Of a stretch of DNA of 41,810 nucleotides, positions 1-41,810 are shown piece by piece. How positions within the stretch are numbered: the first letter of the stretch is position 1; every line of letters starts with the position of its first letter. Both the position numbers and the translations under genes were made by a program. The DNA is taken from the IMG/VR virus record IMGVR_UViG_3300020190_000126, positions 1 through 41,810 of that record, one strand, 5' to 3'. Source of the stretch: a virus. Below the pieces are notes generated by a model. That model searched no databases, was not told the DNA's origin, and saw only the letters and a list, made by a program, of their open reading frames with translations.

Positions 1-1855
1 TGACTGCAGTGGCGGAAGCGATTTGGCTGCTGTTTGCAACGTTGACCGCATCGATCACGTTGTCTTGCAGAGCCTGAGGGGTGATAGCGAGGGTGTCAGA
101 AGTGCCATCAACAACGGCGGCGGCGTCAGCCAGCTGAACGATACCAGCTTGAGTGTACGAGGCCGAGGTCGGGCGGGCGCCCACACCGAGAACGAGGTAC
201 TGAGTTCCGTCGGAGAGCAGCCAGTCGCCGTTCTGCATCGCAGAAGGAATGCTGCCTGAAACTACGCAGACAAGATAGTAGTCCTCGTTGCCAACCCCCG
301 GAGCAGGAGGCGGATTACCATTCGTGAATCCAGCGGCGATGCCCTGAGTAGTTGCACCATCAACGAAACCAGTGCTGGCATCATATCCACCAGCGAGAAT
401 CACGTTGTTCGACAGAGTCAGCGCATTGATTTGACCCTGGAGGTTGAGACCTTGAGCGGCAGTCAGTGCCTGAGTTGTCGAATTGGACGACAGAGTGTTG
501 TTGAGTTGGACAGCACCCTTGACCGTCGTTGAAGCGTCGGGGACGTTGATCACACCGCCGATGAGAGTCAGGTTGCCAGTCAGTTCGATCTGAACCACAC
601 CCGGAGTGGCAGTCGTCGCCAGGTCAACACCGACGATTGGGTTCTCGGGGTCAGTGTTGTTAACGGTGATCGGCGCGGTTGCTGTGACTGAGGTCACGTC
701 GCCGGGAGCGTCGTCGGCCCAAGCAGGAACGCCGGAGACAACAGTCAGGACCTGACCGTCAGAGCCAACCCCGAGCGGGCCGAAGGTGCCAATGCCTGTG
801 CCTACCAAAACGTCACCGGAAGCGGCGTACGAGGAGCGGGGCACAGCGGCGTCGGCCAGGTCGTATGCGGTCTTGGTTGCCAGCGGAGTGGAAGCCTGGG
901 TCACTGAAGAGCTGCTGGTGGAGCTGCTTAGTTGGACCGCACCCGGAGCCGAAGTCGAAGCCGCATTGATGGCGACGACTGGAGTTTGGGGGTTGGTGTT
1001 ATCAACGGTGATCGGCGCGGTCGCAGTGACTGAGGTCACGTCGCCAGCTGCGTTGGCCACCCACCGTTGGCCTGTGCCGTCATAACTCAGGATGTAGTCA
1101 GTGACAGGGTCATTCTGAGCAACGTCCAGCTTGTTGATCTGCAGATCAACGATGTCACCTTGAGCGGTCGCCATCTGACCCTGCAGGGTGGCGATGTCAC
1201 CGTCGTTCGCAGTGATCTGGCTCTGCAGACCGTCGTCGATCACTTTCAGAGCATTGAGAACAGCCTGGGTAGAGGCTGCGGTCAGAGTCATCGGGTTGAT
1301 GGCCGGAACCTGATCCGATGTGTTGAAAGCATAGTGAGCGCCGAAGAGCCACTCATTATAGCTATAGATGTAAAGACCTTCGTAGGTCGTACCTGGTGCG
1401 CCCTGAACGATACAGGTGGCGTTACGGCCGATGTAGGGCGGATTGCCGATAGCCGAAGTGATCTTCTGACTTGTGGTCGCGCCAGGGGCAGCAGAAACTG
1501 TGGCGTTGTCAGTTTGATACGAGAAACCTGTACCGGCGTCTTGCCACTCGGCTTCACCACGAGTGGAGTTCCAGGTTAGAACCTGTTCGTTGGTCGGAGG
1601 AGCGCCACCTGTGGATGTTGGATTGGCAAGGAAGAACGCGTCAAGAGCGGAACGCTCGAGCAGCACTTGAATCCAACCTTTGCCGGCAGGAGGAGCGGGA
1701 ACGACGACCGTGCCGGAGAAATCAATTTTGGTGTCAGACCCGGTGCCAAGATACATGGTACCGTCAGAGACGTTAAACGCAACCTGACCTGGGTCGAGCT
1801 GAGAAGGCTGAGCGCCTGGAATGGCGGAGCGGAGTTGTTGGAAGGAGATTGTCAT
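1..1855 (-). CDS. Tail fibre protein, N-terminal part (gene runs off the left edge)
   Basis: Reading the minus strand from the ATG at 1855 gives an uninterrupted frame of 618 codons to the window edge, so this is the N-terminal part of a large protein. The start begins MTISFQQLRSAIPGAQPSQL. Two copies of a GDVTSVTATAPITV block (around residues 270 and 385) are each followed by a tail-fibre-type GAVQLSSS / GVVQIELT segment, and a later segment has GAVQLNNTLSSNSTTQAL followed by a heptad-like stretch. Such 'AVQL' repeats are typical of trimeric phage tail fibres, which bind the host surface. A short coiled-coil-like stretch (LQSQITANDGDIATLQGQMA) lies near residue 215. It starts 3 nt after the stop of the preceding gene. 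The region is visibly more G+C rich than the baseplate genes. Fibre identity is well supported; receptor and full length are unknown. Confidence 0.85.
   Translation of the reverse strand, partial: MTISFQQLRSAIPGAQPSQLDPGQVAFNVSDGTMYLGTGSDTKIDFSGTVVVPAPPAGKGWIQVLLERSALDAFFLANPTSTGGAPPTNEQVLTWNSTRGEAEWQDAGTGFSYQTDNATVSAAPGATTSQKITSAIGNPPYIGRNATCIVQGAPGTTYEGLYIYSYNEWLFGAHYAFNTSDQVPAINPMTLTAASTQAVLNALKVIDDGLQSQITANDGDIATLQGQMATAQGDIVDLQINKLDVAQNDPVTDYILSYDGTGQRWVANAAGDVTSVTATAPITVDNTNPQTPVVAINAASTSAPGAVQLSSSTSSSSVTQASTPLATKTAYDLADAAVPRSSYAASGDVLVGTGIGTFGPLGVGSDGQVLTVVSGVPAWADDAPGDVTSVTATAPITVNNTDPENPIVGVDLATTATPGVVQIELTGNLTLIGGVINVPDASTTVKGAVQLNNTLSSNSTTQALTAAQGLNLQGQINALTLSNNVILAGGYDASTGFVDGATTQGIAAGFTNGNPPPAPGVGNEDYYLVCVVSGSIPSAMQNGDWLLSDGTQYLVLGVGARPTSASYTQAGIVQLADAAAVVDGTSDTLAITPQALQDNVIDAVNVANSSQIASATAV
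662..703. repeat. 42-nt direct repeat inside the tail fibre gene, copy 1
   Basis: This 42-nt stretch matches 1004..1045 at 40 of 42 positions. Both copies encode the GDVTSVTATAPITV block of the fibre, so the repeat reflects an internal protein duplication. The near identity at DNA level suggests a recent duplication or gene conversion. Confidence 0.8.
1004..1045. repeat. 42-nt direct repeat inside the tail fibre gene, copy 2
   Basis: Partner of 662..703, same orientation, with two mismatches (a TGCT to CGCA change). It encodes the same fibre block about 114 residues away from the other copy. Confidence 0.8.
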
Positions 1856-1858
1856 GGG

Positions 1859-2416
1859 TCAGGCAGAAACGTAAGAGCCGCAATCGACTTTGAGAAGATT
1901 TTGAGTAACAGGATCAATCGTGACGCCATTTCCGGCACGGACCGTGTTTTTCACGAAACCAACATTGATAGCTTGCTGGAGAGCGTTTGGATTAATGGGG
2001 GCTGTCAGGAACAGCGGTCCATTAACAATTCCACCAAGATCGGTGATAGTATGCTCAAGGAAGAAGCCCAGAGTCACGGGCTGGTTATCCTCAAGGATGG
2101 GAGCCGAGAAATAAGCAGGACCGCTAACAGTCCATCCGCCAGTCTCAGTCAGAACACCAGTAGGCAGAGGCATCGTGGTGACCCACTGGCCTCCACCGAC
2201 GTCAACATAATAGAGCCAGAGCGTACCTGTGCTGGCTTGATACCAGAGGTCACCCTGTTTTGGGCGGTTCGGGGGACAATCGGAAACATAAACAGGAGCG
2301 TCATCCGGTGTCGGAAGTGCCTGAGGCGACCAACCATACCCGTTAAAGATGTAGGATACGCTTTTGTAGAGGTACGTATCCCCGATCTGCGGATTTGCGG
2401 GGAAATTCAATGCCAT
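1859..2416 (-). CDS. Small fibre-like structural protein with a GDLW-type repeat
   Basis: This 185-aa protein starts MALNFPANPQIGDTYLYKS and has a second motif around residues 44-80 built from CPPNRPKQGDLWYQASTG followed by LWLYYVD and QWV. The pattern of Pro-rich turn, GDLWY, TGTLW and QWV recurs in the 1127-aa protein at 5448..8831 and is common in large myovirus fibre or neck proteins. The C-terminal third (residues 125-185) resembles a fibre tip or chaperone-like segment but I do not recognise it. It lies 3 nt upstream of the tail fibre gene, suggesting the two are co-translated and act together in the fibre. It follows a 155-nt gap carrying a GGGTAAAA motif. Exact role unknown. Confidence 0.7.
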   Translation of the reverse strand: MALNFPANPQIGDTYLYKSVSYIFNGYGWSPQALPTPDDAPVYVSDCPPNRPKQGDLWYQASTGTLWLYYVDVGGGQWVTTMPLPTGVLTETGGWTVSGPAYFSAPILEDNQPVTLGFFLEHTITDLGGIVNGPLFLTAPINPNALQQAINVGFVKNTVRAGNGVTIDPVTQNLLKVDCGSYVSA

Positions 2417-2571
2417 TACATGACCATCTCAGTAGAGAGTTAAAGAAGGGTTGGCGGTTGCTTGCTCGTGTCCAACCTCTGGAGCGCTGGTAATCTACCA
2501 GAAATATGGATTTCGCTCGATTTTTTCTTATGTCACTTTTACCCTGTTAGAGGTATCGATGCGCGCGCTTT
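2417..2571 (-). promoter_or_regulatory. 155-nt intergenic leader upstream of the fibre genes
   Basis: This is the longest plainly non-coding gap in the window. On the minus strand it carries GGGTAAAA near its upstream end (2537..2544), then an A-rich tract. A possible weak hairpin follows, with arms GGTTGG and CCAACC and a 17-nt loop, near 2445-2473. No good ORF lies on either strand. I read it as the 5' leader of the 185-aa protein and tail-fibre unit. Confidence 0.45.
2537..2544 (-). promoter_or_regulatory. GGGTAAAA motif, copy A
   Basis: Minus-strand GGGTAAAA followed by GTGACAT, 35 nt past the stop of the SwmB/DUF1320 gene and about 120 nt before the ATG at 2416. It is one of eight copies of a conserved junction motif. 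Promoter function is inferred. Confidence 0.5.
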
Positions 2572-3747
2572 TCAATGGTCACTTTGTCCAGCGCATTTTT
2601 CCTGGCCGTCATAATAGACGGGGCCATTGAGGTTATTGGGGGTGCCTCCATACCACGCTCCAGGCCCCCCAAATGTTTGGTCGCTACTCGACAAGCGCCA
2701 TCCACCGCTGTCAGTTGGTTGTATGGTGATACCAGTATTCCCATCAAGCCTTTCCATCGCCCAAGGATCTCCCCACGCTGCAACGTAGCCGTTGGGCTGA
2801 TCATTATTTTGACCAATGCTCCCCCAACCTAATCTGTAATCGGGAGCCAAATCTCCAGCGGCGTCTGTCGCCCATCCAGAGAATCCCTTACCAGTGACTC
2901 CATTATACCGTTGTGGAATTCTCCACGAACGCATAATGCCCTGAGGTGTATCAATAGCGGAATCTTGGTTGCCAGCACGGATGTTGGTCATGCGCATTTG
3001 CGCATCGAGCAACTTCAGGCAATTTTCGTAGTCGCGATAGACGTCATCACGACGACGGACAGTGTCGAGGTAGTAACGGGCGATAATGAGCGCTGTCCGC
3101 TTCCTATTGGAGGAGATGATGACTTGTCCCGCTTTACCTGCTTGCTCAATGTGTGAATCGATCAGGGCGTTGGCATCCTGAATCGCCATCCATAATTTGG
3201 CATCGTTGACGTTTACAGCGGCAGCATCGTCGATGTTGGTAAGTTGAATCGCCTCTTTAAGCCCGTACGCTAAAACGAAGTCGTCCGGAGTGGCATTTCG
3301 GGGGTCTGGATTCCGATTTTGATATGGGAATCCGTATCCGCCGATGGTGTGGCCGAGGTTTGATTGTTGGACCCATCCATTGGCATTTTCATCATATGCT
3401 ACCTTATTGACCGCTGGAACTCGGTGAAACGCCCGCACTGCGGCACGTTTGAGGGTGGTTGCAGTCGCACCCGCAGGAGTGGGCCCACGCAGACAGACAT
3501 TCAAGTCAGCTGGCGGATCGTAACTAACAAAGATTTCATCAAGCTGACTCAGATTCTCGGCCAATCCGAGAGCGATAACTGTGTCGCTCGAATACAGCAT
3601 TGTGCTCAGCACGACTTGACCGTAGTTTACGGTGAAGGCCTGAATAGGAACAATGACGTTTGTGTCGAGGGGTTCTGTGAAGTATAGAAGAACTGTTCGT
3701 TGGTTTGTGACCTCGATCTGACTAACTTGTGGAGTGAGCACGGTCAC
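2572..3747 (-). CDS. SwmB-like domain fused to a DUF1320 (Mu gp36-like) domain
   Basis: This 391-aa protein begins at a GTG. Residues about 5-80 form a beta-rich domain with LLYFTEPLDT, AFTVNYGQ and FVSYDPP, the pattern of SwmB-type repeats found in cyanobacterial surface proteins. Residues about 152-250 run ATPDDFVLAYGLKEAIQLT, a DANALIDSHI helix, then ARYYLDTVRRRDDVYRDY and LKLLDAQ. This is the characteristic layout of DUF1320/Mu gp36, a small head-tail connector-type protein. Residues 260-391 are Trp/Gly-rich and unrecognised. The gp36 domain is normally a stand-alone protein of about 140 aa beside head genes. Here it sits among baseplate and fibre genes and carries extra domains. Both domain calls are by eye; the DUF1320 one is the firmer. 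Confidence 0.6.
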   Translation of the reverse strand: MTVLTPQVSQIEVTNQRTVLLYFTEPLDTNVIVPIQAFTVNYGQVVLSTMLYSSDTVIALGLAENLSQLDEIFVSYDPPADLNVCLRGPTPAGATATTLKRAAVRAFHRVPAVNKVAYDENANGWVQQSNLGHTIGGYGFPYQNRNPDPRNATPDDFVLAYGLKEAIQLTNIDDAAAVNVNDAKLWMAIQDANALIDSHIEQAGKAGQVIISSNRKRTALIIARYYLDTVRRRDDVYRDYENCLKLLDAQMRMTNIRAGNQDSAIDTPQGIMRSWRIPQRYNGVTGKGFSGWATDAAGDLAPDYRLGWGSIGQNNDQPNGYVAAWGDPWAMERLDGNTGITIQPTDSGGWRLSSSDQTFGGPGAWYGGTPNNLNGPVYYDGQEKCAGQSDH

Positions 3748-3764
3748 ACTTCTCTTTGAAGTGT

Positions 3765-3772
3765 TTTTACCC
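3765..3772 (-). promoter_or_regulatory. GGGTAAAA motif, copy B, with downstream hairpin
   Basis: Minus-strand GAGGGTAAAAACAC lies just after the stop of the 176-aa gene and 18 nt before the GTG at 3747. It is followed at once by a perfect 7-bp inverted repeat, ACACTTC/GAAGTGT with a 5-nt loop, which ends at the start codon. Confidence 0.55.
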
Positions 3773-3778
3773 TCAGTT

Positions 3779-4309
3779 TCAAGGCACCCACTGAGGGGTT
3801 CTCACAAGGTACGGATCGTAGTGTCCACCAAGTGGGAGGAAGCGCTCAGATTGCCAGAAAGCGATTGGATCCTTCACCACACGGAAAACAATGCCACGAC
3901 CTGGGCGATATAGGCAATTCGTGAGATAGTTCAAGCCTAGTCGAATAGGCCATTCGTCACGCCATGTGTGCTGCCAAGAGACAATTGTGATTACGCTGCC
4001 CTGAACTTCGTATTCAATCGAGGCAACTTCATTGTTGAAGAGGTCTCGTTTAGTGTCGGGTGGCTCATCAAACAACTTGATTTTCAATGAGCGGAATTGA
4101 GTTGGAACGGCGGTGTCCGCCTGCTTGCTATAAAAGCCGGTAAGGATGCCTTGTGTTACAAGAGGGAAGTCCTCGATGTAGGTGTAGGCGGGATAGAATT
4201 CGTCTGGATCGTACACAGCAAACCCAGACGGAAATTCCGTGACTTCGTACTCGAGAACATCTTCGTAGTACCACTGTTGAGTGTAGCGACTGGGTTTCCG
4301 GATAGCCAT
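3779..4309 (-). CDS. Hypothetical baseplate-region protein, 176 aa
   Basis: I do not recognise this protein. It starts MAIRKPSRYTQQWYYEDVLE and is rich in aromatic residues, with a central segment YEVQGSVITIVSWQHTWRDE and a C-terminal YDPYLVRTPQWVP. There is no signal peptide, transmembrane segment or coiled coil. It starts 3 nt past the stop of the OB-fold baseplate protein and precedes the SwmB/DUF1320 gene, so it is probably a virion component of the baseplate or tail tip. Its stop lies 6 nt before a GGGTAAAA motif, which makes it the last gene of its transcription segment if that motif is a promoter. Confidence 0.65.
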   Translation of the reverse strand: MAIRKPSRYTQQWYYEDVLEYEVTEFPSGFAVYDPDEFYPAYTYIEDFPLVTQGILTGFYSKQADTAVPTQFRSLKIKLFDEPPDTKRDLFNNEVASIEYEVQGSVITIVSWQHTWRDEWPIRLGLNYLTNCLYRPGRGIVFRVVKDPIAFWQSERFLPLGGHYDPYLVRTPQWVP

Positions 4310-4312
4310 GAT

Positions 4313-5101
4313 TTACTTCGGAGGTTCGTTCCAAGTTGCTCGTCCCCCGTAGGGATTGGGGCGTGGTGCAGTGCCGTACGCAGAATTCTTTGACATGGCC
4401 TTTGCGGACGTGGGGAAAGCGTAGTCCCACACGGACTGCTCGTTGACTGGCTTTTCACTGTCACCGGCCGAGTCAGGAGGTTGTCTCCCGTCGTTCTCAC
4501 CTGCGTGACCATGCTGCAGATCAACGTGGCGGACCCAAATGAATTTGCCTTGGCGTTTTAGCACGACACAAAGCCAATCGCCGCCCATTGGCCCATTGAT
4601 TTCAACGGCCATACAACCAACATTCTCTTCTGTCGGTGGTGGAAACTCTCCATTCCGGTAGCAAGGAAGGCGAACCATTGTGCCTGTGTTCGGTTGCTCG
4701 GTCTTTTTGGTGAGTACTCCCTCATCCCAAATGACATCTCGGACTACCCCGTACTGATACTGGGCATCCGTCATGTCAATCGTGACTCTCAAGCCGATTA
4801 GTCGCTTTGGTTGTTTGCCTTTGAATGCCGGACTAAAGTCGACCCATTGACTTTTCTGTTCCTTCCCTTGACGCTTGCCATAATCGTTTGATCCCTCAAC
4901 CTGTGGTTTCTTGGGATTCATGTCATCAAAGACGACCTTAACACGACCACGTTCTTCGGGATCATCAACGCTCACAATTGTGGCCCGCACAGATCCTTTC
5001 GGCCCCGCGGCAATTGAGTCGATGGCATCACGCTGTGTGGTATAGTGAGCGAGAGCTAAAAGAAGTGGGTTTGTTTCCAGTCTGGGTTCAAACTGATTCA
5101 T
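4313..5101 (-). CDS. Baseplate spike/hub protein with gpV/gp5-type OB-fold
   Basis: This 262-aa protein carries GSVRATIVSVDDPEERGRVK at about residues 36-55, then SQWVDFSPAF and LIGLRVTID. That strand pattern and the 'DPEERGRVKV' wording are typical of the OB-fold of phage baseplate assembly protein V, T4 gp5 N-domain and VgrG-like spikes, where it organises the tail-tip puncturing device. Residues 130-190 continue a beta-rich segment with GEFPPPTEENVGCMAVEING, consistent with a second small barrel. The C-terminal 60 residues look disordered (Pro, Asn, Gly-rich). No lysozyme domain or needle repeat is visible. It overlaps the upstream 116-aa gene by ATGA. The family call rests on one domain read by eye. 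Confidence 0.55.
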   Translation of the reverse strand: MNQFEPRLETNPLLLALAHYTTQRDAIDSIAAGPKGSVRATIVSVDDPEERGRVKVVFDDMNPKKPQVEGSNDYGKRQGKEQKSQWVDFSPAFKGKQPKRLIGLRVTIDMTDAQYQYGVVRDVIWDEGVLTKKTEQPNTGTMVRLPCYRNGEFPPPTEENVGCMAVEINGPMGGDWLCVVLKRQGKFIWVRHVDLQHGHAGENDGRQPPDSAGDSEKPVNEQSVWDYAFPTSAKAMSKNSAYGTAPRPNPYGGRATWNEPPK

Positions 5102-5448
5102 CCTTTCCTACGACGAGTGTTGTTGCGAGTGATATAACGAGGAATCTTAACAGGAAGAATCTGAGGTGCTATAGGCTTCGGGGCCGCGTAGAAACCAGGG
5201 TCGAAAAAGTCTTCGACACCTTTTTCTTCTTCTGCCACTTGAAGTGATTCAAAGATGTCAGCTGTTGCTACAGCGAGGAATTCTTCGATCTCTTCCTTTT
5301 CTGCCTCTGCTTTTGCGGCTTCAAAGGTGTCAGCCACACCGGAAGCCATAGCGACTTCTTCGCGCTCTTCAGCGATCTCAAGCATCTCCTCATGAGTGGG
5401 TTCAGGAGCTGGAGTGGTGGCGGTAGGGCGCCGTCTGCGACTTGCCAT
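5098..5448 (-). CDS. Hypothetical acidic helical protein, 116 aa
   Basis: Begins MASRRRRPTATTPAPEPTHE, then an acidic, probably alpha-helical stretch (EEMLEIAEEREEVAMASGV and KAEAEKEEIEEFLAVATADI) from about residue 19 to 78, and ends with a basic tail (RYITRNNTRRRKG). No family is recognised. The charge-segregated helical make-up suits a small assembly factor or linker in the baseplate. It overlaps both neighbours (TAATG with the 1127-aa gene, ATGA with the OB-fold gene), so it is translated as part of the baseplate operon. Confidence 0.65.
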   Translation of the reverse strand: MASRRRRPTATTPAPEPTHEEMLEIAEEREEVAMASGVADTFEAAKAEAEKEEIEEFLAVATADIFESLQVAEEEKGVEDFFDPGFYAAPKPIAPQILPVKIPRYITRNNTRRRKG

Positions 5449-8400
5449 TAGTTATTCACCATGTAGAGGGTTTGATTCTTCACGAGAGGTTCACGCCAAG
5501 CTACATCTTTTTGTTGATCAAAGAATCCATCTTCAGCTGCAGCGAGATCGGCGGCAAAATAAGCGTAGTTCACCTTACAGTTGTTAGGATCTTCGGCGTA
5601 ACTCTCAGGGCCTTGAGGGCACAGTGGAGGATATTTGTAGATGCTGGCATCCCATACAGGGGGCTGAACAAGCTCAGCTGATCTTACCCGGATGTCTCTC
5701 TCAACGAATCCACTCAAGGGTCGATTTCCAGTGGGTTCCACATAAATTCCCTCCCAATCTCCTCCATCCACCGTTTTTCTGAAGTGGAACGGTTGGTATT
5801 CTGAGAGTTCTCCTTCAACCCACTCATCGTATTGCTCATCAATTGCGAAATTGAAGTCGGCATACGTGTATTCGCCCACTGTGCCAGTAACTGTGTTAAA
5901 GTATTCGTTGAGGTTGAAGAATCCCTGAACGTCAGAGAAGAGGTAAGGTTCGCTATAGATCAACGTTCCGACACTCGGATCCCGGTTGTAGAACACAATC
6001 TCCTCATAAATCTGAGGTTGTACAATCTCAGTTGGGCACTTCATTGATTTGAGTGCACCATTGGTTCCAGCGTAGGTAAAATCCTCTACTGCGAGCTCGG
6101 CTCTACTCCACTTCTGATTGTTTCTTCCATATTCTGATGGGAGGCGGATGAATGAGCGATCCCAATTCTCATCTCCAGGGCCGAAATTGAGATCAGCCAG
6201 AAGCGGATTGAGATAAGTATCATCATCCACGGTTTGAACATCAGCCACCTCAAGGGATTGAGTTTTCCAAGGCCTGAGAGTTGCTTCGGCATTTTGAACA
6301 GCTGGAGCAATGAAGAATCTCGCTTTCGAGAATACATATTCTCCAAATGGAGCAGGAGGATACACACCGCTAGATGGAGCCACCCAAAGAGATGGAAACT
6401 GTTGAAGCCCATTCTCGCTTAGAGCTGTGTATTGGAATCTCAGCGAACACAATAGCGGGTCGATCGAATAGATCATCCTAAAATCGGCCGTTTCCAGCTC
6501 TTCATTCACTTGAAGAGGGACGAAATCGTCACCAACGAAGATGGCAAGTTGTGAAAAGTTAGGTAGAGGATCTGCTGGTTGTGAGAATGCCCATCCTTGG
6601 CCATCACTCAAATCCCAGTTAGTTTCAATCCATGCTTCATTACCATTCGACGACTCGTAGTACATCGCCACACCGGGAGTATCGGGATCTTGCCAAAGTT
6701 CACCCGTTTCAATCACACATGATCCGCTGCTTAGAATTGGTTTGAGAGGGAAGAAATCACACTCTGAAGTGCCAAATTGGCATGGCGAAATGGGATAGTC
6801 AATCTCGACCCAAATGAGATTACGATCACGGTCCGAATATAACACCGCAAATGCGCCTGTTTCATTGTTCCAGTAGTAATCTCCCACATTCGCCACTGGC
6901 GGTGGAGAGTCACCCACAAAGCAGGTGTTTCCAGTCACCAAATTCAAAAGAAAGTCGTAACTGATTAGAACATCCAATGGCTCTAAATACAGTGCCTCGC
7001 GCTCATTGAATCCGTGAATGTCTAAAGCATCAAACACGAAATCCATCGGACGAGCGCCGCCTTTATTGCCCCAAACTCCAATGAAGTTGTTGAGTGGACC
7101 ACGCTCGTTGTATGGTACTGCAGAAACTACTTCAACACGACCCGTAAAGTCAGAGCTGATGTCAATGACTTGAGAGTTGGCGCCATATTGAGAAAGAATT
7201 GTGATGCGCGGAACAAATGCTTCTCCCTCATTGGAAAGTGCTCGATAGGCCACGTACATGTAGTCACCGCGTATCTCCCAATTCAGACTGAAATTATCAG
7301 TCTCGAAGGATTGAGGTACTGGAACACCATCAACTTGGAGTAGAAGATCTGATGCATAAGCTGGAGTAAATACTGTTGATTGAAGTAATGAACCAAGGAA
7401 TTCAATCTCATACCAGTCAGGTTGACGCACATTCGCATCATTTATGTAGAAACCTTCTTCATCCAATAGACAGTTGAAGAATACGATTCCTTCTGCAGTG
7501 ACTCCATTTGGATTATGAATGTAGAAGTTGTCCGGTTCAAAGATATAAAGCCCTTGAACACTCTGGTAACTTGGATCGATGTAAATGAATCCGTTCGCGA
7601 ACGAATTTGGGAAAAAGTAGTAGAACTCATGAGGAGTACTGCCTGCGTCCCAAATGTACACCTTGTTACTAGGCGTCTGCCAAATTGTTCCGGGTTTGAG
7701 ATCGTAAGTGTATGGAGGCGGTGAGGATTCTCCTTGAAGGGAGAGATACGCCGTCCCTACGCCTATTTGCACCCAAACTCCATTTGAGTTGGCATACAGT
7801 ATACCTGATCCCGCATCAAACCAGAGAGGATTGGCATTAGTGGGAGGTAGATCGCCGAGGTGAAGATAGGTACCGAGGCTGAAGTTCAAACCAGCCACAT
7901 TATAGGATTTCTCAATGTTGAACACATCAAGAACTGGATTGAAGTCGGCTCCACCTTCACCCCAATCTGACGGATCGACCCACTCAACTATCTGAACTTC
8001 TGTAGTTGCAATGGCCGCGCGAATAGGAGAAGCATAAGACCACACCACTGACAGACGATTTCCTATGGCTTCCGGCGGAACATATAACTGCCACAACCCT
8101 TTCGATTCCACCCATTGGCATTCCACCCACGGAGCGAGATTGTTCTCGTTAACGGAGAGATATATTGCCCGATCGAAGTAGTAATATGAACCGCCGTAGA
8201 ATTCTAGATTGGTGTAAGGAAGGAGAATTCCCTCTTGGCTGAACGGGCTTAGTGTAAGCTCGTAGTAATCATAGAACGCTGTGGTGCGAGTGAGTGATCC
8301 CGTAGAGCACCTAAAATCAGTATCACCGCTCGCAAGAGGCTCTGGGCGGTAGAATGGGAAAGGCCGATTTTGTGGGCAATCAACCTTGATCGCAGCTCCT

Positions 8401-8831
8401 AGTTCAAGGACGGCCAAGATTTCTGGGGTGATTGACCCAATGTTGATTGAAAGTGAATCGGAGTTTTCAGTGAGATCGTAGATATAAGCTTGAAGATTGC
8501 CAATGATCACTCGCTGACCGATGGCAATGTTTGGCTTCTTTTCGGTGATTAGAGCTGGAACCCATGACTGAACTTCGATGAGACGAAGAAGAGTATAGGA
8601 GTTGTAAACTCCGTATGTTCCGCCTAAGAGCGCACGCTTTTGGGAAACAGTGGTGGGTAGATTAGTCCAATAGTTTGGCCCGCTCCATCCTAAAAGTTGA
8701 GCAACCCAATTTAGCTGAATATTTACTCTCTCCGCAGTTTGGGTAATCTGAGCAAGTTGCTCCATCGACACCACAGTTGGGAGCTCATTGCGAAGCTCGA
8801 ACTGAACTGGGTTGAAAACTGGCTGGGCCAT
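5448..8831 (-). CDS. Giant baseplate/fibre structural protein with GDLW-type repeats
   Basis: This 1127-aa protein is almost wholly beta-rich and aromatic, with no membrane segment. Repeats of a small beta motif are visible: GDLPPTNANPLWFDAGSGIL (residues about 326-345, followed by VWVQIG), PGTIWQTPSNKVYIWDAG (about 380-397), GDSPPPVANVGDYYWNNETG (about 640) and GELWQDPDTPG (about 705, followed by AWIETN). The same motif occurs once in the 185-aa fibre-like protein. The N-terminal 90 residues are more helical (MEQLAQITQTAERVNIQLNW) and may attach to the baseplate. It sits between two unknown structural genes with TAATG overlaps on both sides. Size and position suggest a peripheral baseplate or fibre-connecting protein; the precise role is inferred. 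Confidence 0.75.
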   Translation of the reverse strand: MAQPVFNPVQFELRNELPTVVSMEQLAQITQTAERVNIQLNWVAQLLGWSGPNYWTNLPTTVSQKRALLGGTYGVYNSYTLLRLIEVQSWVPALITEKKPNIAIGQRVIIGNLQAYIYDLTENSDSLSINIGSITPEILAVLELGAAIKVDCPQNRPFPFYRPEPLASGDTDFRCSTGSLTRTTAFYDYYELTLSPFSQEGILLPYTNLEFYGGSYYYFDRAIYLSVNENNLAPWVECQWVESKGLWQLYVPPEAIGNRLSVVWSYASPIRAAIATTEVQIVEWVDPSDWGEGGADFNPVLDVFNIEKSYNVAGLNFSLGTYLHLGDLPPTNANPLWFDAGSGILYANSNGVWVQIGVGTAYLSLQGESSPPPYTYDLKPGTIWQTPSNKVYIWDAGSTPHEFYYFFPNSFANGFIYIDPSYQSVQGLYIFEPDNFYIHNPNGVTAEGIVFFNCLLDEEGFYINDANVRQPDWYEIEFLGSLLQSTVFTPAYASDLLLQVDGVPVPQSFETDNFSLNWEIRGDYMYVAYRALSNEGEAFVPRITILSQYGANSQVIDISSDFTGRVEVVSAVPYNERGPLNNFIGVWGNKGGARPMDFVFDALDIHGFNEREALYLEPLDVLISYDFLLNLVTGNTCFVGDSPPPVANVGDYYWNNETGAFAVLYSDRDRNLIWVEIDYPISPCQFGTSECDFFPLKPILSSGSCVIETGELWQDPDTPGVAMYYESSNGNEAWIETNWDLSDGQGWAFSQPADPLPNFSQLAIFVGDDFVPLQVNEELETADFRMIYSIDPLLCSLRFQYTALSENGLQQFPSLWVAPSSGVYPPAPFGEYVFSKARFFIAPAVQNAEATLRPWKTQSLEVADVQTVDDDTYLNPLLADLNFGPGDENWDRSFIRLPSEYGRNNQKWSRAELAVEDFTYAGTNGALKSMKCPTEIVQPQIYEEIVFYNRDPSVGTLIYSEPYLFSDVQGFFNLNEYFNTVTGTVGEYTYADFNFAIDEQYDEWVEGELSEYQPFHFRKTVDGGDWEGIYVEPTGNRPLSGFVERDIRVRSAELVQPPVWDASIYKYPPLCPQGPESYAEDPNNCKVNYAYFAADLAAAEDGFFDQQKDVAWREPLVKNQTLYMVNN

Positions 8832-9772
8832 TAGGGATTAGGCGCGATGTATGTGAACGGAAGCTCAACGAAGAATTGTTGTTGTGCGTCAGCAGGGAAG
8901 CCGAAGATTGCTTGCGGACTCAAATCGCCACTCCCGTCTGGACCAACAGTTGCTGGATATGTCCAAGGAACAACGCCATCCGCAAAAACATCATCGCCGA
9001 ACACCCAAATCTGAACTCTACCTCTCCAATGAGGATATTGCTCAATCCACTCTCCACAAGTATCCCAACCAGTTTGTGTGCCAGAAGAGATGACATTATT
9101 CAGAATGGATTCAGTTGGAAATGGATATGGAGGTATGAAAGGACCAATCGTTTCCTTAACGGGGATGCCGAATTGACTGAATGAGTAGTAGAATGGAGGT
9201 TCCCAGACGAAGGGAATACCTTCAGATTCTCTGTCAGGCAACCAAGCATAATTCACCCACATGTAGAAATTACCCGCAGTCCACATATTCTCCGGGATTT
9301 CCATACTTTGGCTCCAAGGTCCCACTTTCAGTTGGACTTGAGGTGCCGTGGTGCCGGGGCAAATGGCAGTTTGTGGAACAGTAACGTCAGGCCCCCAACC
9401 TTCATATTGAATGGTGGGATTTGGAAAATACGGGAGGATAACGGTATTGTAAATGCCAAAGTCGTCCCCTATCTTGAAATCTACGGGGTTTCCGTAAATG
9501 TCTTGAATGGCCCCAATCTGACTCAAAACGCCCAATTCACCATCTGCAAATGGACTCACTTGAATTGTGTACGTCAATTGAGTCGGAACATACTGAGTTG
9601 GGGCCACTGCCATTTGGCCTTGAATCAGAGGATTCTCGTTCTTCGCATAAAAAACCAATTTGAAATCGTCAGACGTTATGACAGGATGATCGAATTCTTG
9701 AACGATCGTCATGAGCTGAGGCCAAGATCCAGTTTGAGGACCTTCTACAATGGAGGAAACAAGAGTAGCCAT
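8831..9772 (-). CDS. Hypothetical structural protein of the baseplate operon, 313 aa
   Basis: Not recognised. Pro-, Trp- and Tyr-rich, beta-type composition (FVWEPPFYYSFSQFGIPV and IWVFGDDVFADGVVPWTYP) with no signal peptide or membrane span. N-terminus MATLVSSIVEGPQTGSWPQL. It is translationally coupled to both neighbours (TGATG upstream, TAATG downstream) between a 490-aa unknown and the 1127-aa structural protein, so it is most likely another virion part of the tail tip or baseplate periphery. Confidence 0.7.
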   Translation of the reverse strand: MATLVSSIVEGPQTGSWPQLMTIVQEFDHPVITSDDFKLVFYAKNENPLIQGQMAVAPTQYVPTQLTYTIQVSPFADGELGVLSQIGAIQDIYGNPVDFKIGDDFGIYNTVILPYFPNPTIQYEGWGPDVTVPQTAICPGTTAPQVQLKVGPWSQSMEIPENMWTAGNFYMWVNYAWLPDRESEGIPFVWEPPFYYSFSQFGIPVKETIGPFIPPYPFPTESILNNVISSGTQTGWDTCGEWIEQYPHWRGRVQIWVFGDDVFADGVVPWTYPATVGPDGSGDLSPQAIFGFPADAQQQFFVELPFTYIAPNP

Positions 9773-11244
9773 CAGTTGACAGAAATAGCGGTAGTAAAGC
9801 CAACTGACGCTGAAGTCAGTGACGTAGTTAAAGAAAGAGGAGGAACCAATGTGACAGTCGCTCCAACGAGATTTATGTCTGTTGGAGAAGGTGGGCTTGG
9901 AGGATATGGTGGCGGAGCGTCATTTACAGTGATTCCATACTTCTCAAGAAATGCGTATGATTGCTTTAGAAGAGTGGGCGGGGCCATGAATCCGGGCGCA
10001 AACGCCTTGAATTCCGTCCACAAAGTAATGAGTTGACTGTCCCAAAACTGGGTCAACCAGTTCGCAATAGGCTCATAGTCGCGATTGATGATTTCACGAA
10101 TGTCATCTTTGAAGAGCTCACCGTTTGGTCTCTTGGCAATCTTAAAGTTGTCAACGCTGATGATGGCAAGACGACATAGTGATTCATCTTTTGGAATCAC
10201 GTTGGTCGGATAGATCGCCAGTTGTGCTCTAGGAACAGGAATTGAAGGCTTTGAAGCAATATATAGCTGTCCAGACACAGTCAGCTTTGACGCATTCACC
10301 TTTGTTGCAACGCCCCAATCCAGCTTCCATTTGAATTGAGGAATCAGATCAGTTTGGAACTCCCAATAGTATCCCTCGTTATCCAAAAGAGCGGGATTCT
10401 GTTGAACCAATTCCCATTCATTATCAGGGTCTTCGGAAGCCACATACAAACTACATTGAGGCACGTTTGCCGCGAGAGTGGTTCTCACTTTAATCGTGTC
10501 TAGTTTCCATGGCAGAGGCGATTCCCAAGCGATATTACTCAGAAGAGGCTGTTCGTAGTCAGGGAATCCAGGTTTGACACCAGCTTGTGCACCTGGAGAT
10601 CTGTTAACCAAGTCGATGTAATTCTTCCACTCCAGTCTCTGTTCGGCGGGCGCGAACATGTTGATGCCTGGAAATGGCCAAGGATCAACTTGATCTTCAC
10701 TTCGTTGGAAAGATGCCGACGCGCTGTCAATGACAGAAAAGTCTAAACCAGCAAGACAATAATCTTCAACTTGAAACGGAAATGGCTGCGGCTCATCATC
10801 ATAAATCAGTTGATAACAGATGAGATAGCGCCCGTCTGCAACTCCGACCTCTCTAAAGTCTAGAAACGTTTTGTAAACGGGTGTAGTTCCTTCTTCCCAT
10901 ACAACGGCTCCATTCTCAATAAGCAGGACTTCCAAATTCTCAGACTGACCGACGTACATCGAGCCAGGACCAAATAAGTCGCCACCTCGGGGAATGAATA
11001 CGTAACCCCGACCCCCATCTTCAAAGAAGTTGAGTTGGTATTGCTCAGAAGCGGCTGGAAGGCGACCGTAAATTGGTCTACCGACTGGATTCCACTGAGT
11101 GGGTTGAACGAAAAGTCCTTTTGCTTCTTTGTACTGCGGCGAAAAGATTTTGATGCGCCGCTGATTATCAATTGTGGTGTTGAGTTGAGGAGTTAGTCCC
11201 GCCACACCAGCTGAATTTGTGATCGGCGTAAGATTCTGACTCAT
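9772..11244 (-). CDS. Hypothetical baseplate-associated structural protein, 490 aa
   Basis: Not recognised by family. It starts MSQNLTPITNSAGVAGLTPQ and is beta-rich to about residue 355. A helical, aromatic segment follows near residues 385-440 (DDIREIINRDYEPIANWLTQ and WDSQLITLWTEFKAF). A proline-rich linker (PPPYPPSPPSPTD) then leads to a short C-terminal beta tail. It follows the gpJ-like baseplate gene with an ATGA overlap. In P2-like phages the gene after J is tail protein I, but I see no sequence similarity to it here. A baseplate wedge or fibre adaptor role is an inference from position. Confidence 0.7.
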   Translation of the reverse strand: MSQNLTPITNSAGVAGLTPQLNTTIDNQRRIKIFSPQYKEAKGLFVQPTQWNPVGRPIYGRLPAASEQYQLNFFEDGGRGYVFIPRGGDLFGPGSMYVGQSENLEVLLIENGAVVWEEGTTPVYKTFLDFREVGVADGRYLICYQLIYDDEPQPFPFQVEDYCLAGLDFSVIDSASASFQRSEDQVDPWPFPGINMFAPAEQRLEWKNYIDLVNRSPGAQAGVKPGFPDYEQPLLSNIAWESPLPWKLDTIKVRTTLAANVPQCSLYVASEDPDNEWELVQQNPALLDNEGYYWEFQTDLIPQFKWKLDWGVATKVNASKLTVSGQLYIASKPSIPVPRAQLAIYPTNVIPKDESLCRLAIISVDNFKIAKRPNGELFKDDIREIINRDYEPIANWLTQFWDSQLITLWTEFKAFAPGFMAPPTLLKQSYAFLEKYGITVNDAPPPYPPSPPSPTDINLVGATVTLVPPLSLTTSLTSASVGFTTAISVN

Positions 11245-14081
11245 AGCGCCAACGTTCCTTTACCGTACGAAACCGGTTCGAACACTTCCTTTCCGCCCGT
11301 TGCGTATGAGAGTTGAGGAACTTGACTCGCAGAGTCGGTGTTTTCCCATATGAACACTGAATTTGCGCCTAGAGCATTTTTCGCTCTCAACGAGATTTGC
11401 GCCACGCCTAGTTTCAGTCCAGATGTATCAGGACCAGTTGGTGATTGAATCTGCTCTTCACACTCATACAAAGAAACAACACGTAGAAGATTTCTGCTGA
11501 GCTCTTCGATCCTAGCTGTATCAACAACCTCTTGGCCATCCCAATTAAACGCTGGAGAAGCAGCGGTGAAATATCTCATTGCCCGATACAAATTCTTCCC
11601 ATCTTCGGAAAGGATCAGATCTTCGAGATCACGGGCGTCAGTAGATGCGAAGAATGGAATGGCGTTGCTAGTGTTCTCGTTTGTTGGAATGAGAATCCCA
11701 TTATCGATGTACACGCTTGGCGTGAAGATAGGTGTGAAATGTCCTGTTGAGACAAAAGAAATGATGGTGTTTTGCTGCCTAAAGAGGGTCGTGTCTCCAG
11801 GAGAAAACACAAACATCTGCTGAGGTGGGCATAGTTTTGCCACGCCAGTATTCGGATCTGGAAGGATCTGATTGATTAGTTCCGCCAGAATGTCAGGAGA
11901 CGTGTCAATACGCGAAATCAGTCCGTCTTGTTCCAATTGGACTGGATTTGACGTGAATGGCGTAAATCCCGTCAACGAGAAGTAATACTGAGGCTGAGAA
12001 TTTGCCGACTCTTTGTAGGTGAGAAGAGTTTGTGGGGCAAATCGTGGCGTGTATTGAAATAGGGGTTGAGGTGTAAGTGCGTCTACGGCGTTAACGACCT
12101 CTAGTGTCCCATTTTCCACCAAGAGTTCAAAACTGCTCCTTAAAGACTGTCCAGCCGCTGGAAGAAACGTAAAGGTGTTCTTGACATACGCATATTGTGT
12201 GATGGCACCTTTTGTTCTGTCAACATAGTAGTAGTATGGATCCACTTCTTCATCAAAACCTTCGCCAAGTGAAGGAGTTTTCAGCCAAGACCCACTTACA
12301 TATGTCCCACCACTCTTTAACAAAGGCAGTGCTACGGCGATGTTTGAAACATTTCCAGTAGTTTGTGCTCCAGTGGTTGTGTTAGTTGATGGTTGGAGAG
12401 TGAAGTCGTTATTCACCACATAACAGTACCAACCGATACGGTAAGAAAGATTGTCAATTCCTACCGGTTCAAAAATCTTTCTTTGACAGTTTCCATTCTC
12501 GCTGAGCTCTTGCTCCATCTCAATGACGTCTGGGTCGTAGAATCCAGTATTTTGATTATTAGCGTAGTATTGGTTTCCTTCAACCCAAGGTTGAAAGTCT
12601 TTTGGTGCGCTTAAGGCGCCATCGAGGATGAATGGATCCGGTGAAAGAGAAGCGTCTCTAAACTCGAAGTTTCTCAAAGCCACAAGTAAAGAATTCTCCA
12701 CGCCTGGATTTCTAAATACTTGACCTTGCTTGTAAATTCCAGGTTGCCACTTCAAGATTTTTTGAATTACCAGATTCTCATAGAGGACCTGGGCTACAGT
12801 TGACGAGCTGTAAGGAGTGTAGGCCTTAACCACAGGCCATGCTGATTCGGTTTGAAAAGAATTCGGATCCCCGATAGTTAGAAGATCGTTTACAGAAAAC
12901 ACGTTCTCTTGAGTTTTGAAATCCAAGAGTTTTGTGGAGATTATCGACGTGGGATTCACACCGGCTGGTGTATTGTACGCTCTTGATGCGAGAATATCTG
13001 GTTCAGAATAGCGAGTATCTGCTGGAATTGTTTGGATGAAAGCTGAGTTGATGTCAGCTACGGTAGGATCATAACCAGAAGGAAAGGTGACTCCTGGCGT
13101 AAGAATGTTATAAAGATCGTTTCTGATTCCCAGAGAGAACGTTCTTAAGAAGCCGGCATAATCGGCAGATGGATCGTAAGAGAGATCGATCTCATATTGA
13201 ACTTGACTCAACTCAATGGGATACACATGCCCTTGCATCTCCAGAGGCATGGAGAAATCCACCACATTTTGAGCACGTTGAACTTGCTCTGAAGTTGGCT
13301 CAGTGCCATCCGGATTCAAGAAGAAGAATGAGATATGTCCATTTGCTCGGATATAGTCATTCAACCAAACGTAAGAATACTTGGAGGAACGATTTGGCAA
13401 CACGGCCGTAAAAGTTCCCGGACCAAATAGATCTTCGAAGAGATCTTGCCAATCTTGTGAGGAAACCGGATTTCTTCTACGGATTAGGGTGAAGAAACGT
13501 TCCTTCGTTTGGTCGAGAGTTTCGACGTCCGAACCACCAACTGCTGCAATCGTATTGGTGACGCTCTCAATCAGAATGTCAAGAGAAGTCGCGTCCGTGA
13601 TGGTGTTCACACCAACATTGTTGAACGACCCCACCAAAACTGAAGAAGCAGGCACTTGGCCCACTGCTTGGTTGGCACTAAAAGCTAGATCTGTGGATGT
13701 AACGAATTCGTAGGATTCACCTCCAGTGAGGTTCGAATTCGTCGAAAAGATAGTTCCCTGCGGAATAACGCTTTGGAAATTCTGCGGTTGAATGGTGATT
13801 GTAAGTTGGGTTGTCGCCGGTGTGCCAAGACGACGCATTGCGCCAAGAAACGGTCCAATCCACTCGATTAGTACCGATTCTGGAAGTTGATTTGCCCAAA
13901 ACAGAAACTCTCCTTGAGCGAAGGCTTGACCTTCAAGGAGCGCCATCAAAGGGTTGCCAGCACTGAAATCATTCAGTTTGGCATTTGAAGCATCATAAAC
14001 CCTTTTCGCAGCCTCGTTAACAAGCTGCGCCTCAGTCCGAGGGTCAATGTTTACCGCCGGTAACGGAGCATAACGAGGCAT
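11241..14081 (-). CDS. Baseplate J-like (Mu gp47 / T4 gp6-type) protein with large C-terminal extension
   Basis: This 946-aa protein has in its N-terminal ~400 residues the features of the Baseplate_J family. These are an early helical part (NPLMALLEGQAFAQGEFLFW), the beta segment SVIPQGTIFSTNSNLTGGE around residue 107, and the hallmark GGSDVETLDQTKERFF around residue 188. This family forms the inner wedge of contractile-tail baseplates and starts sheath contraction. Usual family members are about 300-480 aa. The remaining ~540 residues are a beta-rich extension I cannot assign, perhaps a peripheral wedge domain. It ends in an ATGA overlap with the 490-aa gene and starts 6 nt past the stop of the 14088..14630 gene. 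The J-family assignment is fairly firm. Confidence 0.8.
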   Translation of the reverse strand: MPRYAPLPAVNIDPRTEAQLVNEAAKRVYDASNAKLNDFSAGNPLMALLEGQAFAQGEFLFWANQLPESVLIEWIGPFLGAMRRLGTPATTQLTITIQPQNFQSVIPQGTIFSTNSNLTGGESYEFVTSTDLAFSANQAVGQVPASSVLVGSFNNVGVNTITDATSLDILIESVTNTIAAVGGSDVETLDQTKERFFTLIRRRNPVSSQDWQDLFEDLFGPGTFTAVLPNRSSKYSYVWLNDYIRANGHISFFFLNPDGTEPTSEQVQRAQNVVDFSMPLEMQGHVYPIELSQVQYEIDLSYDPSADYAGFLRTFSLGIRNDLYNILTPGVTFPSGYDPTVADINSAFIQTIPADTRYSEPDILASRAYNTPAGVNPTSIISTKLLDFKTQENVFSVNDLLTIGDPNSFQTESAWPVVKAYTPYSSSTVAQVLYENLVIQKILKWQPGIYKQGQVFRNPGVENSLLVALRNFEFRDASLSPDPFILDGALSAPKDFQPWVEGNQYYANNQNTGFYDPDVIEMEQELSENGNCQRKIFEPVGIDNLSYRIGWYCYVVNNDFTLQPSTNTTTGAQTTGNVSNIAVALPLLKSGGTYVSGSWLKTPSLGEGFDEEVDPYYYYVDRTKGAITQYAYVKNTFTFLPAAGQSLRSSFELLVENGTLEVVNAVDALTPQPLFQYTPRFAPQTLLTYKESANSQPQYYFSLTGFTPFTSNPVQLEQDGLISRIDTSPDILAELINQILPDPNTGVAKLCPPQQMFVFSPGDTTLFRQQNTIISFVSTGHFTPIFTPSVYIDNGILIPTNENTSNAIPFFASTDARDLEDLILSEDGKNLYRAMRYFTAASPAFNWDGQEVVDTARIEELSRNLLRVVSLYECEEQIQSPTGPDTSGLKLGVAQISLRAKNALGANSVFIWENTDSASQVPQLSYATGGKEVFEPVSYGKGTLAL

Positions 14082-14087
14082 GATCTA

Positions 14088-14630
14088 TCAACCCACAGGG
14101 CACTGTTGAGATGCTGGGGTGCCAGCATAATTGTTGCAAGTAGAATCAGCTCGGGCGTAGAAGCCGTTGTCGATGTAGAGATTTGACAGGCGTTCGCGAA
14201 GCATGAGAATGGTGACCAAATCAGCGTCGTTCATCGAACTGAACTTTTGGTCGAAAGTGGGATTTGGTACTCCACCTGCAAAATTGAATTTGGTATTTGT
14301 TGTGAAAGAGAGTGGCGCATTAAGCGTGTTGTTTGCAGGCACTCCAAGAGTGAAACAACTTGTGCCTTGAGTTTGCTCGTAGCCGAAATTCCAAGGCCCA
14401 GTGATGGTTTTGGCACCGGAAATAGGCGGTGTATTGAAGCAACCTGACTGCTCACCTGCTAAGGTTACATAACGCGAGTCAAGACCATTGCTGCCGCTGA
14501 ATTGCAGAGAATCCAGACCAAGTTGGGGATAGTGCCAATCAAGGTCGGCGCCATCGAAATATATTTGCTTCGCGCCGTTGAGCCACTGAGAGGTGACGAT
14601 AACACCGCTCGAAAAAGTCGTCTTTGCGAT
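14088..14630 (-). CDS. Cyanophage-type structural protein lacking an ATG/GTG/TTG start at its 5' end
   Basis: The frame is open from the codon after a TAA at 14654 down to the stop at 14088, and the amino-acid sequence looks real throughout: AKTTFSSGVIVTSQWLNGAK, then QIYFDGADLDWHYPQL, and a C-terminal NDADLVTILMLRERLSNLYI helix. No ATG, GTG or TTG occurs before the GTG at 14342, which would delete more than half of it. The natural first residue appears to be at 14630, where ATC replaces the expected ATG ahead of GCA AAG ACG. An ATG at 14678 is in the same frame but is cut off by the single TAA at 14654. Either a rare ATC start, readthrough or a damaged 5' end is possible. It lies directly downstream of a GIY-YIG relic and a GGGTAAAA motif. 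Probable fibre or baseplate protein; the given start is inferred. Confidence 0.6.
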   Translation of the reverse strand: MAKTTFSSGVIVTSQWLNGAKQIYFDGADLDWHYPQLGLDSLQFSGSNGLDSRYVTLAGEQSGCFNTPPISGAKTITGPWNFGYEQTQGTSCFTLGVPANNTLNAPLSFTTNTKFNFAGGVPNPTFDQKFSSMNDADLVTILMLRERLSNLYIDNGFYARADSTCNNYAGTPASQQCPVG

Positions 14631-14666
14631 GATACTATGCCGCTTTGCGGGTTAACTCTGTAAGTG

Positions 14667-14674
14667 TTTTACCC
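14667..14674 (-). promoter_or_regulatory. GGGTAAAA motif, copy C
   Basis: Minus-strand GAGGGTAAAACACTTAC. Its TAA is also the stop codon of the GIY-YIG relic at 14669..14758. It lies 37 nt before the inferred ATC start of the following gene. Confidence 0.5.
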
Positions 14675-14758
14675 TCGACATTTGCCGTCTTTGTGGTAGC
14701 GGGCCCACCCAATGTAAAACTGTCCGGTTTTGGTGTTGGTGGCAGTGTAAGTTATCAT
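14669..14758 (-). pseudogene. Relic of a GIY-YIG homing endonuclease (N-terminal 29 codons)
   Basis: The short frame from ATG 14758 to TAA 14669 encodes MITYTATNTKTGQFYIGWAR plus nine more residues. This matches the start of the intact GIY-YIG enzyme at 20920..21501 (MITYIATNTQNGKFYIGSTT) in 13 of its first 17 residues, including both halves of the GIY-YIG motif. Everything after the second motif, including the catalytic Arg and Glu, is missing, so it cannot be active. It sits between an intrinsic terminator and a gene whose start codon is absent. That fits an endonuclease gene that once invaded this junction and was later deleted. The match is short but the motif spacing is exact. Confidence 0.7.
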
Positions 14759-14759
14759 G

Positions 14760-14790
14760 AAAAAGCCCCGAAGAGCGAACTCTCGGGGCT
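14760..14790 (-). terminator. Intrinsic terminator after the tail tube gene
   Basis: On the minus strand the arms AGCCCCGAGAG and CTCTTCGGGGCT enclose a UUCG tetraloop with one bulged base. A run of five T follows. It lies about 40 nt past the stop of the tail tube gene, so it should end the head/tube transcript. There is no T run in the plus direction. Confidence 0.9.
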
Positions 14791-14829
14791 ATTATAAGAA
14801 ACCTAGTTTGAAAGAAACCTCTCAGTAGT

Positions 14830-15273
14830 TCAGTTCCTCTCCCAGTAGTTTACCGTGAGAGAAATTTCTATTGTTTGCACATCACCGGAGTCGCGAGCGA
14901 CTTCTGCGGTGGTGATGCTGGTGAGCAGGCATTCATAGAGAATGTATTGACCGCCACCAGGACCAGACTGGAGACCGTCACAACTGCGAGGAGTAACCGT
15001 AACGGTGATCTTTTGACAGTTGTAATCGATCCAGAACTGTTCGAGAGGTTTGAAGATGCCCGGATCATACGGGGCAGAGAGGCTCACTTCGTCAGCGGTA
15101 CGAGGACCGACGACGTGATAGATGCGGTTTCCGGTGCCGTTGGCGTAGGTCGAGCTATCGCTGGAGTCCTGAACTCCGGAGAACTCGGTGAAGACCGCCG
15201 TGAAGGTCGGGCCGCCAGCAGCGGTGAAGGACACTTCGTATTGGGCCTTTGTTAGTGGGCGAAGAATAGCCAT
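14830..15273 (-). CDS. Tail tube protein (T4 gp19 / phage T4-like tube family)
   Basis: This 147-aa protein has the make-up of a contractile-tail tube subunit: MAILRPLTKAQYEVSFTAAG, FTEFSGVQDSSDSSTYANGT, a central VSLSAPYDPGIFKPLEQFW, then KITVTVTPRSCDG, YECLLTSITTAEVARDSGDV and QTIEISLTVNYW. The F-x-E-x-x-G-V-Q / Y-x-N-G-T-G-N pattern and the closing 'DVQTIEISLTVNY' strand match gp19-like tubes, as does the length. The tube is the inner channel around which the sheath contracts. It has an exceptionally strong ribosome binding site (15275..15288), fitting a protein needed in many copies, and a terminator follows. It is unusually far from the sheath gene. Confidence 0.75.
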   Translation of the reverse strand: MAILRPLTKAQYEVSFTAAGGPTFTAVFTEFSGVQDSSDSSTYANGTGNRIYHVVGPRTADEVSLSAPYDPGIFKPLEQFWIDYNCQKITVTVTPRSCDGLQSGPGGGQYILYECLLTSITTAEVARDSGDVQTIEISLTVNYWERN

Positions 15274-15274
15274 G

Positions 15275-15288
15275 GGATCACCTCCTTA
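15275..15288 (-). promoter_or_regulatory. Extended Shine-Dalgarno, 14 nt, for the tail tube gene
   Basis: Minus-strand TAAGGAGGTGATCC is the exact complement of the common bacterial 16S rRNA 3' end (GGATCACCTCCTTA). The GGAGG core lies 7 nt before the ATG at 15273, the optimal spacing. Other genes here have far weaker sites. Confidence 0.85.
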
Positions 15289-15301
15289 GTAACTAGCCTT
15301 A

Positions 15302-16357
15302 TCAGGCCAGAATGTCGGTGATCATCGCGCCAGAACCGATCAGACCGGTGGTGCCAAGGCCCACAGGGTGCACAGCACGCTCGACGGTGATTTCTGCACG
15401 AACCACGCGACGCTCACGAATGTAGTACTCAGGACGGACAGCAGGAGTGCCAGTCAGCTGGTAGGTGTATGCGAAAGCAGGGGTAGCAGCATTAGCACCA
15501 CCAGCAGGCATCACAGCGTCAGAAGGACCGTTCGGGCTATAGAACAGCAGGATGCCGTTCTCAGGGAACACAGGCAGCAGTTGACCGTTTTCAGCCAGAT
15601 AACGACCCTCAGCCACGCGGATGCCACGCTCAAGACCGAAGTAGCGAGCAAGCATGTCCACGTCGATTGAATCAGCGGTGGTGTACTTGATACGCTCAAG
15701 GATGGACTGGTTGGTCAGCAGTTGGTCGAAGATCGCGGTTCCCACGATCATCGAGTTCGGGCGGATACCAATCTGATAGGAAACGCTACGCTTCAGGGTT
15801 AGCACAGCTTCGATAGGATTCGAAGTAGGATCGCCCCAAGGAGCAGCACCAGCGGCAGCGCCGTAAGCGGTGCGGAACTGAGTGAAGGTCTCGAAGCCGA
15901 GGCCAGTTTGGGAGGCAGGCACGCCATTCCAAGGCTCGTAAGGGTTGAAGGTACCGGTCACGGTAACAACTTCAGCCACGGTCTTCTCGTAGGCGTTCAT
16001 CAGGCGGGACATTGCGTTGCGAGTTTCAATCGCACGCAGGTCAACTTGGGCAGGACCTTCGCCAGCGTTCTCAATGACTTCTTCCGGCAGTTCCCAAGCC
16101 ACGACCTCTTGTTCGAGGGCGTATGGCTCGCTGTCGTAACGAGTCTGCACGTACGGAATGTTGGTTCCATATGCACGACGGAAGTCGTTGATGGCGAACT
16201 GTTCCTTGCCGAAGCGCAGGATACGGCCAGCACGAGTCGGGGTGTCCACCACAGGCGCGATGAAGTTCGCGATGTTGGTGGAAGGGAGCATAAAACCTTG
16301 TGCAAGCGTAGTCAGAATAGGATCTACGCCCGCATAGGTTTGGGCTAGGTTCATCAT
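15302..16357 (-). CDS. Major capsid protein
   Basis: This 351-aa protein shows the layout of HK97-fold capsid proteins. It has an N-terminal TTLAQGFMLPSTNIANFIAP and a long early helix with EVIENAGEGPAQVDLRAIET then MNAYEKTVAEVV. A central IRPNSMIVGTAIFDQLLTNQ follows, the 'n.mvvg..v...L..h' signature of capsid E-type proteins, and C-terminal strands with YYIRERRVVRAEITVERAV. It has no long N-terminal delta domain, consistent with scaffolding supplied by the large 18140..20929 protein. It is transcribed after the decoration protein and before the tail tube. Two adjacent ATG codons (16357 and 16354) are possible starts; a GGAG lies about 11 nt upstream. Confidence 0.85.
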   Translation of the reverse strand: MMNLAQTYAGVDPILTTLAQGFMLPSTNIANFIAPVVDTPTRAGRILRFGKEQFAINDFRRAYGTNIPYVQTRYDSEPYALEQEVVAWELPEEVIENAGEGPAQVDLRAIETRNAMSRLMNAYEKTVAEVVTVTGTFNPYEPWNGVPASQTGLGFETFTQFRTAYGAAAGAAPWGDPTSNPIEAVLTLKRSVSYQIGIRPNSMIVGTAIFDQLLTNQSILERIKYTTADSIDVDMLARYFGLERGIRVAEGRYLAENGQLLPVFPENGILLFYSPNGPSDAVMPAGGANAATPAFAYTYQLTGTPAVRPEYYIRERRVVRAEITVERAVHPVGLGTTGLIGSGAMITDILA

Positions 16358-16407
16358 GGGAGGGAGTACTCCGTAATTCTTTTAAGACGATTTCAACGGG
16401 TTGCAAC

Positions 16408-16442
16408 CGCTTGGGCTTACACCCCGAAGGAGATGCCAAGCG
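16408..16442 (-). promoter_or_regulatory. Stem-loop between decoration and capsid genes
   Basis: In the 105-nt gap before the capsid gene, the minus strand reads CGCTTGGC, an 18-nt interior containing a CTCC-TTCG-GGG mini-hairpin, then GCCCAAGCG. No T run follows, so it is not a normal terminator. It may act as an mRNA stabiliser, processing site or partial attenuator ahead of the highly expressed capsid gene. Confidence 0.55.
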
Positions 16443-16462
16443 ATCGACAACCAGACTATTAG

Positions 16463-16897
16463 TTATGAGAACGAAACGGTAACCATCTTACGGCCGCCGA
16501 TATCCAGCACGTTGCGGATAGTAGGCTGAGTACCATCGGCGAGCACAGGAGTGCCGGCAGAGGAAGCCTGACCGATAGCGTTCACTTTCAGCTGGGTGCC
16601 CACGGCGATAGGAGCCAGAGCAGGGTTGGGATCCTGGTCCACAAGCAGGAGACCGGAAGTAGCCACGGTAGCCAGGCGAGGGGAAGCAGGAGCGTCAGCG
16701 AACAGGGGGATGAAGGCTTGGTTGATACCGAGGATTCCGGTCGGGGAAGGACCAGGCAGGGTGCATTCGCCTTCCAGAGCACCTTGGCTCACAGCGCGGA
16801 ATTCGCCGATGGCCACGGAGGGGCTGGCGGTGAAGGTTTCAGCGAAACGAATGTATTGTTTCCCATACGCTGGGGCTGCATTAGTCGAAGTAAACAT
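16463..16897 (-). CDS. Probable capsid decoration / cement protein
   Basis: This 144-aa protein has a small beta-barrel composition rich in Ala, Gly, Pro and Val: ETFTASPSVAIGEFRAVSQG, GILGINQAFIPLFADAPASP, ATVATSGLLLVDQDPNPALA and a closing IRNVLDIGGRKMVTVSFS. Length, composition and position directly before the major capsid gene match DUF2190-type or lambda gpD-like head decoration proteins, which stabilise the expanded capsid. It contains one FAE tripeptide near residue 18, a motif repeated many times in the protease/scaffold protein. I do not see a decisive family motif, so the call depends partly on context. Confidence 0.55.
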   Translation of the reverse strand: MFTSTNAAPAYGKQYIRFAETFTASPSVAIGEFRAVSQGALEGECTLPGPSPTGILGINQAFIPLFADAPASPRLATVATSGLLLVDQDPNPALAPIAVGTQLKVNAIGQASSAGTPVLADGTQPTIRNVLDIGGRKMVTVSFS

Positions 16898-16917
16898 GTC
16901 TCAATTACGATTGGACT

Positions 16918-17334
16918 TTAATGGGATTTGTGTTTTGATTGAATGTGTCTGTTAAGAAGGTTTGCCCTCATTTCCCATCCGCAATGCGGACATACTTTGT
17001 GTGGATATGAAGCGTTGACCTGTCTAATCAGATTACCGGCGACGATTTTAGCTTTCTCAGAAGCAGGTGCTTTACCTCCGATGCGTCCCGCCTTAGCATG
17101 ATGTTCGGGGTTTCTTGCGAACCAGTCTTCTCGTGCGAGAGCTGTAGCTTCGGCAGTAGAGATTTGCCCTGAGAGGCACATTGCTGCCACCCAATCTCCC
17201 AATTCTCCGTATTTGAGGTATCGTGCGAAGTGTAACTCTGCATGTTCCTCAACAGTGACTTTGAGAAGGTTGGATGGATCGTCAGTTCCACCAGCGTGTT
17301 TGGGCACGATATGGTGAATTTGGTACACAGTCAT
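16918..17334 (-). CDS. HNH homing endonuclease with C-terminal zinc finger
   Basis: This 138-aa free-standing endonuclease has an HNH core at residues 6-35 (IHHIVPKHAGGTDDPSNLLK then VEEHAELH) with His7-His8, Asn22 and His31/His35 in place. The middle (AKAGRIGGKAPASEKAKIVA, residues about 80-100) resembles the modular DNA-binding segments of homing enzymes. Residues about 113-135 form a C2H2 finger: CPHC, eleven residues, His, four residues, His. Such enzymes cleave endonuclease-free alleles of the phage and spread by repair. It sits between the minor head gene and the decoration gene, 24 nt after a GGGTAAAA motif, interrupting an otherwise tight head operon. It appears intact. Confidence 0.9.
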   Translation of the reverse strand: MTVYQIHHIVPKHAGGTDDPSNLLKVTVEEHAELHFARYLKYGELGDWVAAMCLSGQISTAEATALAREDWFARNPEHHAKAGRIGGKAPASEKAKIVAGNLIRQVNASYPHKVCPHCGWEMRANLLNRHIQSKHKSH

Positions 17335-17357
17335 GTAGTTTGTTGGTTGTGTTGGTG

Positions 17358-17365
17358 TTTTACCC
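17358..17365 (-). promoter_or_regulatory. GGGTAAAA motif, copy D
   Basis: Minus-strand TAGGGTAAAACACC. The TAG is the stop codon of the minor head gene, and the motif lies 24 nt before the ATG of the HNH endonuclease. Confidence 0.5.
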
Positions 17366-18138
17366 TAACGGTATTCAAGACGGCAACGGCAGCGATCCCA
17401 ACAGCGACACCCGCGACCGGGCATAGGTAAAGCCCCCATGGGCTGCCATCCCGCCGCGTCGTAAGCTATGCAGTCGGGGCAACAGCGTTTGTCAAGATGA
17501 GCAATACGGCGCATCTCTTTATAGCCACCTTCTTGCATGTTCATGAACACGCCGAGATTAAAGAAACTATAAATAGGTGTGGCGATGTATCGAATAACGC
17601 GACCGTTTAACGATCTCCAGGATTTTCCAACAGCACTCTGTGTCGCAGTCAAAGCTGCAGCTACTTGTGCGGGAGTTCCCTTCGGTCCGTCGTCAGAGTA
17701 GTCAGGAGCTAACTCCGGGTTCACTTGGAGGACATCTTCCAAGGCCATGTCAGCGAAATCAACGGAGTCGTCTTTATATTTTAAGACTCCATCATCAATG
17801 TAGTCTTTTGTTTCTTGGAGAAATGTCACAAGAGGGGGAAGCATGCCGCCAACGATTGACGGCCATGCCTTCTCCATCTTGTCTTTGGGTCTATTTTCAC
17901 CAGCGCCGAGATAAACAGCAGCAAGAGCGGAGACGAGAGTCTTGTCGATGAGAGCACGTGCGTACTCATCAAACTTCATCTGCTGGTCACGAAGACCTTT
18001 GACGATGACACGACCCTCGGCTACCATTCTCTTTTCCAGCTTCGACATGTCTGGGTAGCGTCTTGCCAGACGTTCGGCTTGCTGGTAGTAGTTATCTCTC
18101 TGACGTGTGGCTAAGCCGACCATCGAGAGAAGTTCCAT
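17365..18138 (-). CDS. Minor head / head morphogenesis protein (Mu F-like)
   Basis: This 257-aa protein is mostly helical (LATRQRDNYYQQAERLARRY at the start). It ends with a cysteine-rich module at about residues 215-257: HLDKRCCPDCIAYDAAGWQ, LPMPGRGCRCWDRCRCRLEY. A 'D-x-x-C-C-x-x-C ... P-x-P-G-x-x-C-x-C ... C-x-C' C-terminus is characteristic of the SPP1 gp7 / Mu gpF minor head family, which bind near the portal and enter the procapsid. The length is shorter than Mu gpF (about 430 aa) but close to SPP1 gp7 (about 300). It starts 1 nt past the protease/scaffold stop. The HNH gene follows. The cysteines might bind metal, but that is inference. Confidence 0.65.
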   Translation of the reverse strand: MELLSMVGLATRQRDNYYQQAERLARRYPDMSKLEKRMVAEGRVIVKGLRDQQMKFDEYARALIDKTLVSALAAVYLGAGENRPKDKMEKAWPSIVGGMLPPLVTFLQETKDYIDDGVLKYKDDSVDFADMALEDVLQVNPELAPDYSDDGPKGTPAQVAAALTATQSAVGKSWRSLNGRVIRYIATPIYSFFNLGVFMNMQEGGYKEMRRIAHLDKRCCPDCIAYDAAGWQPMGALPMPGRGCRCWDRCRCRLEYR

Positions 18139-18139
18139 C

Positions 18140-20929
18140 TCAGCTGTACATCGCCTTCTTAAGACACTCTACATAGTCGAGCTTACCACCAGACTGCTCC
18201 ACCATTTGGAGAGCTTTCTGGTGAGGATCGAGATCGACTTCGTCCACAAACTTCATGGCACCACCAGCGTATTCGCTGAAGTCCACGAGGTTGGGGAGGC
18301 TGTTGAGAATACCAAACAGCAAGCTAGTAGCGGTTTCTCCTTCGGAGAATTCCATCACACCAAACTCCAGACCCTCAGCGAACTCGATGAGTTTGCGCTC
18401 AGGGATGATGGAATCAACCATCTTGCCAGTCTCATAGAGACCTTCGACGAAGCTGTGGATCTGCTCACGACGGTGGGCAATCTGAGCCTCACGGTATTCC
18501 TGCTTGATGCGGGCGTTTTCAGCCTTCAGAGCTTGAAGTTCAGCGTAGAACTCGCTGAAGTCCGTGTCATCTTCATCTTCATCCTCGTCATCCTCAGCAT
18601 AGGCGCGAGTCATTTTCTTCGGGTTCATGTCACTGAACTCGTCGTCCATGTCCTCGTCATCTTCGTCCTCGGCGTAGGTGGAGCCGAAACCGGTGCGAGT
18701 GTAAGGATTGTCGTCCTTGTCACACTCCCCATACTCGGGGTCATCACCACCAGGACCAACACCAGAAGGACCAGTTTCTTCGCCAACTCCACCGTCATAC
18801 TGACCGGAGAGCATGGACTTTTTGCCCTTACCTTCCGAGTGCTTCTTCTCGAACTTCTCGAGTTCTTCGCTCTCGTGAGCTTTGCCGTAGTCACCTTCAC
18901 GCTTTTGGCGCTTGACTTCCTGCTTGCGGTCGTACTCGCTGTAGCCGTGCTCGTCCTCGTCCTTCATGAGCTCTTCGGTCTCATGAGCGGCTCCGTGGCG
19001 ACCCTCCTTACGCTGACGCTTAGCTTCGAAACCACGGTCTGCCGCTTCTTTACGCTCTGCAGTTGATTCTTTGTGGTCCTCAGCGAAGTGGCCCTGCTCT
19101 TTCACCTCTTCAGCGCGCTTGCGCAGAGCGGGTGGGAGTTTGCTCATGTCGCCGTACTCCATCTCGCCGTGATCGGCACCACCAGTCACACCGGAAGGAC
19201 CAGTGCGCTCTGCGGGCTCGTCATCCTCGTCGGAATCGAAAGCGCCAGGAGTTAGGGCTTTCTTGGTCGATTTAGGCTCACCACGGTACGACTCGGAGTA
19301 CACACCACCAGTTTTCAGGGTCATCTCATCAGGACCACCCTCGAACTGACCGGACAAGATTTTCTTCTTGCCCTTACCTTCAGCATACACACCACTCTTA
19401 CCGGTCACCTCAGCAGGTTCAGGTTCAGCGTGGTCCATGACGGAACCTGGGATACCACCACCAAAGGATTTCGGCATTTTTTCGCCGCCTTTGATGTACA
19501 TCACACGGGAACCTTTAGCACCCTTGACGTTTTTCACACCAACTGCGAAGATTTCGCCGTCAGGCATCTCTTCGGTTTCGGTTGGCATTTTGGTCTCGCT
19601 ATCGACACGACCTGCTGGGTTGTTGCCCGAAGCGGTCTTAGCGTCGTTCACACCATAGTCGACGTCGTCATCATAGACGTCGTTGTTGTACATTTGTTCA
19701 CGACTCATGGTGTCGTACCGTCCTTCATCATCGGGGTCAATGTAACGACCGGTCTTACGACGGTCTTCTTCGATGTCGTTGTTTTTGGCGGGAGGGCTAC
19801 CAGCATCATGCTGCTCTTTGCCAGTCGAAATTTGGTCACGACCAAAGGTCGCTTTCTCAGGAGTGGTCTTGCCGGTTTTGTAGCGGTCAGCTTGTTGCTC
19901 ACCGCTCTTGGCGGTTTCGTAGCGGTCTTCGCCAACACCTTTACCTTTGGGACCATGACTGTTCCAAGAACCACCGTGGTTCTCAGCATAGTTCACTTTG
20001 CCCGGCTCCATGCGGGGATTCCGCATTTTGGGGTTGTTGGCGTCACGCTCTTCGTGATCAGTGTGCATTTCGTCTTCGTCTTCACGATAGACGTTTTCCA
20101 CAACTTGAGACACAGAGCCGTGCTCAGTGCTTTTTCTTTTCCGGCTAATGCCTTGCTTTTCCATGTAGGTAAAGTCCTCTTCGGGGAACTGGTCTTCAAG
20201 ATCTGCCACAGACCGAGCGTTATCCCCACGTCGTGGGCGTTCGGTAAAGTTTGCAGGGTTACTTGGGTTTTCAATTTCAGAAGCGCTGTCCTCTTCTTCA
20301 GCAACCTCAGCTGAGGTGTCTTCTACTTCTTGTTCCTCCGGAGTGCCAATGGCGTCGGCGACTGCTGCACTCATCTCACTTCGTGCGAGATCGAGTTTTT
20401 CCTTGAGCATTTCAAGGGGACTCAAATCGCGAACGAGTGTGGGACCGAGATCTTTGTCAAAAACTGACATCGGGTCAAGCGCGACGGCGAAGTCATAGAC
20501 TCCGACACGTTGATCCCACTCGGCGAAGTTGAATGGCTCCAGACCCTTCACAGCCGGAGGAGCAGCACCGAGCAACGCCAGATGGCGTGCTGTCCACTTA
20601 CCGGGTGTTGGATTGATCTGAGAATCTGGAGAATAGAAGGAAATGGAGACTTTGCGATAGTGTCCGTCTTTCACCAAGTCTTTTGCGACATCAGTGAATT
20701 CTACGTCGGCATAAAGGTTTTCGCCTTCGCGAGAAAAACCTTTAATCCAGCCGTAAGACGGTAAACTGTCCGAGTCGCCTTGGTGACCTAAAACTAGTGG
20801 CGCTTCATGAACTGACGGGTCGTAAGATTCTACGACTTGGTCGAGGTCTTTGGTGCTGAAGCTTCGGGCCACGCCTTGGGCTGACGTTTGATCGCCAGCC
20901 ATAAAACAGTGAATACGTTTTACGAACAT
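18140..20929 (-). CDS. Prohead protease/scaffold protein (Mu gpI-like) with a very long repetitive acidic middle
   Basis: This 929-aa protein has three parts. Residues 1-150 match Mu gpI-type proteases: VKRIHCFMAGDQTSAQGVAR, YDPSVHEAPLVLGHQGDSDS with the conserved His, GWIKGF, and VSISFYSP with the probable nucleophile Ser. Residues about 775-929 resemble the gpI scaffold half (HRREQIHSFVEGLYETGKMV, MEFSEGETATSLLFGILNSL). The roughly 600 residues between are charged and apparently disordered, with repeats such as KGKKKILSGQFEGG / KGKKSMLSGQYDGG and several TGPSGV-like units. Mu gpI itself is only about 360 aa. The tripeptide [FY][AS]E occurs 13 times and could be a self-cleavage signal (inference). 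The ATG at 20929 is preferred over 20902 because the VKRIHCFMAG stretch aligns with the family. It overlaps the GIY-YIG gene by 10 nt. Confidence 0.85.
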   Translation of the reverse strand: MFVKRIHCFMAGDQTSAQGVARSFSTKDLDQVVESYDPSVHEAPLVLGHQGDSDSLPSYGWIKGFSREGENLYADVEFTDVAKDLVKDGHYRKVSISFYSPDSQINPTPGKWTARHLALLGAAPPAVKGLEPFNFAEWDQRVGVYDFAVALDPMSVFDKDLGPTLVRDLSPLEMLKEKLDLARSEMSAAVADAIGTPEEQEVEDTSAEVAEEEDSASEIENPSNPANFTERPRRGDNARSVADLEDQFPEEDFTYMEKQGISRKRKSTEHGSVSQVVENVYREDEDEMHTDHEERDANNPKMRNPRMEPGKVNYAENHGGSWNSHGPKGKGVGEDRYETAKSGEQQADRYKTGKTTPEKATFGRDQISTGKEQHDAGSPPAKNNDIEEDRRKTGRYIDPDDEGRYDTMSREQMYNNDVYDDDVDYGVNDAKTASGNNPAGRVDSETKMPTETEEMPDGEIFAVGVKNVKGAKGSRVMYIKGGEKMPKSFGGGIPGSVMDHAEPEPAEVTGKSGVYAEGKGKKKILSGQFEGGPDEMTLKTGGVYSESYRGEPKSTKKALTPGAFDSDEDDEPAERTGPSGVTGGADHGEMEYGDMSKLPPALRKRAEEVKEQGHFAEDHKESTAERKEAADRGFEAKRQRKEGRHGAAHETEELMKDEDEHGYSEYDRKQEVKRQKREGDYGKAHESEELEKFEKKHSEGKGKKSMLSGQYDGGVGEETGPSGVGPGGDDPEYGECDKDDNPYTRTGFGSTYAEDEDDEDMDDEFSDMNPKKMTRAYAEDDEDEDEDDTDFSEFYAELQALKAENARIKQEYREAQIAHRREQIHSFVEGLYETGKMVDSIIPERKLIEFAEGLEFGVMEFSEGETATSLLFGILNSLPNLVDFSEYAGGAMKFVDEVDLDPHQKALQMVEQSGGKLDYVECLKKAMYS

Positions 20930-21501
20930 ATGTATTCAGCGGTGTACCCTGAACGTAATGATCTACTCGGATCCTTGAGACACCTTTTTAGGGACATATA
21001 CGGAATAAGACCACTTTTGACGGCGTCTTTTATACTCATAAAGATGAACTCTTCACCAGATGATGAAGTGATCTTTACTCGTTTACCGTATTCTTCCTTA
21101 CACCTTTGTCCACCTTTTCTAGTCCACTCTGACCTGGGGGCGTCCGGATGAAAGATACCCGTACGTTCCTTGTGTCGTCGGTGTCCTTGGATAGGACCGT
21201 TTATTTTCCCCCATCTACGTGAAGATTCAGGGTTATTTTTTGGACGATCACTAAATGGTGAGAGATTGTAACACTGTTCCACCCCAAACCACATGTCAAG
21301 GAGTGACTGTTCTAAAATGGCGTTATCACTATCATCTTCAAAAACCTCCCACACAAAGGTGTCTGGGGACTTACGAAGTGAGTTGTGAAAAGGTGTGTTT
21401 CGTTTGGATAGGAGATGTTGTTTCTGTCTCTTTAGGAAGTTAGTAGTACTTCCGATATAGAACTTGCCGTTCTGCGTGTTTGTGGCTATGTAAGTAATCA
21501 T
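20920..21501 (-). CDS. GIY-YIG homing endonuclease
   Basis: This 193-aa enzyme has a GIY-YIG nuclease domain in its first 90 residues: TYIATNTQNGKFYIGSTTN with both motif halves, Arg25 (LKRQKQH), a VWEVFE strand, and the catalytic Glu64 in AILEQSLLDMW. Residues about 95-193 form a DNA-binding part with basic modular segments (ESSRRWGKINGPIQGHRRHK) and a NUMOD1-like segment (FIFMSIKDAVKSG). It is inserted between portal and protease genes. Its last codons overlap the start of the protease gene by 10 nt (ATGTTCGTAA), so it was fitted in without harming the neighbour. A GGGTAAAA motif lies 63 nt upstream. It appears intact; its own N-terminus is echoed in the relic at 14669..14758. Confidence 0.92.
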   Translation of the reverse strand: MITYIATNTQNGKFYIGSTTNFLKRQKQHLLSKRNTPFHNSLRKSPDTFVWEVFEDDSDNAILEQSLLDMWFGVEQCYNLSPFSDRPKNNPESSRRWGKINGPIQGHRRHKERTGIFHPDAPRSEWTRKGGQRCKEEYGKRVKITSSSGEEFIFMSIKDAVKSGLIPYMSLKRCLKDPSRSLRSGYTAEYICS

Positions 21502-21563
21502 CGGTGATTTTTGAGGGTGCGAGGCTTTGTCTCCTCTGGTAGTTTAACCGATTGGCTAATTAC

Positions 21564-21571
21564 TTTTACCC
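21564..21571 (-). promoter_or_regulatory. GGGTAAAA motif, copy E
   Basis: Minus-strand GTGAGGGTAAAAGTAATTAG, 4 nt past the portal stop codon and 63 nt before the ATG of the GIY-YIG endonuclease. Confidence 0.5.
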
Positions 21572-21575
21572 TCAC

Positions 21576-22973
21576 TCAGTTTAGCGAGTTTTCATCTTCA
21601 GAAACAGCTTCATCCTCAGTGATTTCTTCGTCACCGAACGGTTTTTCTTCTTCTCCGTCAGATCCGAAGATTTTGTCATAGAGATCACCGTCGGCTTCAG
21701 GGTCATAAGATTCGGGAGCATCTACTGCTTGGGGAGCAGCCGCTTGGAAATCCTCTTCTTCTGCTAAATCCACTTTGAAGTGATTTTCTATCCATTCTTT
21801 TTTGGGTTTAAACCCTGACTGAATCATCAAACTTACATCTGCCATTGTTAGTTGGGATTCCTCTAGTCGGAACTGGCGGCTGATGGTAGGAGCCTCAACA
21901 TTCACACCGAAGTTGAGGTCGACGATCCAACGAATGAGAGTGTCGCTCAGTGTTTGCGACAGAAGTTGGGAAAGTTCGGAGGCGCGAATAACCCGCACCA
22001 TGTTCGCAACTTGGGATGAAGCCCGTGAGCCAGCTTCGGCTTGACCTGCTTCGTCTTCGCCACAAACTAGGAGTGAAATCTCCTTGTCGATGTACTCGAT
22101 GAGGTTCATGAAGATGTCAGCTGAACCTGATGGGTTCAGGAACTCCAGTTCATAACCCTCAGGTAGGATCATCGCTGTCTCTTGAGACAGGTTGGAGAGG
22201 TGGTCGTACAGCGTGTCAATCTCAACATTTGAGGCTGAGAGTGGAGCCTTGGCGATAGCTGTCGGTGTGGCATAACGATCACCGTACAGTACGTAAGACT
22301 CAATAGCACGACGCCGAAACTTAACGATCGGATACAAGATACGGCCCAAGCCCGTTCCATATGGGTCACCAGTGTGTGAGAGCCAGTAACGCTGAATGAT
22401 GAACTTTCGCGCTGGCAGTTCAATACCTTCGAACATGCGGTTGAAGGTTAGCACACGCATGGTGAAACCAGTGTCGGCTTCTTCGCTCTCTTGGAACACG
22501 AAGCGACGTTGGTCGCGGATGCGAACGTCGAATGGGATAATGCCTTGATTCGTCTTCTTCCACATCACCTCTCCCACAGAGAAACCGCAGATGAGGGACT
22601 CAGCAAGACCCTTGTAGAGATCATCCACATCAAGGGACGAAAGCGCCTCCTCAACGTAGTCCTTCACCGCTAAATCACCGGGTTTCTCTGAAACTGGGGT
22701 GATAATCCAATCGCGGGCCGTGATCTCCTGACACAACTTCATGAACGATGCCTGGACCGAGGAATCCCACAGCAGTCGCTTATAGATAATTAGGGCTCTG
22801 TTACCACCCTTCTGGATGATGAGGTCGTCATCAGGTCTGACGATTGTGTTCCCCTGCCCTGTAAAGGGAGAGGAACTGCCGAACATGTAGATCGACGATA
22901 AGTTGTAAGGGTCGGTTACATATTTTGCGACCTCACCCTTCGGAACTGGAGGAATTTGGAAGCGTTTCGCCAT
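21576..22973 (-). CDS. Portal protein (DUF935, Mu gp29-like)
   Basis: This 465-aa protein has the signatures of DUF935 portals: VQASFMKLCQEITARDWIIT, a GLAESLICGFSVGEVMWKK segment near residue 125, then GDPYGTGLGRILYPIVKFRR near residue 205 with YVLYGDRYATPTAIAK, and the later EIDTLYDHLSNLSQETAMIL. The portal dodecamer is the capsid vertex through which DNA is packaged and to which the neck attaches. Length is near the family norm (about 450-520 aa). The last ~60 residues are acidic and low complexity. It overlaps the gp25-like gene by TAATG. With the gpI-like protease and F-like protein it forms a Mu-style head cassette now split by the GIY-YIG gene. Confidence 0.9.
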   Translation of the reverse strand: MAKRFQIPPVPKGEVAKYVTDPYNLSSIYMFGSSSPFTGQGNTIVRPDDDLIIQKGGNRALIIYKRLLWDSSVQASFMKLCQEITARDWIITPVSEKPGDLAVKDYVEEALSSLDVDDLYKGLAESLICGFSVGEVMWKKTNQGIIPFDVRIRDQRRFVFQESEEADTGFTMRVLTFNRMFEGIELPARKFIIQRYWLSHTGDPYGTGLGRILYPIVKFRRRAIESYVLYGDRYATPTAIAKAPLSASNVEIDTLYDHLSNLSQETAMILPEGYELEFLNPSGSADIFMNLIEYIDKEISLLVCGEDEAGQAEAGSRASSQVANMVRVIRASELSQLLSQTLSDTLIRWIVDLNFGVNVEAPTISRQFRLEESQLTMADVSLMIQSGFKPKKEWIENHFKVDLAEEEDFQAAAPQAVDAPESYDPEADGDLYDKIFGSDGEEEKPFGDEEITEDEAVSEDENSLN

Positions 22974-23344
22974 TAGATGCTCAGGGTGAAGGAGAGAGGC
23001 GGCTGCGGCACCCCATTAACGTAGTAAGTAATGATGATTCGATATAGTCCACTATCAGACCCAGTCCAGTCCCCAACTACGGATACCGCTTCCACTTCTG
23101 GGACATTTTGCTCGATTGCAAGTTGGAATTGAGAATTGATGAGAGCAGGCTTTAACACCTGAAAGATGTAGTCGTCCGTGCCATAGTTGGCTCTCATCAC
23201 CCTCTCGTACCATCTTGTTTCTACGACTGAGAGGACGTGTTGACCAATTAGATCAAAATCAGATGACAAAGACAATCCGCCATTTGATAAGGCGAGAGGA
23301 TAGGTCAATCCTCGAATTTTAGGCTGAAGGGGATTGACGCTCAT
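22973..23344 (-). CDS. gp25-like baseplate wedge protein (GPW/gp25 family)
   Basis: This 123-aa protein follows the gp25 pattern closely: KIRGLTYPLALSNGGLSLSS, VLSVVETRWYERVMRANYGT (the conserved 'Rxx..E-x-x-M-x-x-x-Y-G-T' helix), the strand AVSVVGDWT and a closing RIIITYYVN. T4 gp25 and P2 gpW sit at the wedge-sheath boundary and help start sheath assembly and contraction. The length matches the family (about 110-135 aa). It lies between the RHH gene (ATGA overlap) and the portal (TAATG overlap), so a baseplate gene is embedded at the border of the head module, separated from the other baseplate genes by about 8.6 kb. Confidence 0.8.
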   Translation of the reverse strand: MSVNPLQPKIRGLTYPLALSNGGLSLSSDFDLIGQHVLSVVETRWYERVMRANYGTDDYIFQVLKPALINSQFQLAIEQNVPEVEAVSVVGDWTGSDSGLYRIIITYYVNGVPQPPLSFTLSI

Positions 23345-23649
23345 CGACGATACCGTTTGGCCATTTCAGAATTGAGTTTCATCATTCGAGAGCTTTTCTC
23401 TCTGATGTCTATCTTAGCGTCCGCTACTCTACCTACTTCCTCACGAAGTTTGTCAAGTGGCAGTGAGATATAAAGAATTGGTTCGAACAGCTCAATGGCT
23501 TGTTCGGTTTGAGTCGAGTGTTCCCTTTCTTCGGACTCTTCAAGGATGCGGGCGCAGAGGGCGCCTAAAGAGACACCCTCCATTGCCGCACGTTGTTTGA
23601 GCTTCGAGTGAAGGGAATCCTCGACGTTGAATAGAATTCGTTTCGCCAT
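23341..23649 (-). CDS. Ribbon-helix-helix (Arc/CopG-type) DNA-binding protein
   Basis: From ATG 23649 this encodes 102 aa starting MAKRILFNVEDSLHSKLKQR then AAMEGVSLGALCARILEE. That is a beta strand followed by two helices, as in Arc/MetJ/CopG or antitoxin RHH domains. The remaining residues are helical (LREEVGRVADAKIDIREKSS), perhaps for oligomerisation. An alternative ATG at 23664 adds five residues and gives a TGATG overlap with the sheath stop. I prefer 23649 because TAGGGA lies just upstream and the domain normally begins here. A dimeric repressor within a structural operon could autoregulate or time late transcription. No toxin partner is adjacent, so an antitoxin role is unlikely. Target unknown. 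Confidence 0.65.
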   Translation of the reverse strand: MAKRILFNVEDSLHSKLKQRAAMEGVSLGALCARILEESEEREHSTQTEQAIELFEPILYISLPLDKLREEVGRVADAKIDIREKSSRMMKLNSEMAKRYRR

Positions 23650-23663
23650 GGATTCCCTAATCA

Positions 23664-26600
23664 TCAGATAGCGTTGTCTTGACCGACGCCTAGTGCGTCA
23701 AGCTCGTTCTGCATGTTGCCGATGGCCACACGAATGAGGTCGACTTCGATGCGCTCCAGTGTTGGCACCGGAACCACGAACACCTTGGCTCGGACGAGGC
23801 CGCTTTCCAAACCAGTTTTAGTTTGAACGCGCTCATCGCAAATAACCTGGAAAGCATCTCCAGGACGTTTTCCGAACAGAGCACCACGGACATACAGCTC
23901 GTTGAGGATGCTGTTGCCGATGGAGATGATCTTGTTGTAAACGAGGCCGAAACCGTCGATCACGTTGAAGATCTGACTGTCGAATGCGCGGCGTAGGCTA
24001 CCATACACTACGTTCATGATCACGCGAGTGTTCACGAACTGGAACAGGCGCTGCTCAGCGTCGGCCTGGTTGATGCGAGTGCGACCACCCCAGATGAATA
24101 CGGTGTTGCCATATCCAGGCAGTGTGCGGCAGACGTTGCAACCTTTAGGGTTGAGAATGTCTTGCTGAATGCTGTTGATGGGGATCTGAACAGCGGACAC
24201 ACCATTGAGGGGATACCTGACGCCGGCAGGCGGATACTGGAAACCCTCACTACGATAGCGGCGAATAGCCACACCAGTGATATAAGGGCTCGGAGGAATC
24301 CAAGCACCAGAAGCGTTCTTCAGGTACGGGCCATAGTACGCGATGAAACCACGAGGGTTGTAGTACTCTTGGCTGTCCTCGAGCAGTTTCTGTGCGTCGT
24401 CGATACCGGTTGCAACAACAACTGCGGCAGGAACACCTTCATTGAAGGTACCACGCAGACCGTAATCCACCAGCTCTTCGGAGGTGACTGCATTGAAGCG
24501 CCACAAGTTAGAAGGAGCTTCCTTATAAGCAATATAGCGGAGAGTCAGAGAAGAACCCCACAATACAGTCTTATTGCCCGAACCATCGGTGAAGGTCGGG
24601 GTGATGTAGGCTTGAGCTGAACGATCATTGGCCGTCAGAGGTGTGCAGAAGTAGCTCACCGTGTTCTGAGAACGAAGAACGAGATCTCCAAGGAATCCAG
24701 CATTTTCTGGATTTGGAACGCCCGCATCGAACTCACCAAATGGCGAGTAATACTTTGCATCAGGCTGATTTTCTACACGATAGAAGCCAAGTGTGTGAGG
24801 TTGGCCCACATCGGCGGGACCGGACAGAGGATCGAGGTTAGCGGGATAGAAGGTGGGCAACACGTTGTAGGTGTTGAAACCATACTTACGACCGCGAATG
24901 AGATTCACCACACCCTCATTATTGTAGAGGCTGGTATTCTCAGGAGCAACAACCAATCCGCTGTAAGACAGGGTAGTTTGTCCCACATTCAGTCCATTAT
25001 TGGGGAACTGAATAAAGATGCGGCTGTTAAGATTGCTCAGAGTGGTGGCCAAACGGAATTGATTACCGTTGATCACATTCACATAGTACCGAACAGAAGC
25101 AGCAGATGTGGAAGCATTCACCAGAGTTCCAGTACCAATTTTAGTAAGTGGAGCGGTGAAGTAGATGACAGAACCATTGACAAGGCCATGGTTCAAACAT
25201 CCGAATACTGCTGGACTGTTCGTTTCTGAAGGATTTTGCTTGGTAATGTCAGTCTCTGCAAATTTGCGAGAGAATTGAGCAAGTTGGAAGTTTTCAGTAC
25301 TGTTCTGAAGTGTTCCAGGCAAGTGGAGAGTGTTTAGATCAAGCAGCTCGTTAGTGTCATTCAGAATCAAGTCAGAAACTTGACCATCGATTTCGACATT
25401 GAGATCCCATGCGGGAACTTCGTAGGTCAAAAGACCGGTTCCTTTGGTCTGCAGCGAGGCATATCCTTGAGCCGGGACGGTTGGGGTTCCACCACTAAAA
25501 GTGACAGTCGGCACATCAGTTTGGCTGTAGCCACTTCCTGCGTCAGTGATGACGACGCTAGTCACACCGCCAGTTCCACCAACAACAGCGTAACCAGTTG
25601 CAGTACGCCCACCAAGAGCAGCAGGAGCGCTGAAGATCACATCGGGCTCATCACCAACGGTATAGCCGGAACCAGGAACAGTGATCACAACACCGGTGAC
25701 GGCGTCACCAAGCAGTCCAGAACCACTGGAAGTATCAACGGGGATACAGCCAGGAGGCAGAGTCTGAACACCAGGATACTGAGGAGTGCCATCTCCATTG
25801 AGACCGCCTTTGCCGATGATCCAGTTGTAGGCAGTGATCGCTTGAGGATAGGTTGCAGCGAAGTAGATGTAACCAGTGAAGGTTTTTTCTGTTGGGGTTA
25901 GGTAAGTGGGAACCACATACACAGTTTCACCGTCTAACTCAGCAAGAGCTCCCACGCATTTGCTCAGAACCACAGGGGTGCCAGCTTCCTTAGTGGAAGG
26001 CCAGCTTGCGTTCTGAAGATCGAGAAGACCCGGACGGTCAAAGTCAGGCGTGGTGCTGGTCGCAAAAGCGATTTCACCATCGTCACGCAGGGACAAGAAA
26101 CGATCGACAGGAACGTTCAGGTTCTGCGAGCCGTTGACAGCAAATTCAGGGTTGCTCTCAGTGCCGCTCAGGGGGGTGTAACGAAGTTGCAGATAATTGG
26201 TGTCGTCAGCGGTCCACTTATAGATGGTGTTACCGACAAGGAACTCTTGATTAGTCTTTAGCGGAGCAGCTGCTTCATGCTGAAGGAAGTTATTGTACTC
26301 CAGAATGTCGGTCACATTGTATGGACCAGCATCAGCAATTGCCATCCACTTGTGGCTATTCAGTTCTGCTTGACGGGCCATTTCTTGACCAATCAAACGG
26401 CGTTCTTCTGGACCAAACTTAGCGAAAGCCACAGGAGCGGTCAGGTAACCCTGATCTTCCTGATCAACAAAAGCGGTCTTCAGACACTGAATGTAATCAG
26501 AGACGAGCTCGTTGGTATTCTCATTGTCGGGAATGACAGGACCAACGGTGTATGCATTCAGAGTGAACACATAGTAAGCGCCATCGCTAGGAGGCTCACT

Positions 26601-27353
26601 CTCAGGAACCACACTCACAGGAGCGTTGAACTCACGACCAGCGAGATACTCGAAAGCACACTCAGCAAATTGCCCTTTGCAAACGCCCCGATCACGAACG
26701 ATGGTGCCAGCAGCTACGTTAGGATCGGTGGTAACGGCAAGAGCGACAGCATCACGGATCGCAATGGCGATCTTTTTGTTGTTGTCGTAATTGCCTTCGA
26801 CATAATCAACGGGAATCTCTACAGGCACACCTTTCCAGGTGCCACTGCTGGTGAATTCACCGAGACGTGCGCCGTTGATCAGAAGTTGGGCGAACACGAC
26901 ATCGCCAGCTTGAAGAGAACTGGAAACGCCCAAGCCGTTGGTCTTGAAACCAGAAGGATTGAACTGCACTTCCACCACGTTAATGGGAGTTCCCACGCGG
27001 ATCACGCGCAGGTCACCAACATAGCTTTGGGTGAAGAATGCGTCAACACACTGATACGACAGCAGTTCGATCTTACCAGCAGGGATAACTCCGCCGATCA
27101 GACGCACATATTCACGAGAGTTGGTGACTTGCACCGGCTCGTTGAAAGGGAAGAGTGTGGTGGGAACTTCAGGGTCCACCTCGACCAGCATATAGACGGT
27201 GCTAAATGCTGCGATTGCAGGGGTCGCTGACTGTCCAGCAACCTCATTGATATAAACTCCGGGGGCTCCCCCGAAAGAAATTGTTGCCATTTCAATATGG
27301 TCAAAAGTCCCTTCTTTTCCTGGAGTGTGATGATGGCCTCGGGGTTGCTCCAT
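23664..27353 (-). CDS. Tail sheath protein, unusually large (1229 aa)
   Basis: The N-terminal MATISFGGAPGVYINEVAGQ and the C-terminal part (AFDSQIFNVIDGFGLVYNKI, GDAFQVICDERVQTKTGLES, VFVVPVPTLERIEVDLIRVA) are typical of contractile sheath proteins, which wrap the tube and drive injection. T4 gp18 has 659 residues, so about 570 residues are extra. Residues about 548-633 contain two PGSGYT/AGSGYS-type beta repeats with DEPDVIFS and DVPTVTFSGG, known as insertions in some phage sheaths. These extra domains probably decorate the sheath exterior. The ATG at 27353 has a GGAG 8 nt upstream. The family start MATISF lies at 27290, so 21 leader residues or the later start are both possible. The stop overlaps the RHH gene region. 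Confidence 0.88.
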   Translation of the reverse strand: MEQPRGHHHTPGKEGTFDHIEMATISFGGAPGVYINEVAGQSATPAIAAFSTVYMLVEVDPEVPTTLFPFNEPVQVTNSREYVRLIGGVIPAGKIELLSYQCVDAFFTQSYVGDLRVIRVGTPINVVEVQFNPSGFKTNGLGVSSSLQAGDVVFAQLLINGARLGEFTSSGTWKGVPVEIPVDYVEGNYDNNKKIAIAIRDAVALAVTTDPNVAAGTIVRDRGVCKGQFAECAFEYLAGREFNAPVSVVPESEPPSDGAYYVFTLNAYTVGPVIPDNENTNELVSDYIQCLKTAFVDQEDQGYLTAPVAFAKFGPEERRLIGQEMARQAELNSHKWMAIADAGPYNVTDILEYNNFLQHEAAAPLKTNQEFLVGNTIYKWTADDTNYLQLRYTPLSGTESNPEFAVNGSQNLNVPVDRFLSLRDDGEIAFATSTTPDFDRPGLLDLQNASWPSTKEAGTPVVLSKCVGALAELDGETVYVVPTYLTPTEKTFTGYIYFAATYPQAITAYNWIIGKGGLNGDGTPQYPGVQTLPPGCIPVDTSSGSGLLGDAVTGVVITVPGSGYTVGDEPDVIFSAPAALGGRTATGYAVVGGTGGVTSVVITDAGSGYSQTDVPTVTFSGGTPTVPAQGYASLQTKGTGLLTYEVPAWDLNVEIDGQVSDLILNDTNELLDLNTLHLPGTLQNSTENFQLAQFSRKFAETDITKQNPSETNSPAVFGCLNHGLVNGSVIYFTAPLTKIGTGTLVNASTSAASVRYYVNVINGNQFRLATTLSNLNSRIFIQFPNNGLNVGQTTLSYSGLVVAPENTSLYNNEGVVNLIRGRKYGFNTYNVLPTFYPANLDPLSGPADVGQPHTLGFYRVENQPDAKYYSPFGEFDAGVPNPENAGFLGDLVLRSQNTVSYFCTPLTANDRSAQAYITPTFTDGSGNKTVLWGSSLTLRYIAYKEAPSNLWRFNAVTSEELVDYGLRGTFNEGVPAAVVVATGIDDAQKLLEDSQEYYNPRGFIAYYGPYLKNASGAWIPPSPYITGVAIRRYRSEGFQYPPAGVRYPLNGVSAVQIPINSIQQDILNPKGCNVCRTLPGYGNTVFIWGGRTRINQADAEQRLFQFVNTRVIMNVVYGSLRRAFDSQIFNVIDGFGLVYNKIISIGNSILNELYVRGALFGKRPGDAFQVICDERVQTKTGLESGLVRAKVFVVPVPTLERIEVDLIRVAIGNMQNELDALGVGQDNAI

Positions 27354-27432
27354 CTACAGTCTCCGTAGAGTCACATCCAGGGTTCTGTCTCTTTTCGACG
27401 GCCCGCTCTATCCTCCGTTTCCGGTGCGGTCG

Positions 27433-27801
27433 TTATCGATTGCCCGTGAGGGCTTCAGTGGTGTCTTGTGTGTAGCCGTTCAATTCATTATAGTTGATGA
27501 GACCATATAAGCTGTATTTTGCTGTTTGAGCCTCATAATCTTTCAAAGATGAGAACGGAAAGATGTCTTCCAGTATCCCCGCATTTTCTGTGTTGGCGAA
27601 AAAGCCTGAGTTGTTGGTAGATGCTCTCAGTCTTGAGGTAGTTACATCAAGAGAAAGAACAGTGCCATCAGGCGGTTCTTCCATCACCGACCACTGAGGA
27701 TTTTGCTCGATCACCGAGCGAAAGTCGAGCGAATTCGTGTAGTAGAAGTAGCCGAGTTTTCTCCAGGTGTCGCCTGGATTCCAAGTGATCGAGATGTTCA
27801 T
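27433..27801 (-). CDS. LysM / gpX-like small tail protein
   Basis: This 122-aa protein begins MNISITWNPGDTWRKLGYFY and continues with YTNSLDFRSVIEQNPQW and EPPDGTVLSL. The order GDT, helix, x-x-x-NP-x-W, then DGTVLSL matches a LysM-like fold as in P2 gpX or T4 gp53-type tail proteins, which dock on the baseplate hub. The second half (FFANTENAGILEDIFPFSSL and beyond) is unrecognised. It lies directly upstream of the sheath gene with a 79-nt gap and 7 nt after the 160-aa gene, consistent with a tail assembly role. The call is by motif only. Confidence 0.5.
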   Translation of the reverse strand: MNISITWNPGDTWRKLGYFYYTNSLDFRSVIEQNPQWSVMEEPPDGTVLSLDVTTSRLRASTNNSGFFANTENAGILEDIFPFSSLKDYEAQTAKYSLYGLINYNELNGYTQDTTEALTGNR

Positions 27802-27808
27802 CGGTTAA

Positions 27809-28291
27809 TCAGACGAAACCGCCGTTTTTACGAGCATTGAACATAAGACGAGCGGCGATCTCGCGACCCCGTGTTTTCTCAACACCTGCATCTTTGATGA
27901 TTTGATCGACACCTGCTTTTTCCAGGGAAGCGGGAGTGATGGCGTTTTGGCGAATCTCTTGAAGACGCTCTTCAGTCATCGGCTTGAGTCCTTCGTCTTT
28001 CGGCTGCTCAGTGACCTCAGGATCCTTGCGTTTCGCCGCAAGCAATTCTTGGAGAGCGGTAGTATCAACCGGAGCCGCCTCAGCAGGCGTTTCCACCGCC
28101 ACAGGAGTCTCTGGCTCCACGGCAGGTTCTTCAGAAGCGGGAGCTTCTTCAGGTGCTTGTGCTTCTTCGATGGGGGCTGCTTCCTCAGCAGCCGGTGCGT
28201 CTTCCCATGCTTCGTTCACATTCGGGGTGGACTTGTCGTCGGACTTGAAAGTGCCGTCATCTTGGCGAGCGCGACGTTTGCGAGTTGCCAT
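27809..28291 (-). CDS. Hypothetical protein with Glu/Ala/Pro-rich linker, 160 aa
   Basis: Not recognised. It starts with a basic segment (MATRKRRARQDDGTFKSDDK) and has a long low-complexity stretch rich in E, A and P from about residue 28 to 80 (APAAEEAAPIEEAQAPEEAP and more). It ends with a compact helical domain (TEERLQEIRQNAITPASLEK, then GREIAARLMFNARKNGGFV). A basic tip, a flexible linker and a small helical domain would suit a structural tether or assembly factor. It lies between the gpG-like and gpX-like tail genes with gaps of 2 and 7 nt. Confidence 0.65.
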   Translation of the reverse strand: MATRKRRARQDDGTFKSDDKSTPNVNEAWEDAPAAEEAAPIEEAQAPEEAPASEEPAVEPETPVAVETPAEAAPVDTTALQELLAAKRKDPEVTEQPKDEGLKPMTEERLQEIRQNAITPASLEKAGVDQIIKDAGVEKTRGREIAARLMFNARKNGGFV

Positions 28292-28293
28292 AG

Positions 28294-28713
28294 TTACTTC
28301 CTACGATTATGTTTAGAAGAGAAAATGTTTTTGAAGGCGATTACGCCTAGTTGTGCGAGAGATTTGGGCGGAATGCCCATCCACGGTCGAGCTGGCATTT
28401 TGGATGTGCCAAATTGCTGATACGCGCCGTAGTTAGTGGTTTGAACTTTGAAGCCTTGTTGGTATGGGAGGATTTTTGCGTTATCCTGCATCCTTCCTGT
28501 TCTTCGAAGAATTGGTTCGCCCGGGTATTTCTTTTCTTTCCATGCAGCATACCCAGGCTTCAATGTCTCCCATGGTTTTCCTGTGGTGGGATTCTTCTCA
28601 TCTTTCCAAAAAGGTTTTTGATCTTTAAGGAGGATGGGAGCCCACTCCCGTTGTGTAGGTTGCCACCAATTAAGGTTGATGGTTGGGAGATTTTTGACCT
28701 TGAATTCGATCAT
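28294..28713 (-). CDS. Phage virion morphogenesis protein (Mu gpG / tail completion-like)
   Basis: This 139-aa protein shows the family pattern: NPTTGKPWETLKPGYAAWKE, an ILRRTGRMQDNAKILPYQQG core, NYGAYQQFGTSKMPARPWMG and a short basic tail. 'W-x-x-L-x-P-x-Y-A-x-W-K ... IL-x-x-TG-x-M ... YA-x-x-Q-F-G-x-x-x-M-PARPW-x-G' is characteristic of PF05069-type tail completion or head-tail joining proteins (Mu gpG, P2 gpS). These attach to the tail end that meets the head. Length matches the family (about 130-160 aa). It overlaps the chaperone extension by ATGA. Confidence 0.78.
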   Translation of the reverse strand: MIEFKVKNLPTINLNWWQPTQREWAPILLKDQKPFWKDEKNPTTGKPWETLKPGYAAWKEKKYPGEPILRRTGRMQDNAKILPYQQGFKVQTTNYGAYQQFGTSKMPARPWMGIPPKSLAQLGVIAFKNIFSSKHNRRK

Positions 28714-29141
28714 TTTCTTGAGGCTTTCTTCATTTCAGCTTGTTCAGCTTTGATATGCTGATTCTGAATCTCAATCATGAGTAGGATTTTGGGAACCGGG
28801 AGGGTTTCCATCCACTCTATCGAAGAATCCCAACGTTGCTTACAGAGATGATAAGCAGTTTGAAGCCACGCTTCAACCGTCATGATCTTTGCTGAGAGAA
28901 CATTCTCCATGGCCCATTCGAAAGCCTTTCTTGTTTGAGAGATCGACAAATCGTCGAGGTTTTCTTCATCGAGAACCACTCGTCCAAGGATCTGAATGGC
29001 TATTTCGCCTTCTGGAAGCTTCTCATTCTGCAAGATTTGCACGAAGTAGAAATCTTTGGGTGTGAGATCGCGGAAATGAACTGGGCCTTTTCCATTCACC
29101 CACACCTCATAGGTGAAATCCTCTAGATCCCTGACTGTCAG
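28710..29141 (-). CDS. Tail assembly chaperone, -1 frameshift extension
   Basis: This frame is open from just after the slippery site at 29141..29147 to the stop at 28710. It begins LTVRDLEDFTYEVWVNGKGP and continues through HFRDLTPKDFYFVQILQNEK and a helical C-terminus ending EQAEMKKASRK. The only independent start would be a GTG at 29105 with no ribosome binding site. A -1 shift at C CCA AAC joins the 109-aa upstream protein to these 143 residues, a fusion of about 252 aa. Such G/GT-type pairs guide tape-measure and tube assembly in many tailed phages. The tape-measure gene normally follows but is not seen here. Expression as an independent protein from GTG cannot be excluded. Confidence 0.65.
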   Translation of the reverse strand: MTVRDLEDFTYEVWVNGKGPVHFRDLTPKDFYFVQILQNEKLPEGEIAIQILGRVVLDEENLDDLSISQTRKAFEWAMENVLSAKIMTVEAWLQTAYHLCKQRWDSSIEWMETLPVPKILLMIEIQNQHIKAEQAEMKKASRK

Positions 29142-29467
29142 TTTGGGTCGTCTTCCTCGTCAGTGCCGCTCGCTTTTGCGACTAAATCACTGACTTTACG
29201 GAAGTCTCGGACTCCAAGATCGAGGACCTCTTCGTAAGTGATCTTGTTGATCCCTACGCTGAGACGCTCAATGATCTTCATGCCCTTTTCGACATCACCG
29301 GCTTTGCTGAGATCCTTCTCCATGTAGAGGAGATCTCGACCGGTCATCTCTCGGATGATGATCTCGCGTCCATCGCTCAGAGTGGTGTTGAATGTTAGAA
29401 TGTCCTTTTTGGGAGCTGCGGATTTGGCGACCACTGCGGTTTCCTCTGTTTCCGAAACAATTTTCAT
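29138..29467 (-). CDS. Tail assembly chaperone (short product)
   Basis: From ATG 29467 this is a 109-aa protein: MKIVSETEETAVVAKSAAPK, then DILTFNTTLSDGREIIIREM, TGRDLLYMEKDLSKAGDVEK and a helical tail with VRDFRKVSDLVAKASGTDEE. The central 'F-x-x-x-LSDGRE-I-x-x-REMTGRDLL' resembles the Mu gp41 / phage tail assembly chaperone family. The start is chosen because ATGA overlaps the upstream stop; an ATG at 29521 would add 18 residues but lies well inside the upstream gene. The last sense codons form the slippery heptamer C CCA AAC directly before TGA. The acidic C-terminus is typical for the short chaperone form. Confidence 0.65.
   Translation of the reverse strand: MKIVSETEETAVVAKSAAPKKDILTFNTTLSDGREIIIREMTGRDLLYMEKDLSKAGDVEKGMKIIERLSVGINKITYEEVLDLGVRDFRKVSDLVAKASGTDEEDDPN
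29141..29147 (-). other. Candidate programmed -1 ribosomal frameshift site (CCCAAAC)
   Basis: The heptamer reads C CCA AAC in the zero frame, fitting the X XXY YYZ rule exactly, with the stop TGA directly after. A CTGAC-A-GTCAG palindrome follows at once, and the -1 frame is open into the 143-residue extension. Confidence 0.65.
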
Positions 29468-29721
29468 GTGGTTGGTGACTTTTCGTCTGGTGTCTGGTAC
29501 ATTTTTACCCCAACTAGACATACAAAAGCCTCCAGAGCTTCGTAAGAAGCACCCGGAGGCAATTTCATAAGGTTCATGTTGGCGTAGGTGTGAGAAGTCT
29601 TCGCACCTTTGATGTCCCCGTAGAGAAATCTATCAAGTGCGTCGATCGCCCACTCCTCAGTATAGAGAACTTCGAGAGATGGAGAATCTTGGTCGTTCCA
29701 TCTTGTGGATTGATTGGACAT
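29464..29721 (-). CDS. Hypothetical protein upstream of the tail chaperone, about 85 aa
   Basis: Not recognised. From ATG 29721 it starts MSNQSTRWNDQDSPSLEVLY and continues TEEWAIDALDRFLYGDIKGA, with MKLPPGASYEALEAFVCLV near the C-terminus. ATG 29736 and TTG 29760 are alternative starts. It overlaps the 3' end of the kinase gene by 65 nt or more in another frame, unusual for this operon, and overlaps the chaperone by ATGA. A GGGTAAAA motif lies inside its 3' end. The overlap and the clean coupling to the next gene support it being real, but its function is open. Confidence 0.5.
   Translation of the reverse strand: MSNQSTRWNDQDSPSLEVLYTEEWAIDALDRFLYGDIKGAKTSHTYANMNLMKLPPGASYEALEAFVCLVGVKMYQTPDEKSPTT
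29503..29510 (-). promoter_or_regulatory. GGGTAAAA motif, copy F
   Basis: Minus-strand TTGGGGTAAAAATGTACC, within the 3' part of the 85-aa gene and 36 nt before ATG 29467 of the tail chaperone. It is the only copy that lies fully inside coding sequence. Confidence 0.45.
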
Positions 29722-30232
29722 TTTCCCATACTTCATCAGCGCCCCATTCAGGTTCAACAATGAACGATGGGAACATGGTCACATAGCGGTAGAAGTTCTC
29801 CATCTCATCGATGTAGAAGTGGTGCTCGTTTTGACGAGACATGAACTCATCGCGAGCAACCCAATGTGCTGGTTGACGATGCCTCTTGTGAAGCTCCTCC
29901 CAGTGAAGTGGGGCGCACCAAGACCAAGGTTTGGTGACCCCCACGTGAATAACGTCGTGTATCTTACTCAGCTCAAATTCAAGATCCATGATTTCAACTA
30001 AGTGATCATGGTTTCTCTTTCGAAATCGCTCCAGAATGAAAGCGCAGAGGTAGCTGCGATCCCAAATCTGGTCCCCTCCCTCTTCAAGATTCCTTCGATA
30101 CATATCGAAGATGTTCCCATCGAAAGGGTCGGGAGCATTGTGGTGTTTGACTTTGAATCCACTTAGAGCTGAGAGTTTGGAAGCTAAAGTTGATTTCCCG
30201 ACTTGGTCGGGGCCTCCAAGAAGAATGAGCAT
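29657..30232 (-). CDS. P-loop (deoxy)nucleoside/nucleotide kinase-like protein
   Basis: This 191-aa protein begins MLILLGGPDQVGKSTLASKL, a clear Walker A (GGPDQVGKST, residues 6-15). IWDRSYLCAFILERFRKR near residue 56 follows, the D-R-S-x motif typical of thymidylate kinases and deoxynucleoside kinases, then a LID-like basic segment (WEELHKRHRQPAHW). Residues 130-170 contain EMENFYRYVTMFPSFIVEPE. The fold suggests transfer of phosphate to a nucleoside or nucleotide for phage DNA synthesis, but the substrate cannot be read from sequence. A thymidylate-kinase-like enzyme is the best guess. It sits 3 nt after the RlpA-like gene and overlaps the following gene. Confidence 0.65.
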   Translation of the reverse strand: MLILLGGPDQVGKSTLASKLSALSGFKVKHHNAPDPFDGNIFDMYRRNLEEGGDQIWDRSYLCAFILERFRKRNHDHLVEIMDLEFELSKIHDVIHVGVTKPWSWCAPLHWEELHKRHRQPAHWVARDEFMSRQNEHHFYIDEMENFYRYVTMFPSFIVEPEWGADEVWENVQSIHKMERPRFSISRSSLY

Positions 30233-30235
30233 GTG

Positions 30236-30604
30236 TTAGACTCGGCTGTAGCAGACGGAAACAACTCCCCGTGAGGGAGAGGCGATTTGAGAGAATGCAC
30301 CATAAGAAAGGTCCAGGGCACGTCCGTAGACGTGTGGACCATCATCGTTGATGCGGACGATGACAGATTTGCCGTTGGCTTGGTTGGTCACTCGAACACG
30401 AGTTCCAAAAGGGAGACTCTTGTGGGCGGCCGTCAGGCCATAAGCATTGAACCTCTCGCCATTTGCGGTGGTTCGCCCGTGATAGCCGTCTCCAACTCCA
30501 TAATGTGAAGCTTGAGTGCAGCTAGCGGCTTTGGCCTCTTGGGGTGCCAGTCCCGAGAAAACCAAAGTGGTGGCGGCGAGGCTCGAAAAAATAGAACGTA
30601 GCAT
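30236..30604 (-). CDS. RlpA-like secreted double-psi beta-barrel protein
   Basis: This 122-aa protein has a Sec signal peptide ([20 protein letters not shown], cleavage near AKA-A at residues 24-27). A complete RlpA-type DPBB domain follows: [38 protein letters not shown] and [20 protein letters not shown]. Family key residues are present, including Glu50 in NGER, His61 in TAAH and Asp87 in NDDGP. RlpA enzymes are periplasmic lytic transglycosylases that cut glycan strands lacking peptides. There is no lipobox and no SPOR domain, so this is a minimal soluble exported form. Cys29 and Cys118 could form a disulphide. An AGGAGG lies about 20 nt upstream, farther than usual. A role in lysis or wall remodelling is inferred; no holin or spanin is adjacent. 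Confidence 0.88.
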
Positions 30605-30636
30605 TAAATTGGATTGAACTCTACACCTCCTGTCCG

Positions 30637-30831
30637 TCAGAGCGAATACGCGACGCGTTCCGCTTCTTCGATTGAGTAGTAATCCAGATTGACAGACACT
30701 CGGACCGAGGATGGAATCTCTCTACCCCGCTTGTCGAGTGGAATCACTTCAACATGAGGATAGAGACGTCGGAGCGGAGACAGGAACGACGCTGCGACCC
30801 GAGACTTTTTCTTGTTTGCTTTGCGTGGCAT
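30637..30831 (-). CDS. Small basic hypothetical protein, 64 aa
   Basis: Not recognised. It begins [20 protein letters not shown] with a strongly basic N-terminus and then has [20 protein letters not shown] and [19 protein letters not shown], a plausible small alpha/beta domain. It fills the space between the polymerase and the RlpA-like gene with 29-32 nt gaps. The basic tip may bind nucleic acid, but nothing in the sequence proves a function. No clear ribosome binding site is seen. Confidence 0.5.
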
Positions 30832-30860
30832 GATGCTTGACTAGTGTAGGAATTGTGAAA

Positions 30861-33659
30861 TCAAAGTAAACCACGTTGGACGAGGGAGTAACGCGTTTTG
30901 AGCTTGTCGATGGCACCGATTTCACCCAGTTCACGCATGCTGAATTCCTTGCCCTCAGGCTCATCTCTCCCTTGAGGGTGAGAAGGACTGACGGTGCATT
31001 CGTGCGGCGATTTGCGAATGCGATCATCAATAGCCACAGAAGAGAAGAATGCACGACTTAATGGGAGATCATGTAAACCAACTGATGCTTGGAATCGTGC
31101 CCATGTGTAGAGGTGTGCGATCTGATAAGCTACCGCCCAAAGTTCGGTGTGCTTTTCAGGAGCCATCCACCAAATCTCGTCATGAATCGAGATGATAAAG
31201 CGAGCTTGTAGTTTGTATTCACGGATGAGCCAATGTGCCGCAGTGAGGATGGTTGCGAGGATTTCAGCGCCCGATGCCTGAATAGTCCAGTTAATGCGGC
31301 TGGTGAGGAAGTCATCACCAACGACATTGGGCCGCATCGCAGTGGAGATTTTGGTTCCCAAACATGGCAGAGTCGGCACCTTCTGTTTGAGAGCGATGTT
31401 CTCCATGAAATTGAAGCATCCACTGTCGGTGCCGCCACGCAGAGGTTCAGATCGATACTGTCTGAAACCCTTCTTTGCCTCCAGCATTTTGGTGGCAAGA
31501 TTGTTCAGTTCTCGAGGGTTACGATCAGGGAATTTGCGACGAATGGTGTTGGCCACCGTACGAACACCCGCGCCATAGAGAACAGCGAAACCCACACCTT
31601 TGGCTGTGTCACGGTCAACACCAGCCACTTTGGCGAGTGCCGAGTGTGGATCAGTGCCATGCTCTTTCGCACCACTCAACACACTGAATCCCATCGGCGA
31701 GCCACCAACCACACCTGTGTCATAGGCATCACAATAGGCTGATGCGATTTGAAGTTCCTGACCGTCAAAGTCAGCTCCGACAATGCGCCACCCGTCTGGT
31801 GCTGACACCCGAGTTTTGAGTTCGGTTCCGATGCGATAGTTTTTGGTGGAGCACATGGTCACCATCAGCGGCTCCACAGTGCGTCGAGTCACAGTGCCAT
31901 GAGCGAGGATCTCTGGGCAAGTGATGTAGGCATCTTCGCCGTGAGGATTGTGAGCCTTGACAAAGATGCGATCCATCACCCGCTTACGGACAGACGTCCA
32001 ATAGGATGTGGCATTAGCAATCTCAAGAGCACGCTTCGCAGCGGGCAAATCGCTGCTGAGGCGGCCCACCTTCATGTCTTCCACGAAATCCTTCGAAAGC
32101 AGCACGCCAACATTGGACTTCTGATCTTTCGGGTGTGGAATTTTGACGAGTTCGCCCGCCTCATCGTAGAAGCACCACCCTTTATTCTTGACGTCCACAA
32201 TTGGCGAACCTTCCCACTTCAGCTTCAGCATGATGTGGGCGAGCACACTTTTGGTCGTGATTCGCTTGTCAGGGTCTTTGATGAAGTCACGATACCAATT
32301 CGGGATGTTGGCGTATCTCCCTTTGGTGGTCTTCACTGACCAATCCAACTGTTCCAACCACGGATCAGCATTGACAAACTTCTCCGCTTTTGCCGGATCT
32401 TGGGAGTATTTTTCTCTCCACTCTTCGAATGCCTCGTGGGAGAGAGAACGACAAACATCACCCATCTCACGAATGTGCTCGTGGTAGGCATCCTCACACT
32501 GCTGAATCCACTCTTTCCAATTGTCAGGGAGGGGAATCACTGAACCGTTGAGGTGATACATGCCACACAGACCAACCAGACTCGGGGTGGAGTCGAGGTA
32601 CTTCGGCCACAGTGCTTGAAACAACTCAGCAGTGTACAGAGCATCCTTGATGGCGTAGTCGAGAGCCTCGAAGATGGCAACACGAATACCAGCAAGGTCA
32701 GGAGAGTTGACGAACAAGTCGCGAACTTCCTTATCGCTGTATCCGAGTTTCTTGACTGTCTCATCACCAAAGTACTTCCGCACCTCATAGACGTGGAAGT
32801 TGTAACACTCAACCAAGGAGTTGGTAGCACCTTTCTCCAGCCACTTCGGAGCGAAGCGGAGTTTCCGCTTCTCATCCTCTGTCATTTCGTCAGGATCCTT
32901 ACCAGCCAATACGTAAAGCCAACGCTGACCACCTGCAAGGCCAGACACACCGATGTGAGCTGAAAGAGTGTCAAAGTAGAAGTTTTCAGGTTCGGATCGA
33001 TCAAGAGAATATGCCTCACGAGAGCGGACACGATCGTAGGAGATGTTGTGGCCAGCCACAAACCGATTCTCCCCGATGGGGATCATCTCATATTGGACCC
33101 ACTGATCCTGCGGAAGCGACGGGTCAATGAGTTCATCAGCGATCCAAATGTACGCCGCTTCCGACGAGAGCGCGGTGCCGATGATTGGGAAGGCACCACC
33201 TTGCACGAAGGTCTCAGTATCAAAAGTGAACCCTGACTCAAGCGGATATGGGACCGTCTCTGTAGTCCACTGTTCAGATTTTTGACGGACGTAGCGAGTC
33301 CATCCAGGGTTGAGGACAATATCTTCAAGAGCCGGGATCGGCGGGAGGGGCGCTTTAGCGAAATCATCTGCGGCTTGTTTGTAGTGACCAATTTGTTCTT
33401 CTGCAATCTTCTCAAAGTGATCCTCAATGGTCACACCTTTGAGATCAGGCAGAGGGAGTGGCCCATCGTACATGCCATCTGCGTGACTGACAGGCACTGG
33501 GATTTTGAACTTTTCTAACAAAGAAATCGCCCGGTCCAACTGTTTTTGAGTCGGTTCCGGGCGAGGAACAGTGCCGAAAAGCTTCCGGTGAATCTCGTCT
33601 GAGACCACCGGATAACCGAGTTCGTTCTTGCGCATGAGCGGCACGTTGAGTTTTGTCAT
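30861..33659 (-). CDS. Family A DNA polymerase of the mitochondrial Pol gamma type, with 3'-5' exonuclease
   Basis: From ATG 33659 (a TTG lies one codon earlier) this is a 932-aa replicase. Its exonuclease motifs read FTFDTETF (Asp147, Glu149), FVAGHNISYDRVRSREAY (Asn205, Asp209) and YAIKDALYTAELFQ (Asp339). Its polymerase motifs read VGADFDGQELQIAS (motif A, Asp630), RDTAKGVGFAVLYGAG (motif B, Arg683, Lys687, Phe691, Tyr695) and ISIHDEIWW (motif C, Asp827). The wording GHN-[IV]-S-[YF]-DR, the segment SLVGLCGMYHLNGSVIPLPD before the spacer, SRINW and the tail DLPLSRAFFSSVAIDDRIRK all follow human POLG rather than E. coli Pol I or T7 gp5. Phe691 aligns with POLG Tyr951. It should copy phage DNA. 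It lies downstream of the Ig-like gene. Confidence 0.95.
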   Translation of the reverse strand: MTKLNVPLMRKNELGYPVVSDEIHRKLFGTVPRPEPTQKQLDRAISLLEKFKIPVPVSHADGMYDGPLPLPDLKGVTIEDHFEKIAEEQIGHYKQAADDFAKAPLPPIPALEDIVLNPGWTRYVRQKSEQWTTETVPYPLESGFTFDTETFVQGGAFPIIGTALSSEAAYIWIADELIDPSLPQDQWVQYEMIPIGENRFVAGHNISYDRVRSREAYSLDRSEPENFYFDTLSAHIGVSGLAGGQRWLYVLAGKDPDEMTEDEKRKLRFAPKWLEKGATNSLVECYNFHVYEVRKYFGDETVKKLGYSDKEVRDLFVNSPDLAGIRVAIFEALDYAIKDALYTAELFQALWPKYLDSTPSLVGLCGMYHLNGSVIPLPDNWKEWIQQCEDAYHEHIREMGDVCRSLSHEAFEEWREKYSQDPAKAEKFVNADPWLEQLDWSVKTTKGRYANIPNWYRDFIKDPDKRITTKSVLAHIMLKLKWEGSPIVDVKNKGWCFYDEAGELVKIPHPKDQKSNVGVLLSKDFVEDMKVGRLSSDLPAAKRALEIANATSYWTSVRKRVMDRIFVKAHNPHGEDAYITCPEILAHGTVTRRTVEPLMVTMCSTKNYRIGTELKTRVSAPDGWRIVGADFDGQELQIASAYCDAYDTGVVGGSPMGFSVLSGAKEHGTDPHSALAKVAGVDRDTAKGVGFAVLYGAGVRTVANTIRRKFPDRNPRELNNLATKMLEAKKGFRQYRSEPLRGGTDSGCFNFMENIALKQKVPTLPCLGTKISTAMRPNVVGDDFLTSRINWTIQASGAEILATILTAAHWLIREYKLQARFIISIHDEIWWMAPEKHTELWAVAYQIAHLYTWARFQASVGLHDLPLSRAFFSSVAIDDRIRKSPHECTVSPSHPQGRDEPEGKEFSMRELGEIGAIDKLKTRYSLVQRGLL

Positions 33660-33666
33660 CAAAAGT

Positions 33667-33674
33667 AGTATAGC
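33667..33674 (-). promoter_or_regulatory. GCTATACT box upstream of the DNA polymerase
   Basis: Minus-strand GCTATACT contains a good -10-like hexamer 7 nt before ATG 33659. The same 8-mer occurs before the 37607..38155 gene and a one-base variant before the gyrA-like gene. No -35 is visible. A CGTGG/CCACG mini-hairpin lies just upstream. Confidence 0.35.
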
Positions 33675-33695
33675 GTGGTTTGGCCACGGTGAAAC

Positions 33696-36299
33696 CTAAA
33701 CGACGGGGCCGACGTTGATAGGTCCGAGAGTGAGGTACGTGACGCCTTGGGAGTTGCGAGCCACAGCCTCGCCGCCAGCATCGCGATTGGAGCAGATGGA
33801 TGTCAGTTTGACTTGAGTCCTTGGCTTCGCGAAACCAATAGGGGTGCCTTCCACACCAACGTTGTAATCGCTGTAGATGATCGGGTCAACCGAGCTGGCG
33901 AACACAGGCGGAGTGAGCTTGAGAAACTTTCCACCAGCGGTGTCACTCGTGACGGACAGTTTGCCTTGGTTGGCGATATGAGGTGTACCAACCATGGGAC
34001 CCAGGACGTTGGAGGTGTCAACGTAGGTGACTTTATCCTTGATGTGCGTGAGAGTGCAGAGGACGTAGATGGAACTATCAGTCCAGCGACCGTTCTCGTT
34101 GAACACGTTGAGAGTTGTGTCACCTTCTTGAATCTTTTCATCAGTTCCGTCCGGGTACTCAACGTACCAATCCCAAGTTATCAAATCTCTGCCGTCAGGA
34201 TCTGACGGGTAGTCGTAGTCAGGGGAAGTGTATGTGAGCGTAATTCCGTCACCGATGATCGTAGGTCCAGTGATGATGCCCGAGTGATTAATGACGAAAC
34301 CGCCTGTCACCACTTTCTTGTAAGCAGTGACACTCACCACGACGCCAGCAACGTTCTTTGCTGTTGCTGCGACACCGATCTCCAGACCGATCATGTCGTC
34401 TGTCAGCTGCAGTGTCGTTCCTCCTTGCTGAATGACGCCTCCTTTTGGAGTCTGCCAGACCCAAGAGACCGTCGGCGTCGGGTCACCCGAGAAGGTCGCA
34501 GGGGTGTAGGTCAGCGTATTGCCAGGTGTGTATTTCCCAGCGACTGACCCAGCCGTCACAACAGAAGGCGGAGTCGCAATGACGGCAGGTGACACAAACT
34601 GTGCGGACACAGTAGAGATAGCAATACCGTCATTATAGGAAGCAGTCATCTCGACGACAATCTGCTGCCCGAATGCTGACTCAGGAATCGTGACCGAGAG
34701 ATCAGAGGGAGAAGGAGTGACAACCCCCTTGATGAGCACGCGATTGAGTTGAGGGTCAACGCGATAGACCTTCATGTCCTGAACAATGGCTGAGCCAGTG
34801 AAGGGAGGTTGAAGGTTGTTCGTGGGGTTGGTGTTGATGGGATAGATCGTGCAAACTTCGCCAACACGAGGACCGGAGCCTACATAGCTCAGAGACGGAG
34901 GCGCCACCAGTGCGATTAGCTGACGAATGGGTCCCCAGCTGTTTGAAATGCTACGAACCTGACTTACAGGATACTGAGCAGTCGCGGTTGTAACGAAGAC
35001 GATATTCTTAGCGACGTCGTTGGGCTGAACCGTGTAGTTCAAGCCAAGCGCACCCGGAATCGGTGTGAACGCATTGAAAGTGGTTGGATATCCCCACTGG
35101 TATGTGAGGGAGGTTGGGACCTGATTGAAGACCGCAGGGATGCCACGCAGAACATCACCGATGGAAGGTGTGCCGTCCGGCGGAATGAGCTGAGACCGTT
35201 CAACGACCTCCAGTGGCAGAGGAATGATGCCTGTTGGATTGGAGTAGAAGGTTGCGGTCCCCACACTGTTGGTAACAGTCTGGAAGTAAACGAGTTGTTG
35301 GCCAACGTCGTCTCTCGTCACTCGATATGAGTTCAGTCGAGCGCCAGCTTGGAACGGAATCGGGTTTGGAACTGCGACACGTGCCCAACCCCAGTTGGTG
35401 ATCTGCGGAGTTGGATATCCGCTGTAGATACCTGTCGTACTTCCGATAAAGTCTCCGACTTCGGGGTCGGTGAAGTCAATCTTGGGAGCAACCACAACTG
35501 TAGGAGCCGCTGTTTGGACGGCGATCTCGTTCGTGTACCACGAAACGGAGCCCGAGCTGTTGGTGGCAGTCACCTTGAGAGCCAGGTTACACCCGATATC
35601 TTTGCCTTGAATAACGTATGTGTATCCGCTTACCTGAATCGGTACTTCAGTGAGAAGGGTTGGGTTACGCACCCAGTTCCACGAAATTGCAGGAGCAGGG
35701 GTTCCAGTCGCTGTTGGCAGTGTGGAGATTTCAAGGGTTTGACCTGCAAACGCAGTGACGGCGCCGCCGCCGACCACGCTGATGGTTCCGGTAACACCCT
35801 TAGCTGGATCAGTGCCTAAGACAGGACCAACGAGATTAGATACGGTGCGAACTTCGCCTTTTGAGTTCTCAGCGACTGTGAAAACGCCAATCAACTTATC
35901 TACGTCCAGGGAGTCCACCACATACGTGAGACCGGCATCAAGGTAAGTAATTGTCTTGCCTTGGACCCACACCCACAGGTAATCGAGATTGATCGGAGCA
36001 GTACCACTCACTACCCCAGGAGTGAAGGTCAAGGTCTCGCCAACTTTAGCGTCACCTGTGATAACTCCAGCGCCTTCAATAAACGGATCCGGGTTGTACT
36101 GGCCCTCAGGGTAGGTCGGTGATTCAGTTGTGGACCCCTCTGAAACCAGAGCAGCGCCAAAGCCGGTCTCAATCAACTGCTGAGGCAGTTGGTATCGTGG
36201 TAGACCCACAAATGGACCTGTCAGGACGTAGGGTCCGGTCATGACCAGGGAGCTATTGGCTCCGTTGGCCCAGTTGGGGAATTGAGTATTGAGAGCCAT
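33696..36299 (-). CDS. Large virion protein with tandem Ig-like repeats
   Basis: This 867-aa protein is built of about seven beta-sandwich repeats of roughly 90 residues with recurring wording. Each has an opening such as ITGDAKVGETLTFTPGVVSG, a Trp strand (SWNWVRNPTLL, ITNWGWARV, SWVWQTPKG, TWDWYVEYPDG) and a closing strand of the type LKVTATNSSGSVSW. Such Ig-like arrays decorate phage capsids, tails or fibres and are thought to aid adhesion to cells or mucus-like carbohydrate. The first ~60 residues form a different domain (VGLPRYQLPQQLIETGFGAA, then GSTTE) that resembles the stand-alone 64-aa protein just upstream and may attach to the virion. No signal peptide. It sits oddly between unknown genes and the DNA polymerase, away from the other structural genes. 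Confidence 0.82.
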   Translation of the reverse strand: MALNTQFPNWANGANSSLVMTGPYVLTGPFVGLPRYQLPQQLIETGFGAALVSEGSTTESPTYPEGQYNPDPFIEGAGVITGDAKVGETLTFTPGVVSGTAPINLDYLWVWVQGKTITYLDAGLTYVVDSLDVDKLIGVFTVAENSKGEVRTVSNLVGPVLGTDPAKGVTGTISVVGGGAVTAFAGQTLEISTLPTATGTPAPAISWNWVRNPTLLTEVPIQVSGYTYVIQGKDIGCNLALKVTATNSSGSVSWYTNEIAVQTAAPTVVVAPKIDFTDPEVGDFIGSTTGIYSGYPTPQITNWGWARVAVPNPIPFQAGARLNSYRVTRDDVGQQLVYFQTVTNSVGTATFYSNPTGIIPLPLEVVERSQLIPPDGTPSIGDVLRGIPAVFNQVPTSLTYQWGYPTTFNAFTPIPGALGLNYTVQPNDVAKNIVFVTTATAQYPVSQVRSISNSWGPIRQLIALVAPPSLSYVGSGPRVGEVCTIYPINTNPTNNLQPPFTGSAIVQDMKVYRVDPQLNRVLIKGVVTPSPSDLSVTIPESAFGQQIVVEMTASYNDGIAISTVSAQFVSPAVIATPPSVVTAGSVAGKYTPGNTLTYTPATFSGDPTPTVSWVWQTPKGGVIQQGGTTLQLTDDMIGLEIGVAATAKNVAGVVVSVTAYKKVVTGGFVINHSGIITGPTIIGDGITLTYTSPDYDYPSDPDGRDLITWDWYVEYPDGTDEKIQEGDTTLNVFNENGRWTDSSIYVLCTLTHIKDKVTYVDTSNVLGPMVGTPHIANQGKLSVTSDTAGGKFLKLTPPVFASSVDPIIYSDYNVGVEGTPIGFAKPRTQVKLTSICSNRDAGGEAVARNSQGVTYLTLGPINVGPVV

Positions 36300-36310
36300 T
36301 GCGACTATGG

Positions 36311-36505
36311 TCAGATTGAGGGCGGAACAGTTGTGCTACCGGTCGGGATGATGGCTGCACAACGCAGCTGAGGAAGCATCACCTGAGGGAGCCGATAAAG
36401 AGGATATCCGTTGGCGTCGAAGTTGACGATGCTGGTCCAGGCAGCTGCGTAATTTGGATAGTGTGAGTTTAGGTTGCTGCCACCCACCTGAGGAGTATCT
36501 GGCAT
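36311..36505 (-). CDS. Small protein resembling the N-terminal domain of the Ig-like protein
   Basis: This 64-aa protein contains YPLYRLPQVMLPQLRCAAII then PTGSTT, matching VGLPRYQLPQQLIETGFGAA and SEGSTT in the first 55 residues of the neighbouring 867-aa Ig-like protein. Both also begin with an aromatic/Asn-rich segment (NSHYPNYAAAW against NTQFPNWANGA). I read it as a paralogous stand-alone copy of the presumed virion-anchoring domain. It starts 28 nt after a GGGTAAAA motif followed by a CTCTTA/TAAGAG hairpin, and ends 11 nt before the Ig-like gene. It may cap or compete for the same binding site; this is inference. Confidence 0.65.
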   Translation of the reverse strand: MPDTPQVGGSNLNSHYPNYAAAWTSIVNFDANGYPLYRLPQVMLPQLRCAAIIPTGSTTVPPSI

Positions 36506-36532
36506 TGGGGGAGCTCTTAAGTGCTAAGAGTG

Positions 36533-36540
36533 TTTTACCC
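36533..36540 (-). promoter_or_regulatory. GGGTAAAA motif, copy G, with downstream hairpin
   Basis: Minus-strand GAGGGGTAAAACACTC. Its TAA is the stop codon of the 83-aa gene. It is followed by a CTCTTA-GCACT-TAAGAG hairpin and then the ATG at 36505, 28 nt away. Confidence 0.55.
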
Positions 36541-36786
36541 CTCAAAGTCCCACATTAGTTGTCCTGCGTCCTCATCATTCAGCCCCAGATGAAAGTGTTC
36601 ATTGACGATCTCCAACTCTCTCCGCAAGAAAGTATTGCAGCGGAGGTGAATGCGAAGCCGCCACGTCAGATACTTTTTCTTGTTGGCCGCAGTCGGGCTC
36701 GCCAACCACTTCTCGTAAGTGTTTGCTACCGCTTGAACAAGATCGGGGCCGATTTTCTTGTAGGCCCCTTTGGGAGTACGAATCAT
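36535..36786 (-). CDS. Hypothetical basic protein, 83 aa
   Basis: Not recognised. Sequence MIRTPKGAYKKIGPDLVQAV, then NTYEKWLASPTAANKKKYLT and WRLRIHLRCNTFLRRELEIV suggests two or three basic amphipathic helices. The acidic C-terminus (GLNDEDAGQLMWDFEG) ends exactly at the TAA inside a GGGTAAAA motif. It is coupled to the coiled-coil gene upstream by ATGA. Possible nucleic-acid or protein binding is a guess from charge only. Confidence 0.6.
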   Translation of the reverse strand: MIRTPKGAYKKIGPDLVQAVANTYEKWLASPTAANKKKYLTWRLRIHLRCNTFLRRELEIVNEHFHLGLNDEDAGQLMWDFEG

Positions 36787-37607
36787 GAGAGGCGGGTTGC
36801 TGCGACGTTACGATTGAATTCTTGAAGGTTGATACGAGAATTCACCTCGGATCTGTGCTTCTGGAGAAGATCCATGGCGTCCTGAATCTTCGGAAACGCC
36901 ATCACACGGTCAACAGGGTTGTTGCGCCACACTTCGATCTGCTCGAAGGTGTACGGTGTGTCTTCCTCCCAATCGGGGTCAGCTTCGCCATACAACAATG
37001 GCAATCCGTCATTCAACCACCACTCCTGAATCTTCGGAGCATACACACTCCAAGCGGCGTCATTGGTGATGTGTGTCTCACACTCACTGCGAACCCATCG
37101 CACAAATTCGCGTCCACGTTGAACAACCAATTCTGCGGACGCCGGAACCTCATCGAGGAGGTAAGCCGGATCGTCACCACTCATCACGCGTTCGTAGACA
37201 CACGGGAAGATGACCGTCTGCGAAGCTGCTTCGACGTCTGACGCTTGGTCGCCGTGAACGGACCACGAGGTGATGGCACTGAGGATGGCATCGAAGATGG
37301 CGATCGTGGAGACCTTCGAAATGACGGTTTCGTTGACGCTGCTGACAGGTGCAGAAGCGGAGAGCTTTCTCTCAAGCTCCTCAATGCGCTTGAGCAACTT
37401 GTTCACTTCACGCTCGTGTCGACGACTTTGTGTCGCCTCAAATGCCTCCACAACAGAAGCGACGCTCTCAACCTTTTGGTTAAGGGCGTCGACTTCGGCA
37501 TCCAGTGTCTCTACTGCGTGCTTTGCGGCCACTAACTTCTTCTTGATTCGTGGAACTTCATTTCGAAGTGCTGAGATTTTGTAGTTTACGAAGTCCTTGT
37601 TTGCCAT
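36783..37607 (-). CDS. Hypothetical protein with N-terminal coiled coil, 274 aa
   Basis: Residues about 8-90 form a heptad-rich coiled coil (ISALRNEVPRIKKKLVAAKH, VDALNQKVESVASVVEAFEA, EVNKLLKRIEELERKLSA). A Ser/Thr/Val-rich linker follows, and then an aromatic, acidic C-terminal domain (WVRSECETHITNDAAWSVYA, EADPDWEEDTPYTFEQIEVW). No family is recognised. The architecture suits an oligomeric structural or attachment protein, and its place just upstream of the Ig-like virion protein fits that, but a scaffold-like role is equally possible. It overlaps both neighbours (TGATG before, ATGA after). Confidence 0.65.
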   Translation of the reverse strand: MANKDFVNYKISALRNEVPRIKKKLVAAKHAVETLDAEVDALNQKVESVASVVEAFEATQSRRHEREVNKLLKRIEELERKLSASAPVSSVNETVISKVSTIAIFDAILSAITSWSVHGDQASDVEAASQTVIFPCVYERVMSGDDPAYLLDEVPASAELVVQRGREFVRWVRSECETHITNDAAWSVYAPKIQEWWLNDGLPLLYGEADPDWEEDTPYTFEQIEVWRNNPVDRVMAFPKIQDAMDLLQKHRSEVNSRINLQEFNRNVAATRLS

Positions 37608-38155
37608 CAGTTAGGAAACACCGTTGCTTTTAGTATATCATTGGGGATGTCGATCACCTCGACGGAGAAGCCATATGTTTTCTCTGGATCTGACAATAGG
37701 TGGAATTGCCCATTGAAGCTCTCGCCATCTTCGCTGCGAAGATATTGGTTGGAAGGCATAGGTGGATCGCAGAGGACGACGTCACCAGCAAATTCGGGAC
37801 GACTCTCAATGATGGCTTCAACAAGACGCTTGTAGATGGTGGACGTGATATCGAGTTCGTCTTTGCTTGTGATGCCAGCAACGTATTCGCCTTGCGGACG
37901 AAGTTCTGCCGCTGTGCCAGTATCCAGAATCACCTGAATCACGCCTGATTCATCTGGCGATTCTCTAAAACATACCTCATCAGCCGCAAATTCGATCTCA
38001 TCAACGGTCTCAGCGTCGCCCATATCAGCTTCGATCAGATCGTAGAAAATGTCTTTGAGAGTTTCGGCGTCTGGTCCATTGAGGACCTTAGCGATGGCGA
38101 AGAACACCTTCGGATTCGCCAATAGTCGTTCAACGGGGTAGATCAGTTCTGACAT
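37607..38155 (-). CDS. Hypothetical acidic protein, 182 aa
   Basis: Not recognised. An acidic alpha/beta protein: MSELIYPVERLLANPKVFFA, TLKDIFYDLIEADMGDAETV, VIQVILDTGTAAELRPQGEY and a C-terminal YGFSVEVIDIPNDILKATVF. No signal peptide, membrane segment or metal motif. It heads the unit 38.2-33.7 kb. Its 129-nt upstream gap carries a GGGTAAAA motif, a GCTATACT box and a GGAGG ribosome binding site, so it appears to start a transcript after the topoisomerase gene. Confidence 0.65.
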   Translation of the reverse strand: MSELIYPVERLLANPKVFFAIAKVLNGPDAETLKDIFYDLIEADMGDAETVDEIEFAADEVCFRESPDESGVIQVILDTGTAAELRPQGEYVAGITSKDELDITSTIYKRLVEAIIESRPEFAGDVVLCDPPMPSNQYLRSEDGESFNGQFHLLSDPEKTYGFSVEVIDIPNDILKATVFPN

Positions 38156-38176
38156 TCAGTCTCGGCCTCCAATCTC

Positions 38177-38184
38177 AGTATAGC
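38177..38184 (-). promoter_or_regulatory. GCTATACT box upstream of the 182-aa gene
   Basis: Minus-strand GCTATACT, identical to the box before the DNA polymerase, 22 nt before ATG 38155 and followed by GGAGG. No clear -35 element is seen. Confidence 0.35.
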
Positions 38185-38214
38185 CGGGTGGGGGGTTGAA
38201 CACCCTCGGAGCGG

Positions 38215-38222
38215 TTTTACCC
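38215..38222 (-). promoter_or_regulatory. GGGTAAAA motif, copy H
   Basis: Minus-strand GGCTGGGTAAAACCGCTCC in the gap between the topoisomerase gene and the 182-aa gene, 60 nt before ATG 38155. A GGGTGTTCAACCC mini-hairpin lies between this motif and the GCTATACT box. Confidence 0.5.
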
Positions 38223-38284
38223 AGCCCCGAGAGTCAGTTTTTAATTTTCTCACAACGGGGTTTGCGTGAGCGATGGTTCCTTCA

Positions 38285-40294
38285 TCAGGAGGCCAGATCA
38301 CACAAATTTGCGATTTTCGTCCCGGCCCCACCTGGCTTTCCGAGCTTCACCGAGGCAAGCGTGAGCTCAAGGGCCTTTTTCCTCTTCGAGGCGAAGGTGA
38401 CGGTGTAGGCCCTCTCATCGAACCAAACGAGTTCGGCTCCCTCTGGGAGTGCGGCTTTTCCTTTCGAAGTCACTTTGCAGAGCGACTCACCCTCGAACAC
38501 GATGGCTTTCAGCACCTCGCCGAGTTTGAACACGCAGAGGTACTTTCGTGTCGCCACCTCAGCTTCTCGTTTTGCGAGAGTCACTGATGTGTAGGCGTCA
38601 GCAATGGGACCTTTGAAGGTCGCAGGCACTTTGCGGAGGAATCCGTCAGCGGTGAAGAACACCACTTTGTCCTTCTGATCGAGGACGAGTGCTCCACGTG
38701 GGCCTTTGGCTTGAGTGACAATGCCCTTCTTTTGGTCAACGAGCATGAACCTCGGCTTAGCCACTCGAGGAGCCTGGTCGCGTTTGGGCGCTCCGGGCGT
38801 GGTGACCTTCGTGAAGCCAGCCGGAGGCTCGATCAGAGCTGACCGACGCTTCTCTCCGTGACGTGTGGCGAGATCGCTCGCCAGCTTGAGGGCCCACTCA
38901 GTGCGGGCTTTCTTGTCATTTGCGAGGGTGGTCAACTCGGCGACCTCCACGATCAGCGCCTGCTCCTCAGCGAGCAATTCCTCGCGGTCAAGACCAGTGA
39001 GCTGACGAAGCTTCATCTCGAGGATGGCCTTCGCCTGATCGACTGTGAACTTGAGCGTGCGTGTGGTGATGAGAGTTGTGAGTGCGTCCTTTGGAGACGC
39101 CGAAGCACGAATGATCTTGATGACAGCGTCGATCTTGTCGATGGCTTTGAGAAAGCCACGAACAATCTCGAGACGCATCTCCTTCAGATCAAGTTCGTGT
39201 CGGAACTTGACTTCCAGGCGATCCAATCTCCACTCGAACCAGCGCGCACAAATGTCAACTGGCGAGAGCTCGACCGGTCGCGTACCGTCAATAACCAGCG
39301 TTTTTGCCGGATACTTAGTGTCAAGATCGGTGACTGCGAAGAGTTGCTGAGCCATTTGTTCAGCGTCCACACCGGGCTTCGCAATAACACTGACACGGTC
39401 TCCGGAGAGATCAGATTCATCGATGACTTCAGCGATTCCGTCGATTTTGCCCTTCTCGAGGGCGTCTTTGATTTGTTCACCCAATTTTTCAGGGTTGACC
39501 CGAGGAGGTAGGTTTGTAAACGTAACCACTCCTCGATTCTTCGCCCTACCAGACCGTTCTTGCGTAGAGACTTCGTACCGTGCACGACAGCGGATACTCC
39601 CGCTACCAGTCTGAGTGTAATTAAGAAGCTGTTCATCGCGGACAATGTCACACCCTGTGGGGAAATCAGGCAAAAGGAGTTCACGAGCCTTCTTGATGTC
39701 CTTTTTGGCCATCAATGCTGTAGCTTGCACCACATCACGGAGATTGTGTGGTGCGAGAGTGGTTGCGAATCCCACTGCAATGCCAGCGTCTCCATTCAGA
39801 AGGATGGACGGCACAGCGGTGTTGAAGCGGACAGCTTCCTGACGCGAACCGTCGTAGTTTGGACGAGTTTCCCACGTCGCACGATCTTGAAGGAGAAGGT
39901 CGACAGCTGACGGACGGAGTTTCGCTTCCGTATATCGCTCAGCAGCGGGACCATCAACAGAACTTCCAAAATTCCCGTGACCGTTCACCCAAGGCACATT
40001 GTTGTTCCACGCTGTCGCCATGTTGACGAGCGTGCCATAGCAACTTCCCTGGGGATGATAATAAGCAAGTGTCAAACCCGTGACACGAGCACACTTCACA
40101 AACTTTTTGTCAGGCAGCAGACCTTCCTCGATCATCGTCTGAAGGATGCGCCGAGCTGCTGGTTTCAGGCCGTCATAAAGATCAGGGATGGCACGGCCGA
40201 GGAGCACAGCCATCGCGTAATCTCCATAGTCCTCCTTCATCTGGTCAGCCAGATTGATGGAGACGATGTTGTCTTTCACAGTTGGTTTTGGCAT
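38285..40294 (-). CDS. Type II topoisomerase subunit A (GyrA/ParC-like)
   Basis: This 669-aa protein shows the GyrA/ParC breakage-reunion domain: DYAMAVLLGRAIPDLYDGLK, PAARRILQTMIEEGLLPDKK, then YYHPQGSCYGTLVNMA, VNGHGNFGSSVDGPAAERYT with catalytic Tyr121 preceded by Arg120, and IAVGFATTLAPHNLRDVV. The tower and coiled-coil region follow (RFNTAVPSILLNGD through LKFTVDQAKAILEMKLRQLT). The C-terminal ~150 residues are a shortened, divergent pinwheel-like part (FMLVDQKKGIVTQAKG, VVFFTADGFLRKVPA). Cellular GyrA is about 800-875 aa. It cuts and rejoins DNA with an ATPase subunit, which is not in the window. It follows a 70-aa gene by 4 nt. Whether it is gyrase or a topoisomerase IV-like relaxer cannot be told. 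Confidence 0.93.
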   Translation of the reverse strand: MPKPTVKDNIVSINLADQMKEDYGDYAMAVLLGRAIPDLYDGLKPAARRILQTMIEEGLLPDKKFVKCARVTGLTLAYYHPQGSCYGTLVNMATAWNNNVPWVNGHGNFGSSVDGPAAERYTEAKLRPSAVDLLLQDRATWETRPNYDGSRQEAVRFNTAVPSILLNGDAGIAVGFATTLAPHNLRDVVQATALMAKKDIKKARELLLPDFPTGCDIVRDEQLLNYTQTGSGSIRCRARYEVSTQERSGRAKNRGVVTFTNLPPRVNPEKLGEQIKDALEKGKIDGIAEVIDESDLSGDRVSVIAKPGVDAEQMAQQLFAVTDLDTKYPAKTLVIDGTRPVELSPVDICARWFEWRLDRLEVKFRHELDLKEMRLEIVRGFLKAIDKIDAVIKIIRASASPKDALTTLITTRTLKFTVDQAKAILEMKLRQLTGLDREELLAEEQALIVEVAELTTLANDKKARTEWALKLASDLATRHGEKRRSALIEPPAGFTKVTTPGAPKRDQAPRVAKPRFMLVDQKKGIVTQAKGPRGALVLDQKDKVVFFTADGFLRKVPATFKGPIADAYTSVTLAKREAEVATRKYLCVFKLGEVLKAIVFEGESLCKVTSKGKAALPEGAELVWFDERAYTVTFASKRKKALELTLASVKLGKPGGAGTKIANLCDLAS

Positions 40295-40298
40295 GTGT

Positions 40299-40511
40299 TC
40301 ACTCAGGCAGGGCCACTATAGCAATCCTACCACAAAGTTCCATCATGGTGTCGAACGTTTCGCTTTGGTCGAAATCGATGGTGTTGCCGAGAACTTCAAC
40401 CATCGAGTCAGTGACTGCCTCGTGAATGTCGTCCATCATTTTTTCATACAGCAGAGAGCTGATTTTCTCTACTGCTGCGTCGAGGATAAGCTGTTTGACT
40501 TGTGAGTTCAT
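40299..40511 (-). CDS. Hypothetical small helical protein, 70 aa
   Basis: From ATG 40511: MNSQVKQLILDAAVEKISSL, LYEKMMDDIHEAVTDSMVEV and LGNTIDFDQSETFDTMMELC, an acidic protein of mostly amphipathic helices. No family is recognised. A longer frame exists upstream, but its translation looks like a shadow of the 57-aa gene. It ends 4 nt before the GyrA-like gene, so it may be a partner or simply co-transcribed. Confidence 0.55.
   Translation of the reverse strand: MNSQVKQLILDAAVEKISSLLYEKMMDDIHEAVTDSMVEVLGNTIDFDQSETFDTMMELCGRIAIVALPE
40315..40322 (-). promoter_or_regulatory. GCTATAGT box upstream of the gyrA-like gene
   Basis: Minus-strand GCTATAGT, one base different from the boxes before the polymerase and the 182-aa gene, 21 nt before ATG 40294. 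It lies inside the 3' end of the 70-aa gene, so it could be chance. Confidence 0.25.
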
Positions 40512-40528
40512 TGTTTTGAAGTGGTTAA

Positions 40529-40702
40529 TCAGACGAGGTGCCAGACGCGTTCGCCCATGGCGGTGAGGGTCCAGTACTCCTTGCGGGTCATCCCCCACAC
40601 GGCGCCCCATTTGCGGGCGATGTAGCCGCCTCCGTAAAGGGCCTCGAGCTTCTTCTGGGAGATTTTGTCGAGGTCGAGAGCTTGAGTGGTTTGGTTTTTC
40701 AT
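40529..40702 (-). CDS. Hypothetical small protein, 57 aa
   Basis: From ATG 40702: MKNQTTQALDLDKISQKKLE, then ALYGGGYIARKWGAVWGMTR and KEYWTLTAMGERVWHLV. The aromatic, compact C-terminal half reads like a small winged-helix or replication-accessory fragment, but I cannot place it. The start is set by position: exactly 37 nt separate the ATG from the structured 37-nt element upstream, the same distance as for the 87-aa gene at 41426..41689. A small DNA-binding role is a guess. Confidence 0.6.
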   Translation of the reverse strand: MKNQTTQALDLDKISQKKLEALYGGGYIARKWGAVWGMTRKEYWTLTAMGERVWHLV

Positions 40703-40739
40703 AGTCCTATAGTCCCATAAAACTCGCGGCTTTGACACT

Positions 40740-40776
40740 GGGCCTAGTACCAGTTTGTGGACTGGCACAAGGGCCC
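40740..40776 (-). repeat. 37-nt structured element, copy 1
   Basis: Two nested stems are visible: an outer GGGCC/GGCCC arm pair and an inner 8-bp stem around a 6-nt loop, GTGCCAGT pairing with ACTGGTAC with one mismatch. It is 33/37 identical to 41727..41763 and lies 37 nt before the ATG of the 57-aa gene, just downstream of a terminator. The differences between copies keep or restore base pairs. It may be part of a promoter or a 5' UTR structure. Confidence 0.8.
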
Positions 40777-40797
40777 CCTGGTCCAGACCAAAACGTG

Positions 40798-40837
40798 AAA
40801 AACCCTCGGCGATGGCGTGTTATCCATCGCTCGAGGG
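40798..40837 (-). terminator. Intrinsic terminator after the 176-aa gene
   Basis: On the minus strand CCCTCG-A-GCGATGG and CCATCGC-CGAGGG form a 13-bp stem with one bulge and an 8-nt loop. A run of five T follows. It lies 56 nt past the stop at 40893 and ends the transcript before structured element copy 1. Confidence 0.92.
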
Positions 40838-40892
40838 CTCTCGTGAGATAAAAGTGAAAGTGTAAGAAACCCGGTTCAGTGCTGGTCTGGAC

Positions 40893-41423
40893 TCAAGTCC
40901 ATCCTAAGATCTCCTGCTCGAGTTCGTCCATAAAATTTGGAACTTCGTGGAAGGCCGGTTCGAGCACGGTCCTCTTGTAATTCACGGACCACGCGTACGT
41001 GGTAATCCCGCAGTTCGCGTAAAGATCTCGAGTGCGCGAGCGTGGTAGCTTCAACTTCTCAATTCTCTCCCTCTCCTTCACTGCTTCATTCTCATTGCTC
41101 ATACAGCGACAGACTGTCCTAAGTTCGTCAGCGAAGGGGAGGAAAGTCTCGAGAGAATCCAACAGCTCGGGGCGTTTACGAAGAACGAATCCCCACGGAC
41201 GGGGGCGATATATGTGGTCCTTAGTATCTACCTTCTCCTGCTGCCTATCAGAGTCTAGGCGTCGTTGAGTGATGCACGTAGACTTCGAGGGAAGAGAGAA
41301 GATAAGCTGATAGCATACATTGTCGAAGTGGCTGTCTCGCACATCAGAGCGAACTCCGGCACGAAGGAGACAGCGAATGGACTCGACTTGCTCGTCGAAG
41401 GGGATTTCAGGCTGACGAGGCAT
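40893..41423 (-). CDS. Hypothetical protein, 176 aa
   Basis: Not recognised. An Arg-rich alpha/beta protein beginning MPRQPEIPFDEQVESIRCLL, with five Cys residues spread along the chain (CLL, CYQ, CITQ, CRCMS, CGITT), RPRPWGFVLRKRPELLDSLE in the centre and a C-terminal acidic helix (NFMDELEQEILGWT). No membrane or signal segment. It follows the 87-aa gene after 2 nt and is the last gene before the terminator at 40798..40837, so the two form a short operon that would start at structured element copy 2. Confidence 0.65.
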   Translation of the reverse strand: MPRQPEIPFDEQVESIRCLLRAGVRSDVRDSHFDNVCYQLIFSLPSKSTCITQRRLDSDRQQEKVDTKDHIYRPRPWGFVLRKRPELLDSLETFLPFADELRTVCRCMSNENEAVKERERIEKLKLPRSRTRDLYANCGITTYAWSVNYKRTVLEPAFHEVPNFMDELEQEILGWT

Positions 41424-41425
41424 AA

Positions 41426-41689
41426 TCAGTTGTACAGCTTAGCGATGCGAGCGTTGTCTGCTGCGATGATGGGATCGCGACGCTCGAGAGCTGCGAGCCG
41501 CTTATCTTCGCGGACTTGAGCAGCATAGGTGCGCTTCACCTTGGAAAGGTTGACGACCATCTGCTTGCCAAGACCAGCAGCAGGAGTCATCGAGCCAGTG
41601 CGGCCCTTGCCACAGGCAACTTCGCCTGCGCCACGCTTAGGAGCACGTGTAGGAATCTGAGAGATCATCGGTTGAGTGATTTGATTCAT
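41426..41689 (-). CDS. Hypothetical basic protein, 87 aa
   Basis: From ATG 41689: MNQITQPMISQIPTRAPKRG, then AGEVACGKGRTGSMTPAAGL and GKQMVVNLSKVKRTYAAQVR, ending in a helical EDKRLAALERRDPIIAADNA. It is basic and Gly/Lys/Arg-rich, possibly a nucleic-acid or virion-internal protein; no family is recognised. The start is set by the identical 37-nt spacing to the structured element upstream, as for the 57-aa gene. Confidence 0.6.
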   Translation of the reverse strand: MNQITQPMISQIPTRAPKRGAGEVACGKGRTGSMTPAAGLGKQMVVNLSKVKRTYAAQVREDKRLAALERRDPIIAADNARIAKLYN

Positions 41690-41726
41690 AGGATCATAGT
41701 ACTGAGGCAAAGGGCCTTTGAGAACC

Positions 41727-41763
41727 AGGCCTAGTGCCAGTTTGAGGACTGGCACAAGGGCCT
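41727..41763 (-). repeat. 37-nt structured element, copy 2
   Basis: It matches 40740..40776 at 33/37 positions. Here the outer closing pair is A-T instead of G-C, and the inner stem GTGCCAGT/ACTGGCAC is fully paired. It starts at the last base of the stop codon of the partial gene upstream and lies 37 nt before ATG 41689. Both copies are followed by ACTAT seven nt before the ATG. Confidence 0.8.
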
Positions 41764-41810
41764 CAGCCCTGAAGGTACTCAGTCACTTCGACATCGTAGC
41801 AATCAGGCAC
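41763..41810 (-). CDS. C-terminal end of a gene entering from the right edge
   Basis: The minus-strand frame VPDCYDVEVTEYLQG ends with TGA at 41763..41765. Only 15 codons are inside the window, so neither the gene nor its full frame can be verified. It is suggested by its fit with the tight packing and by the structured element beginning at its stop codon. Confidence 0.35.
   Translation of the reverse strand: MPDCYDVEVTEYLQG

Follow-up and report, generated by a model that had tools for sequence, protein, structure and literature searches.

A Pol gamma-type DNA polymerase of a contractile-tailed, cyanophage-like virus shares an ancestor with the mitochondrial replicase

The window, by which we mean the whole 41.8 kb stretch of DNA analysed here, is a linear record from a virus of bacteria. 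Genes for portal, head protease, tail sheath and baseplate proteins are present, as is one for subunit A of topoisomerase II. The portal, head protease, sheath and baseplate genes identify a contractile-tailed phage. Table 1 lists the gene under study, its motifs and two neighbouring genes. The polymerase reading frame is intact and runs from an ATG at position 33659 to a stop codon that is included at 30861. A TTG at 33662, one codon upstream of the ATG, is an alternative in-frame start. Directly upstream of the polymerase gene, on the minus strand at 33696-36299, lies an 867-residue open reading frame with the character of Ig-like repeats; PHROG returned no match for this frame.

Table 1. 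Positions of the polymerase gene, its domains and motifs, and neighbouring genes in the window.
Feature	Position	Strand	Basis or remark
Pol gamma-type (family A) DNA polymerase with 3'-5' exonuclease, 932 aa	30861..33659	minus	ORF, Pfam, PHROG, PDB, structure
Mitochondrial-type exonuclease domain PF18136 DNApol_Exo, residues 69-354	32598..33455	minus	Pfam
Exo I FDTETF, residues 146-151 (D147, E149)	33207..33224	minus	D and E invariant in 30/30 rows
Exo II GHNISYDR, residues 203-210 (D209)	33030..33053	minus	ORF translation, alignment
Exo III YAIKDALYTAE, residues 335-345 (Y335, D339)	32625..32657	minus	ORF translation, alignment
Motif A GADFDGQEL, residues 628-636 (D630, E635)	31752..31778	minus	ORF translation, alignment
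Motif B RDTAKGVGFAVLYGAG, residues 683-698 (R683, K687, F691, Y695)	31566..31613	minus	Alignment
POLG-specific stretch GGTDSGCFNFMENIALKQKVPTLPCLG, between motifs B and C	31356..31436	minus	Outgroup comparison
Motif C SIHDE, residues 824-828 (D827, E828)	31176..31190	minus	ORF translation, alignment
Tail sheath protein, contractile-tailed phage	23664..27353	minus	Gene context
DNA topoisomerase II subunit A (gyrA-like), upstream of POLG	38285..40294	minus	Same order in S-CBWM1

The DNA of mitochondria in animals and fungi is copied by polymerases of the Pol gamma (POLG) family. The original prediction placed the window gene in this family, and sequence, structure and tree all upheld the call. 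In profile searches, PF18136 matched with an E-value of 8.2e-60 (202.8 bits, against a cut-off of 26.7) and PHROG 22619, annotated as DNA polymerase, with 2.3e-232. The general family A profile, PF00476 DNA_pol_A, matched with 1.8e-11. The top PDB sequence matches were yeast Mip1 (4.7e-115) and mammalian POLG (about 1e-107), whereas bacterial Pol I scored 0.03 or worse. The exonuclease and polymerase domains align with mitochondrial Pol gamma end to end.

Every motif quoted in the original prediction, which gave no strand, was found in the translation, including RDTAKGVGFAVLYGAG and, near the C-terminus, DLPLSRAFFSSVAIDDRIRK. When the protein was aligned to the yeast and mouse enzymes, the catalytic residues of Exo I-III and Pol A-C were all present. 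Residues D147, E149, D209, D339, D630, K687 and D827 are conserved without exception across the 30 representative rows of the alignment. The stretch GGTDSGCFNFMENIALKQKVPTLPCLG is common to phage and mitochondrial POLG, whereas T7, Pol I, CRP-171 and cyanophage PP lack it. Elsewhere in the alignment, the Glu of motif C is replaced by Ser (HDE to HDS) in all eight representatives of the S-TIM5 clade, and is kept in every POLG row outside that clade.

Judging by established work on Pol I and T7 polymerase, the Phe/Tyr position of motif B would set dideoxynucleotide discrimination, and Phe691 predicts that the window polymerase discriminates against ddNTPs. The predicted numbering of Phe691, and its alignment with the mitochondrial Tyr of AKIFNYGRIYGAG, were correct. 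The residue is a feature of a whole clade, however, and not of this gene in particular: Phe occupies the position in the window and A-HIS clades, and Tyr in the S-TIM5 clade, Mic1-like phages and mitochondria. The presence of Tyr in Mic1 and S-TIM5, and its absence from A-HIS and S-CBWM1, had already been noted (PMC7156551).

An AlphaFold2 model of the polymerase, built from 23 phage sequences, had a mean pLDDT of 85.5 and a pTM of 0.86. In a Foldseek search of the PDB, the best 36 chains were all POLG, from human, mouse or yeast, with query TM scores of 0.69-0.84. Human POLG was matched over the full length of the model (TM 0.83), and the best models of human and mouse POLG and yeast Mip1 gave TM scores of 0.77-0.84. 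The first matches outside the family were phage G20c Pol I, T7 polymerase and the Klenow fragment (TM 0.33-0.40). The predicted structure thus favours a POLG fold, at a query TM of 0.83 against 0.40 for Pol I and T7. A tree was rooted with T7, Pol I, CRP-171 and cyanophage PP, whose branches are long. All POLGs, phage and mitochondrial, formed one clade (support 100/100; branch length 2.0) that excluded the T7, Pol I and podophage polymerases, and the window gene fell inside it. Neither of the outcomes named in the original prediction as contradicting it, a firm position within the T7-type or bacterial Pol I clades or a better structural match to those enzymes, was seen. There is next to no chance that the protein is a T7-type or bacterial Pol I-type enzyme resembling POLG in its catalytic motifs only: its Pfam DNA_pol_A matches and weak tblastn matches to podophage polymerases are outweighed by the PDB E-values, the TM scores, the rooted clade and the POLG-only stretch between motifs B and C, and that identity is refuted. 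Mitochondrial and phage POLG go back to a single ancestor, separate from the T7 and Pol I polymerases.

Likeness to human and mouse POLG and yeast Mip1 extends over the exonuclease, the polymerase, the POLG-specific stretch and a C-terminal DLPxSxAFFS segment. The differences lie in motif B (Phe, against Tyr in mitochondrial POLG and Mip1), in the lack of a Mip1-type C-terminal extension, and in the spacer. Between alignable blocks the spacer measures about 58 residues, against about 249 in mouse, and holds no recognisable accessory-subunit-binding insertion. The segment that interacts with the accessory subunit is a feature of metazoan POLG and not part of yeast Mip1. Since the Mip1 spacer is short too, this segment is no requirement for membership of the POLG family. 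The short phage spacer means that the metazoan segment is probably missing, and the window enzyme probably acts as one chain, with no accessory subunit.

The gene is under strong purifying selection. Compared with relatives that are 92% and 85% identical, dN/dS was 0.04-0.07; these figures are rough because dS, at about 1.5, nears saturation. Fold, domain order and intact catalytic residues were all established computationally. The product belongs to the Pol gamma branch of family A, putatively acts as a single proofreading chain, and most likely replicates its phage genome. Residues D147, E149, D209 and D339 of the exonuclease would remove misincorporated bases, and palm and fingers residues D630, K687 and D827 would extend primers.

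The closest homologue from an isolate is the 'DNA polymerase gamma' gp77 of Synechococcus phage S-CBWM1 (MG450654), which is 54% identical over its full length. S-CBWM1 shares Phe in motif B and the gene order topoisomerase (gyrA), POLG, tail genes. It differs in having some 40 extra residues just before motif B, and in having no counterpart of the 867-residue frame between topoisomerase and POLG. The window covers part of the genome of an S-CBWM1-like cyanomyovirus; for its positions 1-25000, no near-identical DNA was found among named phages. Judging from its relatives, the host is most likely a cyanobacterium. S-CBWM1, S-TIM5 and, within the window clade, several large contigs carry a photosystem gene of the psbA/psbD family (PF00124); no photosystem gene was matched within the 41.8 kb window.

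The Pol gamma enzymes of cyanophage S-TIM5, A-HIS1 and A-HIS2 (Acaryochloris) and Mic1 (Microcystis) belong to the same family, share the order of domains and the core catalytic residues, and are 30-38% identical to the window protein. Members of the S-TIM5 clade carry Tyr at the motif B position, and their motif C Glu is exchanged for Ser. The Mic1 gene, unlike that of the window, is split by an intron, and its product is nearest to the mitochondrial enzymes. The intron sits inside motif A (GADVDS / QELWIS). Pol gamma genes in A-HIS1 and A-HIS2 were reported by Chan et al. (2011), as cited in PMC3914683 and PMC7156551. Further reports concern S-TIM5 (2012), S-CBWM1 (2018) and Mic1 (PMC7156551), and the phage and mitochondrial Pol gamma enzymes have been proposed to descend from a common ancestor (PMC7156551). 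Because phage Pol gamma and this shared ancestry were already published, the main claim of the original prediction is a rediscovery. The window gene is an ordinary, well-preserved member of a described cyanophage group.

We collected 143 distinct full-length POLG reading frames from scans of IMG/VR viral contigs, made with phage or mixed queries, and from named phages; a single scan matched 183 stretches. The plasmid collection gave no POLG match. Among GTDB genome contigs there was one, at positions 8588-9598 of a contig (L093, 9.6 kb) that had been binned into a Microbacteriaceae MAG. It comprises the N-terminal part of POLG, cut off at the contig end, and the contig is probably phage or mis-binned. 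With this as the single match, GTDB offers nothing to suggest that bacterial chromosomes encode POLG. A very divergent, deep-branching and apparently intact POLG of 816 residues lies on a 77 kb viral contig (L161:5908-8355). A search of IMG/VR for its relatives returned only itself, and a search of named phages brought up no more than the POLG phages already known, plus a weak match to a Streptomyces-phage Pol I.

The original prediction went further, and proposed that such phages carry relatives of the source of the mitochondrial replicase and that the window gene could anchor its tree. We built a tree of 30 rows, comprising 27 phage representatives, the fused Mic1 protein, yeast Mip1 and mouse POLG; the two mitochondrial sequences are both opisthokont, and one was assembled from aligned pieces. 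The mitochondrial enzymes and the Mic1-like phages were sister groups at full length (100/100), and also by halves (exonuclease 100/99, polymerase 99/98). Grouping the S-TIM5 clade with mitochondria was rejected by the AU test (p 2.6e-7). For A-HIS the same grouping was rejected at full length (p 8.5e-4) and on the exonuclease half (p 0.001), but not on the polymerase half alone (p 0.105). The alignment served as a separate check: residues shared exclusively with mitochondria number 17 in the Mic1-like group, 3 in S-TIM5, 1 in the window clade and 0 in A-HIS. Mic1-like POLGs (L010, which is Mic1 8001-10977, L230 and L233) are about 38-42% identical to the yeast and mouse enzymes, which are 44% identical to each other. 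A mitochondria-seeded search matched only Mic1-like contigs, two of its four seed sequences being Mic1-like themselves.

It is very improbable that mitochondrial POLG has its nearest relative, or its source, in the S-CBWM1-like lineage itself. Although the window protein shows strong local wording matches to POLG and is 33-34% identical to the yeast and mouse enzymes, Mic1-like L230 reaches 40-42%. Joining the window clade to mitochondria was rejected at full length (p 3.6e-10) and on the exonuclease (p 4e-5) and polymerase (p 0.008) halves. A sister relationship between the S-CBWM1-like clade and mitochondria is, under present sampling, rejected. By these sequence comparisons, mitochondrial POLG has its closest known kin in Mic1-like phages and not in the window lineage. 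Hence, the proposal about the mitochondrial source holds for the phage POLG family and fails for the window gene, which loses the place of anchor to the Mic1-like sister group.

The direction of transfer is a separate matter. In the best rooted trees mitochondria group with Mic1-like phages inside deeper phage diversity. A tree in which all phage POLGs are monophyletic, with mitochondria outside, was not rejected (AU p 0.30 and 0.317). Nesting of mitochondria inside phage POLGs is favoured but not significant. Acquisition of POLG by phages from eukaryotes, the reverse of transfer from phages to mitochondria, is unlikely: the root is not fixed, as the AU values for phage monophyly show, but the best rooted topology, the large phage diversity among the 143 reading frames and the cyanobacterial hosts of POLG-bearing isolates argue against it.

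T7-type RNA polymerase and Twinkle are two other phage-like mitochondrial proteins. We found no T7-type RNA polymerase (PF00940) in any of 17 POLG phage records, four named phages with complete genomes among them, and no Toprim_2, the T7 gp4/Twinkle type, in any of 10; diverged versions of either could escape these profiles. Positive controls T7 and CRP-171 both matched PF00940, strongly, and Toprim_2. DnaB_C (PF03796) was likewise matched in 0 of 17 records, the T7 positive control covering PF00940 and Toprim_2 only. S-CBWM1, Mic1, A-HIS1 and S-TIM5 are the four named POLG phages with neither a T7-type RNA polymerase nor Toprim_2 detected. A POLG derived from such phages would probably have arrived separately from T7-type RNA polymerase and Twinkle. 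We tentatively suggest that animal and fungal mitochondrial POLG may derive from one cyanophage lineage, Mic1-like, and that, because POLG-bearing phages lack both of these proteins, it may have been acquired apart from them; we would put this at somewhat below an even chance.

Taken together, we are confident that the window gene encodes a Pol gamma-family polymerase, most likely the phage replicase, with a likely cyanobacterial host, from a family that shares its ancestor with mitochondrial POLG apart from T7 and Pol I, and in which Mic1-like phages lie nearest to mitochondria. The gene is one more member of a large cyanophage POLG family. The lack of matches to replisome partners makes it less likely that a single T7-like phage delivered POLG together with T7-type RNA polymerase and Twinkle. 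As to where the mitochondrial replicase came from, the wider sampling points to Mic1-like phages as the closest known kin. Should a Mic1-like origin be true, the window clade would be an outgroup helping to root that event.
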